Shown: positions 1 through 64,000 of the stretch, one piece after another
Layout: every line of letters begins with the position of its first letter
How positions within the stretch are numbered: position 1 is the first letter of the stretch
Assembly: GCF_900107415.1 (NCBI RefSeq)
Contig: NZ_FNPX01000011.1
Coordinates: forward strand, 1 to 64,000
Direction: 5' to 3'
DNA length: 64,000 bases
Source of the DNA: Jannaschia faecimaris
GTDB lineage: Bacteria; Pseudomonadota; Alphaproteobacteria; Rhodobacterales; Rhodobacteraceae
Translations under genes and position numbers: made by a program
Notes under the pieces: model-generated
The model's database searches: none
What the model saw: the letters and a program-made list of their open reading frames with translations, nothing else
Told to the model about the DNA's origin: nothing

Positions 1-101
1 CACGCGACTTCGACCGACAGATCGCCGAGGTCCAAGTCCGTATCGCCATCATGAACGGCTATACCGCGCTCGGCCTACCCGTCACGAAAACCGTGGGATA
101 A
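1..101 (+). CDS. C-terminal end of a probable outer-membrane efflux (TolC-like) protein, partial
   Basis: An open frame enters from the left edge and ends at TAA 99-101, giving about 32 residues that end in IMNGYTALGLPVTKTVG. The heptad-like helix followed by YTALGLPV resembles the tail of TolC/OprM-family outer-membrane factors, which commonly end in a helix followed by Y(K/R)ALGG. This is a guess from a very short stretch. No start or domain can be judged, and another family with a similar helical tail is possible. Confidence 0.35.
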   Translation, partial: RDFDRQIAEVQVRIAIMNGYTALGLPVTKTVG

Positions 102-407
102 ATGTGTCCAGGGAAAGGGGAAGTCCGGTCAGCAAGAGTTTTGTGCAACAAAGCCATCCGAATGCAGCACACGCGGAAGCGAATTCAACGCGGGCACGCG
201 GGTGTTGAAATGGTCGTGATACAATCCGGATAGTCTGACCCGAACTCTTTTCGTCGGGCTTTCAACAGCTTCTTGGGCAGGAACAAGTCTGCCTACTAGC
301 AATGAAGCAGAAGTTCGGCTCCAAAGCATTTGCGCAAACTAAAGGAATACGGCCCTTCAGAGCACTGCGCCGAGAACCGATGCACCGCGTTCGCACGGTC
401 GCCCGCT
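102..407. other. Intergenic stretch with no supported gene
   Basis: Non-coding gap between the end of the efflux-like frame and the end of cysE. I see no coding signal or good ribosome site. The only notable piece is at 136-155, which resembles an insertion-sequence end and is listed separately. Confidence 0.5.
136..155 (-). repeat. Possible remnant of an insertion-sequence terminal inverted repeat
   Basis: Read on the minus strand the site is GGCTTTGTTGCACAAAACTC. It resembles the GGCTTTGTTGCA(C/A)AAA ends of IS5-family elements common in alphaproteobacteria. No transposase or matching second end is visible nearby, so at most it is a solo scar. The resemblance is from memory and could be chance. 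Confidence 0.25.
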
Positions 408-1214
408 CTAGCAACTTTGATCCATCGTTTCCGATGGCATTTCCGTCGTGTCATGCCGCCGGACAACCCTGGCCGGGACGCCGGCGACAGTTGACCGATC
501 TGGGACGTCTCTCAGAACAACACTTCCCGCTGCAATCTTGCTGAATTCGCCGATTTCGATGTTGCCGATGACCTTGGCTCCGGCACCGATCATGACACCG
601 CGTCGCACTTTCGGGTGACGATCTCCGTGGATCTTGCCTGTCCCGCCCAACGTCACGTTTTGCAAGATCGAGACGTCGTCCTCGACAACGGCCGTCTCTC
701 CGATCACGACGCCCAACCCGTGGTCAAGCATGATGCCCGTCCCGATCCGTGCGGCTGGGTGAATATCTGGCCCGAGGACCAGAGACGTCCGGTTGGACAA
801 CCAGAATGCCAAAGCGCTTCGGCCATCGTTCCAGAACCGGTGTGCAATCCGATGCGCCTGCAACGCCTGGAAACCCCTGTAGTTCAGCAAAGCATGGGCC
901 CGGGTGGTGCAAGCGGGATCGCGTTCGAAGACGGCACACAGGTCACGGGCTGCGCTGGCGGCTATGCTTGGGTCGGCCTCCATGGCGTCGGAAAGGATAG
1001 CGGCAAGGGCGTCGCCATCCATATCCCGGGGCAGGAGGAGATCAGCAAGGTGGCGGGATAAAGCGTCTTGCAGGCTCTCTCTTTGAAAGAAGACGCGCCC
1101 AAGAATTCCCGCCAGAAACGGCTCATCTTTCGCAACGGCTTCGGCCTCGCTCCGGATTATTGCCCATGCTTGCGTTACGGGGTCTTCAATGTAAGCGGAA
1201 AGCTGTGTCTGCAT
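408..1214 (-). CDS. cysE: Serine O-acetyltransferase CysE
   Basis: Makes O-acetylserine from serine and acetyl-CoA, the first step of cysteine synthesis in the cytoplasm. The product is 268 aa, the usual length for CysE. The N-terminal half carries the SAT helical domain (DEPFLAGILGRVFFQRESL). The C-terminal half is a left-handed hexapeptide-repeat helix with the family signature DHGLGVVIGETAVV and the catalytic/acetyl-CoA region NVTLGGTGKIHGDRHPKV. I chose the Met at 1214 because GGAAGATGGGAA directly precedes it; an upstream Met at 1274 adds 20 unrelated residues. The gene stands alone, read leftward, downstream of the detoxification operon and separated from it by a strong hairpin. Confidence 0.95.
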   Translation of the reverse strand: MQTQLSAYIEDPVTQAWAIIRSEAEAVAKDEPFLAGILGRVFFQRESLQDALSRHLADLLLPRDMDGDALAAILSDAMEADPSIAASAARDLCAVFERDPACTTRAHALLNYRGFQALQAHRIAHRFWNDGRSALAFWLSNRTSLVLGPDIHPAARIGTGIMLDHGLGVVIGETAVVEDDVSILQNVTLGGTGKIHGDRHPKVRRGVMIGAGAKVIGNIEIGEFSKIAAGSVVLRDVPDRSTVAGVPARVVRRHDTTEMPSETMDQSC

Positions 1215-1348
1215 TTCCCATCTTCCCTCTTTGTACCCCGAACAAGATCGGGTGAGCCGGATCAATGTAAGCACCCAAAAGAAAACCGCCAGCCACCAGC
1301 CTCGAATTTTCAGGGTCCCGTAAGGTCAACCACACCTGGTTCCGAACC

Positions 1349-1374
1349 GCATCTCCGGGCGCGCCCGGAGATGC
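1349..1374. terminator. 26-bp perfect palindrome, probable transcription-end hairpin
   Basis: The two halves are GCATCTCCGGGCG and its exact reverse complement, with no spacer. It sits 32 bases past the stop of the leftward metallo-hydrolase gene and before cysE, where a terminator would be expected. No U-run follows on the minus strand, so it may act as a Rho-assisted or mRNA 3'-protecting hairpin. A regulatory protein site is also possible. Confidence 0.45.
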
Positions 1375-1406
1375 CGGCCGGGAGGACCCGTCAGTCAAAC
1401 GGGGGA

Positions 1407-2351
1407 TTAGAAGAACTGCCGTTCCTCCGCGACCCAGCGATACCCGCTGCCGTCGCGCTCGACACGACCCAGACCGGGAAACGGGAAATGCATCCCGATC
1501 AAACGCTCACGGCTGGCCACCACTCGGTCGAAAACGCGATGTCGGATCGCGACCGCTGCATTTGCATCAACGTCAAATGCCACCGATACCTCGGGGTGCG
1601 CGAGCTGAACCACGGCATGATGCACTAGGTCCGACGTGACCAGCAAATGCTCGTTTCCGTCCTCGATGACATAGCCGACATGCCCGGGGGTATGGCCGAA
1701 CATGGGCTCCGCGATGATCCCCGGAAGTCCGACATCGGTGCCCGAATGAAGCTTGATGCGACCGTCATAGGCTTTTGCGACGTTTTGCGCGATCGCGAAA
1801 AAACTTGCCATTTGCGGCAACCGGGCGTGCGCGTCGGACGTGACCCAAAAATCAAACTCCCGCGCGTGAATGATCATCTCGGCATTGGGATAGACCGCGG
1901 CATTTTTGGCACCCAGAACGCCCGAGACGTGGTCGGGATGCATGTGGGACATCAGGATGTGGGTGATGTCCTCCGGGTTGCAACCGGCGAACCGCAAGGC
2001 GTCAGGAACACCGCCGAGCGTGGGCAGAAACGACTTGCCGCCGCCTGCGTCAATCAGGATCTTCCGCGTGCCGTCTTCGATCAGGTATGCGTTGACGTCA
2101 GTCTGCCAAGCGCCGGGGCCGCGCCCGGCTTCGATCAGACTGGCTTCATACCCCTGCTCATCAATTCCGTTCAGCGTGTCTGCGTTGATGATGTCGACAT
2201 ACCCGTCGGACAACGCAGTGATGACGATTTGGCCGACTTTGAATCGTTGAGCACCTGAGAGCTGGTGCAATTCGAGTGCATTTGCCCCCAGCGGCATTGC
2301 CGCAGCAATAAGAGCACCAGAGCCATTCTTGAGGAAACTTCGTCTTATCAT
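1407..2351 (-). CDS. Exported MBL-fold metallo-hydrolase
   Basis: A metallo-beta-lactamase-fold hydrolase of 314 aa. The N-terminus MIRRSFLKNGSGALIAAAMPLGANA looks like a twin-arginine (Tat) signal (RRSFLK then a hydrophobic stretch), so the enzyme probably folds with metal inside and acts in the periplasm. The zinc motif HMHPDH lies near residue 135 (SHMHPDHVSG), with later ligands in GHTPGHVGY and TSDLVHH, the pattern of two-metal MBL hydrolases such as lactonases and glyoxalase-II-like enzymes. The Met at 2351 is preferred over 2375 because AAAGG lies 9 bases upstream and the Tat motif then starts the protein. It is the last gene of the TetR-controlled operon. The substrate is unknown. Confidence 0.85.
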   Translation of the reverse strand: MIRRSFLKNGSGALIAAAMPLGANALELHQLSGAQRFKVGQIVITALSDGYVDIINADTLNGIDEQGYEASLIEAGRGPGAWQTDVNAYLIEDGTRKILIDAGGGKSFLPTLGGVPDALRFAGCNPEDITHILMSHMHPDHVSGVLGAKNAAVYPNAEMIIHAREFDFWVTSDAHARLPQMASFFAIAQNVAKAYDGRIKLHSGTDVGLPGIIAEPMFGHTPGHVGYVIEDGNEHLLVTSDLVHHAVVQLAHPEVSVAFDVDANAAVAIRHRVFDRVVASRERLIGMHFPFPGLGRVERDGSGYRWVAEERQFF

Positions 2352-2388
2352 GATTGCGTTACCTTTCTTGATCATTGGTTTTTGAGCG

Positions 2389-2826
2389 TCACTCAGAATG
2401 CCCGATCAGCTCGATCCGATAGCCATCCGGGTCGGCAATAAACGCGATCTCCTCGCGTTCCCCTGTCTCCTGCGGTGCAGCTTTCATCGGGCCCGCCTCA
2501 CGCAGGATTTCGACACCCATTTCGGCCAGCCGCGCACAGGCACCGTAGATATCCGACACCGCCAAAGCCACATGGCCATACCCGCTGCCGTGCGTGTAGC
2601 TGTCACTGTCCCAATTCCAGGTCAGTTCGACTGTCGCGCCGTTCGGGTGGGCCGCGTATCCCATGAAGACCAGCGTGAAGCGCGCATCGGGAAACGTCTC
2701 GCGTCGCAACTCGGACATGCCGAGTGCGTCACGGTAGAACTCAATCGATCGATCGAGGTTGGCAACACGTATCATTGTGTAAAGAACACCGTGCGGAACA
2801 ATCGGTGACGACGGGGAGGAGGTCAT
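2389..2826 (-). CDS. VOC-family glyoxalase-I-like protein with an altered metal ligand
   Basis: A 145-aa member of the vicinal-oxygen-chelate fold, most like lactoylglutathione lyase GloA: LYTMIRVANLDRSIEFYRDALGM at the start, ATVELTWNW in the middle, YGHVALAV, and IADPDGYRIELI at the end. Compared from memory with E. coli GloA (metal ligands H5, E56, H74, E122), the two Glu and the second His are kept, but the first His position is Tyr16 (LLHTM becomes VLYTM). It may therefore be a glyoxalase with changed metal binding or a related lyase, dioxygenase or sequestering protein. It sits 37 bases upstream of the exported MBL-fold hydrolase and shares its operon, which recalls a glyoxalase I / glyoxalase II pairing. 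Confidence 0.85.
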   Translation of the reverse strand: MTSSPSSPIVPHGVLYTMIRVANLDRSIEFYRDALGMSELRRETFPDARFTLVFMGYAAHPNGATVELTWNWDSDSYTHGSGYGHVALAVSDIYGACARLAEMGVEILREAGPMKAAPQETGEREEIAFIADPDGYRIELIGHSE

Positions 2827-2895
2827 GTCTGCGTGCTTTCTGAGTGGAGAGTTGTTGGGAGGCAGGACATGCCAGCCTCCCGATTTGATCTGAGA

Positions 2896-3387
2896 TCAGC
2901 GGCAGATTTCGCCGCTATAGCGAACCAGCCCGACCAAGTTGTTATTGTCCCGCAGATCGACCAGACCGTAGCTGTTGAACTGGCCGGAATAGCCTTCCAG
3001 CGTGCCACGGGTGACATCCGGCTGAATGTCATATGTGATTTCGAGCATGAAGCGGCCGGGCTTCCCCGGAACTTCGGTCAAGATGCCGAGGTCTTTGGTC
3101 TGGAAGGCCCCGCCGTCGCTGCGCCCGAAATAGTGCTCCATGTCCATTTCCATACCGGTTTCGGTCACCCGAGTGGCCGTGATCTTGCCAGCTGCATTTT
3201 GGACCGTACCGGTCAGCACAGCCGAGATGATCATCGGCTTGTCGTCGCCTTCGCCAAAGAAATTCGGGATGGCGACGCCACCCATCCGGATGCACTCTTC
3301 AGCCGGCGCGGCGGTCGACTCAGCCATGGCGGCGGTCGACGAAACAGCCAGCGCAATCATCACTGTAGCGAATGAAGTATGTTTCAT
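2896..3387 (-). CDS. Secreted protein of unknown function
   Basis: A 163-aa protein with a clear Sec signal peptide (MKHTSFATVMIALAVSSTAAMAES, cleavage likely after AMA), so probably periplasmic. The mature part contains many beta-strand-like stretches ending in SYGLVDLRDNNNLVGLVRYSGEICR. It has two cysteines, one near the mature N-terminus and one near the end (EECIRM, GEICR), that could form a disulfide. I do not recognise the family. It lies between the doubled YdhR-like gene and the VOC gene on the same strand, so it is part of the TetR-linked operon. A weak GGA-type ribosome site lies in an AT-rich spacer just upstream. Confidence 0.8.
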   Translation of the reverse strand: MKHTSFATVMIALAVSSTAAMAESTAAPAEECIRMGGVAIPNFFGEGDDKPMIISAVLTGTVQNAAGKITATRVTETGMEMDMEHYFGRSDGGAFQTKDLGILTEVPGKPGRFMLEITYDIQPDVTRGTLEGYSGQFNSYGLVDLRDNNNLVGLVRYSGEICR

Positions 3388-3410
3388 TGTTTTTCCTATT
3401 TTTCTTTATT

Positions 3411-4043
3411 TCAGAGGTAGTAGGGGGAGTTGAGGCCACGGCTTGCGGCCTCGGCGACACGCGCATCAAAGACGCGCGTATAGAACGCGGCGTTCATGTC
3501 AGCCGCGATTTTCGGGAATGCGTCGATCGCGAACGCAGTCGCATTTTCCTGGGTGTCGAATGCATAGAGGCCACCCACGGAGTCGGTGCCGTGCCCGCTA
3601 AGCCATGTTTTGGAGATCAGGCCCGCGTTCTCGCGCAGCAACGGGTTCTGCTCCCGCCACGGCACCTTGCCAAAGGGCAACGACACCTGAATTTCGGTGT
3701 AGACGAATGCACCCGGTTCCTGCTCGACCTTGCCCCCGAAATGCGGTGATGCGATATCCGCGCTGGCTTCCGCCGTAGCCGAGGTATCGAAAACACGGGT
3801 CGTTTGCGCCACACCGAAATCGCGGGCCAGCGCCGGGAAGAAGTGCGTGCAGTAGTGCAGCGCGCCTTCGATGCTATCAAAGCTGTAGAGCCCGCCGACC
3901 GAGTGCGTGTTAACGCCCGAAAGCCACGTCTTGTCGAGGAAACCGGTCTCCGCGGCGATCGCCTTGTTGAGATCACCCCACGGCACGTCCGAGAATGGGA
4001 CCGAGGCTTGCAACTCGGTATAAACAAAAGCTTTACGTTCCAT
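3411..4043 (-). CDS. Tandem-duplicated YdhR-like alpha/beta-barrel protein
   Basis: The 210-aa product consists of two homologous halves, residues about 6-104 and 113-210. Each carries the pattern FVYTE(L/I)Q, VPW, KTWLSG...SVGGLY(S/A)FD and TRVFD, and each ends in SP(H/Y)(F/Y). The pattern GF-x2-K-x-W, then GG(L/I)Y-x-F, then (V/T)RVFD matches the small YdhR-type putative monooxygenases (ferredoxin-like dimeric alpha/beta barrels), which are normally about 100 aa and work as dimers. A fused pair would be an intramolecular dimer. It is the first gene of the leftward operon and is preceded by AGAAGGG. It faces tetR, and its probable start of transcription overlaps an operator. The substrate is unknown. 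Confidence 0.8.
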   Translation of the reverse strand: MERKAFVYTELQASVPFSDVPWGDLNKAIAAETGFLDKTWLSGVNTHSVGGLYSFDSIEGALHYCTHFFPALARDFGVAQTTRVFDTSATAEASADIASPHFGGKVEQEPGAFVYTEIQVSLPFGKVPWREQNPLLRENAGLISKTWLSGHGTDSVGGLYAFDTQENATAFAIDAFPKIAADMNAAFYTRVFDARVAEAASRGLNSPYYL

Positions 4044-4256
4044 GTACTAAAGTACCCTTCTTTCTGGTTTGTGATTGCGATGACGGTGCCCCCTGCCCGG
4101 CAATTGCCACCGGCATTGTTGGGGCCGCACCACGAGGCCACGTCGCTCCAGCGACAAAGCTCCGCCACTCGCATGCCGGAACATGCGTGAAGTCACGGTC
4201 ATTCGTTTGAGATTTGCTCCTCTACTCGGCTCTTGTCTTGCCGGGCAAGTCATAAT

Positions 4257-4270
4257 ATAACGATCGCTAT
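4257..4270. promoter_or_regulatory. Probable TetR-family operator 1 (operon side)
   Basis: ATAACGATCGCTAT is an imperfect palindrome centred on CGATCG. It lies just downstream of the leftward candidate -10 for the YdhR-like operon. The same core recurs 54 bases away (about five helical turns) in operator 2, which supports a shared regulator. Confidence 0.6.
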
Positions 4271-4312
4271 GATGAGTACGTTGATCGCCGATTGCGGTCA
4301 ACTACAAAATAG

Positions 4313-4322
4313 AACGATCGTT
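4313..4322. promoter_or_regulatory. Probable TetR-family operator 2 (tetR side)
   Basis: AACGATCGTT is a perfect palindrome 29 bases upstream of the tetR start and just past its candidate -10. Together with operator 1 it suggests autoregulation plus control of the divergent operon. Confidence 0.6.
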
Positions 4323-4350
4323 ATTTTTTTGCGCAAGACTCGGAAACAAA

Positions 4351-4929
4351 ATGAAGAAATCTGAACAAACCCGCATCAGGTTGATCGAGTCAGCAAGCAA
4401 TGGCTTTCGGCGGGCTGGCTACGCGGGGGTCGGGGTCGACTCGATCGCCAAGGAGGCAGGCGTCACGTCGGGCGCATTCTACGCGCACATGGGGTCAAAG
4501 GACGGAGCCTTCCGCGCAGCGCTATGTTCCTCACTTGACCAGGTGCTCGTCACGTTGCCGAAATTCCGCGAGGAACACGGCGACGACTGGCCGATCGCGT
4601 TTGCCGACTACTACCTCGGGACCGAGCACCGGATGGACACGGAAAACGGTTGCGCAATGGCCGGGCTCTCGCCTGACGTGGTTCGAGCGGGCGACGACGT
4701 AAAACAGGAGTACGCCGCCTTGATGAGACGCATCGCGTTGGAGGTCGCAAAGGGCATCCCCGGAGACGGACAGCAGACCGAAAAGCTGGATAAGGCGTGG
4801 GCCTTCCTGTCGACCCTGATCGGCGCGCTCACCATCGCGAGGGCCGCAGGATCAGACGCGGTGGTTTCAAGGATCTGCGCCGCGGGCAAGTCAGCAGCCC
4901 TGGCCATCTTGGAATCGCGCTCGCAATAG
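4351..4929 (+). CDS. TetR/AcrR-family transcriptional regulator
   Basis: A 192-aa DNA-binding repressor. The N-terminal helix-turn-helix is plain: TRIRLIESASNGFRRAGY, VDSIAKEAGVTSGAFYAHM and SKDGAF at residues about 8-55. The C-terminal ligand domain is mostly helical with NGCAMAGLSPDVVRAGDDVKQEYA. The length and the G-x-FYxH-F signature fit the TetR family. It is transcribed away from the YdhR-like/secreted/VOC/MBL operon across a 307-base gap holding two CGATCG palindromes, so it most likely represses that operon and itself and is released by the small molecule the operon detoxifies. The ligand cannot be inferred. Confidence 0.92.
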   Translation: MKKSEQTRIRLIESASNGFRRAGYAGVGVDSIAKEAGVTSGAFYAHMGSKDGAFRAALCSSLDQVLVTLPKFREEHGDDWPIAFADYYLGTEHRMDTENGCAMAGLSPDVVRAGDDVKQEYAALMRRIALEVAKGIPGDGQQTEKLDKAWAFLSTLIGALTIARAAGSDAVVSRICAAGKSAALAILESRSQ

Positions 4930-4979
4930 GAAACCGGTCTTCGGGCACCTGACATTCCCTAGAAAGGCGCGTGTGCGTT

Positions 4980-7900
4980 TCAGGCAGGCACTGACCTGGG
5001 CCTCGCGCCGATACGTACCACGACCGTTCTGGTACGCCCCTTCCCCGGATACTCGACAATTGACCCATCAATGCCACGGCCATCCACGATGATTTGGGCT
5101 TGGCCGTAACCGATATGATCCGCGTCCCCGATCTCGATTTCCAGCCGTCCAAGTTCACCTTCAAGCATGAACTCCGCCTGTCCCCAGTCTTTCGGCAGGC
5201 ACGGGTCCAGCCGCACGCCACCGGGCACCGGATGAACTCCAAGGATCCCTGAAACACCCAGTTGCCAGACCCAGCCGGCCGCGCCGGTATACCATGACCA
5301 GCCACCCCGACCGGTCTGCGCACCCGTTCCGGAGACATCGCCGGGTAGGACGTAGGGCTCGCGACGATAGTGATCGGCGGCTTCCCTTGTGCTGCTACGC
5401 CCGATTGGATTGATGATGTCGAACACCTGATACGCACGGTCGCCGTCCTTGATCTTGGCGTAGGCGGCACCAAGCCAAGCGGCGGCATGGGTATATTGCC
5501 CCCCATTCTCACGAACGCCGGGTGGATAGGCTTGAATGTATCCCGGATCACGGTGTGTCTGGTCGAAAGGCGGCGTAAGAAGCCGAATGAGCCGAGCCTC
5601 CTCATCGACGAGTTCCGTACCGGCCGACTTCAACGCGAGGCGCGCGCGCTCCCCCACCGGGCGGCCCGACAGAACCGACCAGGCCTGCGCAATGAGATCG
5701 ATCCGACATTCGTCATTTACAGACGCCCCCCACGGTACGCCATCATCGTCGAAAGCCCGCAAGTACCATTTGCCATCCCAAGCGTGCGCTTCCAGCGCCT
5801 CGGCAAGATCATCCGCGTGGGCCAGCCAACGGTCCGCGTCATCAGGATGCCCCGCCTGTCGTGCCAGTGGCGCAAAGAGACCGACCGTCGCAATTTGGAA
5901 CCACGCGAGCCAGACACTCTCGCCATGCCCCTTGTCCCCTACCCGATCCATGCCGTCGTTCCAGTCACCGCCGCCCATCAGCGGAAGACCATGTGAACCG
6001 GTGGCCATCATTCGATCCAGCGCGCGAGCACAGTGATCGAACAATGTGCCGGAGTCCCCGGTCTCAAAAAGTGCATATCGATCATGTTCCTCGGGCCGCA
6101 GTTCAGCGGCCCTGAGAAACGGAACTACTTCGTCGAGCAGCGCCAGATCGCCCGTCGCCTCGACATAGCGCGCGATGACATAGGGCAGCCAAAGATAGTC
6201 ATCCGAGCATCGGGTCCGCACGCCACGTCCCTCCGGTGGATGCCACCAATGCAGCACATCGCCTTGCTCGAACTGATATCCTGCCGCCCTGACGATTTGC
6301 CGACGCGTCCCGGCCGGGTCGCCGATCAGCAAGGCCAGAACATCCTGCAACTGATCGCGGAAACCATAGGCCCCACCCGCCTGATAGAAGCCCGCTCGCG
6401 CCATGATACGGCACGACCGGTTCTGGTAAGGGAGCCACTTGTTCAACATCAGATCAAATGATGGATCGGGGGTTTTGGCCTGAACTGCACCAAGCCGGCG
6501 CGTCCATTTCGCGCGCAACGCCTCGAAGGCGCGCTCTACCTCACCGGGGTCTTTCCACCTCTCGACACTCCCCCCCAGACTGGCGGGATCGGTAACCTCA
6601 CCCAATGCAAAGACAACCTCGGTGTGCCCACCAGCAGGAATATCCAGATGCACCTGATACGCCGCACATGCGTCTCCGCCTTTTGGAAAGCGGCCACCCA
6701 GATCCCAACGCCGCAGCCCTTCCGGAGCGGAGATATCGCCTTCTCGCCCAAGGAAATCATGCCGGTCGCCAGTGAGGCTGTGAGGGTCCGCCGAGGCAGT
6801 CAGGAAGGCCGCTCGCGACGCAAATTCAGCATTCCAGAGATTGCGACCGACGATGGCCTTCAGGTCCGCATCGTAACGGCTGACAACGTGGGGGCGGGAA
6901 ATGCTACCAAGCGCTCCCAACAACCATTCGGCATAAAAGGTGCCCGATATTCGTCGGTCCTGACCAGACCGGTTGGTAAGCCGCAGCCGGACCAACTTGA
7001 CCGGGGCGTCAGAGGGGACAAAGCACAGCAGATCCTGCTCCAATCCGTGACTGTGTTTGCGCCACCTGGTAAAGCCCATCCCATGCCTGATCTGGCAATC
7101 GGCTTCTTGGCCTGCCGGCTGCGGTGTCGTCGTCCAGACATCGCCATTGGCTTCGTCCCGAATATACAGGACTTCACCCGGCCGGTCGGCAACTGGGTCG
7201 TTCGACCAGGGTGTCAACCGATGTTCACCGCTGTTGATGCCCCAAGTCATCCCGAATCCGGCTTCGCTGACAAGACAGCCGAAATTTTCGTTGGCCAGGA
7301 TGTTGCACCAAGGGGCAGGCGTCCGCACGCCGGGTGCCAAGTGGATCAGATAGTCGCCGTTTTCCGGGTCAAACCCACCGTATCCGTTATCAAATTGCAG
7401 ATTGTCCGGCCTCTCGATGTCGGGGACCGGATCGTACTGAATCGACAGCCCCGGCTCGAATGGTGGCGGCTGATCCGAAGGCTCCAACGCCTTGTCCAGT
7501 ATTTCCCCAAGGCTCTGGCTCCCATCGTGAAGCACCACGTGAGCCGCCGCTTCAAGGCCGCGCCGCAGAGGTTCATCCATCTGGTCACCCGCCAGAAGGT
7601 GAATACCGCCGCGCATTCCCAGCATTCCCGTCGCGTGCGTGTCGCTGATTACAGAAAGGACCTTTTCCCGCAGGGGTTCTTCATAGCTGGTCGCAGCGTC
7701 CCTCAAGATAACCAGATCGATCTTCAGCCCGGCCTGGTGCCACAGACGGTGACCCCGCACCAGAACATCCAGAAGCGAAGAATTTTCCAGATCTGACAGT
7801 TCGAGCAACAGTATAGGAAGGTCCCCGGAAATCCCGAAACGCCAAAGATCCGACTGGCCGTTCCATCCGCTCGTATCCGTCATAGGAGCGGTTCGGAACG

Positions 7901-10900
7901 TCTGGTGCGTATGTAACAGCAAGGATGACAACACCTGCAGTTCTGGCAAATGCTCGGGGGCTATTCCAAGCTTCTGAACCTTGCGTACAGCCTCAAGCAA
8001 CGCATCCCGGAATGCGTGGTCGATAGTAGCAACAGGATATCGTTGCGCGACACGCAAACATTCATCACGCGATGCGCCCGCCACGGTCAGGAAGACGAGC
8101 TGCCTGCTCTCCATAGGCTGCAACGAGACCCGCACCTGAAGTGACATTACCGGATCCAGTGTCCACCCTGCCCCGTTGCCAAGACCGCGCTGCAAACCTT
8201 CTGGTGAGCTCAAGCTTCGATTGCGTCCCACAAAGCGGCGGCGATCCGTCTCATATGCCTTGACCATGTGACGCGTGTCGGTCGCTATCAGCTTGTGCAA
8301 CAAGACAGGTGGCCGGGCTTCCGGACGCCGAGGCCTGCGCGTGAACACCAGCGCATCTTCATCAGGCAGATAATCGCTTTGCACGAAGAGCTTGCTGAAG
8401 GCCGGATGGCGCTCGTCTTCCAAGGCGGGGGCCAAGACAACCTCTGCATATGTCGTCAAATCGATTGTCCGTTCGGCCTCGCCCTCATTGACCAGCGTGA
8501 TCCTCCGTATCTCCACGTCTTCGTGGGCGGCCACGGTCACATCCATCCGCGCCAGTATTCCATCGTGCCGCCGCAAGAGTTCGACCATGTGCTGATGAAA
8601 GACACATCGGGTTTCGGCTTCGGCATGTCCCGTCGGCGCAGCGCCAACCGACCACAAGTCACCCGTTTCAGCATCCTGAAGGTATATCCACATTCCGAAC
8701 TCGGTGCGCGTCGGGTCAGGTCGCCATCGCGTAAGGCTGCTATCCTTAAGACGAAGACCACCGCCACCGCTCTGCGTCAGCACCGATGACATGCGTCCAT
8801 TCCCCAGAATGTGCACCTGCGGCACGACCAGGCTGGACGACGGAATCCATGGTGCCAACTCTGGCACTTGATGCGTATCTGTGGCGTGGTCCCAGACCTC
8901 ACCGGCACGGCCGCTTTCAAGTGGAACATCCCACGGCACACGCTCCTGCAACAGCAGATCCATGGCCCGGACGGCTTTTTCCCTCAGGAAACGCCGAACC
9001 ATGATGTCATCCTGAAGAGCGTTGATGATTGCGGTTTGAACCATGCCCTGATGGTGCGCCATAAAGGCCGTCACTAAGACAAACTCGCGTCCGGGGCCGA
9101 CCCGGTCGGGCGTGAAATCAAGGGCTTCGACAAAGCCATACTCGGTGAGTGCGCCAATCTTACCAAGCGCGGCAAGGTTCTCGGCTGCCGCCTCAGGCCA
9201 GCCGCACAGCGCCAAGGCCGAGCCATAGGGCGCGATGACAAGATCATCGGTAAGCCCTCTGCGGATCCCGAGACCGGGCACACCAAAGGCGCGATATTGA
9301 AAGGTTCCGCGCGCATCCACCGTGCCGAACGCAGATTCGGAGATGCCCCACGGCACACCCCGTTCCCGGCAATATGCACGCTGGAAGTCCACGGCGGTCA
9401 ACTCGCTCTCTCCCAACAGCGTATCGCGAAAGCTGGGCAGGAAAAGCGGTGGCATCAGGTACTCGAAAATCGACCCGTTCCACGACAGGATCGAAGGTTT
9501 GCCCTGAAGCCGCGTGATCGGCCGGCTGAACGCGAACCAGTGTTCGATGGGCGCGTCATGTTTGGCGATTGCAAAATAACTGGCCAAGCGGGCCTCGGTC
9601 GCCAAAAGATCGTAATGGCTGGTGTCCATCTTCCCAAGGCTTTGGTTATAGCCGATCCAGAACAAGCGCGCGGACGTGTCGTACAGAAACTGGAAGTCCA
9701 TACTGAACGCCAACCGGTCGGCATTGCCGGCCAACTCGCCGAGGGATGCGCGCAATGCGTCTTGCTGGGCTAACCCCAACTGCGCCGACCGCCGCAGTTC
9801 ATCCACCCATTTCCCGGTGGCGCTGCACGCATCGGGGTTAGCTGTGTGCCAATCTGCAAGAATTTTAATAAGCCGTTCCCCCGAGACCGCCTCATCAATC
9901 GAGGACACATCTGATGTCAGGCTTTCAGAAATCTCGTGGGCTATCGACGCAACCGAATCCGGGCAATTCTCGATCACGTCCAGCCAGGGCATAAATGTCT
10001 CGATGTCGCGAACGATTGCATGCAGATCGTGGTGGAACCGTTCCAGCCATGTGGTAATTTCTGCTGCCTGCTCATTCGAAAGATCAGGCGAATTTTCGAT
10101 CGCATCCAGGGCGTGCCTTTCGAGCGCCTGCCAGTGCTGCCCCCCGAGAGCCGATAAACCAGCCTTCAGTCGCATCGGCGATGCCACGGTAAATGCAATT
10201 TCTTCGCGAATGGCCCTCTCGCTCCGGCTCAAATCCGAAAGGCTCTGACCGGGCACGTCGCGGAGTGCCATGCATAAAAGATCCAGCGCGACCTCAAGGC
10301 TTTTGAAACTCGCCGCCTCAATCACCGGACGCTCGACCAGTTCGAGGCAACCCTGCTTCAGCGCGATCAGAGATACCGCCAGATTGCCGCTGTCGACGGT
10401 CGAGACGTAGCAAGGTTCCAGCGGCTCCAGCGTGCGAGTGTCATACCAGTTCAGGATATGACCGCGATACATGGTCACCTGCCCCAGCGTGTCGAGGGTG
10501 TTGCGACAGCGTGCGACGAGGTCGCTTGTCGTGATAAAGCCCATGTCACGCGCACCCAGGGCCGACACAAGGAACATGCCAATGTTGGTCGGTGATGTCC
10601 GGTGTGCGACCTCCGACATTTCGCCGAACTGATAATTGTCGGGCGGCAGCCAATGATCATCCGGCCCTACGAAGGTTTCGAAGAAATGCCAGGTACGCCG
10701 CGCAACCTGGGTCAGGAACCTGCGCTGAAGCTTGCTGAGGGACTGCGTGCGGAAATAGCGTGGCCGTGCGCTCCAGACTGACAACTCCGGCGCGATCAGC
10801 CAGAGAATGAGCACGGGAACAGCGGGCCAGATCGCCTGAGGATCAAAGAGCGCCAGGTGCCCCGCCATCAACACAGCGAGCACGGACGAGGGCCACATCA

Positions 10901-13436
10901 ATTGCCAGGATGCCTTTCGGATGCTGCCCCGAGAGTACTTCGCCGACGAATGAGCCGCTGAGGTCCATTCCAACCGGTTTCGGCCGCTAACGCAGACGCG
11001 CCAAAGCGTGCTTAAAATCGCATCCAATGCAATCAGCGTGTCGCTGACCAGAAATGCGATGCTAAGAAACCAACGCCCCCCGGTCGCTCGGATATTGTGG
11101 ATTGCATTGCCGAGTGCGCCGCGCCGGATCCCACCTGTTGCGATGGCGAAAACTTCACCGATCAGATAGCTTCCGGGGGCCGCAAGTGCCAACGCCGTCC
11201 AGATCAGCCCGCTGCCGGGCATGAGCAGCCAACCGCAAAGGAAGAACAGCAACAATGCAGGCGACATTAGGCTGCGGCGCAGGTTGTCGACGATTTTCCA
11301 ACGATCAAGCGCCGACATCGTTGCATCCATTTTCCCGGCCGCCGTTGGCACCCTGCGCCCTAGCCATGGGATAAGCTGCCAGTCTCCGCGCATCCAACGG
11401 TGCTGACGAGCGGCAAATTCAGGATATGTCGCAGGCAGGTCTTCGTAGAGAACGAGGTTGCTGACCAGCGCAGCCCGCCCATGAAGGCCTTCGAACAGGT
11501 CGTGACTAAGGATATGGTTCTCCGGCACGCGGCCTGACATGCTTTGATGGAGGGCGGCGATATCATAAATGCCCTTTCCCACGTAAATGCCGGTTCCAAA
11601 CAGATCCTGATAAACGTCGGACACGGCCCGGCTATAGATGTCGATGGCGGTGTCCCCGCCGTAGAGATGCGTGAAATGTGTCCCTTTTCCGAGCGTTGGC
11701 AGAATTTCAATCCGTGGCTGCAAAATGGCATGACCCGACACAACCCGTCGGCTTTCAGGGTCGACGACCGCCCTGTTCAGCGGATGTGCCAGAATTCCGA
11801 CAAGGCGTGCCGAAGATCCGGGTGGCAATTGTGTATCTGCATCCAGCGTGATCGCATATCGAGTGCCATGCAGGGTATCGACCGGCCCCGCGACCAAATC
11901 GAACGCCTGCCTGCCCTCACCCAGAACATAACGATTGAAGTCCTCGAGCTTGCCGCGCTTGCGCTCCCACGCCATCCAGCATCCCTCGACCGGATTATGC
12001 CGACGGCGGCGATGCAATAAAATGAACGGCGGCCCGGCATCCGAGAGATAGCGGCGGTTGAGGTCCTCGATCCTATTTCGCAATTCGGCTTCGATGCCTG
12101 CGTCTTCGGGCATGACCTCGGACTCGGCGTCGGAAAGATCCGACAGGACGACAAATCGAAACGCCGGGTCCGGATTCGCAATGCGCAGTATTTCGATTTT
12201 TTCCGAGATCACATCCAGGTCTTCACCGGGTGCAATTATGACCGGTATCACGACGGCTGTTGCACAGTCCTGCGGTATGGCCTTGGAGAAATCCATCTCG
12301 GGCAATGCGCTTGGTTGGCTCAGGCGCGTAATCATCCAATGCCCGAACCAAACGCTGGGGATCGTTGCCGGCAGAAACGAAAGCGCAAGGCCGGCGATCC
12401 ATTGGCCAATCGTCGCATCCTTGACCCAAAGATAGACCACCGGCACGCAGATCGCCGCGACCACCAGCGTGATGAGCCCTGCGGCGTAGAGCGCACCCTT
12501 GTATCTCGACAATCCGCGTCGAACTGCCAAGAACCACGCGGTCCGGCACTTCAAGACGACCTCTAACGCCGCTAGCCCGTCGCCAATCAGCCAGTATCCG
12601 ACGTGAAATCTGTCTGTGCCGACGTTTTCGTTTTGGGCCAAGGCGATCGCATGGCGTGCAATTGCGGATTCCGAACTGTCACAACGCCACGCCAATTCTT
12701 CGACAATGCGCCGATACCGATTGCGGGTTTCGAACGTCATACGGGGGTATATTTCGGAGGGATCTGCTGCCAGTGCCGCTTCGATGCAACTGACTTCGTC
12801 AACGAAGTCCGGCCATTTGATTGCATCGACAATGATTAGGTTGGATATTGCTTTGGCAATGCGGTCGACAGGCAGGCCATCGCTCGCGGCATGGGTTTCG
12901 GCGCTCAGCTCCACCGGCGGCAACAACCTCGGTTCTATCGCACCAACCGCATCGATGAAACGCTCAAGGCATGTCAGCCGAAGCATGGACGGCATCGCCC
13001 ACAGTTCGGCGTTCGTCAGTTCCGCCGTCTTTTGATATTGAGTGGTGAATTGCGTCAACGCTTTCAGCGTGATCTGTGGCTCCAATCCATCGAAGACGGC
13101 CTGCGACACCGCGAATATGCGCGGAGTTCCTGCGCCTTGCAGGCCTGCGATCCCCGGAAGCCTATCATAGAACTTGCGCGGCAAATTTTCGTTCAAGCGT
13201 CGCAGGGCACGGATGATCTGATAGTCATTGTCCAGAATCCACTCGGCCGCCCGTGCGTGATCCGGGTGCGGATCGGCGCAATAGAGGCGGACCTCCTCGA
13301 ACCAGTCATTCAGCGTGGGCAGGGCACGATAGAGATCGATCAAGGCAGGCAAACCCTTAGCAATCGGGTGATGCAGTCCCGCGACGTCCAGTCCAAGCTT
13401 GCCATCAGCCGAGGTTCGGGCGGACTCTTTCATCAA
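4980..13436 (-). CDS. ndvB: Cyclic beta-1,2-glucan synthase
   Basis: A giant 2818-aa inner-membrane enzyme that makes periplasmic cyclic beta-1,2-glucans from UDP-glucose, close in length to Brucella Cgs and Sinorhizobium NdvB (about 2830-2870 aa). Order of parts: a helical N-terminus; two membrane segments around residues 310-375; the GT84 glycosyltransferase with the D-x-D site TLDADTQ near 530 and RQHRW (Q-x-x-R-W) near 680; further membrane segments near 720-780 and 860-890; a glycoamylase-like middle; and a C-terminal GH94 phosphorylase-like region with GGGDWNDGMD near 2490. The GH94 part controls ring size in characterised homologues. Its start overlaps the stop of the upstream Usp gene by 4 bases (ATGA), so the two are translationally coupled. 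Homologues are also called chvB or cgs. Confidence 0.95.
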   Translation of the reverse strand: MMKESARTSADGKLGLDVAGLHHPIAKGLPALIDLYRALPTLNDWFEEVRLYCADPHPDHARAAEWILDNDYQIIRALRRLNENLPRKFYDRLPGIAGLQGAGTPRIFAVSQAVFDGLEPQITLKALTQFTTQYQKTAELTNAELWAMPSMLRLTCLERFIDAVGAIEPRLLPPVELSAETHAASDGLPVDRIAKAISNLIIVDAIKWPDFVDEVSCIEAALAADPSEIYPRMTFETRNRYRRIVEELAWRCDSSESAIARHAIALAQNENVGTDRFHVGYWLIGDGLAALEVVLKCRTAWFLAVRRGLSRYKGALYAAGLITLVVAAICVPVVYLWVKDATIGQWIAGLALSFLPATIPSVWFGHWMITRLSQPSALPEMDFSKAIPQDCATAVVIPVIIAPGEDLDVISEKIEILRIANPDPAFRFVVLSDLSDAESEVMPEDAGIEAELRNRIEDLNRRYLSDAGPPFILLHRRRRHNPVEGCWMAWERKRGKLEDFNRYVLGEGRQAFDLVAGPVDTLHGTRYAITLDADTQLPPGSSARLVGILAHPLNRAVVDPESRRVVSGHAILQPRIEILPTLGKGTHFTHLYGGDTAIDIYSRAVSDVYQDLFGTGIYVGKGIYDIAALHQSMSGRVPENHILSHDLFEGLHGRAALVSNLVLYEDLPATYPEFAARQHRWMRGDWQLIPWLGRRVPTAAGKMDATMSALDRWKIVDNLRRSLMSPALLLFFLCGWLLMPGSGLIWTALALAAPGSYLIGEVFAIATGGIRRGALGNAIHNIRATGGRWFLSIAFLVSDTLIALDAILSTLWRVCVSGRNRLEWTSAAHSSAKYSRGSIRKASWQLMWPSSVLAVLMAGHLALFDPQAIWPAVPVLILWLIAPELSVWSARPRYFRTQSLSKLQRRFLTQVARRTWHFFETFVGPDDHWLPPDNYQFGEMSEVAHRTSPTNIGMFLVSALGARDMGFITTSDLVARCRNTLDTLGQVTMYRGHILNWYDTRTLEPLEPCYVSTVDSGNLAVSLIALKQGCLELVERPVIEAASFKSLEVALDLLCMALRDVPGQSLSDLSRSERAIREEIAFTVASPMRLKAGLSALGGQHWQALERHALDAIENSPDLSNEQAAEITTWLERFHHDLHAIVRDIETFMPWLDVIENCPDSVASIAHEISESLTSDVSSIDEAVSGERLIKILADWHTANPDACSATGKWVDELRRSAQLGLAQQDALRASLGELAGNADRLAFSMDFQFLYDTSARLFWIGYNQSLGKMDTSHYDLLATEARLASYFAIAKHDAPIEHWFAFSRPITRLQGKPSILSWNGSIFEYLMPPLFLPSFRDTLLGESELTAVDFQRAYCRERGVPWGISESAFGTVDARGTFQYRAFGVPGLGIRRGLTDDLVIAPYGSALALCGWPEAAAENLAALGKIGALTEYGFVEALDFTPDRVGPGREFVLVTAFMAHHQGMVQTAIINALQDDIMVRRFLREKAVRAMDLLLQERVPWDVPLESGRAGEVWDHATDTHQVPELAPWIPSSSLVVPQVHILGNGRMSSVLTQSGGGGLRLKDSSLTRWRPDPTRTEFGMWIYLQDAETGDLWSVGAAPTGHAEAETRCVFHQHMVELLRRHDGILARMDVTVAAHEDVEIRRITLVNEGEAERTIDLTTYAEVVLAPALEDERHPAFSKLFVQSDYLPDEDALVFTRRPRRPEARPPVLLHKLIATDTRHMVKAYETDRRRFVGRNRSLSSPEGLQRGLGNGAGWTLDPVMSLQVRVSLQPMESRQLVFLTVAGASRDECLRVAQRYPVATIDHAFRDALLEAVRKVQKLGIAPEHLPELQVLSSLLLHTHQTFRTAPMTDTSGWNGQSDLWRFGISGDLPILLLELSDLENSSLLDVLVRGHRLWHQAGLKIDLVILRDAATSYEEPLREKVLSVISDTHATGMLGMRGGIHLLAGDQMDEPLRRGLEAAAHVVLHDGSQSLGEILDKALEPSDQPPPFEPGLSIQYDPVPDIERPDNLQFDNGYGGFDPENGDYLIHLAPGVRTPAPWCNILANENFGCLVSEAGFGMTWGINSGEHRLTPWSNDPVADRPGEVLYIRDEANGDVWTTTPQPAGQEADCQIRHGMGFTRWRKHSHGLEQDLLCFVPSDAPVKLVRLRLTNRSGQDRRISGTFYAEWLLGALGSISRPHVVSRYDADLKAIVGRNLWNAEFASRAAFLTASADPHSLTGDRHDFLGREGDISAPEGLRRWDLGGRFPKGGDACAAYQVHLDIPAGGHTEVVFALGEVTDPASLGGSVERWKDPGEVERAFEALRAKWTRRLGAVQAKTPDPSFDLMLNKWLPYQNRSCRIMARAGFYQAGGAYGFRDQLQDVLALLIGDPAGTRRQIVRAAGYQFEQGDVLHWWHPPEGRGVRTRCSDDYLWLPYVIARYVEATGDLALLDEVVPFLRAAELRPEEHDRYALFETGDSGTLFDHCARALDRMMATGSHGLPLMGGGDWNDGMDRVGDKGHGESVWLAWFQIATVGLFAPLARQAGHPDDADRWLAHADDLAEALEAHAWDGKWYLRAFDDDGVPWGASVNDECRIDLIAQAWSVLSGRPVGERARLALKSAGTELVDEEARLIRLLTPPFDQTHRDPGYIQAYPPGVRENGGQYTHAAAWLGAAYAKIKDGDRAYQVFDIINPIGRSSTREAADHYRREPYVLPGDVSGTGAQTGRGGWSWYTGAAGWVWQLGVSGILGVHPVPGGVRLDPCLPKDWGQAEFMLEGELGRLEIEIGDADHIGYGQAQIIVDGRGIDGSIVEYPGKGRTRTVVVRIGARPRSVPA

Positions 13437-14458
13437 TCGGTGCCAACCGGTTGCCTGCCCTCCTTGGGCAAGGCTGTGCCAAATGCGTGATGTCCATTGC
13501 GACCGCTAAGACAGCGCACCAGCAGCACGGGGGTATCGGCATTATCAGTGACATACCGCGCCACATCACCGGTGGGCACGTCACCGTGACCACTTTGGCC
13601 ATGTGTGGCCATGACCACGAAATCGGCCTTGTCTTGCAAAATGACATCGATCAGTGCGCGGCGAACGTCGCCACCGTGGCGGATCTTGATACTTGTATTC
13701 AGGCCGTTGTGTTCCAGTCTCTTCTTGATCTGAGCCAGATAGGTCCTTCCAGCCTGGTCATTTCGTTTCCTGACCAGGCTATGAAGGCGATCCGCCTCTG
13801 GATCATCTGAACCGAACTCCGTCAGGCCGGGCTCGGGAGCGATGTAGCAGAGCAATATCTCGGATGTTTCAGCTTTGGCCAGCAGCGTGGCCTTTGGAAG
13901 CGCCGCTTCCGCGCGGGAGGAGCCGTCGAGGGGCACAAGAATTCGGCGATAGCGCGTGTCAGGCTCGATCTTTGCGTCATCCGGTATCATCAGGATGCCC
14001 GCGCTACGTGATGAGAGGACCCCCCAGACCGTTTCGCTTGAATGCCAACCCATGCCGCCGCCGGATCGAGGCGAGGCCGCGATATCCCCTCGCCGCAACT
14101 CCATGAACGCCTTGATCTGGTTTATGCATTCGCCCTCAAGCAATTTGATCTTGCACGGCGTTCCGTTGCCTTCCGAACCTTTTGTCAAAAGTCCCAAGCG
14201 TATCAGAATACGTTGTTTTTTTATATCCCAGTCCACCGGGTCGATTGGACCTTGGCCGTCTGCGGATCCGCATAACATCTGCACCAGCAACAGATCACCA
14301 CCAAAGGCATTGGCCACCTTTCGAGCATGGCGAACGCTCGTCATCTTTGCGCTGCTTTCATCCAAGAACAGCAGAACGTCCGAATGATCAATCCGTTCGT
14401 TTGCATCAGGTCGTCCAGACGCATCATGCGTAAGGGAATTTCGCGTTCGTACCGCCAC
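13433..14458 (-). CDS. Universal stress protein with two Usp domains
   Basis: A 341-aa tandem Usp protein. The N-terminal half (DVLLFLDESSAKMTSVRHARKVA) is the more degenerate. The C-terminal half starts RRILVPLDGSSRAEAALPKA and ends with the nucleotide-binding pattern ATHGQSGHGDVPTGDVARYV followed by TPVLLVR. I prefer the GTG at 14458, which has AAGGGG 8 bases upstream; a TTG at 14551 opens a longer frame with no Usp similarity. It is co-transcribed with the glucan synthase. A palindromic FNR-type box lies 158 bases upstream with a TAGAGT -10 at the right distance, so microaerobic or NO induction is likely. Confidence 0.85.
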   Translation of the reverse strand: MAVRTRNSLTHDASGRPDANERIDHSDVLLFLDESSAKMTSVRHARKVANAFGGDLLLVQMLCGSADGQGPIDPVDWDIKKQRILIRLGLLTKGSEGNGTPCKIKLLEGECINQIKAFMELRRGDIAASPRSGGGMGWHSSETVWGVLSSRSAGILMIPDDAKIEPDTRYRRILVPLDGSSRAEAALPKATLLAKAETSEILLCYIAPEPGLTEFGSDDPEADRLHSLVRKRNDQAGRTYLAQIKKRLEHNGLNTSIKIRHGGDVRRALIDVILQDKADFVVMATHGQSGHGDVPTGDVARYVTDNADTPVLLVRCLSGRNGHHAFGTALPKEGRQPVGTD

Positions 14459-14794
14459 CTGAGGATACCCCTTCAAAACAAAATTGGATTTAGGAACGAA
14501 CCCGATCAGCCAAGGAGCGGGCGAAATTGTAGTGTCTGCGCAAGCAGGCAAGCGCCGCGGCGCACCTGAAAACAGGCTATTGCGCGAACTCTAGACCCGG
14601 CAAACACCAGCATCATTGACTCCCGTCAATGCCCAGCAAAAGCGATGCGTAACACTCTGCCTGACCGATGCGGTCATACCCGGCCTCGTTTCGGTATGAT
14701 GCCTGATGTCGCAACCATCTGGCGGCACCTCAGGGGAAGGTCACGTGCGACGGCGTCAGTCAGCCCGATCAGAGTCAGAATAGAGAGCCGTGAA
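14459..14794. other. Divergent promoter gap between the Usp-glucan synthase operon and cfa
   Basis: No gene is supported. The gap holds the FNR-type box at 14616-14629. Leftward, TAGAGT (minus strand, 14593-14588) sits at the distance expected for class II activation. Rightward, TAACAC (14650-14655) is a weaker candidate. Longer upstream frames for both neighbours run into the gap but lack family similarity there. Confidence 0.5.
14616..14629. promoter_or_regulatory. FNR/CRP-type box between usp-ndvB and cfa
   Basis: TTGACTCCCGTCAA is a perfect TTGAC-N4-GTCAA palindrome matching the alphaproteobacterial FnrL/NnrR type consensus. It is near the middle of the divergent gap, and a leftward TAGAGT -10 lies 32 bases from its centre, the class II spacing. 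Confidence 0.65.
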
Positions 14795-16162
14795 ATGAAA
14801 CAACTGCACAGGAATGCGCTGGCGAAAATGGTCGGCACTCTTCTTCAGGAAGGCTTTCTTCGCGTCGTCATGCCAGATGGCGACATATACGATTTTGGCG
14901 ACAAGATCGGAGAGCCGATAACGGTTCGACTGCACGATAACGCGACTGTCGGACGCCTTGCGCTGAATCCCGAGCTGGCACTCGGAGAAGCCTATACGGA
15001 TGGATCATTGACCATCGACGGCGATGACCTGCATGGCTTTCTCGCCTTGGTCATACGGAACACTCGCAAAGCCGCGGGGCAACGGATCTGGTGGCAGAAG
15101 CCGATTCTGAAATCTCGGGCCGCCCTGCGATGGCTTGCACAGAACAACTTCATTGAACGTGCTCGCGGCAATGTGGCGCATCATTATGATCTGTCAGGCG
15201 ACCTGTACGACCTCTTTCTCGATGAAGACCGGCAGTATTCCTGTGGCTATTTCAAAGATCCCGGCGAGACGCTGGATCAAGCGCAGGCGCACAAGAAAGA
15301 GCATATCGCGCGCAAGCTGATGATCGAACCGGGCATGGAGGTGCTCGATATCGGCTGCGGCTGGGGTGGCATGGCGATTACCCTGGCGAAGGACTACGGT
15401 GCGCGGGTCACTGGCATCACGCTGTCGCAAGAACAACTTGCCTATGCGCAACAACGGGTGGAGCACGAAGGGCTTTCGGACCGGATCGACCTGCAGATCT
15501 GCGATTATCGCGAGGTGAAGGGCACCTACGACAGGATTGTCTCTGTCGGGATGTTCGAACACGTCGGCCTGCGGCACTACGGTGAATATTTCAGGATAAT
15601 CCGAGACCGGCTATCGCCCAATGGCATCGCGTTGATCCATACGATCGGCTGGGCCGCCCCGCCGGAGGGCACAAACCCATGGATCGCCAAGTACATCTTT
15701 CCCGGCGGCTATGTCCCCACTGTCTCGGAAGCCGCAAACGCAGTGGAAAAGGCCCGGTTGTGGACGACCGATATCGAATGCTGGCGGCTGCACTACGCCT
15801 ACACGCTGCGTCATTGGTACGACCGGTTCGCTAAGAATGAAGATAAAGTGGCCGCACTGTACGACGATCGCTTCGTCAGGATGTGGCGCTTCTACCTCGT
15901 GGCATGCGAACAGACCTTCCGTCACGGCCCGCAGGCCGTCTATCAGTTCCAGGTATCACGCAGCGTCGACGCAGTTCCGCTGACGCGCGACTATATCTAC
16001 GACCGATCAGACCCTAGGCCGACGCCCCGTGCCATCACCGGCAAACGCCCCACGCTTGTCGCCGGCAACGCCGCGACATCCCAACCGGTGCCCGCCGTTG
16101 AACTGGATTTCACCCAACCACAGGAGCAAGGCAATGATCGGCAAAATCCTACTGGCCGTTGA
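14795..16162 (+). CDS. cfa: Cyclopropane-fatty-acyl-phospholipid synthase
   Basis: Transfers a methylene group from S-adenosylmethionine to unsaturated phospholipid acyl chains, a membrane-stabilising stress response. The 455-aa product has the SAM motif VLDIGCGWGG near residue 183, preceded by HHYDLSGDLYDLFLDEDRQYSCGYF (typical CFA synthase substrate region) and followed by GMFEHVG and HTIGW. I start at the Met of MKQLHRNALAKM, behind a purine-rich GAGAG; an upstream Met at 14645 adds 50 non-homologous residues. The last 29 bases overlap the start of the next Usp gene, implying an operon. It is divergent from usp-ndvB with a shared FNR-type box. Confidence 0.93.
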   Translation: MKQLHRNALAKMVGTLLQEGFLRVVMPDGDIYDFGDKIGEPITVRLHDNATVGRLALNPELALGEAYTDGSLTIDGDDLHGFLALVIRNTRKAAGQRIWWQKPILKSRAALRWLAQNNFIERARGNVAHHYDLSGDLYDLFLDEDRQYSCGYFKDPGETLDQAQAHKKEHIARKLMIEPGMEVLDIGCGWGGMAITLAKDYGARVTGITLSQEQLAYAQQRVEHEGLSDRIDLQICDYREVKGTYDRIVSVGMFEHVGLRHYGEYFRIIRDRLSPNGIALIHTIGWAAPPEGTNPWIAKYIFPGGYVPTVSEAANAVEKARLWTTDIECWRLHYAYTLRHWYDRFAKNEDKVAALYDDRFVRMWRFYLVACEQTFRHGPQAVYQFQVSRSVDAVPLTRDYIYDRSDPRPTPRAITGKRPTLVAGNAATSQPVPAVELDFTQPQEQGNDRQNPTGR

Positions 16163-16661
16163 CGGATCTCAACATGCACACCGGGCCACCGGCATCGCTG
16201 CGGAATTGGCTGGAAAGCTGAACGCTGAACTTATCATCTCGCACGTCTTGATGCACGGTCGACCAGCCGATGAACTGGTACGAATGGCTGAGGTCGAACA
16301 CCTCGTGGAGGAAGCCCACACGCTTGTCTCGCCCGGAATGCCCTATATCCGGGGCGCGCATCAGGAACTCCTGAGCGGTGATTCCTCCGATCCCAGAACG
16401 GCCCGGATCATTACCGCCTTGGGTGAGCAGCTGATCGCCAGGGCAAAGACGTCTTGCGCCGCACACGGCGTGAAGACGATCAAGTCGTCGATCCGGGCAG
16501 GCGACTACGCCGACGAGATCCTGAAGGACGCCTCGGATTTCAATGTCGACATGATCATCATCGGGTCACGAGGCCTCGGAGTAATCCGAAGCACCGTATT
16601 GGGAAGCGTGTCGCAAAAGGTGCTGCACCATTCGGAATGCACCGTGACCGTCGTCAGGTAG
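16134..16661 (+). CDS. Universal stress protein, single domain
   Basis: A 175-aa UspA-family protein: MIGKILLAVDGSQHAHRATGIAAELA at the start and the ATP-binding signature IIGSRGLGVIRSTVLGSVSQKVLHHSECTVTVVR at the end (G-x2-G-x9-GS). The start ATG has AGGAG 8 bases upstream, inside the end of cfa, so translation is coupled. It belongs to the group of stress genes near FNR-type boxes in this region. Confidence 0.92.
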   Translation: MIGKILLAVDGSQHAHRATGIAAELAGKLNAELIISHVLMHGRPADELVRMAEVEHLVEEAHTLVSPGMPYIRGAHQELLSGDSSDPRTARIITALGEQLIARAKTSCAAHGVKTIKSSIRAGDYADEILKDASDFNVDMIIIGSRGLGVIRSTVLGSVSQKVLHHSECTVTVVR

Positions 16662-16706
16662 ACATTCCGATGCGGGAGCCGAAACCGTCCAACATGATGC
16701 ACGGTG

Positions 16707-16973
16707 TCAGACAGACCCGTCGATTCTCCACAACAGGCGAAATTCCGTCACGACGGTCCTCGGGATCCCGTGGTAGCGCGCGATTTGCGCATCCGATAGG
16801 CCCAGGTCCGCCAGCGCTTCAAGACACCGCTTCGGCGTTGGCCCCAGAATGTTCAGATAGTTTTGCAACGTGACGGGAACGTCATCGCGGCCCGGACGGG
16901 GACGGGGCCTGATCGCATGGGCACCCGGTCCAAAAACTCCCATTACATCAATTTTTCCGCAGTTATTGTTCAT
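16707..16973 (-). CDS. Small protein with a possible HTH-like segment
   Basis: An 88-aa product starting MNNNCGKIDVMGVFGPG. I do not recognise the family. Residues about 55-88 (EALADLGLSDAQIARYHGIPRTVVTEFRLLWRI) read like a helix-turn-helix: SDAQIARYHGIP followed by a helix. The start is chosen because a very strong ribosome site, GGAGGTGGGAGG, lies just upstream; the longer frame to 17012 has none. It converges on the single-domain usp gene. Its role is unknown; a small DNA-binding or protein-binding adaptor is possible. Confidence 0.6.
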   Translation of the reverse strand: MNNNCGKIDVMGVFGPGAHAIRPRPRPGRDDVPVTLQNYLNILGPTPKRCLEALADLGLSDAQIARYHGIPRTVVTEFRLLWRIDGSV

Positions 16974-17644
16974 GTCGCGCCTCCCACCTCCACCATGAAT
17001 ACGGACGAACATGATGATACAGCTAGAGACGTTCGCGGGGCTGACCGTTGATCTGCGTCAAGACACCTGAAGAAGTTCGCAAGACGGCAGGATATCGCTG
17101 AACGCGCCAGATCGACCCGAGGCGCTGCATGGGTTATAATGAACCGCGTAGGTGTCCATGAATTGGCAATCGACCGACCTCCAACGATCCATGCGATCTA
17201 CGTATGGAACTGCGTGATGATATCGACGAGAGGCTGATACGCGAGGCTCTGACGCCTTCCGGCAAAGTGAGACCAAATGCACGGGATAGCTGTCGCACCT
17301 CTCATCCGAATAGCAACGGGGCAGCCAAATTTTCTGCGTCGGGCTTTCTGGCGGTTCGATCAGGTGTAACTTAATGCAATCGCAAGAGTTAAGTTCAGAG
17401 GTTTGAACTTTTACGTGCATCGCGGATCAAGCAAAGAAAGAAACCGGTTGCACCAGCGTCAATGTATTTGCAGGAACCCCATCAGCTGAAGAAAGGGCAA
17501 GTGACATAGATCGACGTACTAGCACCCGGCAATCGGGGTGATTGCAATATCGGCCGACGGCACGTGTCGAAGGCCCTGCAATAACCGTCTTTCTGAACAC
17601 TGCTTTAATAGGGCTGCACCCCGGCACTCAAAGATGCTGGCTGT
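16974..17644. other. Long intergenic stretch without a supported gene
   Basis: 671 bases between the 88-aa gene and trxC. Open frames here (for example 17058-17420 minus) have low-complexity, Cys/Arg/Ser-rich translations, no good ribosome site and no family resemblance. It is more AT-rich than its surroundings and holds a 7-bp inverted repeat at 17368-17395. Confidence 0.5.
17368..17395. repeat. Inverted repeat AACTTAA / TTAAGTT
   Basis: A 7-bp perfect inverted repeat with a 14-base gap in an AT-rich intergenic patch. It could be a regulator site or a weak hairpin. No gene start is close enough to assign it. Confidence 0.3.
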
Positions 17645-18079
17645 CTACTGATGCTGCTGCACGAAATCGACAATCTCGTCCGACGGACGTGCCCCGGAGA
17701 GACGCGCCACCTCGCGACCATTGGCGTATAGGATCAGGAGCGGGATGCCACGGATCCCGAGCCGCTGCGACACGCCGCTGAACTCTTGTGTATCGATTTT
17801 TGCAAGGCGGACCCTTGACCGGAGCGATGCGGCCGCCTTGGCGAATTCCGGGGCCATCATCAGGCAGGGACCGCACCAGGAAGCCCAATAATCCACGAGT
17901 AGCGGAAGGCCGTCCGTGCGCGTGGCCTTGTCGTGGACCTGAGCATTAATTGCAGCAACTTCTCCATCGTTTAAGGCCGCCCCGCATGTCGCACACTTTG
18001 GGCGCGCGCCAAGCCTTGCAGTCGGCACCCGGTTCACCTGCGCGCAGGCAAGGCATGTCAGATTCACGACGTCCTGCAT
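17645..18079 (-). CDS. trxC: Thioredoxin 2 (TrxC)
   Basis: A 144-aa cytoplasmic disulfide reductase. It has the N-terminal zinc ribbon of thioredoxin 2 (LTCLACAQVNRVP, then KCATCG) and the active site WCGPC near residue 71 (DYWASWCGPCLMMAPEF). GIRGIPLLILYANG holds the cis-proline. The Met at 18079 has GGAGTTGGAGAG just upstream; an upstream Met at 18169 adds 30 unrelated residues. It lies 99 bases downstream of the host-attachment-family gene on the same strand, so it may be the third gene of that stress operon. Confidence 0.93.
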   Translation of the reverse strand: MQDVVNLTCLACAQVNRVPTARLGARPKCATCGAALNDGEVAAINAQVHDKATRTDGLPLLVDYWASWCGPCLMMAPEFAKAAASLRSRVRLAKIDTQEFSGVSQRLGIRGIPLLILYANGREVARLSGARPSDEIVDFVQQHQ

Positions 18080-18178
18080 CTCTCCAACTCCCAATCTCCG
18101 GCCCCTGCCAGTGGCCCTTGCGTCATATATCCTTGGCACGCGGAACGTTCGGGCTAAGCCATCACGCATGCTCCGCCG

Positions 18179-18619
18179 TCAGGAGAAAAGGTGTTTTCTC
18201 AATGCAGCGTCGATCTTTTCAAGCGGCATCTGCGTGAAATCCTTGTCGATTTCCATCCAGATACTGGCCCGCGTCTCAGCATCCAGTCGGTCACGCAGAA
18301 AGCCCATCATCCGGGGTGCCGCGACAACGACCAGCTTTTCGAATGCCCCGGACTTCAAAGACGCCGCCAACCTGCTGGCAATTTCTCCTGCGAAGCCGTC
18401 CGGGCCCTTGTCGGGTGCGTTATGGGGGGCCAACCGATGTTGCGAAGAGCCCACGCTTGAATGGGTTACACCCTGAGCATCCGCAGGCGCATTCGTCGGC
18501 AGTGCGTCCCAAACATGATCTTCAAGCGGGATCAGGGGCTTGCGCCGGTCGAACGGCAGGTCAAACAGGCGTGCGGTTTGGCCATCGGCAACGATGACCC
18601 AAGTCTTTGTGCGTTTCAT
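18179..18619 (-). CDS. Host-attachment-family protein (AtsE-like)
   Basis: A 146-aa protein of the family annotated as required for attachment to host cells (PF10116): KTWVIVADGQTARLFDL at the start and FEKLVVVAAPRMMGFLRDRL...IWMEIDKDFTQMPLEKI near the end. The fold is related to archaeo-eukaryotic release-factor domains. The family name comes from an Agrobacterium phenotype and does not prove that role here. The start overlaps the end of the HhH gene by 4 bases, so the two are coupled. Confidence 0.85.
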   Translation of the reverse strand: MKRTKTWVIVADGQTARLFDLPFDRRKPLIPLEDHVWDALPTNAPADAQGVTHSSVGSSQHRLAPHNAPDKGPDGFAGEIASRLAASLKSGAFEKLVVVAAPRMMGFLRDRLDAETRASIWMEIDKDFTQMPLEKIDAALRKHLFS

Positions 18620-19512
18620 TGAATTTGGCCTTTCGGGATCTGTTGGGGGCCACGCTCAGGCGTGGGCGCGCGCATGTTCGCCTCGTACCCGCGAACCACG
18701 CGTCGACCGGCATATGGTCCGCGGGTGGCAGTCACGACCGTGCATTGACCCTCTGGCATTCCATCGCGTTCGTAGTAGACGACGACCCAATCCCGGGTAC
18801 GCTCACGCCGATGTGCGTTCGGCGTGTTAGAATAAAGCGCGGTAAGCCGCCATGGACCGCGCCGGGTATGCAGGATCGGCAACCACGCGGTCCCGGACGG
18901 ATTGAAGCGGCGCGGTGCAATCTTCGGGAGCACATCTTCAGCGGCCTTGCGGCGATACTCCGCATCGACGTCCAGAACGCGATTGACGGGCGGTGCCGGC
19001 GCGACCGGCTCGGCAAGGCGTGGACGGCGACGGGCCAGTATCTCGGCCAGGGAATGTCGGATCGCCTGCGCCCGTCGCGGCCCGATGCCCGGCAATGCTT
19101 CCAACCGCCCATCGTGCGCTGCCGCTTCCAGCGCTTCCAACGTATCGACGTCGAGCATGTCGTGGATATTCTCGGCCAACTTCGGGCCGATCATCGGCAC
19201 GGTCTGGAACACCCTCATGGGGTCCACATCGCCCCGCAGCCGGTCGATCAGGCTGAGGTGTCCGGTTTCCAGCAACTCCTCGATTGCGGCGGCGATCGTC
19301 CGGCCGATGGTTGGCAGCGCCTCCAAGCCACGCCGCCCCTCGTTCGCTAGCACGTCGCGCAATGAACCGGGATACCCGGAGACGTAGTCCGCTGCCTCGC
19401 GGTAGGCGCGCACACGAAATAGTTCCGCATGCTGAGCTTCCAGCAGATCGGCGATCTCTCTCAGCTTCTGCGCGATGAAAGCATTTTCATCGTTCGGCAG
19501 TGACGCTGACAT
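18616..19512 (-). CDS. Helix-hairpin-helix protein like the N-terminal part of DNA polymerase X
   Basis: A 299-aa protein. Residues about 1-175 match the Pol-beta/PolX 8-kDa and fingers HhH region: AFIAQKLREIADLLEAQ, FRVRAYREAADYV, GLEALPTIGRTIAAAIEEL, FQTVPMIGPKLAENI and ALPGIGPRRAQAI are successive HhH hairpins. No polymerase catalytic Asp motif or PHP phosphoesterase motif follows. The remaining part (RPRLAEPVAPAPPVNRVLDVD...VVYYERDG) is different and unrecognised. It is probably a DNA-binding or repair accessory protein. The Met at 19512 is chosen for its AGGAG; a GTG at 19548 lacks one. It faces ftsH with a weak FNR-type site between them. Confidence 0.8.
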   Translation of the reverse strand: MSASLPNDENAFIAQKLREIADLLEAQHAELFRVRAYREAADYVSGYPGSLRDVLANEGRRGLEALPTIGRTIAAAIEELLETGHLSLIDRLRGDVDPMRVFQTVPMIGPKLAENIHDMLDVDTLEALEAAAHDGRLEALPGIGPRRAQAIRHSLAEILARRRPRLAEPVAPAPPVNRVLDVDAEYRRKAAEDVLPKIAPRRFNPSGTAWLPILHTRRGPWRLTALYSNTPNAHRRERTRDWVVVYYERDGMPEGQCTVVTATRGPYAGRRVVRGYEANMRAPTPERGPQQIPKGQIQ

Positions 19513-19574
19513 CTCCAAAGAACTCCTGCCTGATTGATCTGTCGCCACGATAGCGCGGCAGGGACCCCTGCCGG

Positions 19575-19588
19575 TTGATCTTGCTCAA
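19575..19588. promoter_or_regulatory. Degenerate FNR/CRP-type box between the HhH gene and ftsH
   Basis: TTGATCTTGCTCAA has one mismatch to TTGAT-N4-(A/G)TCAA. On the leftward side TATCGT (minus strand, 19552-19547) lies at the class II distance from its centre, which supports control of the HhH-attachment-trxC transcript more than of ftsH. Confidence 0.45.
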
Positions 19589-19649
19589 GGCATTCGCACG
19601 TGCCTGCACCACACTGTTCCACAGGATTTGCGCCGCAGGAGTGGGTGAA

Positions 19650-21509
19650 TTGACCAACGGATCAGAGCCGGAAAACAAGCCGCCAGCAAGATGGGGCTGG
19701 ATCGTGCTGGCGGCGTTTGCCATTGGCATGGCCATCTTGCCGTGGCTGGAAGACAACTCCTCGACGCAGACGGTCTCCTACAGCGCCTTCAAAGCCCGCG
19801 TGGAAGAGGGCGCGATCCAGGACGTGCTGCTGAGCGAGTCGACAATCCTCGCAACACTAAAGGAAGCAAGTGCGGGCGCGCCACAGCTCCGCGCGATTGT
19901 CCCCGTGCAAAACGACCCGGATCTGCTGCCGCTCTTGGAAGAAAACGGTGTGGCGGTCACGGCCGTCAATGCGGGGGGGCCGTCGATCTTGTCGATGTTA
20001 CTCCCGTGGGTCGTGCTAATTGGTTTCTTTATCTGGCTGACGCGGCGCATGAGATCCGGGCTGACCGGCCTGCCCGGCGGAATGGGTGGCCTGATGTCCG
20101 GACGGTTCGAGAAACCGTCGGAATCCAAGCAGAAAATCACGTTTGCCGACGTCGCCGGCCAGGACAACGCGAAACGCGAGGTTTCGGAACTGGTCGAATT
20201 TCTGCGCGAACCCGAAAGGTTTGCCCGCGTTGGTGCGCAGGTGCCGCACGGGGTTCTTCTGATGGGCCCGCCAGGCACCGGCAAGACCCTACTGGCAAGG
20301 GCATTGGCCGGCGAAGCGGAGGTGCCGTTCTTCTCGACATCCGGGTCCGAATTCATCGAGGTGTTTGTCGGTGTGGGGGCTGGACGCGTCCGCAAGATGT
20401 TCGAGGCAGCGCGGGCAGCGGCACCGTCGATTATTTTCATCGATGAATTGGACAGCATCGGGCGCACCCGCGGCACGGGGCTGGGCGGCGGCCATGACGA
20501 ACGCGAACAGACACTTAATCAGATCCTTGCGGAACTAGACGGGTTTTCGGGCAAGGAGGCGGTCGTCGTCCTTGCGGCGACAAATCGGCCCGACGTGCTC
20601 GATTCCGCGCTTCTACGCCCCGGAAGGTTCGACCGGCATGTTACACTGAACCTGCCCGACAAGGCGGCCCGGCGCGCGATCCTTGATATTCATGCCAAGG
20701 ATCTGCCCCTTGCCCCCGAAGTCGATCTGGACACGGTGGCCAGCGGCACGCCCGGATTTTCGGGGGCCGACCTCAAGAACCTGTTGAACGAGGCGGCGAT
20801 CACGGCGGCGCGGACATCGGGAGATATGGTCCGGGCCGCCGATATCGAGGAGGCCCGTGACAAGGTGATGATGGGCACCGTCCGCACGCTTGCGATTCAA
20901 CCCGACGAGAAACATCGCCTTGCCGTTCATGAGGCGGGCCACACTGCAGTCGCCCATTTTCTGCCCGATGCCGATCCGCTCTATAAAGTCACGATCATTC
21001 CGCGCGGTCAGGCGCTTGGAGGGACGCACATGCTGCCGGTGAACGAGCGTCATACCTTGCCCGAGCCATATCTTAAAGCGCAACTCGCCACCTTGCTGGC
21101 GGGACGTGCGGCAGAGCGGCTGGTGTTGAAATCCGTAAGCTCGGGGGCCGACGACGATATCCATCGCGCAACGTCGCTGGCGCGGGCGATGGTCGCGCGC
21201 TGGGGCATGGACGAAGACCTGGGGCCAATTGATCTGCGTGAAAGCGAAGATCACCCATTCCTTGGCCAGTCTATCGCAAAACCCCGACATTTCGCTGATT
21301 CCACGGCTGGCCGCGTCGACACCGCAGTCCTCGCGCTGCTCAAGGAGTCCGAGGCGACGGCAACCGCGATATTGACCAATCATGAAGGCGAGCTCCTCGC
21401 GCTTGCCGCAGAACTCGAACGGGAGGAGACGCTTGACGCAAACGCCATCCGCAAATGTCTTGACCCGGATAACGTCACCCCCTTGCATGATAGATCACGC
21501 CCGACCTGA
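19650..21509 (+). CDS. ftsH: ATP-dependent zinc metalloprotease FtsH (accessory copy)
   Basis: A membrane-anchored AAA+ protease of 619 aa that degrades damaged or regulatory proteins. It has two N-terminal membrane helices ([17 protein letters not shown] and [14 protein letters not shown]) flanking a small periplasmic domain, Walker A GPPGTGKT near residue 206, Walker [12 protein letters not shown] near 260, the second region of homology with arginine finger (RPGRFDRHV), and the zinc site HEAGH near 427. The TTG at 19650 has AGGAG 8 bases upstream and is preferred over an ATG at 19575 that would overlap the FNR-type box. The stress-gene setting suggests a second, specialised FtsH, not the housekeeping copy. 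Confidence 0.92.
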
Positions 21510-21576
21510 CAGACCTGCAGAGGCCTCCGGGCGGTCATGATCAATCAGACCGACACGTTTGGCGTGGCGCGACCGG

Positions 21577-22788
21577 TTACTCGTGGCGCAGCGCTTCTAT
21601 CGGGTCGAGCCTTGCCGCACGGCGGGCCGGAAAGTAACCGAACACAACGCCCACAGCCGCAGAAAATGCAAAAGCAATCAGGATGATGGAGATGTCCGGC
21701 TTGAACGGAACCGACAGCGCGCGTGCCCCGGCGTATCCGAACGCAAGGCCGAGGACGACGCCGATCACCCCGCCGACCAGCGACAGCACGATCGCCTCGA
21801 CCAAGAACTGCATCAGGACCTGGCTGGCCTGCGCCCCCACGGCCAGGCGAATGCCGATCTCGCGCGTGCGCTCGGTGACGGACACGAGCATGATGTTCAT
21901 GATCCCGATCCCACCGACCAGAAGGCTGACCATCGCGACGGCCGCAAGAAGCCCGGTCAGGATATCGGTGATTCCCGACAGCATGGTCGCGATTTGCTTC
22001 ATGTCGATGACGTCGAAATCGTCCGCCTCGCCCGCGCTGATCCGGCGGCGCTGGCGCATCAGCGCCTCTATCTCCTCGGCGGCGCGCTTGGTCGACACGC
22101 CATCGCGCACCGAAACGAACAAGACCGAAACGTCGCTGTTCCCCGCGATCCGGCGCTGGAATGTCCGCAGCGGCATGATAACAAAATCGTCCTGATCGCT
22201 TCCGAAGGTCGACGCACCCTTGGACTTCAATAGCCCGACAACTTCGCAGGACAGGTTCTTTATCCGTACCGTTTGGCCCAGGGGATCGGTTCCGCCAAAA
22301 AGCGTATCACGCACGGTTTCCCCGATGATGCAGACCGGCCTGCCTGATTGCAGTTCTGCAGACGAGAACGGGCGTCCAAGGGCGAACTCCCATTGCGCGG
22401 CCTCGAAGTAGCGGTTGTCAGTACCGACGACATCGGTCTGACGGTTTTCGCCGCCAAAGATCACACGGGACCGCGTCTGGCTGATTGGGGCCGAAACCGC
22501 GACACTGGATATCTGCTCGTGCACGGCGTTATTGTCGCTCAGACTGAACATCGCCACGGTGGTGCCTGGCGGGCCACCACCCATCGGATCCTCTCCGGGC
22601 AACACCATGAGCGTATTGGCCCCAAGCTTTTCGACGTCGGCCGTCACCTGCCTGGCTGACCCCTGCCCCACGGTGACCATCGCGATAACTGCTCCGACGC
22701 CGATCACGACCCCCAGAACCGTCAGGAAGGACCGCAGCGCATTTCGAAAGATCGCCTGAATCGCCAGTCGGATCGTTTCCAGCAGCAT
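21577..22788 (-). CDS. MacB-like ABC transporter permease
   Basis: A 403-aa FtsX/MacB-type permease: MLLETIRLAIQAIFRNALRSFLTVLGVVIGVGAVIAMVTVG at the start (first membrane helix), a periplasmic domain in the middle, and three helices near the end (MVSLLVGGIGIMNIMLVSVTERTREIGIRLAVGA is the family hallmark). The ATPase is a separate protein here, unlike E. coli MacB where the two are fused. The start lies one base after the ATPase stop. It probably works with the ATPase and the MacA-like adaptor to export a peptide, lipid, siderophore or antibiotic. Confidence 0.93.
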   Translation of the reverse strand: MLLETIRLAIQAIFRNALRSFLTVLGVVIGVGAVIAMVTVGQGSARQVTADVEKLGANTLMVLPGEDPMGGGPPGTTVAMFSLSDNNAVHEQISSVAVSAPISQTRSRVIFGGENRQTDVVGTDNRYFEAAQWEFALGRPFSSAELQSGRPVCIIGETVRDTLFGGTDPLGQTVRIKNLSCEVVGLLKSKGASTFGSDQDDFVIMPLRTFQRRIAGNSDVSVLFVSVRDGVSTKRAAEEIEALMRQRRRISAGEADDFDVIDMKQIATMLSGITDILTGLLAAVAMVSLLVGGIGIMNIMLVSVTERTREIGIRLAVGAQASQVLMQFLVEAIVLSLVGGVIGVVLGLAFGYAGARALSVPFKPDISIILIAFAFSAAVGVVFGYFPARRAARLDPIEALRHE

Positions 22789-22789
22789 G

Positions 22790-23506
22790 TCAGACCACCC
22801 GGCGTGCCAGTCCGTCACGTTCGATCTTGCCATCGACCATCCAGATCAGGCGCTCGGCGAACTCGGCCATGTCCGGCTCATGGGTGACCATGATGATCGT
22901 CAGACCCGCCTCCTTGTTTAGTTTCTCAAGGACCTCCATGATTTCCACGGAGCGCTTGGTGTCCAGGTTGCCAGTTGGTTCATCGGCAAGCATGACACGC
23001 GGGTTTCCGGCCAGCGCGCGGGCGATCGCAACGCGTTGTTGCTGACCGCCAGAGAGCTCGGACGGGTCATGCGCGGCGCGATGTTCCAACCCCATCTTCG
23101 CCAGGGCGGCCATCGCGGTACGCGCCCGTTCAGCCCGCGGCATGCCTTGGTAGATCAGGGGCAGTTCCACGTTCTGAAGTGCGCTTGTTCTGGAAAGGAG
23201 ATTATATCCCTGAAAGACAAACCCCAGGTAATGCCGACGCAGAAGCGCCCTCTGGTCCCGCGTCAGAGTCGCGACTTCGGTCCCGGCGAAATGGTAGTGA
23301 CCGGAGGTCGGGCTATCCAGGCAACCGATCACGTTCAGGGCCGTAGATTTGCCCGATCCACTGGGGCCCATGATTGCAACGAAGTCCCCTTCGTTGATGG
23401 TCAGGTCGATCCCGTCCAGCGCACGCACCTCGGCCTCTCCCCGGCCATAGACACGGCTGATGCCCGACAGCGCAATCAACGGCTCCTTGGTGACAGCCTC
23501 AGCCAT
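22790..23506 (-). CDS. MacB/LolD-type ABC transporter ATPase
   Basis: A 238-aa nucleotide-binding subunit: Walker A MGPSGSGKST, signature LSGGQQQRVAIARAL, Walker B VMLADEPTGNLD and the H-loop VTHEP. The start at 23506 has GGAG 7 bases upstream and overlaps the end of the MacA-like gene by 8 bases; a Met at 23554 lies deeper in that gene. It pairs with the MacB-like permease just downstream. Confidence 0.94.
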   Translation of the reverse strand: MAEAVTKEPLIALSGISRVYGRGEAEVRALDGIDLTINEGDFVAIMGPSGSGKSTALNVIGCLDSPTSGHYHFAGTEVATLTRDQRALLRRHYLGFVFQGYNLLSRTSALQNVELPLIYQGMPRAERARTAMAALAKMGLEHRAAHDPSELSGGQQQRVAIARALAGNPRVMLADEPTGNLDTKRSVEIMEVLEKLNKEAGLTIIMVTHEPDMAEFAERLIWMVDGKIERDGLARRVV

Positions 23507-24749
23507 CGAGCTGCTCCACGATGATCCGGTCATCCTGACCAATGCCACCGCCAAGAATCTCCGTCACCTTGCCGTCGCTCGCACCCCGCACGATCTCGAC
23601 TTCGCGGGGTGCTCCGTCATCAAGAACCCATAAGGTGCGGTCGTTTGCCCTTGTCAGACCGGCATCGGGGGCGTCGGGTATCAGCATTCCCAAAAGGCCA
23701 CTGCGCTCTTTCGACGTATCGTCCTTTTCCGGCATGATCGGCGGCGCGTATCGCAACGCCGCATTCGGCACGACAATGGCATTCCTGATTTCGGCCACGT
23801 TGATGTCCGCGGTCGCCGTCATGCCGGGACGCAGCAACATATCCGCATTGTCGATGGTCAGGATCGCCTTGTAGGTCACGACGCCATCCACGGTTTCAGG
23901 TGCGAAGCGTATCTGCACGATCTCGGCGGGAAATCGGCGGTCGTCATAGGCATCGACGGTGAAATACGCTTGCTGTCCCATGCGCACCTGTCCGATGTCG
24001 GCCTCGTCTATGTCGACGCGCAATTCCATCTGCGAAAGGTCTTCTGCCACGGTGAAAAGCACCGGGGCCGACAGGGCCGAGGCGACAATCTGCCCCGTAT
24101 CCGCGGTGCGATCCAGTATGATGCCCTCGATCGGGGAACAGATGCAGGACTTGTCGTACTCGGCCTGATGCAGATCCAGATTGGCCTCTGCCAGAGCACG
24201 GTCCGCCTTGGCTGACTGTAATTCGGCCTGCGCCCGGATAAACCGTGCTTCGGTTCCTACAAACTCCTGCCGTGACGTGACCCCGCGCTGTTCCAGGCGG
24301 ACCGCATTCTCATAGACTTCTCGTGCTTCATTCCGCGACGCCTCGGCCATCGTCACGCGCGCGATCGCTGCATCAAGCGCCGCCTTGCTGACAGCCAGTT
24401 CAGCCTCCAGTTTGGTGGTATCAAGCGTGGCCAGAACAGTGCCCACGCTGACGCGGTCGTTATAGTCGACGTGCACTTTGGCCAGTGTGCCCGAAAGCTC
24501 GCTTGAGATTTCAACAAGATTGGTCGGCTCGACCGTCCCGGTCGCCGTCACGATCACATCGAAGTCGGCCGTGGCAACCGGAACCGTGACGTATATCGGC
24601 GCATTTGAGCGGCCGGACATGGACATGCCCAGATAGGCCAGAACAAGCACAATAACGACGAACATACCGATCAACGGCGCGCGCCGCCGGCGACGCGTCG
24701 GCGTGTCCAGCAACAGCGTGGTTGCAATATCGTTTGTTCTATTGGCCAT
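23499..24749 (-). CDS. MacA-like periplasmic adaptor (HlyD/RND family)
   Basis: A 416-aa membrane-fusion protein linking an ABC exporter to an outer-membrane channel. It has a positively charged N-terminus (TPTRRRRRAP) and one membrane helix (LIGMFVVIVLVLAYLGMSMSG), then a lipoyl half (VTATGTVEPTNLVEISSELSG), a coiled-coil hairpin (residues about 105-200), the second lipoyl half (CSPIEGIILDRTADTGQIV) and a beta-barrel. First gene of the macA-macB-like operon; GGGAA precedes the ATG. A TATACT -10 and an FNR-type box lie within 75 bases upstream. No TolC is encoded beside it. Confidence 0.93.
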   Translation of the reverse strand: MANRTNDIATTLLLDTPTRRRRRAPLIGMFVVIVLVLAYLGMSMSGRSNAPIYVTVPVATADFDVIVTATGTVEPTNLVEISSELSGTLAKVHVDYNDRVSVGTVLATLDTTKLEAELAVSKAALDAAIARVTMAEASRNEAREVYENAVRLEQRGVTSRQEFVGTEARFIRAQAELQSAKADRALAEANLDLHQAEYDKSCICSPIEGIILDRTADTGQIVASALSAPVLFTVAEDLSQMELRVDIDEADIGQVRMGQQAYFTVDAYDDRRFPAEIVQIRFAPETVDGVVTYKAILTIDNADMLLRPGMTATADINVAEIRNAIVVPNAALRYAPPIMPEKDDTSKERSGLLGMLIPDAPDAGLTRANDRTLWVLDDGAPREVEIVRGASDGKVTEILGGGIGQDDRIIVEQLDG

Positions 24750-25189
24750 TTCCCAAGCCCGCCGATTACGCCCTTACCCTTAAGTTTAGGAGTATACGCG
24801 AGCCTCAGATTGATCGGAGTCAAATCTGCCGATAAGCCCGGTTGTCGCAAGCAGACCTCAAGCCGCCCCGGCGCGATTTGGTCTTCCGAGACCGCAATGA
24901 CGAACGCTGCCCCCCACGAAGGTCGCGCTGAACTGGCGCAGGCGCATGGTGAACGTTCCGTCCACCACTGGCGGTCCATTCTCGTCGCGTGGCCCGCGAT
25001 ATCTGAACCGATGGACTGCCAACCACGATGTCGGCTCAAACCGGCACGAGGAGTGATAAGGGCCACGCCAACCACCTGAGCATTGCCGCAGATCCGCCCC
25101 GGCCCCTGGCCGGAGAAATTGAGCGCGGTCAAGACGTGGCGATCAGATCGCGCCAGAGTTGGATCAAGCGCATCAACGAAGGGCAGATC
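24750..25189. other. Divergent promoter gap between the MacAB-like operon and ppsA
   Basis: No gene is supported in these 440 bases; frames that extend the neighbours have no family similarity. It contains the FNR-type box at 24810-24823 and a consensus leftward -10 TATACT (minus strand, 24796-24791). The box would cover the matching -35 region, a position more suited to repression or to an offset activator site. Confidence 0.5.
24810..24823. promoter_or_regulatory. FNR/CRP-type box upstream of the MacAB-like operon and ppsA
   Basis: TTGATCGGAGTCAA fits TTGA(T/C)-N4-GTCAA. It is 61 bases upstream of the MacA-like start and 367 upstream of ppsA. Confidence 0.6.
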
Positions 25190-27568
25190 ATGGCACAGAA
25201 CTCCAATATCGTCCTCGACTTCGCGCAGGTAAAGCGGGGCGACGTCGGCCTTGTTGGTGGCAAGAACGCCTCTCTGGGCGAAATGATCGGCGCGCTTGGA
25301 CCGAAGGGCATTCTGGTTCCGCCGGGCTTTGCCACGACGGCGGATGCGTTTCGTTCCTACCTTGCACACAACAATCTAAGCGACGCGATCGCAGAACAAA
25401 TGGACGCGCTTGCCGCTGGTCGGGTCAGCTTGCATGCGGCAGGCGAGCGTCTGCGCGCGCTCATCCTTGGCGGTGACTGGCCGGAGGAGATTGCCGATGC
25501 CATCGTGACCCACTACCGCGCCCTCGGTCGCGCGGCGAACGAGGCGGACCTGCCCGTCGCCGTCCGATCCAGCGCCACGGCAGAGGACTTGCCCGACGCA
25601 AGTTTCGCAGGCCAGCAGGAGACGTTCCTGAACGTTGTTGGCGAAGCGGCGCTGCTGGACGCTTGCAAGCGGTGCTACGCGTCGCTGTACACCGACCGGG
25701 CCATTTCTTACCGCCATATTCAAGGGTTCGACCACGATCAGGTCGTGCTTTCCATCGGCGTTCAGCAGATGGTGCGGGCCGACGTCGGCGGGTCGGGCGT
25801 CATGTTCTCCATCGACACGGAATCCGGCTTTCCGGATGTCGTGCTGATCAACGCGGCCTGGGGACTGGGTGAAAACGTCGTCCAAGGCGCGGTCGACCCG
25901 GACGAATACCAGGTCTTCAAACCATTCCTCGACAACCCAGACATAGTGCCGATCCTGGAAAAGCGGATCGGGGCCAAAGCGATCAAGATGATACATGACC
26001 GCGACGGTACGCCGCGAAACGTGCCGACATCCAAGGCCGAGCGAATGCACTTCGTCCTTAGCGACGCCGAGATCCTGACACTGGCGCGGCAGGCCTGTAT
26101 CATCGAAGACCACTACGGTCATCCGATGGACATGGAATGGGCGCGCGACGGCGTGACGGGTAAGCTCTATATCGTGCAGGCCCGGCCCGAGACGGTGCAA
26201 TCGCGCCTGGATGTGGGGTCATTGAAAACCTACGCCGTGCGCGACCCCGGCCCCCTGCTGCTGAACGGTCTCAGCGTCGGAAGTGCTGCGGTCGCGGGGC
26301 GTGTGTCGATCATCGAAAGTGCCGACGAAATCGATCGCTTCGTCGATGGCTCGATCCTGGTGACCAGCACGACCGACCCCGATTGGGTGCCGATCATGAA
26401 GCGCGCGGCGGCCATTGTCACCGACCACGGCGGACGTACATCGCATGCCGCCATCGTCAGCCGCGAACTCGGTCTGCCGGCCATCGTCGGATGCGGAAAC
26501 GCGACGCACGTCCTTCACGATGAACAAGATGTGACCGTTTCCTGCGCGGGCGGCGAAGAGGGTGTCGTGACCGCAGGAATCTCCGAGGTCATTGTGACCG
26601 AACAGACGTTGGGGGATCTGCCCAAGACCCGCACCAAGATCATGCTGAACCTTGCCAATCCCAGTGCGGCGCTGCGATGGTGGCACCTGCCGGTGGATGG
26701 GGTCGGGCTGGCGCGGATGGAGTTTGTCATAAACAGCGCGGTGCGCGTTCACCCCATGGCATTGGCGCATGGCGAGCGTGTGACTGACCCCGATGCACGT
26801 AAACAAATCGCGCGCCTGACCGCCGGATATGACAGTCAGCCCGATTACTTCGTCGACAAATTATCCCGCGGCCTGTCGCGGATCGCCGCGTTCTGTCATC
26901 CGAAGCCGGTGATCGTGCGAATGAGCGACTTCAAGACGAACGAATACGCCGACCTGCTGGGCGGGCCCGATTTTGAGCCACGGGAAGCAAACCCGATGCT
27001 GGGGTTCCGTGGCGCATCCCGCTATTATTCCGACAATTACCGCGACGGATTTGCGTTGGAATGCCAGGCGATTGCGCGATTGCGCGGGAAAATGGGCTTT
27101 GACAACGTTGTCGTCATGATCCCGTTTTGCCGCACCCCCGAGGAAGCAGATCAGGTCCTCGCCGTTATGGCGGAGAATGGGTTGGAGCGCGGTCAGGCCG
27201 GGCTTGAAGTCTATGTCATGTGCGAAATCCCCTCAAATGTCCTGCGCGCCGCGGAGTTCGCCGCCAAGTTTGACGGATTTTCAATCGGATCCAACGACCT
27301 GACGCAATTGACGCTTGGCATAGACCGCGATTCCGACGCGCTGGCCCCATTGTTCCGCGAAGACGACCCCGCCGTTCTGTGGATGATCGAAACCGTCATT
27401 CGGGAGGCACATAAGGCAGGGTCCAAGGTCGGTTTCTGCGGTCAAGCTCCAAGCAACGATCCGGCCTACGCAAAATACCTAGTTCAGTTTGGCATCGACT
27501 CCATCTCGGTGACGCCCGACAGCTTCTTGGACGTGCTGCGCAACGTCGCGCAGGCTGAATCCAGCTAG
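25190..27568 (+). CDS. ppsA: Phosphoenolpyruvate synthase
   Basis: Makes PEP from pyruvate and ATP, releasing AMP and phosphate, for gluconeogenesis. The product is 792 aa, the same length as E. coli PpsA. The N-terminal ATP-grasp part has VGGKNASLGEMI, VRSSATAEDLPDASFAGQQETFLN and MDMEWARDG. The phospho-histidine domain has GGRTSHAAIVSRELGLPAIVG with the catalytic His near residue 417. The C-terminal PEP/pyruvate barrel has GFRGASRY and SIGSNDLTQLTLGIDRDS. The ATG at 25190 follows GAAGGG. It converges on pfkB and the two stop codons share CTAG. Next to a phosphofructokinase it suggests control of carbon flux under energy limitation. Confidence 0.95.
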   Translation: MAQNSNIVLDFAQVKRGDVGLVGGKNASLGEMIGALGPKGILVPPGFATTADAFRSYLAHNNLSDAIAEQMDALAAGRVSLHAAGERLRALILGGDWPEEIADAIVTHYRALGRAANEADLPVAVRSSATAEDLPDASFAGQQETFLNVVGEAALLDACKRCYASLYTDRAISYRHIQGFDHDQVVLSIGVQQMVRADVGGSGVMFSIDTESGFPDVVLINAAWGLGENVVQGAVDPDEYQVFKPFLDNPDIVPILEKRIGAKAIKMIHDRDGTPRNVPTSKAERMHFVLSDAEILTLARQACIIEDHYGHPMDMEWARDGVTGKLYIVQARPETVQSRLDVGSLKTYAVRDPGPLLLNGLSVGSAAVAGRVSIIESADEIDRFVDGSILVTSTTDPDWVPIMKRAAAIVTDHGGRTSHAAIVSRELGLPAIVGCGNATHVLHDEQDVTVSCAGGEEGVVTAGISEVIVTEQTLGDLPKTRTKIMLNLANPSAALRWWHLPVDGVGLARMEFVINSAVRVHPMALAHGERVTDPDARKQIARLTAGYDSQPDYFVDKLSRGLSRIAAFCHPKPVIVRMSDFKTNEYADLLGGPDFEPREANPMLGFRGASRYYSDNYRDGFALECQAIARLRGKMGFDNVVVMIPFCRTPEEADQVLAVMAENGLERGQAGLEVYVMCEIPSNVLRAAEFAAKFDGFSIGSNDLTQLTLGIDRDSDALAPLFREDDPAVLWMIETVIREAHKAGSKVGFCGQAPSNDPAYAKYLVQFGIDSISVTPDSFLDVLRNVAQAESS

Positions 27569-28512
27569 AAGGCGACGACGGAACACGTCTGAAAAAGGGC
27601 CGCCGTCTCGACCGCATCGCAAAGTTCCGTGCCCTCGGTGCCAACGGTCGCGCTGGCGGCGGCAACGCCCCACCGCAGCGCCTCCTCCGGCGGGTCGCCG
27701 CGAGCCAGTGCCAGCGTCATGGCCCCGACAAAGGCATCCCCCGCCCCGATCTTGCTGCGCACGGGGACCGGGGCAGCCTGACACAGGAACCGCCCGGTCC
27801 GGGTCACCATGACCGATCCTTCGGCCCCCCTGCCGGTGACGACTATCTCAGCCACGCCCCGCGCAACGAGGCCTGACGCGAACGTCAGACTATCGGCGAT
27901 CATGTCCATCGCGTGGGCGGCGGCCCGCGCAGCCTCCTTCTGATCGACCCGCAGCAGGAGGAGCGGTGACCTGGGCTGCGCAATCAGACGCGCCAGCGGT
28001 GCCTTCGAGGTATCCACGATCAGCTTGTCAGTGCGGGGCGCGATGGCGTCCTGGATCAATTGAGGGAATTCTTCGGTCAGCCCGGGTGCCACGCCCCCAC
28101 TCAGCACGACCAATCCATGGACCGGCGCGGCGGCCGCGATCTCCGACAAAAGACGGGCCGCGTCCGGCTCCCCCAGTGTCTCGCCGGGAACGCTGAAGCG
28201 GAACTGTTCGCCAGTGGTCTCGTCCGTTACGGCGAAACTCTCGCGCGTCTCTCCGCGAACCCGGACAGCGTGCGTCGGCACTTCTTCCTCCGCCAGCAAG
28301 TCGCACAGACGATCGCCCATGGCCCCACCAACTGCGACCAGCGCTGTCGCCCTCCCACCCAGCTTGCGGATCGCGCGCGCGACATTCACGCCCCCGCCAC
28401 CCGGATCGACGCGGGGTGATCGACAATACAGTTTCGGGCCCGGCACGACCCGTTTGACCGACGTGGCAAGATCAACAGCCGGGTTCAGCGTGATGGTCAG
28501 GATGTCCGGCAT
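27565..28512 (-). CDS. pfkB: 6-phosphofructokinase, PfkB type
   Basis: A 315-aa ribokinase-family sugar-phosphate kinase. MPDILTITLNPAVDLATS, the substrate-binding GGGGVNVARAIRKLGG and the catalytic GAGDAFVGAM (Asp near residue 259) are diagnostic. The TLNPAVD opening and VDPGGGGVNVARAI are closest to E. coli PfkB; a 1-phosphofructokinase (FruK) or tagatose-6-phosphate kinase reading is less likely but possible. The Met at 28512 has AGGGAG 8 bases upstream. It is divergent from the phosphoribosyltransferase with an FNR-type box in between, and converges on ppsA. Confidence 0.9.
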   Translation of the reverse strand: MPDILTITLNPAVDLATSVKRVVPGPKLYCRSPRVDPGGGGVNVARAIRKLGGRATALVAVGGAMGDRLCDLLAEEEVPTHAVRVRGETRESFAVTDETTGEQFRFSVPGETLGEPDAARLLSEIAAAAPVHGLVVLSGGVAPGLTEEFPQLIQDAIAPRTDKLIVDTSKAPLARLIAQPRSPLLLLRVDQKEAARAAAHAMDMIADSLTFASGLVARGVAEIVVTGRGAEGSVMVTRTGRFLCQAAPVPVRSKIGAGDAFVGAMTLALARGDPPEEALRWGVAAASATVGTEGTELCDAVETAALFQTCSVVAF

Positions 28513-28561
28513 TCGCTTCACTCCCTTTCGACGACCATGTTCCAAACTTTCCGGTCAGCGC

Positions 28562-28575
28562 TTGAGCCAAATCAA
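28562..28575. promoter_or_regulatory. FNR/CRP-type box between pfkB and the phosphoribosyltransferase gene
   Basis: TTGAGCCAAATCAA has one mismatch to TTGAT-N4-ATCAA. Rightward, TATATT (28596-28601) lies 30 bases from its centre, close to class II geometry, making it a good candidate activator site for the phosphoribosyltransferase-PRPP synthetase pair. Confidence 0.6.
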
Positions 28576-28624
28576 AAGGATCCGGTCGAACCGGCTATAT
28601 TCTTATCGCGAAAGGGTTCGGCCG

Positions 28625-29293
28625 ATGACCGTGCGACCGCTGATGTTTCAAGACAGAGCTGATGCCGGTCGCCGGTTGGCCGCCGCCCTGCCCCCACTGG
28701 ACGCCGCCAATGCGGTCGTTGTCGCCCTGCCGCGCGGCGGCATTCCCGTGGCCGCCGAAATCTGCGCCACGCATGGCGTTCCGCTCGATCTGGTGCTGGT
28801 TCGCAAGATCGGGGCTCCGGGTCAGCCTGAACTGGCCATCGGTGCGGTGACGGATGGAAGCGTTCCACAGGTCATTGTGAACGAGGCCATTGCCCGACAG
28901 TTTGGTCTTTCCGCCGATAAAGTCCGGGGAATGGGCCAAACCCTGTTGCCCGAGATCGAGCGGCGGCGGCAAAGCTACCTCTCCGGACGCGACCCGCTGG
29001 CCCTGCAAGGCAAGACCGTGGTGGTCGTCGATGACGGCGTGGCAACCGGTGCCACCTTGCAGGCCAGCCTGACGGCCCTGAAGGCGCGCAAACCGGGCCG
29101 CGTGATCGTGGCGATACCGGTTGGCCCGCACGATATTGCAGATCGTCTGCACAGCCTTGCCGATCAGGTGATCTGCCTGAGTGACCTGACGTACTTCGGT
29201 GCGGTTGGCGGGGCGTACGTTTCCTTTCCGCAGGTGGACGACGCGACCGTTCGGGCGGCATTCGACCGTTTTGCTCCGCCAAGGGCGGGGTAG
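28625..29293 (+). CDS. Phosphoribosyltransferase of the COG1926 type
   Basis: A 222-aa type I phosphoribosyltransferase fold. MFQDRADAGRRLAAAL, VVALPRGGIPVAAEI and LVLVRKIGAPGQPELAIGAV form the N-terminal part, and the PRPP-binding loop is TVVVVDDGVATGAT near residue 137-150. COG1926 members have no firmly assigned base substrate. The ATG at 28625 has AAAGGG 8 bases upstream. It is followed after 4 bases by a PRPP-synthetase-like gene, so the two enzymes may make and use PRPP together. The promoter carries an FNR-type box. Confidence 0.9.
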   Translation: MTVRPLMFQDRADAGRRLAAALPPLDAANAVVVALPRGGIPVAAEICATHGVPLDLVLVRKIGAPGQPELAIGAVTDGSVPQVIVNEAIARQFGLSADKVRGMGQTLLPEIERRRQSYLSGRDPLALQGKTVVVVDDGVATGATLQASLTALKARKPGRVIVAIPVGPHDIADRLHSLADQVICLSDLTYFGAVGGAYVSFPQVDDATVRAAFDRFAPPRAG

Positions 29294-29297
29294 CGCC

Positions 29298-30230
29298 ATG
29301 CTGCTCTTCGCCCTCCCCGAGGCGCGGCACCTTGCCGACCCTCTGGCCCGTGCGTTGGCCATCGCCCTTGCCCCGCTCGAAGATCGTGCATTCGAAGACG
29401 GCGAAGGCAAGCTGCGACCATTGACGTCGGTGCGCGGCCACGATGTTTTCGTCATCCAGAGCCTGCACAGCAGGGCCGACCTTTCCGTGAACGACCGGCT
29501 GTGCCGCCTTCTATTTCTGATGGGCGTCCTGCGCGATCACGGAGCGGCGCGTATCACGGTCGTGACGCCTTATCTCTGTTATAGTCGCAAGGACCGGCGC
29601 ACCAAGCCGCGCGATCCGCTGACCCTGAGATACGTCGCGCAATTGATCGAGGCGCTCGGCTGCGACCGGATCGTCACGCTTGAGGTGCACAATCTCATGG
29701 CCTTCCAGAACGCGTTCCGCTGCCAGACCATCCATCTGGACATGGCGACCGTGTTCGAGAAAGCGGTAGCAACAACCCTCGCCGACAAGCCCGTTTGCGT
29801 TTTGTCCCCCGATCCCGGCGGCATCAAGCGCGCCCAATTGTTCCGTGAAGCCTTGGAAGCGCGACTTGATCGCCCGGTGGGGTTTGCGTTTGTCGACAAG
29901 CGACGAACCGCGGGCGTGCAGACCGGAGGCGCGTTGTCCGGCGATGTCGCGGGTGCGCGTGTTCTGATCGTGGACGACATCATCGCAAGCGGTGGCACCA
30001 TTCTGGCTGCGGCCAGGACGTGCCACGCGCATCAGGCCGCCGATTGCATCGCGATCGCGGCGCATGGTCTGTTCACGTCCGGTGCTGATGCGTTGTTCCA
30101 GTCCGGTGAGGTGTCGAGAATTCTCGTCTCGGACAGCGTGCCAGCCCAACAGGCGCAGATCGAAGTCGTCAGCGCGGTTCCCGCGCTGGCCACGACGATC
30201 CGCAGGCTGGCCAATCGTTCAGGGCAGTAA
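29298..30230 (+). CDS. Ribose-phosphate pyrophosphokinase-like protein
   Basis: A 310-aa PRPP-synthetase-family protein: VFVIQSLHS, YLCYSRKDRRTKPRDPLTLRYVAQLIEALG and the C-terminal PRPP-binding VLIVDDIIASGGTI. The usual metal/ATP motif (T-x-D-L-H-x-x-Q) is altered to TLEVHNLMAFQ, so it belongs to the divergent paralogue group, not the housekeeping PrsA. It probably forms PRPP from ribose 5-phosphate, but the altered motif leaves room for a different activity. It is the second gene after the phosphoribosyltransferase, and its end overlaps the convergent kinase-like gene by 12 bases. Confidence 0.85.
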   Translation: MLLFALPEARHLADPLARALAIALAPLEDRAFEDGEGKLRPLTSVRGHDVFVIQSLHSRADLSVNDRLCRLLFLMGVLRDHGAARITVVTPYLCYSRKDRRTKPRDPLTLRYVAQLIEALGCDRIVTLEVHNLMAFQNAFRCQTIHLDMATVFEKAVATTLADKPVCVLSPDPGGIKRAQLFREALEARLDRPVGFAFVDKRRTAGVQTGGALSGDVAGARVLIVDDIIASGGTILAAARTCHAHQAADCIAIAAHGLFTSGADALFQSGEVSRILVSDSVPAQQAQIEVVSAVPALATTIRRLANRSGQ

Positions 30231-31214
30231 CCGCTCGGCCACCTCCAGGTATCGCAATCCAAGCGGAATCCATTTTTCCGGCGTGCGGGGCATAGGCACC
30301 AGCATATGCGCAAAGCTCAGACGCGCACGCACAATGGCGTGGCAGACTTGATAGAACCGCAGAAGCTGCTCCTCCGGGCCGGGGCCAATACTCGCCTCAA
30401 GCGCCGAGATCAGATGCGGACCGATCCAGTCAGCCCCCAGCATGGCACATTCCAACCCGAGAAAGGCAATCTCACTGAACGGATCGACCAGCCGCAGCGT
30501 GCGGTTGAACTCAAGACAATCATAGATCACCGGGACATCACAAAAACAGATATGCTCGGGCCGCAGATCGCCGTGACCTTCGACGATGCCCCCAGCGTGC
30601 ACTCGTCGTGCCAACATGGCGGTCATCTTTGGCCGCAAAGCGTTCAACCCATCAAGAATGGCACGAATACGGGGGTGATGGCCGGCAAAGCGGGGGTTTA
30701 AAAGAACCTGCCGCGCCATCTCCAGTTGATCCTCCTGCACGGTCAGGAGTTCAGGTGCCTTCAGCCGCGTTGCGGGGGCACTGCCGTAAAACGCCGCAAG
30801 CACCGGCACCAGCGCATCGACATGCTTCGCCAGCATTGCATGGGGTCCACCAGCAGCAATCTGTGCGTCCAACATCCGCTCCGCTGGCAAACGGCGCATC
30901 TCGACCAGCCAGTCGATTGTGTTAAGGCAGGGGTCGCCAGCCGCAAGACAGCCGTCCGCGTTCCGCCCTAGCCGCACAGCCCCCAGATACAAATCGGGCG
31001 CAAGCCTGCGGTTAAGGTCAATTTCAGTCAGCGTGTTGTCATGACGCTCCCGCAGGTGCGTCAGATCCTGGAGTTCATCCCGGATCGCCTTCTTTAGCTT
31101 GAATACCTTGTCAGGTCCGATGAACAACCACGACTTTGATGTTTCGGTCAGTTCAACCGGTCCTGCCTCGGCAAGAAGGGTCCGGACTTCGGATACCAGC
31201 TCATTCCTTGACAT
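30219..31214 (-). CDS. Aminoglycoside-phosphotransferase-like kinase (COG2187 type)
   Basis: A 331-aa protein with the APH/choline-kinase fold: SWLFIGPDKVFKLKKAIRDE carries the ATP-binding Lys, and GIVEGHGDLRPEHICFCDVPVIYDCLEFN carries the catalytic HGDLRPEHI and the metal-binding D of the DFG equivalent. COG2187 proteins often carry a second AAA kinase domain, which is absent here. The ATG at 31214 overlaps the end of the ABC permease gene by 14 bases, so it is the last gene of the BMP-ABC operon. It may phosphorylate the imported nucleoside or sugar. That is inference; no substrate is known. Confidence 0.82.
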   Translation of the reverse strand: MSRNELVSEVRTLLAEAGPVELTETSKSWLFIGPDKVFKLKKAIRDELQDLTHLRERHDNTLTEIDLNRRLAPDLYLGAVRLGRNADGCLAAGDPCLNTIDWLVEMRRLPAERMLDAQIAAGGPHAMLAKHVDALVPVLAAFYGSAPATRLKAPELLTVQEDQLEMARQVLLNPRFAGHHPRIRAILDGLNALRPKMTAMLARRVHAGGIVEGHGDLRPEHICFCDVPVIYDCLEFNRTLRLVDPFSEIAFLGLECAMLGADWIGPHLISALEASIGPGPEEQLLRFYQVCHAIVRARLSFAHMLVPMPRTPEKWIPLGLRYLEVAERLLP

Positions 31215-32442
31215 ATGGCTTGCCATCGGCGGCTGGCGGGCGCGCACGACCGACAAGCCCGGCCACCACGATGATCGTAGCGATATAGGGGGCCATCGCA
31301 AGAAACTCCGACGGGATCGGGGTGCGCAACAGGGCAAGCTTCTGCTGAAGCGAATCCGCGAAACCGAAAACCAGTGCCGCCAATAGCGCGCCCACCGGAT
31401 GCCAGCGCCCGAAGATCATGGCCGCAAGTCCGATGAACCCGCGTCCTCCCGTCATGCCTTCGTCAAAGCGCCCGACCGACCCCAGCGTGAACCACGCACC
31501 GCCGAACCCCGCGACCATGCCAGCCACAGTCACGTTGATATAGCGCGTGCGATAGACGTTAATGCCCAGCGTGTCGGCGGCACGTGGATGTTCCCCCACC
31601 GCCCGCGCCCGCAATCCGTGGCGCGTGTGAAACAGGTAATAGGTCGCAAGCCCCGCGATTATAAAGGCCCCGTAGACGAATATGTTCTGACTGAACAACA
31701 CCGGGCCAACCACCGGAATGTCGCTGAGCACCGGGATCTCGATCGCACGGAAGACCGGGGCATTGTTGAGCGCGCGGTACTGCTGAAACACCTGGCTTGA
31801 GATGTAGCTGGTCAGGCCCAGCACGAACAGATTGATGAACACCCCGGCGATGATCTGGTCCATCCGGTAGGTCACCACAAGCGCGGCCAGAACAAAGCCG
31901 AACAGACCGCCCACCGCAACGGCCGCCGCCAGCCCGGCGACCCCGCCTGCCAGCGATCCGACCAGTGCGCCGGTAAACGCCCCCGCCAGCAGCATACCCT
32001 CGATCCCGATGTTGACGACGGCGACACGCTCCGACAGGACGCCTGCCATTCCACCAAGCGCAATCGGAACGGCCCGGACCAGGCTGGCCTGAAGCATCCC
32101 GGTCAGTGAGAAAGATTTTCCCGCCGTCGCCCAGACCAGAAACGCGGCCACGGCAATAGCCAACCCGATGCCAAGGGATAGCGCGCTCCATCGCGCCGCG
32201 CCGCGCAGATACTGGCGCACACCAAGAAATGTCAGGAATGCCGCCGCGACATAGATGAAGGGTCCACCCGGCACGACGAGGTTCGGCACCGGCCAGACGT
32301 CGGTCGGGCGTGACAATCGGAAGGTGGCCACGCCGTTGGCATCCGTCGCCAGGAACACCGCGATCAGCACGCCCAGCACGATCAGGATGGCTCCCGTAAT
32401 TCGCGTGTGCCGTTGTTGCGCCTTGTCAATCAACGCGGTCAT
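31201..32442 (-). CDS. BMP-type ABC importer permease 2
   Basis: A 413-aa inner-membrane permease of the branched-chain/nucleoside (BPD_transp_2) type with about ten helices, for example GAILIVLGVLIAVFLAT, VNIGIEGMLLAGAFTGALVGSL and MTGGRGFIGLAAMIFGRWHPVGALLAALVFG. The motif GIEGMLLAGA is typical of the YufQ/NupQ-like nucleoside importer subunit. The start at 32442 has GGAGGG upstream and overlaps the end of permease 1. Confidence 0.92.
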   Translation of the reverse strand: MTALIDKAQQRHTRITGAILIVLGVLIAVFLATDANGVATFRLSRPTDVWPVPNLVVPGGPFIYVAAAFLTFLGVRQYLRGAARWSALSLGIGLAIAVAAFLVWATAGKSFSLTGMLQASLVRAVPIALGGMAGVLSERVAVVNIGIEGMLLAGAFTGALVGSLAGGVAGLAAAVAVGGLFGFVLAALVVTYRMDQIIAGVFINLFVLGLTSYISSQVFQQYRALNNAPVFRAIEIPVLSDIPVVGPVLFSQNIFVYGAFIIAGLATYYLFHTRHGLRARAVGEHPRAADTLGINVYRTRYINVTVAGMVAGFGGAWFTLGSVGRFDEGMTGGRGFIGLAAMIFGRWHPVGALLAALVFGFADSLQQKLALLRTPIPSEFLAMAPYIATIIVVAGLVGRARPPAADGKPYVKE

Positions 32443-33563
32443 GACTTGCCCTCCGCCGATGGCCCGCGGCGAAAGCCCCAAGGGAAAAGCGCCCGCACAA
32501 GAAGTGGTGCCGCGATGAAGACGATGATCAGCGCTTGAATGATGCCGATCAGGTCGATGCTGACCCCTGCGTCGATCTGCATCTGCCGGCCCCCCGCCTC
32601 CAGCGCGCCGAACAGCAGACCCGCGAACAGCACGCCAACCGGATGAGAGCGGCCCATAAGGGCAACCGCGATCGCGTTGAACCCGATCCCGGCCGAGAAG
32701 CCCGGCGTTGCACGGTCCAGCACACCCAACACCTGATTTGCCCCCGCAAGCCCCGCCATGGCTCCGGCGACAGCCATGGCCAGGACGATTGTCAGACCGG
32801 CATTGATCCCAGCAAACCGGGCCGCAACCGCGTTTTCCCCGCTTGCGCGAAACTCGAAGCCGAGCTTGCTGCGAAACAGGAGCCAGTAGGCGACCACCAC
32901 CATGACAAGGGTCAGGAATATCCCGGCATGCAGCCGCAGGTTCGGATCAAAAACCGCCAGGAGCCGCGGCAGTTCGGCCGCGTCGGGCACCGATTTCGAA
33001 ATGGGATCGGCGCGTCCTTCTTTCTGGATAAAGGGCGTGCGCAGCAGAAAGTCGAGCAGGCGATAGGAAATCAGGTTGAGCATGATGGTGGAAATCACTT
33101 CATGCGCACCAGTCGCCGCACGCAGCCAGCCCGCGATCCCGGCATAGAATGCCCCCGCAATCGCCCCCGCCAGAACGGCACCTGGAAGGGCGATAACTGC
33201 GGGCATGTCGCCCAGGACCACACCCGCGGCAACGGCGGCCAGACCCCCGATGATGATCTGCCCCTCGGCACCGATGTTGAACAGGCCCGCGCGAAAACCC
33301 AGGGCCAGCCCAAGGCCCGCCAGAACCAACGGACACGCGGCCGTCAATGTCTCCGACACCGCGTTGATCGACCCGACCGACCCCACCACAAGGGCCATAT
33401 ATGACTTGCCGATCGTGGCCAGATCGACGCCCGTGCCGGCCATTACGACGGCTCCGAGGATAAGGGCGGCCGCGAACGCGAACAGGGGCACGATCACCAG
33501 GTCCTCGACCTCGGTCCGCCCGATGAGCTTGCCGCGCACCGCTTGGTCCATCGGCGCGGTCAC
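32439..33563 (-). CDS. BMP-type ABC importer permease 1
   Basis: A 374-aa permease of the same family as its downstream neighbour: LGFRAGLFNIGAEGQIIIGGLAA, HEVISTIMLNLI and GFNAIAVALMGRSHPVGVLFAGLLFG are its hallmark stretches. The GTG start overlaps the ATPase stop in GTGA. It forms the membrane channel with permease 2. Confidence 0.92.
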   Translation of the reverse strand: MTAPMDQAVRGKLIGRTEVEDLVIVPLFAFAAALILGAVVMAGTGVDLATIGKSYMALVVGSVGSINAVSETLTAACPLVLAGLGLALGFRAGLFNIGAEGQIIIGGLAAVAAGVVLGDMPAVIALPGAVLAGAIAGAFYAGIAGWLRAATGAHEVISTIMLNLISYRLLDFLLRTPFIQKEGRADPISKSVPDAAELPRLLAVFDPNLRLHAGIFLTLVMVVVAYWLLFRSKLGFEFRASGENAVAARFAGINAGLTIVLAMAVAGAMAGLAGANQVLGVLDRATPGFSAGIGFNAIAVALMGRSHPVGVLFAGLLFGALEAGGRQMQIDAGVSIDLIGIIQALIIVFIAAPLLVRALFPWGFRRGPSAEGKS

Positions 33564-35071
33564 GACGCGGCCCCCGCCATGGCAAGGCCCACGGCTGCCT
33601 TGTCCACATGTGCCTCATGAGGGTGGTATTCCGCGACGATCCGGCCCTTGAACATCACGAGGATGCGATCGGACACCGCAAGGATTTCATCCAGCTCGGA
33701 GGAGACGATCAGCAACCCGTCACCCTCATCCCGGGCGGCCATCAGCCGCGCATGGATATAGGCAATAGACCCCACGTCCAGCCCGCGTGTCGGTTGTCCG
33801 GCAATGATGAAGCGGGTGTCACGCGACAACTCGCGGGCGACCACAAGCTTCTGCTGATTGCCGCCCGACAGATGACTGGCGGTGGACCGAACCGACGGGG
33901 TGCGCACGTCATAGGCCTGCGTCACCTTTGTCGCGTCTGCGGTCACGCGATCCCAGTCGATGCTGGCCCCCTTTGAGAACCGCGCGTCGTAGTAAGTATC
34001 GAGGACCATGTTCTCGGCCACGGTGAAATTACCGATCAGTCCCGCGTGCTGACGGTCTTCGGGGATATGCCCGATCCCCATCCGATGACGCGCACGCGCC
34101 GACGCGAAAGTGATGTCCGTGCCGTCGAAAGCCACCCTACCCGCCGCAGGCCGCCGCAAGCCGGCAAGCGCCTCGATCAGGGCCGACTGACCGTTGCCCT
34201 GTACCCCGGCGATGCCCACGACTTCTCCGCTTCGAACCTGAAGCGAGATATGATCGACCGCCACGGCACCGTCGTCGCGAAGCACAGTCAGGTCGGAGAC
34301 GTCGAGAATGGCCTCGCCCGGAGCAAAGGTCCCCCGCGCGACGTCGAAGTCCACCGGATGGCCCACCATCATCTCGGCCAACTCCGGTCGTGTCAGTTGC
34401 TTCGGGTCGCCGCCGCCAACGATCTCACCACGCCGGATCACGCTTATCCGGTCAGAAACCTCCAAAATCTCGTTCAGCTTGTGAGTAATGAAAACGATCG
34501 CCTTGCCCGCTTCGGACAACGACCTGACAATCTGGAAGAATTCGTCCACCTCCTGCGGTGTCAGAACCGCCGTTGGCTCGTCCAGAATTAGCAGATCCGC
34601 CGCCCGGAACAGGACCTTGATGATCTCGACCCGCTGTTGCACCCCGACCGGGAGGGTTTCGATAATTGCATCGGGATCGACGGCCAGACCATACGTTTCA
34701 CCAAGGCGACGCACCTCGGCACGGGCGCTGGCAAGGTCCAGGCGATCAAGCCTCCCGACCGGCTCCACCCCCAGAACGACGTTTTCGGCCACGCTGAATA
34801 CCGGGACCAACATGAAGTGCTGATGGACCATGCCGATGCCCGCCCGGATCGCATCGCCCGGACCGTCGAAGCGCACTGCCGCACCGTCGATCTCGATCTG
34901 GCCCTCGGTCGGGCTGTAAAGCCCGCAGAGGACATTCATCAGCGTCGACTTCCCGGCACCGTTCTCGCCCAGAAGGCCAAGTACTTCGCCGGGACGGATG
35001 GTCAGGTTGACGCCCTTGTTGGCGACGACCGGGCCGAACCGTTTGGTGATATCCTTCAGTTCGACCTGCAT
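33560..35071 (-). CDS. BMP-type ABC importer ATPase (double nucleotide-binding domain)
   Basis: A 503-aa ATPase with two nucleotide-binding halves, as in sugar/nucleoside importers. First half: Walker A GLLGENGAGKSTLMN, LPVGVQQRVEIIK and LLILDEPTAVLTPQE. Second half: GIAGVQGNGQSALIEAL, HLSGGNQQKLVVARELS and FIIAGQPTRGLDVG. The degenerate second Walker A and the GQPTRGLD motif are usual for this family. It is encoded between the substrate-binding protein and the permeases. Confidence 0.94.
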   Translation of the reverse strand: MQVELKDITKRFGPVVANKGVNLTIRPGEVLGLLGENGAGKSTLMNVLCGLYSPTEGQIEIDGAAVRFDGPGDAIRAGIGMVHQHFMLVPVFSVAENVVLGVEPVGRLDRLDLASARAEVRRLGETYGLAVDPDAIIETLPVGVQQRVEIIKVLFRAADLLILDEPTAVLTPQEVDEFFQIVRSLSEAGKAIVFITHKLNEILEVSDRISVIRRGEIVGGGDPKQLTRPELAEMMVGHPVDFDVARGTFAPGEAILDVSDLTVLRDDGAVAVDHISLQVRSGEVVGIAGVQGNGQSALIEALAGLRRPAAGRVAFDGTDITFASARARHRMGIGHIPEDRQHAGLIGNFTVAENMVLDTYYDARFSKGASIDWDRVTADATKVTQAYDVRTPSVRSTASHLSGGNQQKLVVARELSRDTRFIIAGQPTRGLDVGSIAYIHARLMAARDEGDGLLIVSSELDEILAVSDRILVMFKGRIVAEYHPHEAHVDKAAVGLAMAGAAS

Positions 35072-35081
35072 GGGGACGCCC

Positions 35082-36110
35082 CTAGTCCGTGACCGGGATA
35101 CTGCCGTCGATGATGCCTGCCCGGATCGCGGCCAGTTCGGCCTTCAACGCGTCAGGGACATCGTCCTCCATCGCGTGCAACGGGGCCAGATCCACGCCGC
35201 CGTTTTCCAGCGTGCCGACCAGAACACCCCCCTCGAACGCGCCGTTCATGGTATCTTCGATGACCGCGCGAACGGTCGCGTCCATGCGCTTGGTGATCGA
35301 GGTCAGGTAGACATGCTGCCGCTCGGTATCGGTGAAGAACAGGTCCGCATCCACGCCTATGATCTTGAGCTTGTCAGTCCCCAACTCGTCGGCCAATGTC
35401 GCCGACCCGAGACCCACCGGCCCCGCCACCGGAAGCACGATGTCCGCCCCCTCGTCATAAAGGTTCTGCGCATAGGCGCGCCCGTCGTCGAGATTATCGA
35501 AATTGTTGGTAAACAGCCCCTCACGCGCAACTGGGTCCCAGCCCAGGACGAAGACATCGTCACCCTTGGCAGCGTTCCAGTAGTCCACACCTTTCACAAA
35601 GCCATCCATGAAGATGGTGACCGGCGGAATGTTGATGCCGCCAAAGGTGCCGAGGATCTTGGTTTGCGTCATCCCCGCAGCAAGGTATCCGGCCAAAAAC
35701 GCCGCCTCGTCAGTGGCGTAGACCTGCCCCAACACATTGTCGATTGTCGGATCGTAGGCGAAGTCGACGATGGAGAATAGTTGATCCGGGTTCCCCCGCG
35801 CCGCTTTGGCGGTCGCATCCCCCAACAAAAAGCCGACAGTGATGATGATGTCGCAATCGCCGTCGATCAGAGAATTGATGTTGGCTTCGTAGTCTGTTTC
35901 GGCTTGGGATTCGAGGAAGCGCCCGTCGATCGCGAAATCTTCCATTGCATCCTCGACGCCCTTCCACGCGGTCTGGTTGAAACTGTTGTCGTCGATCCCG
36001 CCCGTGTCGGTGACTTGGCAGGCGGTGAAGGCCGCTGCCGGGTCGGCCAAAGCCACGATGGATGCCGTGGCGATGACCACCAGCCCCAGGTTCGATCTTG
36101 AATGTGTCAT
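35082..36110 (-). CDS. BMP-family periplasmic substrate-binding protein
   Basis: A 342-aa binding protein with a Sec signal (residues 1-27, ending in ADPAAAF) and the family hallmark VTDTGGIDDNSFNQTAWKGVEDA. Also seen are IVDFAYDPTIDNVLGQVYATDEAAFLAGYLAAG, KILGTFGGINIPPVTIFMDGFVKG and FNNFDNLDDGRAYAQNLYDEGADIVLPVAG. BMP/PnrA/RfuA relatives bind purine nucleosides or riboflavin; the nearby PRPP enzymes favour nucleosides. First gene of a five-gene leftward operon; GGAGGTATCGGGAG precedes the ATG. Confidence 0.93.
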   Translation of the reverse strand: MTHSRSNLGLVVIATASIVALADPAAAFTACQVTDTGGIDDNSFNQTAWKGVEDAMEDFAIDGRFLESQAETDYEANINSLIDGDCDIIITVGFLLGDATAKAARGNPDQLFSIVDFAYDPTIDNVLGQVYATDEAAFLAGYLAAGMTQTKILGTFGGINIPPVTIFMDGFVKGVDYWNAAKGDDVFVLGWDPVAREGLFTNNFDNLDDGRAYAQNLYDEGADIVLPVAGPVGLGSATLADELGTDKLKIIGVDADLFFTDTERQHVYLTSITKRMDATVRAVIEDTMNGAFEGGVLVGTLENGGVDLAPLHAMEDDVPDALKAELAAIRAGIIDGSIPVTD

Positions 36111-36182
36111 CTCCCGATACCTCCTCCGCGCTGCATGATGTTCGGTGTCCCGGGCGCGGGCCGTTTCGCGCCCAGAATGAAA

Positions 36183-36563
36183 TCAGGTGCTGCCGGGACC
36201 TTTCTTCAGCGCCATCGCAAGGCGCAGGACGGCCGCGAGGATGGCCTGAGCCAGAACCGGGGACTTTCCGATTCCGATCACGGCGTCGTTGTCACGGCTG
36301 TCGTTTTCACGCAGCGTGCAATGCCAATGTCCGTCACGATCGTTGGCCCTGCCATGAATGTGCACCGCCCAGTTGGGATAGGCATCGTCGGCGACAACCA
36401 TCGCCCCGTCCGTGGTGCTGATAACCTGCGGCATTGCCGCGTCCCCCGCCTTTTCCGGAAGCAGAAACGCCAAGGCGTGAACAACGGCGTCGAAATCCGC
36501 GACCGTCATGTCGGCTCGGGTTTCCAACTCCTTGATGAGAACGTCCAGTTCGGGGTCTTTCAT
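36183..36563 (-). CDS. Conserved hypothetical protein, 126 aa
   Basis: A soluble, acidic N-terminal helical stretch (ELDVLIKELETRADMTVADFDAVVHALAFLL) is followed by STTDGAMVVADDAYPNWAVHIHGRANDRDGHWHCTLRENDSRDNDAVIGIGKSPVLAQAILAAVLRLA. The last part looks like a phage-type or DUF-like domain in which a residue description ends in a long helix. I do not recognise the family. A good AGGAG lies 9 bases before the ATG. It follows the frameshifted gene by 30 bases and may be co-transcribed with it under the FNR-type box at 37160. Confidence 0.75.
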   Translation of the reverse strand: MKDPELDVLIKELETRADMTVADFDAVVHALAFLLPEKAGDAAMPQVISTTDGAMVVADDAYPNWAVHIHGRANDRDGHWHCTLRENDSRDNDAVIGIGKSPVLAQAILAAVLRLAMALKKGPGST

Positions 36564-36593
36564 GGCTTAACGCTCCTGTTGGTAAGATTTCGG

Positions 36594-37098
36594 TCAGACC
36601 TCTGCGATCCCCACGACGTAGTTTCTGCCATGGGCCCGTTTGCAGGGCGAACAGGTCGTGTAGAACATGAAGATGAGTTTGGCCGTGCTGCCAACGGCTT
36701 CCGCTGCGATCTCCATCTCGTGAATCCAGTCCTTCAGATGCCGATAGGGGCCTTCGAAGACGCGTGATGTAACGACCTTTCAGGGTGATCATCTCCTCGT
36801 CTGGAACATCACGGACCACCGAGAACGGATGCTCGGATTCCGTCGCCGACAGATCACGGCTAAGGACGAGGTATCCTTCTGGATCCTGCGCGCCGACGTC
36901 TTCGATGCGCGACTGGACGCGGGTGAAGGCGGAACCCATGTCGACCGGGACGTGCACAAGGCTTCGGATCGTCGCTCGCACGAACAGATTGTCCCTGAAG
37001 TGGGGATGCCGCCCCTCCCAAACCTCGGGGTTGAACTCAGGGCAGCACCCCGTCGTGTTGACGGACACATCCACCTTTTGAAGAACGTGGGCCTCCAT
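36594..37098 (-). pseudogene. Conserved CxxC protein interrupted by a 2-nt frameshift
   Basis: The first frame (37098 down to about 36765) encodes MEAHVLQKVDVSVNTTGCCPEFNPEVWEG...DEEMITLKGRYITR. The sequence then continues in another frame as VFEGPYRHLKDWIHEMEIAAEAVG...FYTTCSPCKRAHGRNYVVGIAEV, ending at TGA 36596-36594. Restoring a CG dinucleotide in the ACGCGTC tract gives ITRVFEGPY and one continuous protein of about 168 aa. I recall similar uninterrupted proteins of unknown function in other proteobacteria, with the same FYTTC-x2-C-x3-(Y/H)G-(R/K)NYVVG ending. This is either a young pseudogene, a phase-variable tract or a sequencing error. An FNR-type box lies 62 bases upstream. Confidence 0.75.
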
Positions 37099-37159
37099 CT
37101 AATAAATGCTCCGTTTCCTTACCTTTGGAAGCAGGTTAACCGGTCTGCCCCAATCCAAT

Positions 37160-37173
37160 TTGATTTCCGTCAA
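37160..37173. promoter_or_regulatory. FNR/CRP-type box upstream of the frameshifted gene
   Basis: TTGATTTCCGTCAA fits TTGAT-N4-GTCAA. Its centre is 68 bases from the start codon at 37098, which leaves room for a class II promoter and a leader of about 27 bases. Confidence 0.6.
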
Positions 37174-37478
37174 TGGTGGAGTTCGCAAACGTCTCCGGGC
37201 CGCTTGGCCTGCCGTCTGATCGCAGGCACGGGCTGATGCCGTCACACGAAAGCCGGTACCCAGTCCTGACCCTCGCATCAGTTCATCAAGAACGATGACT
37301 TACATCGAGCCGACCCGCCTGATGGCTGCGAGTTCCCCGCACCGATCGGCTCGGACACTCGAGCCTGAGGCGCATCCCCCGGCATGGTGGGAAAGACACG
37401 ATACCATCGGTTCAATTCCATCGACCAAGGTGCCTTCCGGAATTGCTACCCAGTGTGTTGCCAGACGCCCAAGCAAAG

Positions 37479-37492
37479 TTGATGGACATCAA
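37479..37492. promoter_or_regulatory. Perfect FNR-type box without an obvious target
   Basis: TTGATGGACATCAA is the best consensus site in the window (TTGAT-N4-ATCAA). It lies 381 bases upstream of the frameshifted gene and downstream of copA. No good -10 or gene start is found at the expected distance on either side; it may drive a small RNA or an unseen small gene. Confidence 0.5.
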
Positions 37493-37617
37493 CTGGGCAC
37501 CCGCGAGTGGCTAAGCTCCGTCTCTGCCGTCAAGGCCCCTTTCGGGTCCGGCGATCAGCCCGGTCCAACCCTTCTTTGCAGACCCGAAAGTTTTGCAGTC
37601 TACGCGCGACCGCACAC

Positions 37618-40065
37618 CTATATCTTGAGCGCCCGCAATCGCAGCGCGTTGCCGATCACCGACACCGATGACAGGCTCATGGCAGCCGCCGCGATCATCG
37701 GCGACAACAGCACGCCGAAGACAGGATAGAGAATCCCTGCCGCGATCGGCACCCCCGCCGCATTGTAGATGAATGCGAAGAACAGGTTCTGGCGGATGTT
37801 GCGCATCGTCGCCTGCGCAAGATGCCGCGCCCGCAGGATGCCGATCAGGTCGCCCTTCACCAACGTTACACCCGCGCTTTCGACGGCGACATCGGCCCCG
37901 GTGCCCATCGCGATCCCGACATCGGCCGTGGCCAGCGCCGGCGCGTCGTTGACGCCGTCGCCCGCCATCGCGACGCTCAGACCCCTCGACTTGTAGTCGG
38001 CGACCAGCCTGCCCTTATCCTCTGGGCTGATGTCGGCGTGGACTTCGTCGATGCCGAGCTGCCGTGCCACCGCATCCGCCGTCCGGCGGCTGTCGCCGGT
38101 GGCCATCACGATCTTCAGGCCTGCCTTATGCAGCGATTTGATCGCATCCGCCGTCGTCTCCTTGATCCGATCGGCCACCGCCACGATGCCCACGACCTGC
38201 TCGCCGCGTGCCAGCAACATTGCGGTCTTACCCTCGGTCTGCAGCGCCTCCAACCGTTCGGAAACATCGTCCACCGACAGGCCAAGGTCCAGCATCAAGG
38301 CGGGGTTACCCAAGGCAACCTGGGTGCCGTCGACCGTGCCCCGTACGCCCTTGCCGGTTATGGCCTCGAAGTCGGTCACGTCGAGCACCGACGCGCCCTC
38401 GGCATCGGCAGCGGCGAGGATCGCCTCGGCCAAGGGATGCTCTGATCCCCGTTCCAGCGCCGCCGCAAGGGCCAAAACCTGCGACGCATCAAGGTCGCCG
38501 ACGGCAACCGTGTCCGTCAGGCTGGGCCGTCCCTCGGTCAGCGTCCCCGTCTTGTCTACGATCAGAACATCGACACCCGCGAACCGCTCCAACGCTTCCG
38601 CGTCCCGGATCAGCACACCCGCCTGCGCCCCGCGTCCCGTCGCCACCATGATCGACATCGGCGTCGCAAGGCCGAGTGCGCAGGGACAGGCGATGATCAG
38701 GACGCTTACGGCGGCTACGACGGCAAAGGCCAGCGCCGGTGCCGGCCCAACGATCAACCAGGTGACGAAGGCCAGCATCGACACGCCCACAACCGCGGGC
38801 ACGAAATATCCCGCAACCCGGTCAGCCAATGCCTGGATCGGCGCGCGGGAGCGTTGCGCCTGCGCGACCATATTCACGATCCGCGACAGCACAGTTTCGC
38901 TACCCACGGCGCGCGCCTCCATCACGAACGACCCAGTCTTGTTGAGCGTGCCCCCCGTAACCGTGTCGCCTGCGGTTTTCTCGACAGGCACCGGTTCGCC
39001 GGTGATCATGCTCTCGTCAACCGATGATCGCCCCTCGACCAGCGCGCCATCGACGGGGACAGCCTCGCCCGGTCGCACGCGCAACCGGTCTCCGGCCTTC
39101 ACATCATCCAGCGGGACGTCCTCCTCGCCCGCGTCGGTCACACGCCGCGCGGTCTTTGGGGCCAGGTTCATCAACGCACGGATCGCATCGCCCGTCCGAT
39201 CCCGCGCCGTCAGCTCCATCACCTGCCCGATCAGCACGAGGATCAGGATCACCGCCGCCGCTTCAAAGTAGACCGGAGGCTGGCCGTTCATCCCCCTGAG
39301 CGAGTCCGGGAAGAGGCCCGGTGCAATCAGGGTCGCGACACTGAACAGGTACGCCGCCCCTGTCCCCAGCATGATCAGAGTCCACATGTTCGGAGAGCGG
39401 TTCACGACCGAGGCCCAGCCGCGCTTGAAGAACGGCCAAGTGATCCAGAGCACGGGTGTCGCCAGCAGGAACTGAAGCCAGACGAAGAAGCGCGCGCCCA
39501 GCCATTCGTCAATGGGCACACCCACGTGCGTGCCCATCTCCATTGCGAAGACGGCCCCGGCCAGCGGGGCTCCGATCCACAGACGCCGCCGGAAATCGAC
39601 CAGTTCGGGGTTCGGGCCCGCGTCCGCCGATGGCGTCATCGGTTCCAGCGCCATGCCGCAGATCGGGCAGTCGCCGGGTTCGTCGCGGATGATCTCGGGG
39701 TCCATGGGACAGGTGTATTGCGTCCCTTCCGGCATCGGTTCGGGCGCGGGACGGTCCCCAAGGAAGCTCTCGGGGTCCGCTTCGAAGCGGGACTGGCACC
39801 GATCGGAGCAGAAATAGAACCGCTCGGCACTGTGCGTGGACATGAAACGCGCGCTGCCTCGGTTCACCGTCATGCCGCAGACTGGATCCTTGGCCTCCGC
39901 ATAGGCTTCGGGGTCGGCAACGAATTTTTCGCGGCACCCTTCCCGGCAGAAATGATAGACATGGCCGGAATGTTCAAATGTCGATTTGCCTGCATTCGAA
40001 TCGACGGTCATACCGCACACCGGATCGCGCGTTACGGTGTCTGCTGCCTGTTTCGTTTCGGCCAT
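37618..40065 (-). CDS. copA: Copper-exporting P1B-type ATPase with two YHS domains
   Basis: An 815-aa metal-efflux pump in the inner membrane. The N-terminus has two YHS metal-binding domains (residues about 13-50, DPVCGMTVD...FCREGC; and 58-95, DPVCGMTVN...FCSDRC) and a heavy-metal-binding zinc-ribbon-like stretch (YTCPMDPEI...CPICGMAL, about 115-145) in place of the usual HMA domain. The pump core has eight helices, the metal site [11 protein letters not shown] near 461, DKTGTLTEG near 503 and [13 protein letters not shown] plus the CueR-type promoter and copC nearby point to Cu+ or Ag+. It is divergent from cueR. Confidence 0.94.
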
Positions 40066-40108
40066 GGTCCTGCCTTTCAGTGATGACGACGGAAGAGTTC
40101 CAGCAGTT

Positions 40109-40139
40109 CACATAGGTGTTCCAGTAACTGGAAGGTCAA
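40109..40139 (-). promoter_or_regulatory. CueR-type promoter of copA
   Basis: On the minus strand TTGACC (40139-40134) and TATGTG (40114-40109) are separated by 19 bases, the over-long spacer of MerR-family promoters. The spacer holds the near-palindrome TTCCAGTTACTGGAA. This is the layout CueR needs to switch copA on when copper binds. It lies 44 bases upstream of the copA start. Confidence 0.75.
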
Positions 40140-40262
40140 TGCCCCTTCCTGGCTAATTTCATTGGCCGCATCGCGGACGTGTCCTCAACCGCCGCACGCT
40201 CGCAGCGGGAACAGCGACACCGCATCACGTGTGCCCTACGATAACACGTGTTTGAGTCATCC

Positions 40263-40293
40263 TTGACCTTCCCGCAACTAGAACCCCATATGA
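40263..40293 (+). promoter_or_regulatory. CueR-type promoter of cueR
   Basis: TTGACC (40263-40268) and ATATGA (40288-40293) again have a 19-base spacer. The spacer carries a weaker dyad, TTCCCGCAACTAGAA. The repeated TTGACCTTCC start matches the copA promoter, which suggests autoregulation of cueR with lower affinity. An AGGAG follows before the ATG. Confidence 0.6.
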
Positions 40294-40312
40294 CCTCCAA
40301 ACAGGAGACAAC

Positions 40313-40714
40313 ATGAATATTGGCGACGTGTCCGACCTGAGCGGGCTGCCCACCAAGACGATCCGTTATTATGAGGATATCGGCCTCGTGCACCCCGCGC
40401 GGGGTGCCAACGGGTATCGCGACTTCAACGAGCGGGAGGCTCACAGGTTGACGTTTCTGGCGCGCGCCCGCTCGCTCGGCTTTTCGATCGAGGAATGCCG
40501 TACCCTGTTGTCGCTGTACGCTGATCGCAGCCGCGCCAGTGCCGAGGTCAAGGACCTGGCGCGTGACCATCTCGATCGGATTGCCCAAAAAATCCGGGAG
40601 TTGGACGCCCTGCGCAGGACGCTGGAAACACTCGTGTCACAATGCCACGGCGACGACCGGCCCGATTGTCCGATACTCGACGACCTGTCGGGAACGTTGG
40701 GCAAACCGACCTGA
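40313..40714 (+). CDS. cueR: Copper-responsive MerR-family regulator CueR
   Basis: A 133-aa activator. MNIGDVSDLSGLPTKTIRYYEDIGLVHPAR is the MerR winged helix, followed by the dimer helix (residues about 75-110). The metal loop CHGDDRPDC (C-x7-C) near residue 104-112 is the Cu+/Ag+ signature of CueR, as opposed to the C-x8-9-C or other patterns of ZntR and MerR. It is divergent from copA, and both starts have promoters with 19-base spacers. Confidence 0.94.
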   Translation: MNIGDVSDLSGLPTKTIRYYEDIGLVHPARGANGYRDFNEREAHRLTFLARARSLGFSIEECRTLLSLYADRSRASAEVKDLARDHLDRIAQKIRELDALRRTLETLVSQCHGDDRPDCPILDDLSGTLGKPT

Positions 40715-40866
40715 CTGGACGCGTCCCAAGCCTTTGGCGGTCGTTAAGAACCTCTGGTTTATCCAGCCGTCCGAACCATTGCATGTCGCCGGCTTCGGGC
40801 AGACCGGGATACCTTTGAGCGGCGGGTCGCTGGTACAAATCAAATCGAAGAAACGGAAATTTCCAC

Positions 40867-41235
40867 ATGGGCACGGCACTGCGAAAAACCATTGCAACCG
40901 GAATGGCTATCCTGGGCATCGCCTTGGCCGCCGGAGGTGCGGAAGCGCATTCCAAGGACAAGGAGACGACCCCCGCAGATGGCACCGTTCTACAACTCAG
41001 CGCCGAGAACGTTGGCATGACCTCAGACCGGCCAATGCGGATCTCGGAAATCACGTTGCGCGACGCGGCGGGCGATGAGCATGCGCTGGCCCGCAGCGAC
41101 GACATGACCCCGGTGACGGAGTTCGAGGCGACGCCCGCAACGCTTCCCGGAGGAAGCTACACCATCGAAAGGCGCGGCCTGTCTGATGACGGTCACCCGA
41201 TGGAGGGAACCTTCTCGTTCGAAATCGGAAGCTGA
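40867..41235 (+). CDS. copC: Periplasmic copper-binding protein CopC
   Basis: A 122-aa small beta-sandwich protein with a Sec signal (residues 1-27, GAEAH). Cleavage would leave His as the first mature residue, as in CopC where it ligates Cu(II). TTPADGTVL, DRPMRISEITLRDAAG and LPGGSYTIERRGLSDDGHPMEGTFSFEI are typical, with DDGHP carrying further ligands. No copD is fused or adjacent. It is read in the same direction as cueR, 152 bases downstream. Confidence 0.88.
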   Translation: MGTALRKTIATGMAILGIALAAGGAEAHSKDKETTPADGTVLQLSAENVGMTSDRPMRISEITLRDAAGDEHALARSDDMTPVTEFEATPATLPGGSYTIERRGLSDDGHPMEGTFSFEIGS

Positions 41236-41429
41236 GACACTTTGGACGTGGTATCGGGACCCGCGCATGGCGTTCGGCGGATCACATTTATCGTGAAGGC
41301 ATTGGGCCCCTGCGGCCACGTTGTAGTGACAAGCACGTGCCATAAGATGCCGCCGCCGATATAATAGCCTGACGGTGCACCGTATGTCCCACCGCTAAGA
41401 ATCATAATACGACCAAGGAGAGAACTGCC

Positions 41430-41879
41430 ATGAACCGTAGAGCATTTATCGTGGCAAGCCTGAGCGCGCCCCTTTTCGCGCATCCGGCCTTGGCCGCCGC
41501 CCCGCGCATGAGCGTCGCGAAGTCACCGACATGCGGTTGCTGCTCGGCATGGGTCGATCATGTGCGCGCGGCCGGATTTTCGGTCGACGTCACCGAACAA
41601 TCGCAGGAGGCGCTCTGGATGCTTAAGAACAGCCTGTCGATCGCGCCCGACCTGTCATCCTGCCATACGGCGCGGATCGACGGGTATTTCGTTGAAGGGC
41701 ACGTTCCCGCCGCCGACATATCGCGCCTTCTGGCCGAGAAGCCTGACGCTCTCGGCCTGACGGTTCCGGGCATGCCGGTGGGTTCACCGGGCATGGAAAT
41801 GGGTGCGCGGCGCGATCCTTTCGAAACGCTCCTCATCCTGCGGGACGGCAGCGTGCAGGTGTTCACCCGCCACACCTGA
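41430..41879 (+). CDS. DUF411 metal-binding protein (CopG-like)
   Basis: A 149-aa protein with a signal peptide (MNRRAFIVASLSAPLFAHPALAAA) and the DUF411 pattern: SPTCGCCSAWVDHVRAAGF, SIAPDLSSCHTARIDGYFVEGHVPAADI and GLTVPGMPVGSPGMEMG. The CGCC pair and the later Cys and His/Met residues probably bind copper. It is commonly found with copper-resistance genes. AAGGAGAG precedes the ATG. It closes the copper block cueR-copC-DUF411. Confidence 0.9.
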   Translation: MNRRAFIVASLSAPLFAHPALAAAPRMSVAKSPTCGCCSAWVDHVRAAGFSVDVTEQSQEALWMLKNSLSIAPDLSSCHTARIDGYFVEGHVPAADISRLLAEKPDALGLTVPGMPVGSPGMEMGARRDPFETLLILRDGSVQVFTRHT

Positions 41880-42016
41880 CTTAGGGGTACCACATTCAGG
41901 CGGTGGCATTGCCGTCCGGTAAATGATTAGGTCGAAAAGCGGCGATCCGCGAGGCGTGCGAGTGCCGTCCGCCTACCGGAGCCGCATCTGGCAAGTCGGA
42001 AGGAGGACCGCGTCGC

Positions 42017-43006
42017 GTGAAACAAAGAAAGCTTGGCCAGCACGGGCCGCTTGTCGGGGCCGTCGGCTATGGCGCGATGTCGCTGACGGATTTCTACGGG
42101 CCAGCCACCGACGAAGGATCCCTGCGGATCCTGGATGAATGTCTCGACCTCGGGATGACACATATCGATACGTCCAATCGCTATGGTTCAGGCCGGTCCG
42201 AAACGTTGATCGGGACATGGTTGAAGCGGCGGCGCGGCGCGACACCGTTCAGCATCGCAACCAAGGGCGGCATCACGGCCAATCCAGACCGCCCGCAGAA
42301 CAACGAAGCGAATTACCTGCAGCAGGAACTTGACGCCAGTCTGACCCGACTGGGTGTCGAGATGATCGACCTCTACTATGTTCATCGCCGCGATCCCGCA
42401 TTGGATATCGAAGCGGTGACCGAGACGTTGGCCGGTTTCATCAAGGCCGGCAAAATCAAGTCCTTCGGGTTTTCGGAGATCGCGCCCACGTCGCTGCGCC
42501 GCGCCCACGCCATCCACCCGGTCGCCGCCGTGCAATCCGAATACTCCCTGTCGACCCGCTACCCCGAGTTGGGCCTGGTACAGACATGCGCAGAACTGGG
42601 CACCACGCTGGTGGCTTTCTCGCCGGTCGGGCGGGCCCTGCTGACCGATCGCCCGCACACTGCGGCGTCGATCGCGGAGTCACCCTTTCTGCAAGGCAAT
42701 CCGCGGTTCATGGAACCCAACCTGAGTGCCAACTTGGAGGTGAATGCACGCTTCCGAACGCTCGCTGCCGATTTCGGCGTCTCGGCGGCAGCGCTGGCCA
42801 TCGGGTGGCTGGTCCATCAGGGGGATCATATCCTGCCGATCCCCGGCACCCGGCACGTCGCGCACCTTCGAGAAGTGGCCGCCGGTGGCAATCTGAACCT
42901 GACCCAGGATGATCTGGCGCGGATCGATGCGGCATTGCCTGTCGGCTGGGCACACGGCGACCGATATTCAGTCGCGCAATGGAATGGGCCGGAGAAGTAT
43001 TGCTAA
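42017..43006 (+). CDS. Aldo/keto reductase
   Basis: A 329-aa NADPH-dependent carbonyl reductase: RKLGQHGPLVGAVGYGAM, HIDTSNRYGSGRSE (catalytic Asp and Tyr), SIATKGGI (Lys) and DLYYVHRRDP (His) form the AKR tetrad, with LPIPGTRHVAHLREV near the C-terminus binding NADP. It starts at GTG with a perfect AGGAGG 10 bases upstream. It is a lone gene after the copper block. The substrate is unknown; quinone or aldehyde detoxification is typical. Confidence 0.93.
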   Translation: MKQRKLGQHGPLVGAVGYGAMSLTDFYGPATDEGSLRILDECLDLGMTHIDTSNRYGSGRSETLIGTWLKRRRGATPFSIATKGGITANPDRPQNNEANYLQQELDASLTRLGVEMIDLYYVHRRDPALDIEAVTETLAGFIKAGKIKSFGFSEIAPTSLRRAHAIHPVAAVQSEYSLSTRYPELGLVQTCAELGTTLVAFSPVGRALLTDRPHTAASIAESPFLQGNPRFMEPNLSANLEVNARFRTLAADFGVSAAALAIGWLVHQGDHILPIPGTRHVAHLREVAAGGNLNLTQDDLARIDAALPVGWAHGDRYSVAQWNGPEKYC

Positions 43007-43058
43007 CAGCGCGGACGCAAGCGACGGGGTGCCACCGCCGACCGCGCCGTCCCGAAGG

Positions 43059-44237
43059 TCATCGCAGCAAGTCGAACTCCGACATGTCCCGGCCCGTCGA
43101 CCGGGCAAGATCCTCGATCGAATCGTAGAGCAGCTCCAGCGCATAATGCGGGTTGTGCACGTGGATGCCGGGGTCTGCCTTGACGAACTTCCAGTTGTAG
43201 ATCGCCTTGAGCAGGCGCGGCGTGAAAGCCGTGTAGGAAGTTGCCCGCCCCCCTGCTTCATCCGCAAGACCGTCGGCATTGGCATCATTGAAGAAATAGG
43301 GATAACGCGCACCGTCATAGATGATCGACGTGCCCGCGACCTGCACCGCGTAATCCTCGATCAACGACATCAGAAGCGTGGCATTCACGTCGATGTCATG
43401 GAAAATACCCTGCTTGGTGTCACCGCTGCCATCGTAACTTTGGCGCGAGATCCGGATGGCCTTGGCATCGTCGGACATATGACACGTCAGGCAGGTGTCC
43501 GTCGCGACCTCAAGGCTGTGCGGCTCATGACAGGATACGCAGGTCGCCACCGGCTTTGCATGGTTGAAACGCCCGGAGTAGGTCTTGCCCGGATATTGAT
43601 ACCCAAGCTGGCCGTAGCCCCCGAGGTTCGTCGCCGCGGCGATATTGTAGTGCGGATTGATGAACCGCAGGTCCGCGTCGGGCCGGTCATCGTCCAATCC
43701 GTCCACCGCTGCATTGACGCTCGCACCGCTTGCGCGGCCTTGGTGGCATGTGACGCAAGAGGCCTCACCGCCCCGCACCGGGTGCATCGCGCCGGTCGGC
43801 AGCGCGATCTCGGTGATCCGGGCCATCCCTTCGTTGTGACAGGTTTCGCAATCGACGACGCCACCCACCGGGAACGGATCTTCGGACATGCCCTTGGGGC
43901 TGCCGTCCAGGTCGTGAAACGCGCGAAACCCCTCGCCCGAGTGACAGGTCGCGCAAGCGGCCGGAATCTTGCCCTCCTCATCCCAGTGGGTGAACGACTC
44001 CGACGTGGCGTCGGCATGGCCCGACCGTGCCCAGGCGGCGATTGCCGTCGCATTGGGGATGGAAATGCTTTCGGGCGCAAACGGCCCGCTCTTTGGCATC
44101 GTGAACATCGGCTCAACGGGTGCCTGGGGGGCTTCAACCTGTTGGGATTGGCCGCGACGCGGCTCAATGCTCATCCCGACCACGAAAAGCGTGGCAAACG
44201 TCGAAACAAACAGGAATGCCTTGGTCGAACGATGCAT
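43059..44237 (-). CDS. Pentaheme c-type cytochrome, divergent from nqr
   Basis: A 392-aa exported protein with one hydrophobic N-terminal segment (residues 7-22), which may be a signal or an uncleaved anchor. Five CxxCH heme motifs lie at residues 95-99, 130-134, 161-165, 233-237 and 249-253. Extra His residues (SGHAD, NPHYN, HEPHS) could be distal ligands. The last 140 residues have no heme motif and are unrecognised. It shares the promoter gap with nqrA, so it is probably a periplasmic or membrane-attached electron carrier tied to the NQR-like complex. An electron acceptor or donor role is inference from position. Confidence 0.88.
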   Translation of the reverse strand: MHRSTKAFLFVSTFATLFVVGMSIEPRRGQSQQVEAPQAPVEPMFTMPKSGPFAPESISIPNATAIAAWARSGHADATSESFTHWDEEGKIPAACATCHSGEGFRAFHDLDGSPKGMSEDPFPVGGVVDCETCHNEGMARITEIALPTGAMHPVRGGEASCVTCHQGRASGASVNAAVDGLDDDRPDADLRFINPHYNIAAATNLGGYGQLGYQYPGKTYSGRFNHAKPVATCVSCHEPHSLEVATDTCLTCHMSDDAKAIRISRQSYDGSGDTKQGIFHDIDVNATLLMSLIEDYAVQVAGTSIIYDGARYPYFFNDANADGLADEAGGRATSYTAFTPRLLKAIYNWKFVKADPGIHVHNPHYALELLYDSIEDLARSTGRDMSEFDLLR

Positions 44238-44307
44238 TTCTTAAACCAGTGCTGTCTATTGATGCGATCTTGACGATACGGTTACTGTGAAAGCCAAGGG
44301 ATGTTCA

Positions 44308-44321
44308 TTGTTCTGGATCAA
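44308..44321. promoter_or_regulatory. Weak FNR-type box between the pentaheme cytochrome gene and nqrA
   Basis: TTGTTCTGGATCAA has one mismatch to TTGAT-N4-ATCAA. It is 71 bases upstream of the cytochrome start and only 40 upstream of the nqrA GTG, so class II spacing would suit the cytochrome better. No strong -10 is visible. Confidence 0.35.
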
Positions 44322-44360
44322 TTCTCGGTCGTGAACCCCATTTCGGGCGGAGAGACGTCA

Positions 44361-45638
44361 GTGCTTTGGACGCGCCAGACAGGTTTGACCCTCGATCTCG
44401 CCGGCCCCGCGCCACAGGCCCGGGCCACGATTGAGACATTGATAACCGATGAAGCGGCCCTGAGCGCCTCGGCCGACCAAGACCTGCGGGTGACGATGCT
44501 GGTCAAAGACGATCAGCTGGTGGCGCAGGGCGCACCGATCCTTGAATTGCGGCATCAACCCGGCATCGTCTTCACTGCGCCGATGGCCGGACGCATTGCC
44601 GCTATTGACTTGGCCCCCGGAAGGCGATTGTCCGAGGTCCGGCTCTTCCGGGAGGACGCCGCCGGGCGGCACGAACATGCCACGACCCATGCTCAGGCCA
44701 GTGACGCTGCACTGCGCGAGCTGTTGCTCCAAAGCGGCCTATGGCGCGCGTTCAGGTCGCGTCCATTCGGTGGGCTGCCGAATCCCGACACTGTGCCCTC
44801 GGCGATCTTCGTGGCAGGGCTGGACACCCGGCCACTCGCTCCCGATCCCGCGTTGGCGGTGCGCGACCGGGAGGAACACATCGCGCGCGGCGTCGCGCAG
44901 CTTTTGCGCCTTACGAATGGCCCGGTCTTCCTGTGTCAGGAAATGACCGGTGCGGATCTGTTTGCCGACGCTGCGCGCAAGGACCGAATTCGTGACTTGC
45001 GGGTACCGGCCATCCATCCATGGGGGCTGCCGGGGTTTCTGGCACACAGGCACCAACCCGCCACGATCACGAGGCCGGTGTGGGACATTCACGTTGAGGA
45101 TGTGGCCGCAATCGGCGCGCTGCTGGCGACCGGCCTAGGCCCCGAGACACGCCTGATCTCCGTCGCTGGCCCGGCCACGACCGAGGCGCGGCTGGTACGG
45201 TGCCAGCCGGGTGCGGATCTGCGTGGCCTTTGCCGTGGCCGCGTCGTGCATGGGCCACACATCGTACAGACAGGTTCGCCACTCGACGCGCGCCCGGCCC
45301 GCTGGCTGGGCGCACGGGACAGGCAAGTCACCGTGATCCACGGCGCGCCCCCCGCACGACCCCGCCACTGGCTGATTGCCGCACTCAGGCGCGGAGCGCG
45401 GCCGCATCCCATCATCCCGACCGCCGCCGCCGACCGGGCCTTGGGCGGAGCGATGCCCACAATGGCTCTGCTGCGCGCCTTGGCCGTCGGCGACCGGGAG
45501 ACGGCAATTCGCCTGGGTGCATTGTCGTTGGTCGGAGAGGATCTGGCCCTTGCAGACTACCTGACCTGCGCAGAGCCACGTCATTCCACCCTGCTTGAGA
45601 AGATACTGCACGACATCGCCGAGGAGGAAGCACCATGA
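44361..45638 (+). CDS. nqrA: NQR complex subunit A
   Basis: A 425-aa peripheral subunit of the Na+-translocating NADH:quinone oxidoreductase. The start aligns as MLWTRQTGLTLDLAGPAP with the MIKIKKGLDLPIAGAPE opening of known NqrA. RSRPFGGLPNPDTVPSAIFVAGLDTRPLAPDP, HPWGLPGFLAH and MPTMALLRALAVGDRETAIRLGALSLVGEDLALADYL match family stretches from memory. I choose GTG 44361 with GGCGGAG upstream; an ATG at 44301 adds 20 unrelated residues and has no spaced ribosome site. RnfC is excluded by the absence of 4Fe-4S CxxCxxC motifs. First gene of nqrABCDEF-apbE. Confidence 0.9.
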   Translation: MLWTRQTGLTLDLAGPAPQARATIETLITDEAALSASADQDLRVTMLVKDDQLVAQGAPILELRHQPGIVFTAPMAGRIAAIDLAPGRRLSEVRLFREDAAGRHEHATTHAQASDAALRELLLQSGLWRAFRSRPFGGLPNPDTVPSAIFVAGLDTRPLAPDPALAVRDREEHIARGVAQLLRLTNGPVFLCQEMTGADLFADAARKDRIRDLRVPAIHPWGLPGFLAHRHQPATITRPVWDIHVEDVAAIGALLATGLGPETRLISVAGPATTEARLVRCQPGADLRGLCRGRVVHGPHIVQTGSPLDARPARWLGARDRQVTVIHGAPPARPRHWLIAALRRGARPHPIIPTAAADRALGGAMPTMALLRALAVGDRETAIRLGALSLVGEDLALADYLTCAEPRHSTLLEKILHDIAEEEAP

Positions 45639-46411
45639 TCCGTGGGCTCTGGGATCGGGAGATGGTTGCCTTGCTTCTGGTATGTGCGATCCTGCCGGTC
45701 GCGGTGACTTGGCTTCTGACAAACGGCTGGCCCGCCGCGACGCGTCTGTTGCTGTGCGCGCTCTGCATCGGCGCGTGGCAACTGGTCTGGATGCTGGCGC
45801 GGGCGCAACCGCCCTCTACGGCCGCCCTGATCACGGCGATCGCCGTTGCGATCCTCGCCCCCGAGAACCTTGGACTCCTGCCGCTGCTTCTGGGCGTGAG
45901 TTTCGGGATCGTGTTCGCGGAGCTGGCTTTCGGCGGATGGGGGCGAAATATCCTTAACCCGGCGACCGTCGCCCTGGCCTTTCTGGGGTTCGGCTTTCCG
46001 GCCTTTCCTTGGCCCGAGGTGCCGATCCAACTGGGGTGGGCCGCGATCCCCGCCGTGCTGATCGCGGTCGTGTTCGGAATTGCCCGGATACGTATGGTTC
46101 TGGGGGCAGTTCTGATTTTCGCACTGACGATTTATGTGTTTCCCGACGTTTCGACAATCTGGCCCGCCGTGCTTGTCGTCTTCGCCCTTCTGGTGATGGA
46201 CCCGGTTGCCAGCGCCTCGACGCCGCCGGGGGCTTGGGTGAACGGTGCGCTGTATGCGGGGTTGGTCGTGCTGTTTCACGCGACGATGGACGCGGCGACT
46301 CCGGCTCAGATCGCGGTCTCAGCGGCGCTTCTCGTTTCCCTCGCCGTGCCACTGGTGGATGAAATCGCTGTCGCGCTCTGGGTGTATGGAAGGAGGCGCA
46401 AACTTGGCTGA
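45635..46411 (+). CDS. nqrB: Shortened NqrB-like membrane subunit lacking the FMN-attachment segment
   Basis: A 258-aa polytopic protein; known NqrB is about 410 aa. LLLGVSFGIVFAELAFGGWGRNILNPATVALAFLGFGFP matches the NqrB stretch with FGGTG-(R/K)-NFLNPAL, and FALLVMDPVASASTPPGAWVNGALYAGL matches the late ATDPVSAS-(x)-GKW region. About 100 N-terminal residues and the loop with D-G-(Y/F)-SGAT that binds FMN on Thr are missing: PAFPWPEVPIQLG leads straight into the next helix. The frame is continuous, so this is not a frameshift. The start overlaps the nqrA stop (ATGA). It should be the membrane core, but with fewer cofactors. Confidence 0.85.
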   Translation: MIRGLWDREMVALLLVCAILPVAVTWLLTNGWPAATRLLLCALCIGAWQLVWMLARAQPPSTAALITAIAVAILAPENLGLLPLLLGVSFGIVFAELAFGGWGRNILNPATVALAFLGFGFPAFPWPEVPIQLGWAAIPAVLIAVVFGIARIRMVLGAVLIFALTIYVFPDVSTIWPAVLVVFALLVMDPVASASTPPGAWVNGALYAGLVVLFHATMDAATPAQIAVSAALLVSLAVPLVDEIAVALWVYGRRRKLG

Positions 46412-47204
46412 GCTGAACCCGATATCCGCCTGGAAGCGACTGCTCGCATTGCCGAATGAAAGCCGCACCAAGACACTTGTCGTGGCTTTCCTGCTGTCGA
46501 CAATCTGCGCGGCACTGGTGACGACCGCGACTGTCGTTCTGCGCCCGATTCAGGCCCAAAACCGAGCGGCAGAGGAGCAGATCCGGCTGGAGCAGCTCCT
46601 TTCCTCCACCCCGGGCATGTCCGAAATCGTGGCCGGGTCCGACGGCGGCACATTGTCGTCCGTGGTGGTTGACCTCGCCGAGGGACGGGCCGCAGCTGAC
46701 TTGGGGTCGGCCACCGTTCAGGCCGCGCTCGACGATCCGGGCAACTGGACCCAGCTTGCACCGGAGGATGATATCGCGGGCATCGGGGCACGGCCCGACA
46801 TCGCCCAGGTCTTCATCCTGCGCGATCAGGACCGGGTGTCCCTGTTGATCCTGCCGATCATCGGCGCGGGATACAACGGACCGATCCGGGCGATGCTTGC
46901 GCTCCGGGGCGATATGAACACGATCGCCGGGATAACGTTCACCGATCATTCGGAGACCCCCGGTCTTGGTGCCCGGATCGCGGAGGAAGCGTGGCAGGCC
47001 CGGTTCGCGGGCAAACAGTTGGTCGATGCTTCCGGGTCCCTGCGCTTCGAAGTGACACGTGGGGCGGCCAATACCCATTACGAAGTCGACGGCATCACCG
47101 GCGCGACCCGCACCAGCAACGCGATCACGCGGATGGTCCGGTTTTGGGTCGGACCGTTGGGTTACGGCCCGTTGATCGACGCGGTCCAGCGCGGGGAATT
47201 CTGA
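46404..47204 (+). CDS. nqrC: NQR complex subunit C (flavinylated)
   Basis: A 266-aa subunit with one N-terminal helix (TLVVAFLLSTICAALVTTATVVL) and a periplasmic FMN-binding domain. The covalent-FMN motif DGITGAT lies at residues 229-235, with Thr235 the predicted attachment site, the target of ApbE. GYNGPIRAMLALRGDMNTIAGITFTDHSETPGLGARI is the family hallmark. The start is a TTG with AGGAGG 7 bases upstream, overlapping the nqrB end by 8 bases. It is the only flavinylated subunit visible, because nqrB lacks its motif. Confidence 0.92.
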   Translation: MAELNPISAWKRLLALPNESRTKTLVVAFLLSTICAALVTTATVVLRPIQAQNRAAEEQIRLEQLLSSTPGMSEIVAGSDGGTLSSVVVDLAEGRAAADLGSATVQAALDDPGNWTQLAPEDDIAGIGARPDIAQVFILRDQDRVSLLILPIIGAGYNGPIRAMLALRGDMNTIAGITFTDHSETPGLGARIAEEAWQARFAGKQLVDASGSLRFEVTRGAANTHYEVDGITGATRTSNAITRMVRFWVGPLGYGPLIDAVQRGEF

Positions 47205-47207
47205 GCG

Positions 47208-47873
47208 ATGGCCGCGTCCGCGCGATATTGGACACGCCTGACCGAGCCGCTCGTGCGGCAGAACCCCGTCACGCTGCAAATCCTGGGCATCTGTTCGGCA
47301 CTGGCCGTGACCACGACGCTCGACACGGCGTTGACCATGTCCGCCTCACTGATCGTCGTGATCGTGGCCTCGGCCGGGATCGTCAGTCTGATCCGTCGCC
47401 ACATCCCCTCCACGATACGGCTAATCGTCCAAATCGTCATCGTCGCCTCGCTGGTCATTGTGATCGACCAGTTTCTGCAAGCCTTCTTCTTCGACATCAG
47501 CCAGCGGCTGTCTGTCTATGTCAGCCTGATCACCACGAACTGCCTGGTTCTGGGCCGGACGGAGTCTTTCGCACGCAACAACCCGCCGCTGGTGTCGATG
47601 ACTGACGCGCTTGGCAATGGGCTTGGCTATGCACTGGTCCTCACGATCATGGGCGCGGCGCGCGAACTCTTCGGCACCGGGCGACTGCTGGGGCAACAGC
47701 TTCTGCCGACGATCGAACAGGGCGGTTGGTTCCAGCCGCTGAACCTGATGCTGCTGGCCCCGAGCGCCTTTTTCCTGCTGGGCGGGCTGGTCTGGATCGT
47801 CCGTTCGATCTGGCCCGAACAGGCCGAGCCGGAGGACTTCGTCGCCCCGAACGTCGGGGAACCGGGGCCATGA
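47208..47873 (+). CDS. nqrD: NQR complex subunit D
   Basis: A 221-aa membrane subunit: RQNPVTLQILGICSALAVTT with Cys29, and ITTNCLVLGRTESFA with Cys112, the same positions as in Vibrio NqrD. These residues bind part of the iron centre shared with NqrE inside the membrane. The later GNGLGYALVL, MGAARELFGTGRLLG and PLNLMLLAPSAFFLLGGLVW also match the family. It starts 3 bases after nqrC. Its full conservation shows that the complex is an NQR and not an RNF. Confidence 0.95.
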   Translation: MAASARYWTRLTEPLVRQNPVTLQILGICSALAVTTTLDTALTMSASLIVVIVASAGIVSLIRRHIPSTIRLIVQIVIVASLVIVIDQFLQAFFFDISQRLSVYVSLITTNCLVLGRTESFARNNPPLVSMTDALGNGLGYALVLTIMGAARELFGTGRLLGQQLLPTIEQGGWFQPLNLMLLAPSAFFLLGGLVWIVRSIWPEQAEPEDFVAPNVGEPGP

Positions 47874-48481
47874 GCGATCTGGCGGATCTGTTCTTCTGGG
47901 CGATGTTCGTCGACAATATGCCTCTGACCCTGTTCCTGGGGCTTTGCACCTTTCTGGCCCTGTCCCGAAGGCCAGATTCGGCGCTTGGCCTCGGCGTTGC
48001 AATCACCGTCGTTCTTGGCATCACGGTTCCGCTCAACAACCTGATCTACAGCGCTTTCCTTGCCCCCGGCGCGCTGTCTTGGGCCGGATATGGTTCGCTG
48101 GATCTGTCGTATCTGTCGCTGATCGCGTTTATCGGCGTGATTGCAGCTGTCGTGCAGTTGGTTGAAATGCTGCTCGACCGCTTCCTGCCGCGCGTGCATG
48201 CGTCTTTCGGGGTCTTTCTGCCGCTTCTGACGGTGCAATGCGCGATCCTCGCCGGCAGCCTGTTCATGGTCGAGCGGCGCTACGATTTCGCGGAATCGCT
48301 CGTCTTCGGCCTGGGCAGCGGGGCGGGCTTTGCCCTCGCCGTCGTGCTGCTGGGCGCGCTTCGGGGGCGGCTTGCCTATGCTGACATTCCAGATGGGCTG
48401 CGGGGCCTCGGCGTCGCCTTCGTTCTGACCGGTCTCATGTCCCTCGGCTTCGCGGCTTTCGCTCAGATGGTGGCCACATGA
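47870..48481 (+). CDS. nqrE: NQR complex subunit E
   Basis: A 203-aa membrane subunit, pseudo-symmetric to NqrD. FVDNMPLTLFLGLCTFLAL holds Cys26, and LPLLTVQCAILAGSLFM holds Cys124, the partners of NqrD Cys29/Cys112 in the intramembrane iron-sulfur site. LPDGLRGLG-type stretch (IPDGLRGLGVAFVLTGLMSLGF) closes the protein. The ATG overlaps the nqrD stop (ATGA). Length and helices match known NqrE. Confidence 0.95.
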   Translation: MSDLADLFFWAMFVDNMPLTLFLGLCTFLALSRRPDSALGLGVAITVVLGITVPLNNLIYSAFLAPGALSWAGYGSLDLSYLSLIAFIGVIAAVVQLVEMLLDRFLPRVHASFGVFLPLLTVQCAILAGSLFMVERRYDFAESLVFGLGSGAGFALAVVLLGALRGRLAYADIPDGLRGLGVAFVLTGLMSLGFAAFAQMVAT

Positions 48482-49698
48482 TCGAGGTTGCGATCGGAAC
48501 CCTTCTGCTAACCCTGCTGGTCATGGCCTTGGCGATAGGGCTTCTGGCCGCGCGCCGCGGGCTGATCCCGCAGGAAAACATGATCGTAACGGTAAATGAC
48601 ACGATGCGAATTGACGCCGCGCGCGGCGACACCTTGCTGTCGGCCCTGCAGGGGGCGGGCGTGGCGGTTCCGGCGGCCTGCGGTGGCAAGGGCACCTGCG
48701 GACTTTGCCGCGTGGCTGTAACCGGCGACGGTGCCGGCGTGCCGGTCGCAACGGAGCGGGGCATCCTGTCTCCGTCGGAACGCCGGGATCATGTGCGGCT
48801 GGCCTGCCAGGTCAGCCTGCGCGGCGCAGTCGACGTGTCGGTGGCAGCCGGTATCCTGGAGGCCGAGAGCATCGCCTGCCGGGTTCTGTCCAACAGGATG
48901 CTTGCCCCCCTTATCCGGGAGTTGGTGTTGGCCCTGCCTGACGGAACGAAACTTGACTTCATTGCCGGCAGTTTCATGCAACTTAACGCGCCAGCGTTCG
49001 ACCTAGACTTTTCCAGTCTCGACATTCCCACACCGTATGAGGAGGCGTGGCGGATTGCAGGTTGGACCGATCTTTCCGTCCGGTCCGACACGCCGGTCAC
49101 CCGCGCCTATTCCATCGCAAACCGGCCCGAAGACACCGAAAAACTGGTATTCAACATCCGTCTTGCGGTTCCCCCCGCCGGGCAGGAGGGAGAGGTGCCT
49201 CCGGGCATCGTTTCGTCCTACCTGTTCAGCCTTGAAAATGGTGACACCGTTAGCGCCGCCGGCCCCTTCGGTGACTTCCGGACACAGCCAACGGATAAGG
49301 ACATGGTCCTCATCGGCGGCGGCGTCGGAATGGCACCGCTGCGCGCCATGATCCACGAACAGATCGGACAGGGCACCGGGCGGCGTATGTTCTACTTCTA
49401 CGGCGCGCGGACCCGCGCCGACCTGTTCTATGTCGATGAGTTCGATACAATCGCGGCCAGTCACGAAACGTTTTCCTGGACCCCTGCCCTGTCTGATCCG
49501 GCCCCCGGTGACCGTTGGACAGGCGAGACGGGCTTCATCCACGAGATTGTTTACAGGCACTTGTCCACACACCCCGCTCCGGAGGACTGCGAATATTATC
49601 TGTGCGGGCCGCCGGTCATGATCTCCGCCGTCAGGTCCACGCTTGAGCGTCTGGGCGTGGAACGCAGTTCTATTTTCAACGATGACTTCGGGACCTGA
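48478..49698 (+). CDS. nqrF: NQR complex subunit F (NADH dehydrogenase, 2Fe-2S and FAD)
   Basis: A 406-aa electron-entry subunit, the standard NqrF length. An N-terminal membrane helix (TLLLTLLVMALAIGLLAARRG) is followed by a plant-type 2Fe-2S domain with Cys68, Cys74, Cys77 and Cys110 (ACGGKGTCGLCRV ... RLACQV), an FAD domain (TRAYSIANRPED) and an NADH domain (GGGVGMAPLRAMIHEQ, YYLCGPPVM). The ATG overlaps the nqrE stop (ATGA). Its completeness argues that the complex takes electrons from NADH as usual. Confidence 0.95.
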   Translation: MIEVAIGTLLLTLLVMALAIGLLAARRGLIPQENMIVTVNDTMRIDAARGDTLLSALQGAGVAVPAACGGKGTCGLCRVAVTGDGAGVPVATERGILSPSERRDHVRLACQVSLRGAVDVSVAAGILEAESIACRVLSNRMLAPLIRELVLALPDGTKLDFIAGSFMQLNAPAFDLDFSSLDIPTPYEEAWRIAGWTDLSVRSDTPVTRAYSIANRPEDTEKLVFNIRLAVPPAGQEGEVPPGIVSSYLFSLENGDTVSAAGPFGDFRTQPTDKDMVLIGGGVGMAPLRAMIHEQIGQGTGRRMFYFYGARTRADLFYVDEFDTIAASHETFSWTPALSDPAPGDRWTGETGFIHEIVYRHLSTHPAPEDCEYYLCGPPVMISAVRSTLERLGVERSSIFNDDFGT

Positions 49699-49701
49699 GC
49701 C

Positions 49702-50682
49702 ATGACAATCACACGCCGAAATTTCACCACTCTGTGTGGCACCGCCGCAGTCTGCGCCCTCTCCGGGGCGTCCCGCGCAGCCAGCCCTCCTTCCATAGCG
49801 GTATTGAACGACCAGGCCTTCGGCACGACGTGGCAGGTTCTTGTGCCCGCCACTGCCGACCTGTTCGCGATCAGGTCGGACATCGATGCAGTGCTGACGC
49901 TGGTGGACAATCAGATGTCGCCTTGGCGGCACGACAGCGACATCTCACGGTTCAACCGTGCAGCGGCGGGGCGGCATACCCTGCCGCCCGAAACGTTGAA
50001 GGTCACGCGCGCCGCCTTGGACATTGCCCGGCAAAGCGACGGGGCATTCGACCCGACTGTCGGCCCCCTTGTTGCGCGGTGGGGTTTCGGCCCGATCAAG
50101 GGAGACAGCAAGCCGGACTGGTCCGCCCTTACCCTGTCCCAGACGGCATTGGAGAAGGCGCGCACCGGCCTCACCCTTGACCTCTGCGGCATTGCAAAGG
50201 GGCGCGCATTGGACCTGATCGCCGACAGATTACGGAGCGCCGGCCTGACCACCTTCCTGATCGACATCGGTGGCGAATTGCTAGCGGCCGGTCGGCACCC
50301 CGACGGTCGCCGTTGGCGCAGTGGTATCGAGGATCCACGGCAGTATGTGACAGAACTGGTGGGCGTCTTGGAACTGCAAGAGTTCGCCGTCGCCACCTCC
50401 GGCACGCGGTGGAACTCCGTTCAAGTCGGCAACCGCCGTTTAAGCCATATCATCACCCCATCGGCACGACACCCGGTGCCCGAGCCGCTGGCACAGGTCT
50501 CGGTCATCGCGCCGAGTGCCATGATGGCCGACGGGTGGGCGACCGCGCTGATGGCGGCGGGTGAAGAAAAGGGCGTGGAACTGGCCCGAAGCCACGGGAT
50601 CGCGGCGCTGTTCCTGATCCCCGCTGGCGGCGCGCTGCGGCGGATCGCGACCGGGGAATTCGATGATCACGTTCTGTCCTGA
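49702..50682 (+). CDS. apbE: FAD:protein FMN transferase ApbE
   Basis: A 326-aa periplasmic enzyme that transfers FMN from FAD to the Thr of D-G-x-(S/T)-GAT motifs. N-terminal signal MTITRRNFTTLCGTAAVCALSGASRAAS has an RR motif. The domain shows DNQMSPWRHDSDISRFNRA, GAFDPTVGPLV, LDLCGIAKGRALD and FLIDIGGELLAAG, then SHIITPSARHPV, all ApbE hallmarks. It starts 3 bases after nqrF, so the operon carries its own flavinylating enzyme. Here the visible substrate is NqrC Thr235. Confidence 0.94.
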   Translation: MTITRRNFTTLCGTAAVCALSGASRAASPPSIAVLNDQAFGTTWQVLVPATADLFAIRSDIDAVLTLVDNQMSPWRHDSDISRFNRAAAGRHTLPPETLKVTRAALDIARQSDGAFDPTVGPLVARWGFGPIKGDSKPDWSALTLSQTALEKARTGLTLDLCGIAKGRALDLIADRLRSAGLTTFLIDIGGELLAAGRHPDGRRWRSGIEDPRQYVTELVGVLELQEFAVATSGTRWNSVQVGNRRLSHIITPSARHPVPEPLAQVSVIAPSAMMADGWATALMAAGEEKGVELARSHGIAALFLIPAGGALRRIATGEFDDHVLS

Positions 50683-50822
50683 ACGGGTCCCTGAATAGCG
50701 CCTTTCAGGTTGCACTCCCACGGGGACATGACTGCGGCGGTCACCGGTTAGGGTTGTGGGATGGCTGACCGCTCCGAGGATCTTCCTCGTTACCGAAAGA
50801 CCCTGATATATGTGTGTAAGAG

Positions 50823-50899
50823 TGGTGCACCCAATAGGATTCGAACCTATGACCTCTGCCTTCGGAGGGCAGCGCTCTATCCAGCTGAGCTATGGGTGC
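50823..50899 (-). tRNA. tRNA-Arg (anticodon CCG)
   Basis: A 77-nt cloverleaf with acceptor GCACCCA/TGGGTGC, D-arm GCTCAGCTGGATAGAGC, anticodon stem CTGCC/GGCAG with loop CTCCGAA (anticodon CCG, codon CGG), T-arm AGGTTCGAATCCT, discriminator A and encoded CCA. Its 3' end faces the nqr operon and its 5' end faces lpxB. Confidence 0.95.
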
Positions 50900-50954
50900 C
50901 TTGAGCGTCGGGATAGCCGTGAACCCATCGGGCTGCAAGAGACTTTGGCGCACG

Positions 50955-52085
50955 TCACTTAGACAGTTTGTCAAGAACCGACTGGGCCGCGCGCAGACCA
51001 GGCGCTGCCCCCCCTCGGCCCAGCCGGTCCATGGTTCGGTTCAATACATCGGCCTGACGCTCCTGCTCGGACGGAACCGTCAACAACCGACGGAACGCTG
51101 CGCCCACAGGGCCGGACCGACAGGCGGGACCAAGGAATTCAGGCACGATCTTCTTTTCGGCCACCAGATTGACGAGCGTAACGGTATCAACCTTCATCAT
51201 GCGACTGATGATCTGCCAACTCAGCCAACTCATGTCATAGGCGATTACCATCGGCGTGCCCGACGCTGCCAACTCCAGACTAACCGTGCCCGATGCCGCG
51301 AGCGCAGCAGTCGCGGCAGCAAACGCCGCTCGTTTTTCAAAAGGGTCTGTCACAACAATCGGATTGCCCGGCCAGGATGCGACCATCGCACCGATTGTAT
51401 CGGCAAGATGTGGCACCGTGGGAACGACCACGCGCATGTCGCGGGGGATTTGCTCCAACGCCTCTCCGAAGATTGGGCCCAAACGGGAAACCTCACCGCG
51501 ACGGGAGCCTGGCAAGACAAGTGCGACCTTCTCGCCATATGCATCCCGGAAAGCGGCGATTTCAGTCGCGCTGGCCTGTGGCTCAGCCACGACCGGGTGC
51601 CCAACGAAATCGCAGGTCATGCCCGCCGCTTCCATGTAAGGCGGCTCGAACGGCAAAAGCGCCAGTACGTGATCCACGTTGCGCGCCATCTTGGCCACCC
51701 GCCCTTCCCGCCACGCCCAAACCGAGGGCGCGACGTAATGGATGACTTTCTGTGCCGGGTTTTTCTGCCGCACCTTCCCGGCCACGCGCAGGCAGAAATC
51801 GGGGCTGTCGATGGTGACAAGGGCATCCGGTTGCATCGCCATGATCGCCGCCACAGCCTGATCACGGCGTCGCAGCAGGTCGGGCAGACGCGGCAGCACC
51901 TCGGTCAGCCCCATTACCGACAGGACTTCCATCGGGAACAGGCTCTCCAACCCCTCCGCGATCATTTCCGGCCCGCCAATCCCCGCCATTTCGACCGTTG
52001 GGTCCAACTCGCGCAATCCACGGATCAACGCAGCCCCGAGCCTGTCGCCCGACGGCTCCCCTGCAATGAGGAATAGCTGCGTCAC
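50955..52085 (-). CDS. lpxB: Lipid-A-disaccharide synthase
   Basis: A 376-aa peripheral-membrane glycosyltransferase that joins UDP-diacylglucosamine and lipid X. It has the LpxB hallmarks [68 protein letters not shown] and KIVPEFLG. The start overlaps the end of lpxI by 4 bases. It is the last gene of the envelope operon, just before tRNA-Arg. Confidence 0.96.
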
Positions 52086-52867
52086 GGCGCGATGGTCGTC
52101 AGGAAAAGGCCGCTTTCCTTTAGACGCGCCCGCACAGAATCCGGCTCCAGCACGATCACGGAACCCTGCACCACTGCAATGCCAGACAATCCGGCCCGCG
52201 CGGCCCCCGTGACCGTCTCAGGCCCGATGGTTGCGATGTCGACGCGCCGGTCCTGTCCTCGCTTGGCCGATTTGAACAGAACACCCCCATTGGGACGCGC
52301 GAAGGGCGCAGTCAGGCTGGCCAGCATCCAGTCGGTGCCCGGCGTGGTTTCAACCGCCAACACCTGCCCACCCGCGACGACACAGCCCTGTCCGATATCC
52401 AGATCCGACAACGCGGCGTGCACCGCGCGGGCCTTGTCGATGTCGGCAGCGTCGCGCGCGCCCACCTCGCCAGCCACCGGCACATCCAGCAGCGCAGGGG
52501 CCACGTCCTGCGCGGCCAAGATCGTAATGCCCGCCTCCTCGAAGAATGCCAGAACAATGCGCAGCGCGGCGTCGTCCCCGGCCTGAAGCGCCTGCATCAT
52601 GCGCGGGGCAAGCGGCATCGTCGCCGCGTCGATCATCGTCGCGTCAAGCCGAGGGCGCGCGATTGCCCCGGCAAAACAGACCTCGGTCACGCCACGGCCC
52701 TTGAGGTCGGCAATGAAGCTGCCCAGTCGTTCAACCCGGAACGGCTCGGACGTTATGCCGTCGGGCGCATATCCCTCTAGGTGAAAACAGGTCCAATCCT
52801 GTCCCGTCAACCCGCCCGCGACCGCATGCGGCAAAGCACCCGATCCAGCAATCAGCGCCAGCGTCAC
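52082..52867 (-). CDS. lpxI: UDP-2,3-diacylglucosamine pyrophosphatase LpxI
   Basis: A 261-aa enzyme of the DUF1009 family, which replaces LpxH in alphaproteobacteria: LALIAGSGALPHAVA, LGSFIADLKGRGVTEVCFAGAIARPRL, GDDAALRIVLAFFEEAGITILAAQDV and DIGQGCVVAGGQVLAVETTPGTDWML. It cleaves UDP-diacylglucosamine to lipid X. Position between lpxA and lpxB with 4-base overlaps confirms the assignment. Confidence 0.95.
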   Translation of the reverse strand: MTLALIAGSGALPHAVAGGLTGQDWTCFHLEGYAPDGITSEPFRVERLGSFIADLKGRGVTEVCFAGAIARPRLDATMIDAATMPLAPRMMQALQAGDDAALRIVLAFFEEAGITILAAQDVAPALLDVPVAGEVGARDAADIDKARAVHAALSDLDIGQGCVVAGGQVLAVETTPGTDWMLASLTAPFARPNGGVLFKSAKRGQDRRVDIATIGPETVTGAARAGLSGIAVVQGSVIVLEPDSVRARLKESGLFLTTIAP

Positions 52868-53661
52868 TTGGGGACCAGAAAATTGCGGTCGGAGGCCCCG
52901 GTGATGAAGCTCACCATGCGTTGGACGTATTCGCTATCACTTTCATCGCCCAGACGCTTGGCACGTTCAAGAAAGGTCCCCTCGCCCTGCTTGAGCGTCA
53001 GAAGCGCAACGCGCAACGCCTGAATATCGGACCGGGCCACGCCCTTGCGCTTGAGCCCCACAAGGTTCAGCCCGTCCAATTCGGCACGCGGACCGGCAAC
53101 AAGGCCGTAAGGCACCACATCGTTCGTAACCATAGACAGCGCGCCTATGATGGCCCCCTGCCCAATACGCACCCACTGGTGGACGCCAGACAGACCGCCG
53201 ACGATCACATCATCCTCGATCTGGCAATGTCCCGCGATGGCGGACTGGTTTACGACGATCACGCGGTTCCCAATGCGGCAGTCGTGCGCGATGTGACAGC
53301 CGGCCATGTAGAGCCCATCGTCGCCCAGTACCGTTTCGCCCCCGCCCTGCGCGGTGCCTGTATTCATCGTCACGTGTTCGCGGATGCGGTTACGTGCGCC
53401 GATTACCAGGGAAGTCTTCTCGCCACCGAACTTCTTATCCTGTGGAATCTCCCCGATGGAGCAGAACGGGAAGATCACTGTCTCCGCGCCGATGGTGGTC
53501 TTGCCAGTGACGACATTGTGGCTTCGCACATCGACACCAGCCCCCAGCGTCACCTCGGGCCCGATCAGCGAGAACGCCCCAACCGAGACACCGGGGCCCA
53601 GCACGGCCCCAGGTTCGACAAAGGCCGTCGGATGGATATTTGCGGCTGGATCGATGCTCAC
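52864..53661 (-). CDS. lpxA: UDP-N-acetylglucosamine acyltransferase LpxA
   Basis: A 265-aa left-handed beta-helix acyltransferase, first enzyme of lipid A synthesis. [30 protein letters not shown] begins the hexapeptide repeats. [27 protein letters not shown] holds the catalytic His (HIAHDC), and [12 protein letters not shown] follows. The start overlaps fabZ by 4 bases. Confidence 0.96.
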
Positions 53662-54119
53662 GCGGGGTCCTTGGGCAGATCCATCATAGCGGTGAAATCA
53701 GCCTCGGCGGCCGTTTCACCATCGACGGTGGCCACACCGTGGAACTTCCAGACCTTGGCACCAGGCTTGCCGCGCGTGACGTCAACCTTCATCTCCAGTA
53801 CGTCGCCAGGGATGACCTTCCGGCGAAACTTGCAGCCGTCAATTGCCATGAAATATACAAGGAAGTCCTTATCGGCCAAATCGTTGGATACGCCGACCAT
53901 GACGGCGGCGGTTTGGGCCATCGCCTCGACGATGGTGACGCCGGGCATGATGGGCGTCCCGGGGAAGTGGCCCTGAAAATGCGGCTCGTTGAAGGTGACG
54001 TTCTTGACCCCGACAGCGGAGGTATTTGCCACGATGTCGCGCACCTTATCGACCAACAGGAACGGATAGCGGTGCGGAATGATCCTTTGGATCAGGTGAA
54101 TGTCGGCTTCGGTGGTCAT
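53658..54119 (-). CDS. fabZ: 3-hydroxyacyl-ACP dehydratase FabZ
   Basis: A 153-aa hot-dog-fold dehydratase of fatty acid synthesis: [17 protein letters not shown], the catalytic His in [16 protein letters not shown] and Glu in [10 protein letters not shown]. The Met at 54119 follows AGGGGATACC; longer frames upstream have no similarity. It supplies acyl chains near lpxA in the classic arrangement. No lpxD is present between ompH and fabZ. Confidence 0.96.
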
Positions 54120-54180
54120 GGTATCCCCTATCATCCTGGCGTATGGCTTAGCGCGCGTGCGGGGGCCGGGGCAAGCGGTG

Positions 54181-54786
54181 CTAGTCTCCGGTTGGCGCAT
54201 CAGGCTCTTGTGGGGTCGTGGGCGGCGTGTCGTCCAAAAGGCTGCCCCCGTCGCCAAGTGCGGCGTCGATCCGGGTCAAGGCCAACGCGGTAATATCGAC
54301 CTGGTCGGCCGACGCGATGACGATACGCCGATCAAGGATGACCAAGGCCCCTGTCTCGCGGGCCAGCTGCACCAGGATCGGATTGGCCTTCTCTAAGAAA
54401 ATCTGTTGCGCGCGCTCGGTCTGCTGGCTAATGGCGCGGGCCTTGGCGTCTTGCGTCTGGCGTATGTCCGTCACGCGGCTGTCGAACTCCGAGGCCAGCT
54501 CGCGGAATTCGGAAATACCCATGGTATCACGCTGCTGGGTCAGCCGGCGCTCCTCCGCTTCCAACTCGGCTTCAATCTGGCGATTTTCGGAAGCAAGTTC
54601 AGCCGAAGCGGCATCGATGTCGCGCGCGATACGCTGGCCAAAAAGGCTCTCACTAAACAACGCATCACGGTCCAGCACCACGACGGCAGACGTCGGAATC
54701 CCGACTGTAGGCGCGCCCCCTCGCTGTTGCGCCAATGCCGGAGCAACAGCGAAGGCGGCGGCCAAAGCCACCGCCAGAAACCGCAT
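54181..54786 (-). CDS. OmpH/Skp-like periplasmic chaperone
   Basis: A 201-aa exported protein with signal [21 protein letters not shown], then a long coiled coil ([30 protein letters not shown] and following) typical of Skp/OmpH, and a Pro/Glu/Asp-rich tail. It assists outer-membrane protein folding by BamA. The start overlaps the bamA stop by one base (TGATG). Confidence 0.9.
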
Positions 54787-57140
54787 CAGAACCGCGTCTG
54801 GATCGTCAGGTCGAACGTCTGCTCTTGGTCGTAGTCACGCTTGTTTATGGCGCGCGTGAAATTGAACCGGAGCGGACCGATTGCCGTGTCCCAGAGGAAT
54901 CCGACGCCGACGGCGGAGTTCAGGTAAAAATCGTCGTCGACGGGAATAGGGCCCGACAGGCTCGTGTCGTCCAATCCCCAGACCGATCCGACATCAAGGA
55001 ACGTCGCTGCTGTGATACCATACTCGTCCGGGATGAAACCCAACGGGAATTGCGCCTCGAACCGGGCAGCAACGAAGTAGTTTCCGCCCAGCGAGTCGTT
55101 CGAGAAGTTCAGGTCGCGCGGACCGATTCCACCGGATTCAAACCCCCGGATGATGCTGGGGCCGTTGAAGAAACGGTTAGACTGGCGGGATGCATCGTCG
55201 TTTAACGTGCTGATAACCCCGCCCTCGAGTGTCGCGTTCAGCGTGATTTCATCATTGCGAACCGTACGCTGCGCGGAAGCCAAGAACGTCGTTTTCACGA
55301 ATTCCTCGTCGCCGCCGACACCGGCAAACTGCTGACCGAAACGCAACCGCACACCACGTGTGGGGTCCAGACCCTGACCGATGGTGTTGAAGTTGTACGT
55401 GTAACCCACGAATGACGTAATCGATTTGCCTTGATCAGCAAGCAAAATTGGCGACAGGGCCGTTCCCGGCCGCGCGTCCAGTTCATCCTGGCTGATCCCG
55501 TAGAACACGCCCAAACGGCTGTATTCCCCTGCGGGGAAATCCAGCCCCGTGCGGAACCCGACGCTTTTGGTGTCGAAGGTGAAGGCGTCGTCCGTATTCT
55601 CCGAATAGTAAGCCGAGAAGGACAGCGCCAGATCGCGGTTCAGGAAGTAGGGTTCGATGAAGGACACCCTGGTGGACCCGCTATCGCTACTGGTATCGAC
55701 TCCGACATTCAGGGTCTGCCCGCGCCCGAGGAAGTTGGTCTCCGAGAAGTTCACCGACACGCCGACACCGTTCTGAACGGAGTAGTTCGCACCAAAGCCC
55801 AGCGATCCGGTCGGCTGCTCCTCGACATCGACGTCAACGATGACCTGATCGGGACCCGAGCCTTCGCGCGCCGTGACATCGGCCTGGCTGAAGTAACCCA
55901 GGGCGCGAATACGCTCGGCTGCGGCGCGAATCTCACGGGGGTTGAACGGATCACCCTCTACAGTGTCAAATTCCCGACGAATGACTCGGTCAAGCGTCGT
56001 CGCGTTGCCTTCAATATCGATCCGTTCAACGAATTGCCGCTCACCCTTCTCGATTACGAAATCGACGTCCAGCGTCAGATCGGCATCGTTCCGACGGACC
56101 TGAGGTACGACACGCACAAAGGTCAGGCCCTGCTGCGTTGCCAGAAGCTCCAGCCGCTGAATCTGCCGCTCGATCGTCTGCGGATTAAATATATCACCGG
56201 GACTGACTCGGACTTCGGACTGGTATTTATCCGTGTCGATCTCAGGCAGCGTCGAAACGGCGGTGACGGTGCCAAAACGGAACTGCTGCCCTTCCTGCAC
56301 ACGGAAGGTGAGGTAATAGGCGTCGCGGCTCGGCGACAATTCGGGCGTGGCCGACAGAACCTGTATATCGGCATAACCGCGCGAAAGGTAGAAATCGCGC
56401 AGCAATTGCGCGTCCAACGCGACGCGATCCGCCACGAAGGTATCGGCACTTACAAGCGCACGGAAAATACCCGCCTGCTTGGTTTCCAGCACACGGCGAA
56501 GACGACGGTCGGAAAAAGCCCTGTTCCCGACGAAGCTGAGCCGCTCCACCTCGGTCACGCGTCCCTCGGCGACTTCGAAGACGAGGTCGACGCGATTGTC
56601 GCTGCGCCGGATGATCTTGGGCTGAACCGTTGCCGACAGGCGACCGGACGACGCATAGGCCTCGGACAGGGCTGCCGCGTCCTGCTCCGCTTGGCGAGGC
56701 GAATAGACGCGCCGCACTTGGCTGCCGACTACGGTCAACAGGTCGTCGTCATTGAGGCGATCATTTCCTTCAATCGAAATCCGATTGATGGTTGGATATT
56801 CGTTGACGATTACCAGCAGCTTGGAGCCTTGCGGCACGATCTCGACTGTTTCGAACAGGCCGGATGCCTGAAGACGCTGAAATCCGTCGTTGAGTTGACC
56901 GGCCTCGATGGCCTGACCGGGCGTTACGCCCAGCGTCGCAAGCACAGACGATGTCTCGATCCGGGTATTTCCCTGCACCTCGAAAGTCTGGAATCGGTAG
57001 GTCTGCGCCGCGACCGAAGTGACACTTGAAAACACAAGAACTCCGGTGGTCGCCATGAGACTAAGCCTGAGGCCCGTAAGTCCCGCTGCAACCAGCTTTT
57101 TCGTATCCAACCCTGCCCGAACGCCGTCGTGATCCATCAT
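54786..57140 (-). CDS. bamA: Outer-membrane assembly factor BamA
   Basis: A 784-aa central subunit of the BAM machine. A signal-like N-terminus (LSLMATTGVLVFSSVTSVAAQ) precedes five POTRA domains (from FQTFEVQGNTRIETSSVL to about 420; FVERIDIEGNATTLDRVIRREF opens the last). The beta-barrel then follows, with VRLRFGQQFAG-type strands, FFNGPSIIRGFESGGIGPRD (the loop 6 VRGF/Y motif as IRGF) and a final aromatic residue in TIQTRF. The start Met at 57140 follows TGAGGCGG; a downstream Met could also work. Confidence 0.96.
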   Translation of the reverse strand: MMDHDGVRAGLDTKKLVAAGLTGLRLSLMATTGVLVFSSVTSVAAQTYRFQTFEVQGNTRIETSSVLATLGVTPGQAIEAGQLNDGFQRLQASGLFETVEIVPQGSKLLVIVNEYPTINRISIEGNDRLNDDDLLTVVGSQVRRVYSPRQAEQDAAALSEAYASSGRLSATVQPKIIRRSDNRVDLVFEVAEGRVTEVERLSFVGNRAFSDRRLRRVLETKQAGIFRALVSADTFVADRVALDAQLLRDFYLSRGYADIQVLSATPELSPSRDAYYLTFRVQEGQQFRFGTVTAVSTLPEIDTDKYQSEVRVSPGDIFNPQTIERQIQRLELLATQQGLTFVRVVPQVRRNDADLTLDVDFVIEKGERQFVERIDIEGNATTLDRVIRREFDTVEGDPFNPREIRAAAERIRALGYFSQADVTAREGSGPDQVIVDVDVEEQPTGSLGFGANYSVQNGVGVSVNFSETNFLGRGQTLNVGVDTSSDSGSTRVSFIEPYFLNRDLALSFSAYYSENTDDAFTFDTKSVGFRTGLDFPAGEYSRLGVFYGISQDELDARPGTALSPILLADQGKSITSFVGYTYNFNTIGQGLDPTRGVRLRFGQQFAGVGGDEEFVKTTFLASAQRTVRNDEITLNATLEGGVISTLNDDASRQSNRFFNGPSIIRGFESGGIGPRDLNFSNDSLGGNYFVAARFEAQFPLGFIPDEYGITAATFLDVGSVWGLDDTSLSGPIPVDDDFYLNSAVGVGFLWDTAIGPLRFNFTRAINKRDYDQEQTFDLTIQTRF

Positions 57141-57270
57141 GTCATCCGCCTCATTACGACAGTCTTTTGTCGTCAGTACCGAACGCCATGGAGCATGTCA
57201 AAGACGGTGAATCTCGAAAGTTGGTGTGTGTTGCCTGAAATTCAACCTCGGCCCACGACACCTGCCATGA

Positions 57271-57396
57271 TTACAGCGACTGCACCCAGGCAGCCAGCAG
57301 GATCGCGCCTCCGATGGAGAACGCGGCAAGGAAGCGGTCGATGTTCAGGCCCATGAAGACCGAGAGACCGCGGTATCCATTCTGTACGTGACGCAT
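57271..57396 (-). CDS. 41-aa membrane protein between rseP and bamA
   Basis: MRHVQNGYRGLSVFMGLN is followed by a single helix, FLAAFSIGGAILLAAWVQSL. The start has GAGGG 7 bases upstream; a longer frame to 57513 has none. Similar very short single-helix proteins occur near rseP/bamA in Rhodobacterales as far as I recall, but I do not know a function. A protein-protein or envelope role is inference from position. Confidence 0.6.
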   Translation of the reverse strand: MRHVQNGYRGLSVFMGLNIDRFLAAFSIGGAILLAAWVQSL

Positions 57397-57517
57397 TTCT
57401 TCACCCTCAGTTAAAGCTGTCACAACGATGCCAACAGAATGGGGCGGGAATTTGGCAGTCATGGGGCCATTCTGGACCGTCAATCGTCGCGATAACGAAA
57501 CGATCAGGCGCAATCGA

Positions 57518-58861
57518 TCAGGTGCATGTTACATCGTTGAATAGCACGAACACCATCAGCGCGCCCATGAGAGCCAGCCCCATGACCATCAAAACCTTGA
57601 CCGCGCCATCCGACGGCGGCTTGCCACGCACGGCCTCGTAGGCGTGAAAAACCAGGTGCCCGCCATCCAAAACGGGAATCGGGAACAGGTTCAGCAGACC
57701 GACCCCTGCGGACAAAAGCGCGATAAAGCCGATAAAGCTGGACAATCCGTGACTGGCGGCGACGGCACTGGTCTGCGCGATGCCGATCGGTCCGGACATG
57801 TTGCAGGAGCTGATTTTCCCGGTAGCGATGTATCCCAAGGTCGAAATGGAGCGGCCAAGGATGGTCCAGACCTGCGTGACTCCAAATGTCACCGCCTCAA
57901 TGGGGCCGGACCGCTCGGTCGCGGCTTCGAATGCCAAGCTTGACGTGATTCCGATCAGCGCGCGCGTCTCGAACCCGCCATCGGCCAAGGGAATGTCACG
58001 TAGACGCGGCTGCAAAGCGAACTCGAGGACCTCACCATCGCCGCCATCTTCGCGCCAGACCGTCAGCGCTACCGTTCCGTCGCCCACGCCGGCAACGGCA
58101 GCCTGCAGGTCCGCAAAGGAATTCATTGCCGCGCCATCAGCCGTCAGGATCACGTCGCCCGGACGCATGCCAATGTCCCAGGCCGCCGAACGTGGCTGAA
58201 CCGTGGAGGCGCGCGCCGGGACCGGAGCAATAGCGTCAACGTCGATCACCGCGCCGTCCCGCTCGACCTGGTAGGGCAATGTCGGCGCGGACGGCAAATC
58301 ACCAATCAGATTGCCGATATCCGCGATGTCGTTCACCGATGTTCCGGCGATGGACAATATCCGGTCGCCCGGCTGGAGCGTTTGCATCTGGGCCGGAAGC
58401 GGTACCGCTTCGCCGACCGTGGGCGTGTCTGCCGCCCGGCCAAGGATCATTGCCATGCCAGCAAACAGCACGATGGACAGGATGAAATTGAAGATCGGGC
58501 CCGCCGCCACGGTCGCCGCCCGCCGCCAGAGCGAGGCACCGGTCATCGTCTCGGCCCGCTCGGACGCGGTCATATCCTGTACCGAGTCGTCATCTCCAAC
58601 CGAGGCTGCGTTCGCATCGCCGCGGAACTTGACGTAGCCCCCCAACGGCAGGGCGGCCAACTGCCAACGCGTTCCGTGCTTGTCGACCTTGGACGCAATG
58701 ATCGGTCCGAAACCTATGGAAAAGACATCCGCCTTGATCCCGCACCAGCGCCCGACGATGTAATGGCCGTATTCATGAATCGCGACGATGATCGACAGCG
58801 CAATCACGAAAGCCAGGATCATCCAGGCGAAGCCGCCGAACTGTGTTGCGATATCTGCCAT
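57518..58861 (-). CDS. rseP: Site-2 intramembrane protease RseP
   Basis: A 447-aa zinc metalloprotease in the inner membrane that cleaves anti-sigma factors and signal-peptide remnants. It has HEYGH (the HExxH site) near residue 28, two PDZ regions (LQPGDRILSIAGTSVNDIAD and MRPGDVILTADGAAMNS) and the second site LFPIPVLDGGHL near the C-terminus. The Met at 58861 follows AAGGAA. It is encoded between dxr and bamA as in many proteobacteria. Confidence 0.95.
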   Translation of the reverse strand: MADIATQFGGFAWMILAFVIALSIIVAIHEYGHYIVGRWCGIKADVFSIGFGPIIASKVDKHGTRWQLAALPLGGYVKFRGDANAASVGDDDSVQDMTASERAETMTGASLWRRAATVAAGPIFNFILSIVLFAGMAMILGRAADTPTVGEAVPLPAQMQTLQPGDRILSIAGTSVNDIADIGNLIGDLPSAPTLPYQVERDGAVIDVDAIAPVPARASTVQPRSAAWDIGMRPGDVILTADGAAMNSFADLQAAVAGVGDGTVALTVWREDGGDGEVLEFALQPRLRDIPLADGGFETRALIGITSSLAFEAATERSGPIEAVTFGVTQVWTILGRSISTLGYIATGKISSCNMSGPIGIAQTSAVAASHGLSSFIGFIALLSAGVGLLNLFPIPVLDGGHLVFHAYEAVRGKPPSDGAVKVLMVMGLALMGALMVFVLFNDVTCT

Positions 58862-58880
58862 CTGCGGTTTCCTTAGTTGG

Positions 58881-60041
58881 TCAGAACGTAGCAGCGATGT
58901 CGCGTGCGACATCCCGGGCCTGCCGGTCCGTTTGAAGCACCATATCGAGGTTCATGGTGGCAGCATCAAGGCATCCTGTCGCATCCATGCGGTCCAACGT
59001 GCGCTTTACCAGCGGTGCCATGTCGGTGAACCGAATGCTGCGATCAATAAACAGATCAAGCGCAGCCTCCTTGGCTGCGTTGAACACTGCCCCCGCAAGC
59101 CCGCCCCGATCCATCACGGACCGCGCGATTTCCAACGCCGGGTAGCGGGCAGGATCGGGCGCGTGGAAGTCCAGCGTGGCAACGCGCGCAAGGTCCAGCC
59201 GCTCCACCGGCAGATGTGTTCGGGACGGCCAGTTCAACGCATAGCCGATGGCATGCCGCATGTCGGGCGCACCTAGATGGGCCATCATCGCGCCGTCATT
59301 GAATTGCACCAGCGCATGGATCAGGCTTTGAGGATGAATGATCGTCTCGATCTTCGATGCAGGAAGCCCAAAGAACTCTTTGGTTTCGATCAGTTCCATC
59401 GCCTTGTTGAACATCGAAGCGGAATCGATCGTGATACGCTGGCCCATGTCCCAATTTGGGTGCGTACCCGCCTGTGCAGGCGTCGCCCGCGCCAGATCAG
59501 CGAGCGGCATATCCCGCAGGCCGCCGCCTGACGCTGTGATGATCACTTTCTCGACCGCGTGCATTTCCTCGCCGACAAGGGCCTGAAAGACGGCCGAATG
59601 CTCGCTGTCCACCGGCAGGATACGGCATCCATGCCGCGCCGCTTCGGATAGCAGCAGCGGTCCGGCGCACACTAGGCTTTCCTTGTTGGCCAGGGCCAAC
59701 GTGCCGCCGTGGCGCACCGCGCGCAGCGACGGGACCAGCCCCGCGCTGCCGACGATTGCCGACATGAACCAGTCGGAGGGACGATCCGCTGCCTCCTCCA
59801 GGGCCCCTGCCCCGGCGGCCGCCTTGATCCCCGTTCCGGCCAAGGCGTCGCGCAGGTCTTCCAGGCGTTCATCGTGGGCGGTAACCGCGATCTCGGCCCG
59901 AAGCCGGATCGCGTCGGCGGCCAATTGGGCAATATTGTTGCCCCCGGTCAGCGCGACCGTCGTGTGCGTGCCCGCATCCAGCAGGTCCAGCGTGTTTTGC
60001 CCAATGCTTCCGGTGGCCCCGAAGACCGAAATCCGCGTCAT
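58881..60041 (-). CDS. dxr: 1-deoxy-D-xylulose 5-phosphate reductoisomerase
   Basis: A 386-aa enzyme making MEP in the non-mevalonate isoprenoid pathway. RISVFGATGSIGQNTLDLL binds NADPH, ALANKESLVCAGPLL and LPVDSEHSAVFQAL bind substrate and metal, and TASGGGLRDMPL and NWDMGQRITIDSASMFNKAMELIE are signatures. The start overlaps the end of cdsA by 4 bases. Confidence 0.97.
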   Translation of the reverse strand: MTRISVFGATGSIGQNTLDLLDAGTHTTVALTGGNNIAQLAADAIRLRAEIAVTAHDERLEDLRDALAGTGIKAAAGAGALEEAADRPSDWFMSAIVGSAGLVPSLRAVRHGGTLALANKESLVCAGPLLLSEAARHGCRILPVDSEHSAVFQALVGEEMHAVEKVIITASGGGLRDMPLADLARATPAQAGTHPNWDMGQRITIDSASMFNKAMELIETKEFFGLPASKIETIIHPQSLIHALVQFNDGAMMAHLGAPDMRHAIGYALNWPSRTHLPVERLDLARVATLDFHAPDPARYPALEIARSVMDRGGLAGAVFNAAKEAALDLFIDRSIRFTDMAPLVKRTLDRMDATGCLDAATMNLDMVLQTDRQARDVARDIAATF

Positions 60042-60904
60042 CCGACCCCCGGAATCGGCGGGAATTCCGACAAACTCTCGACCACGAGAAGCATCAGCGC
60101 GGCACCCAGCATCGCGTCGAACCGGTCGAACAAACCACCATGTCCCGGTAACAGATTGGAGCTGTCCTTGACGCCCATCTTCCGTTTGATCGCGCTTTCG
60201 GCGATGTCACCCATCTGCGCCATCATGGCCAGCGCGACTGAAATGCCGACCGTCTCCCATCCCGCGTTTTGCCAGACGGCCCAAATGCCGCCGATTACGG
60301 CCGCCCCAATCCAGCCTGCTATCGTACCCGACCATGTTTTCTTGGGGCTGACCCGCGGCCAGAACTTGGGGCCGCCCAGTATCCGGCCCGCGAAGTAACC
60401 GGCAACGTCCGATATCACCACGACCGTGATCAGCCAGACCATCCACACCAGCCCGAAGTTGGACAGATGCTGCGTCAGGGACAGCCCCGCCAACATGATG
60501 GCGGCGGTGAAACCGACCATGATACGTCTGTGCCGCCGAATGAATGCGATGCCAGCCATGGGCACCAGCATCAGAACCGGCAGCCCAAAGCCAACCGGCA
60601 AGAGGTTCGCCGAAAACAGCGCCACACCGCCAAGAACGGCCATCAGCATTGCGCGCTTGGGGCCCGTGCGCAGCATCGTCGCTAATTCCCAGAGCATGAG
60701 GCCGACGCAGATCGCGATCAGCGAGACGAACCACAATCCTCCGCCCCAGATCGCGACGCCGCCAACGAGGAACAGGAAAACCGCAGTGCCGAGACGCGGG
60801 GCCAGGTCCTGAAAGCGGCCAGCGATCTGCGGCTCGATGGGATCTTCCATCGTGAATTCGAAAAGCGGCGGCTCTTCTTCGTCTGCCTCGGGACGATCGC
60901 TCAT
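60038..60904 (-). CDS. cdsA: Phosphatidate cytidylyltransferase
   Basis: A 288-aa polytopic enzyme making CDP-diacylglycerol for phospholipid synthesis. About eight helices; the C-terminal signature is SDVAGYFAGRILGGPKFWPRVSPKKTWSGTIAGWIGA, followed by DSSNLLPGHGGLFDRFD, the family active site. The start overlaps the end of uppS by 4 bases. Confidence 0.96.
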   Translation of the reverse strand: MSDRPEADEEEPPLFEFTMEDPIEPQIAGRFQDLAPRLGTAVFLFLVGGVAIWGGGLWFVSLIAICVGLMLWELATMLRTGPKRAMLMAVLGGVALFSANLLPVGFGLPVLMLVPMAGIAFIRRHRRIMVGFTAAIMLAGLSLTQHLSNFGLVWMVWLITVVVISDVAGYFAGRILGGPKFWPRVSPKKTWSGTIAGWIGAAVIGGIWAVWQNAGWETVGISVALAMMAQMGDIAESAIKRKMGVKDSSNLLPGHGGLFDRFDAMLGAALMLLVVESLSEFPPIPGVG

Positions 60905-61632
60905 GCCCTGACCCCGCCAAACCGTCGATCGCGCCCACCGAACCGCGACAGGATCTCTTCCAGATGTTGGCGGGTAAAGTCAGGCCAGAGCGTGTCGACG
61001 AACTCGTACTCCGAATAGGCGGACTGCCAGAGCAGGAAGTTGGAGATCCGCGCTTCGCCGCTGGTGCGGATCACCAGATCAGGGTCGGGTAGCACATGGG
61101 TATCAAGATATCGCGGCAGTGTCTGGTCGTCGATCGCATCCGGGTCGAGCTTGCCGTCGGCGACATCACGCGCCAGCCGCTTTGTCGCGCGCGCCACCTC
61201 GTCACGTCCGCCATAATTGAGCGCGATGGTCAGGTGACAGCGCGTGTTATGCGCCGTCAGCGCCTCGACCATATCCATTAGCCCGCGCAGTTTCTTGTCC
61301 AACCGCAACCGGTCCCCGATGAACCGCACGCGGGTGCCCTGCTCCAGCAGGGTCTGCGCCTCGGTCTGGATATAGCGCCGAAACAGGGACATCAGGCCCG
61401 AAACCTCGGCCTGCGTCCGCTTCCAGTTCTCGGTCGAAAAGGCGAAGATAGTACAGTATTCCACGCCCAACTCGGGGCAGGCCTCCACGATCTCGCGAAC
61501 GCGCCTCGCACCGGCGCGGTGGCCCAGAAGACGCGGGCGGCCCCGCATCTGGGCCCAGCGACCGTTGCCATCCATGATGAAGGCGACGTGTCGCGGACTG
61601 GGTCGCGCGCCGTTCTTGGCATCTGGGGTCAT
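60901..61632 (-). CDS. uppS: Isoprenyl transferase (undecaprenyl pyrophosphate synthase)
   Basis: A 243-aa cis-prenyltransferase for the cell-wall lipid carrier. HVAFIMDGNGRWAQMRGRPRLLGHRAGA holds the catalytic Asp and pyrophosphate site. TIFAFSTENWKR, LTIALNYGGRDEV and DLVIRTSGEARISNFLLWQSAYSEYEF are signatures. The Met at 61632 follows AGGAG; a longer frame to 61746 has no similarity. Confidence 0.96.
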   Translation of the reverse strand: MTPDAKNGARPSPRHVAFIMDGNGRWAQMRGRPRLLGHRAGARRVREIVEACPELGVEYCTIFAFSTENWKRTQAEVSGLMSLFRRYIQTEAQTLLEQGTRVRFIGDRLRLDKKLRGLMDMVEALTAHNTRCHLTIALNYGGRDEVARATKRLARDVADGKLDPDAIDDQTLPRYLDTHVLPDPDLVIRTSGEARISNFLLWQSAYSEYEFVDTLWPDFTRQHLEEILSRFGGRDRRFGGVRA

Positions 61633-61742
61633 GTGGATGTCTCCTGTCCCATCAGCGCGCCCGGCTGTCCCGCCGGGGCTCCGCCCTTCAATTGGCCGGA
61701 CGGTCCACCGGACCGTTCGCCGCCCATGGGGCGGTTTGCCAA

Positions 61743-62300
61743 TCAAACTTGCATGATTTCACCCTGCTTGTCTTCCAGCGCCTGGTCGATCTTCTTGATA
61801 TAGGTGTTGGTCAGGTCCTGAACCTCCTGCTCCCACATCTTGGCTTCGTCCTCGGCCAGGCCGTCGGCCTTCTTGATCTTGTCCATGCCGTCGCGGCGGA
61901 TGTTGCGGATGGCGACACGGGCACCCTCGGCATACTGGCCGGCGACCTTGGTCAGTTCGCGTCGCCGCTCCTCGTTCAATTCGGGAATCGGCAGCATGAT
62001 GATCGTCCCGTTCAGCTGCGGGTTGATGCCCAGACCGCTTTCGCGGATGGCCTTCTCGACCTTGCCGACCAGCCCCTTGTCCCAGACGTTGATGGTGACC
62101 ATCCGCGGTTCGGGAACGTTCACGGTTCCGACCTGGTTGATCGGCGTCGGGCTTCCGTAGGCGTCGACCATCACCGGCTCCAGCATCGAAGCCGAGGCGC
62201 GGCCCGTCCGCAGCGAGCCGAATTCGGTTCGCAGGCTCGCCATCGCGCCATCCATCCGGCGCTCCAGGTCGTTGGTATCAAGGTCGAAATCGTCGGCCAT
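61743..62300 (-). CDS. frr: Ribosome recycling factor
   Basis: A 185-aa protein that splits terminated ribosomes with [51 protein letters not shown] and the [16 protein letters not shown] and [30 protein letters not shown] signatures are clear. The Met at 62300 follows AGGGGAAG, just behind a short strong hairpin in the leader. Confidence 0.97.
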
Positions 62301-62623
62301 TGGACTTCCCCTAGCAGGCTGGAGCCCCAAGGGCTCCGATCGGTTTTTGCTTCATTTAGCCAATGCGACGCACCAAGGCCAGAGGGGGGCGACAGAGGGC
62401 CGGTACAGGCCCCGCCATGCCGATGCGGGCGCGATGTGCGCAACCCGATGTCGGGGTGCCAGAAAAGAAGTGTGGATGTCCCAGTCTCGGCAGTCAACGG
62501 GGTTCAGGTCGTGGCCGCCCGGCTCAAGCCTGCCGGTCATGGTGTGCTCCAAAGGTCTGGCAACGACACGAAAATCGCGCCACCCCTTTGCACCCTTCCA
62601 CGCAAACCCGCGCGCTGCGGGCG
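62301..62623. other. Intergenic stretch between pyrH and frr
   Basis: 323 bases with no supported gene. Near frr it holds a 7-bp perfect stem with a 3-base loop (62321-62337: GGAGCCC/GGGCTCC). A few poor T-runs on the minus strand (around 62343) could mark a partial terminator. I cannot place a promoter for frr with confidence. Confidence 0.45.
62321..62337 (-). terminator. Short GC hairpin in the frr leader
   Basis: A perfect 7-bp stem (GGAGCCC/GGGCTCC) with a 3-base loop, 21 bases upstream of the frr start and next to its ribosome site. No U-run follows, so attenuation or mRNA stabilisation is more likely than simple termination. Confidence 0.35.
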
Positions 62624-63358
62624 TCAGCCTTCGACGCGTGTGCAGGTTCCGGTACCTGCAAGGATCGACCGGAATCCACCCGGCGCATCCAACGAGAATA
62701 CGATGATCGGCAGACCGTTTTCACGCGCCAGCGCAATGGCCGAGGCATCCATCACCTTGAGATGTTTTTGCAACACTTCATCATATGTAATCGTCTCATA
62801 ACGGACGGCATCCGAATGCTTCTCCGGGTCCTTATCATACACGCCGTCGACTTTCGTGCCCTTGAAGATCGCACCACAGGACATTTCCGACGCGCGCAAC
62901 GTGGCCGCCGTGTCAGTCGTGAAATAGGGATTTCCCGTGCCGGCGGCGAAGATCACGACGCGCTTTTTCTCCAGGTGGCGGACGGCGCGGCGGCGGATGT
63001 ACGGCTCGCAGACCTGATCCATAGGGATGGCGGAAATAACGCGAGTGTGGATGCCCAGGCTCTCCATCGCACCCTGCATGGCCAGCGCGTTCATCACCGT
63101 CGCCAGCATGCCCATGTAGTCGGCGGTCGTGCGCTCCATCCCCTGCGCGGAGCCTTGCAAACCACGGAAGATATTGCCGCCACCGATGACCATGCAGATC
63201 TCGACGCCCATTTCGTGAACCGATTGGACTTCCTTGGCGATACGCTCGACTGTGGGCGGATGCAGGCCATAACCCTGCGGCCCCATCAGCGCCTCTCCGG
63301 AGATCTTGAGCATCACGCGCTTGAGGGGTTTCACACCGCCGGTGTCCAGATCCTGCAT
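62624..63358 (-). CDS. pyrH: UMP kinase PyrH
   Basis: A 244-aa hexameric kinase of pyrimidine synthesis. [66 protein letters not shown] and [17 protein letters not shown] are all signatures. The Met at 63358 follows GAGGGG. It heads the leftward core operon in this window and faces miaA. Confidence 0.97.
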
Positions 63359-63460
63359 CGTGCTACCCCTCGTGTCCGTTGCGGTCACGGGTATGCCGGA
63401 TTAGGCGGGAACGGGCAACCGGGATGATCGGTCGCTACAACGATAGATAGAACGACCTGC

Positions 63461-64000
63461 ATGATGTTGAATTTTATTCATAATACCCCTTCGACCCAGC
63501 CCATACTGATCGCTGGCCCGACGGCTTCGGGCAAGTCGTCGCTGGCCCTGGCTATCGCCGAGTCTGCGGGCGGATGTATCGTGAACGCGGATGCGCTTCA
63601 GGTCTTCGCAGACTGGCGCAGCCTGACGGCGCGGCCTTCCGTGGCCGAGGAAGCCCGCGCTCCGCACGCCCTGTACGGTCACGTCGATTGGCAGCGCGCC
63701 TATTCGGTCGGCGACTGGCTGCGCGACGTCGCACCGCTTCTTGCGGGCGAACGGCCAATCATCGTGGGCGGCACGGGGCTGTATTTTCGCGCGCTGACCG
63801 AAGGGCTGGCCGACATTCCAGCAACACCGCCGAATATCCGGGCGGAGGCACAGACGCGCCTCGACGAGCAGGGCCTCGACGCCCTTGCGACGGAGTTGTC
63901 GCCGGACGTGCGGCTCGACATCGACCTGCAAAACCCGATGCGCGTGATGCGAGCTTGGGAAGTGGCCCGCCATACCGGGCGGTCCATCCGTGACTGGCAG
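63461..64000 (+). CDS. miaA: tRNA dimethylallyltransferase MiaA, 5' part
   Basis: The first 180 residues of the enzyme that adds dimethylallyl to A37 of tRNAs reading UNN codons. [19 protein letters not shown] is the P-loop, [20 protein letters not shown] the substrate loop, and [18 protein letters not shown] a signature. [20 protein letters not shown] reaches the window edge, so the end is missing. The start could be either of two adjacent ATG codons (63461 or 63464); no strong ribosome site precedes them. Confidence 0.93.

Follow-up and report, generated by a model that had tools for sequence, protein, structure and literature searches.

In the ordinary Na+-NQR, as described in PMC10643135, electrons pass from NADH through the FAD and 2Fe-2S cluster of NqrF and a 2Fe-2S cluster in NqrD/E to the FMN of NqrC on the periplasmic side, and from there through the FMN and riboflavin of NqrB to ubiquinone. 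Which way would they take in a complex whose NqrB has no FMN site? The question is raised by a 64,000-nt stretch of Jannaschia faecimaris DNA (the window), in which the first-pass annotation had recognised an NqrB without its FMN-binding segment in an otherwise complete nqr operon. Our analyses suggest that this NQR relative, found without one cofactor site and beside the gene of a five-haem cytochrome in many marine bacteria, hands its electrons over on the outer face of the membrane and not to quinone.

A shortened NqrB in an otherwise complete operon

All six NQR genes lie in one forward-strand operon of the order nqrA-nqrB-nqrC-nqrD-nqrE-nqrF-apbE (44,301–50,682). The divergent nqrA (44,301–45,638) matches PF24836 (E = 5.6e-32) and PF05896 (2.9e-10) and stays under the NCBIfam cut-offs, whereas nqrC (46,404–47,204; PF04205, 4.5e-19; TIGR01938), nqrD (47,208–47,873; TIGR01939), nqrE (47,870–48,481; TIGR01940) and nqrF (48,478–49,698; TIGR01941, 409.8 bits) score over theirs; the operon closes with the flavin transferase gene apbE (49,702–50,682; PF02424, 1.3e-70). 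Between nqrA and nqrC lies the short nqrB (45,635–46,411), which overlaps the former by four bases (stop at 45,638) and also the latter (TTG start at 46,404). Its 258-aa product carries PF03116 as the only domain (E = 1.9e-16, residues 11–124), with no fused NAD-binding PF00175, and fits the NCBIfam model of NqrB (6.1e-16; 58 bits against a cut-off of 414) better than that of RnfD (4.5e-10). Because the NqrB model scores higher and NqrD, NqrE and NqrF exceed the NQR cut-offs, we ruled out that the protein is an RnfD.

In an alignment to the ordinary NqrB of another family member (L066), the window protein is missing 45 N-terminal residues ahead of helix I and a further 40 between helices I and II. 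The proposed loss of about 100 N-terminal residues should therefore be corrected to two distinct gaps, with helix I retained between them. The 44-residue segment that holds the FMN loop and its FMN-binding Thr in ordinary NqrB is gone after residue 128, the junction (approximately residue 128/129) falling at 46,017–46,022 of the forward strand; 4, 10 and 3 residues are missing further on, 14 of these in a later loop. An assembly or frameshift artefact has a negligible probability and was ruled out, since the frame is open, overlaps nqrA and has the same shape in many separate genomes. Neither PF03116 nor the window protein itself found a second NqrB/RnfD in the genome (99.95% complete, 48 contigs), so that no full-length nqrB elsewhere was detected that could stand in for the short one.

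Distribution of the short form

Short NqrB was collected as 103 distinct sequences from many assemblies, none of which has the FMN-binding Thr. The carriers are mostly Rhodobacterales, with some Hyphomicrobiales; the order was checked for Aliiroseovarius and Martelella, the latter being a member of Hyphomicrobiales with the short form, and the further carriers Nitratireductor, Pelagibacterium and Shinella are presumably members of the same order. The named-species set used below comprises the best 80 of 143 loci, favours close relatives and partly overlaps the family genomes.

In the family scan, 76 of 295 genomes matched the window NqrB. By our reading of the match table, 36 genomes possess the short type and 259 do not: the match reaches E ≤ 9.4e-18 in 35 of the 36, although contig ends truncate the gene in G159 and G245, and is weaker in G107 (6e-11). 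The remaining matches are longer frames, nearly all of 400–450 aa, that match mostly around residues 40–125; both types co-occur in G099 and G125. Beyond the family, the class scan (385 genomes) gave strong full-span model matches in the window genome, G294 and G409, and the phylum scan (398 genomes) gave, among the matches listed, strong ones (E < 1e-50) in at least five genomes, none of them from another family. Re-examination of 19 weakly matching genomes outside the family revealed no strong full-span match: 18 cover part of the model only, 17 of these over a single half or over both halves separately, with frames mostly of 350–390 aa, as expected of RnfD. The eighteenth, G674, matches at 84–247, and the one ambiguous case is G585, which matches at 8–240 (E = 1.5e-6, frame of 360 aa).

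The gene lies between nqrA and nqrC in 32 of 34 loci checked, the exceptions being a contig end (L057) and a decayed locus (L062), and all eight genes are present at 68 of the 80 named loci; apbE was absent from the stretch examined at seven (L073, L074, L077, L085, L086, L091 and L092). Three loci (L126, L062 and L203) look broken, as would be expected if NqrB were a decaying relic in a complex that is non-functional or structural only. This explanation is very improbable, given so many distinct open sequences with numerous invariant positions and the many loci that retain the full gene set.

Cofactor and ion-path residues of the complex

Judged from its residues, the outward half of the complex is intact: the FAD and 2Fe-2S sites of NqrF, the 2Fe-2S site of NqrD/E, the covalent FMN site of NqrC and ApbE are all predicted to be in place. 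The flavinylation motif DGITGAT of the window NqrC is present at 47,088–47,108, and among the 80 named rows the regular pattern is found in 73, EGITGAT in one and a Ser-ending form in three, with one changed frame and two rows cut by contig ends. The cluster cysteines of NqrD (Cys29 and Cys112) and NqrE (Cys26 and Cys124) are kept at all four positions in 79 of 79 aligned rows, and NqrF has its NADH, FAD and 2Fe-2S domains, its cluster cysteines being conserved in all 78 named rows (78 of 78). The first-pass annotation was therefore right about both NqrC and the iron–sulfur cysteines. The single ApbE found in the window genome is the operon's own, in keeping with NqrC still being the substrate of this enzyme. 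A NuoD in the same genome indicates complex I, and NQR is therefore probably not its sole NADH dehydrogenase.

The inward half, on the same kind of evidence, is damaged, having no NqrB FMN segment, N-terminal quinone-site stretch or Glu157. Residues are numbered here as in V. cholerae NqrB, with roles as given in PMC10643135 and PMC9325719, and were compared over 112 rows (80 named, 17 close and 15 distant, some genomes being in two sets; L057, L062, L065 and L071 are absent). The FMN site Thr236 falls in a gap in all 112 rows, in agreement with the earlier claim that electrons must bypass the NqrB FMN. Glu157, the cytoplasmic Na+-entry residue, is found in none of the 97 named and close rows, and Asn156 in none of the 112. 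On the rest of the proposed Na+ path, Asp occupies the D52 position in the window protein and 49 of the 80 named rows, and the periplasmic Glu lies in a poorly aligned region where the residue is not conserved. The gate residue Phe342 is present in 3 of 80 named, none of 17 close and 14 of 15 distant rows, and Phe338 in 14 of 15 distant and none of the close ones. Quinone-site inhibitors bind to the missing N-terminal region (PMC9325719), and quinone recruits it (PMC10643135); the loss of this region, together with that of Glu157, supports the alternative quinone/ion route that had been proposed.

The riboflavin site is better preserved. The predicted ligands T67, G103, N105, N108, A110 and D189 are present in the window NqrB, and among the 80 named rows G198 is kept in 80, N200 in 77, N203 in 67, A205 in 78, D346 in 76 (Glu in three more) and T162 in 64 (Ser in ten more). 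A shortened NQR might therefore still reduce quinone, with electrons passing from the NqrC FMN to the NqrB riboflavin and on to quinone, and with the neighbouring cytochrome as a side partner. Such a path would rest on direct exchange with an outside FMN, as proposed for NqrB/RnfD-like domains without an FMN site in PMC11334425, and would be in keeping with the presence of Gly141 in 56 of 80 named rows. Changes of Gly140/141 abolish the interaction with ubiquinone (PMC4014512), however, and Gly140 is kept in just 3 of the 80; moreover, the 45 N-terminal residues of the inhibitor and quinone region are lost, the riboflavin ligands survive only in part among the 15 distant rows (N200 in three, N203 in five), and the near-constant cytochrome would be left without explanation. 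We thus regard continued quinone reduction, the main alternative to our reading, as unlikely.

A pentahaem cytochrome divergent from nqrA

A gene for a pentahaem cytochrome c (43,059–44,237, reverse strand; 392 aa, five CXXCH; Pfam Cytochrom_CIII/Cytochrome_C7), missed by the first-pass annotation, stands divergent from nqrA and encodes a likely destination for the bypassing electrons. The protein is predicted to be periplasmic from its signal-peptide-like start, and a rough pattern finds a signal-peptidase-like site in 70 of 77 homologues. An alignment of 30 homologues shows all five CXXCH motifs to be invariant, along with six non-CXXCH histidines (His 74, 84, 196, 226, 240 and 361); over 59 rows (the window and 58 named), five of the six remain invariant and His84 is kept at no less than 90%. 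The six additional histidines would be enough for bis-His ligation of all haems, and the invariance of haem motifs and histidines points to an electron-transfer role. A search of solved structures returned weak matches only (best E = 0.25).

A homologue with exactly five CXXCH motifs adjoins nqrA divergently in 77 of the 80 named loci, the median gap, with starts as we chose them, being 115 bases. Two of the three exceptions (L088 and L108) start near a contig end, and in the third (L126) a transposase (PF13610) takes the place of nqrA. Among family genomes, the cytochrome is found in 32 of 36 with short NqrB (counting a decayed copy in G013) compared to 14 of 259 without (Fisher p = 1.6e-27), where four weak matches (E = 1e-4 to 7e-4) and a match on another contig in G012 (1.2e-9) were counted as lacking it. 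No multihaem gene was found in the stretches of 6.7–12 kb around 23 ordinary nqr loci (p = 4.9e-20); the threshold was at least two CXXCH for L066–L070 and at least three for L188–L206, and the 23 are those left after removal of L203 (G994), a decayed short copy. The adjacency in the named loci and the association across the family led us to reject a chance neighbour.

Four short-NqrB genomes do not have the pentahaem cytochrome. Divergent from nqrA, one of them encodes a tetrahaem c3 (L055), another an EB_dh protein with one CXXCH (L050) and a third SelO (L049), while the fourth locus (L057) runs off its contig. At L177 there is no adjoining nqrA, and the nearest multihaem gene lies approximately 1.9 kb upstream.

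The same cytochrome beside a different machine

The cytochrome also occurs away from the short NQR, in 15 places: 14 genomes that lack this NQR, plus G047 with an additional copy of the cytochrome. At 11 of the 15, the divergent neighbour is a gene with Ferric_reduct, FAD_binding_8 and NAD_binding_1 domains, 486–581 aa long with our choice of starts. This ferric-reductase/NOX-like family moves NAD(P)H electrons outward across the membrane, so the usual partner of the cytochrome would be a transmembrane NAD(P)H oxidoreductase. These flavocytochromes share with the short NQR the divergent slot and the cytochrome family, but each is a single polypeptide with a Ferric_reduct membrane domain and no PF03116 match; the slot next to this cytochrome is filled by either of two unrelated machines. 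At the four remaining places there is no ferric-reductase-like gene: L161 has a gene run that includes a nonahaem protein and a cytochrome of the b561 type, L167 has DctP in its neighbourhood, and the neighbours at L168 and L170 include nothing telling.

Probable origin from an FMN-bearing NQR

Trees were built on a chosen set of 30 short and 21 ordinary rows, with L128 dropped because of odd lengths. The tree of NqrD, NqrE and NqrF from these 51 genomes splits short from ordinary NQR with UFBoot 100, making the short form one clade; identity is 62% within the short group and 50% between the two. The closest ordinary relative in the tree, G649 (L196), has an FMN loop and no multihaem gene, and is flanked by a Na+/H+ exchanger gene upstream and by apbE and a CBS-pair gene downstream. 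When rooted with RNF on NqrD and NqrE only, the short clade falls inside ordinary NQR (support of 98 for the short clade and 95 for short plus L196), with the provisos of a long RNF branch (1.56) and of deep branches not examined individually. We therefore rejected an FMN-less form older than ordinary NQR; the nesting implies that the clade probably descends from an FMN-bearing NQR, having lost the FMN and acquired a haem partner on the way. The cytochrome-bearing subgroup has a support of 72 in the NqrD, NqrE and NqrF tree and is not recovered in the RNF-rooted one, so that either event may have come first. NqrM, represented by a model of only 43 positions and thus a weak test, was detected in 15 of 17 genomes with FMN-bearing NQR (missing in G852 and G649) and in none of 20 with short NQR alone, the window genome included.

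Proposed electron route

Considering that the outward half is whole and the inward half crippled, the FMN of NqrC would be the natural donor to the adjoining cytochrome. We give a probability of roughly 0.6 to the reading that the complex is an NQR-derived NADH:periplasmic multihaem-cytochrome oxidoreductase. NADH would reduce NqrF, the electron would cross via NqrD/E to the NqrC FMN on the periplasmic face, and from there it would pass not to an NqrB FMN but to the pentahaem cytochrome and then to some periplasmic acceptor, so that electron exit would replace the return path to quinone. NqrB would act as a docking partner for NqrC and perhaps hold riboflavin. Direction, final acceptor and ion pumping are what we infer from this arrangement.

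Arguing for this route are the FMN-less NqrB, the near-constant cytochrome, the swaps with ferric-reductase-like genes, the alternative haem proteins in L055 and L050, the single clade and, by analogy, a precedent in MmcA-RNF. Against it we count that gene neighbourhood is not contact, that the close clade keeps its NqrB riboflavin ligands, as if the inward flavin works, that two genomes (L049, with SelO, and L057) have no cytochrome and L177 has no nqrA, and that 4 of the 15 stand-alone cytochrome places are without a ferric-reductase-like gene.

Compared to the Na+-NQR of V. cholerae, as structurally described in PMC10643135 and PMC9325719, the window operon shares the nqrABCDEF order with apbE, the cofactor sites of NqrF, NqrD/E and NqrC, and the riboflavin ligands of NqrB. 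It differs in that its NqrB is without the FMN segment, the N-terminal quinone-site stretch and Glu157, and in that the genome has no detected NqrM and does have the divergent pentahaem cytochrome. With the two-subunit Nqr/Rnf-like complexes, for which PMC8238504 and PMC11334425 propose a unidirectional outward transfer of NAD(P)H electrons, it shares an NqrB/RnfD-like membrane domain without the flavinylation Thr and an FMN_bind partner; in those complexes the unflavinylated domain is proposed to swap electrons directly with the outside FMN (PMC11334425). Unlike them, the window encodes six separate subunits, including NqrD/E and NqrF, and its NqrB has no NAD-binding domain.

The closest parallel, by analogy, is the MmcA-RNF of Methanosarcina acetivorans, where a multihaem cytochrome is likewise encoded with an RNF/NQR-type pump and the proposed electron donor of MmcA is the FMN subunit on the outside (PMC11024163, PMC4023990). 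That system is archaeal and ferredoxin-driven, with a heptahaem MmcA inside the same operon (PMC11024163, PMC4023990), and some archaeal RNF clusters are without this cytochrome (PMC9012536). RnfB and RnfC, subunits of the MmcA-type RNF, are absent from the window operon, which has NqrF and NqrA instead. In the text excerpts of the open-licence PubMed Central matches listed, we found no description of a short NqrB or of an NQR with a multihaem cytochrome; the earlier remark that no described NQR of this kind was known agrees with this search, although NqrB/RnfD-like domains lacking the FMN site are known (PMC11334425). To our knowledge, this would be the first bacterial NQR feeding a multihaem cytochrome, and it would provide Rhodobacterales with a periplasmic outlet for NADH electrons that has hitherto escaped notice.

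The site of ion pumping in NQR and RNF is disputed between NqrB/RnfD and an NqrD-E/RnfA-E switch (PMC12174285), and a naturally occurring, conserved complex that lacks the FMN of NqrB, the quinone-site stretch and Glu157 offers a direct test object for this dispute. Any ion pumping that remains would more likely take place at the NqrD/E switch. It is conceivable, and we advance it tentatively, that the complex works as a pump from NADH to the pentahaem cytochrome from which the return half-circuit has been removed, Na+ (or H+) being moved by NqrD/E and NqrC alone; if so, the outward electron step would be separated from the NqrB step, showing which of the two pumps.

Flanking genes and the direction of flow

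A gene from a sequence cluster of Na+/H+ exchangers lies near 19 of the 80 named loci, and RNF-type machines are reversible (PMC12174285, PMC11889175), both of which would suit a reverse device in which the periplasmic cytochrome gathers electrons and the ion gradient drives them uphill to NAD+. We consider this quite improbable, since none of the 97 named and close rows retains Glu157, a residue of the Na+ path proposed for NqrB, and the ferric-reductase/NOX-like family that replaces the complex is known for outward flow; outward delivery to the cytochrome remains our preferred reading. The most frequent flanking cluster, at 54 of the 80 named loci, is of CBS-pair genes; one member each of this and the exchanger cluster was checked by Pfam. 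Both gene families also flank the ordinary operon of L196. Two further clusters occur in 14–15 loci, followed by none above 6.

Flanking genes and cluster assembly

After apbE, 54 of the 80 named loci, themselves the best 80 of 143 relatives, carry a gene for a CBS-pair protein (for example, L072:13419-13808, with 53 further loci alike), and so does L196, the nearest ordinary, FMN-bearing NQR relative of the short clade. Could this protein be a nucleotide sensor of the complex? A Na+/H+ exchanger (PF00999) cluster accompanies 19 of these best 80 of 143 relatives (for example, L078:5192-6358, with 18 further loci alike), sharing its strand with the cytochrome gene in 17 of the 19. An exchanger gene is also present in L196, upstream of nqrA, and in locus L057, downstream of apbE.

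No NqrM was found in the whole J. faecimaris genome, searched with a short model that makes this a weak test. Despite this, all cluster cysteines of NqrD and NqrE are retained there, and the NqrD/E cluster may be built by a factor other than NqrM.

Variant and decayed loci

The NqrC motif reads DGITGAS, with Ser replacing the final Thr, in three of the 80 named loci (L092, L098 and L106), a substitution that raises the question of whether ApbE might flavinylate Ser. In L177 (genome G409), the gene order is nqrBCDEF-apbE-CBS; nqrA is absent beside the operon, an alanine dehydrogenase gene occupies its expected position, and a tetrahaem C7-type gene lies ~1.9 kb upstream. Decayed copies of the module were seen at L062 (G013), where the cytochrome is broken into pieces, at L203 (G994), where NqrB and NqrC are fused in one frame, and at L126; transposase or integrase genes are present in L126 and L062. 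The module also occurs, with a frame-changed NqrC, in L128, labelled Marinicella sp. W31 (a gammaproteobacterial genus), and whether this reflects transfer or a naming issue is a question we raise.

Away from the short NQR, at L161:5866-9585, the pentahaem cytochrome shares one run with a b561-type cytochrome and an MtrC/F-like nonahaem protein (Cytochrome_cB).

Elsewhere in the window, the minus strand encodes a 2818-aa protein of cyclic beta-1,2-glucan synthase type (4980-13436), which shows one glucoamylase-like and one weak glycosyltransferase match alongside its glycosyl hydrolase 94 domains.
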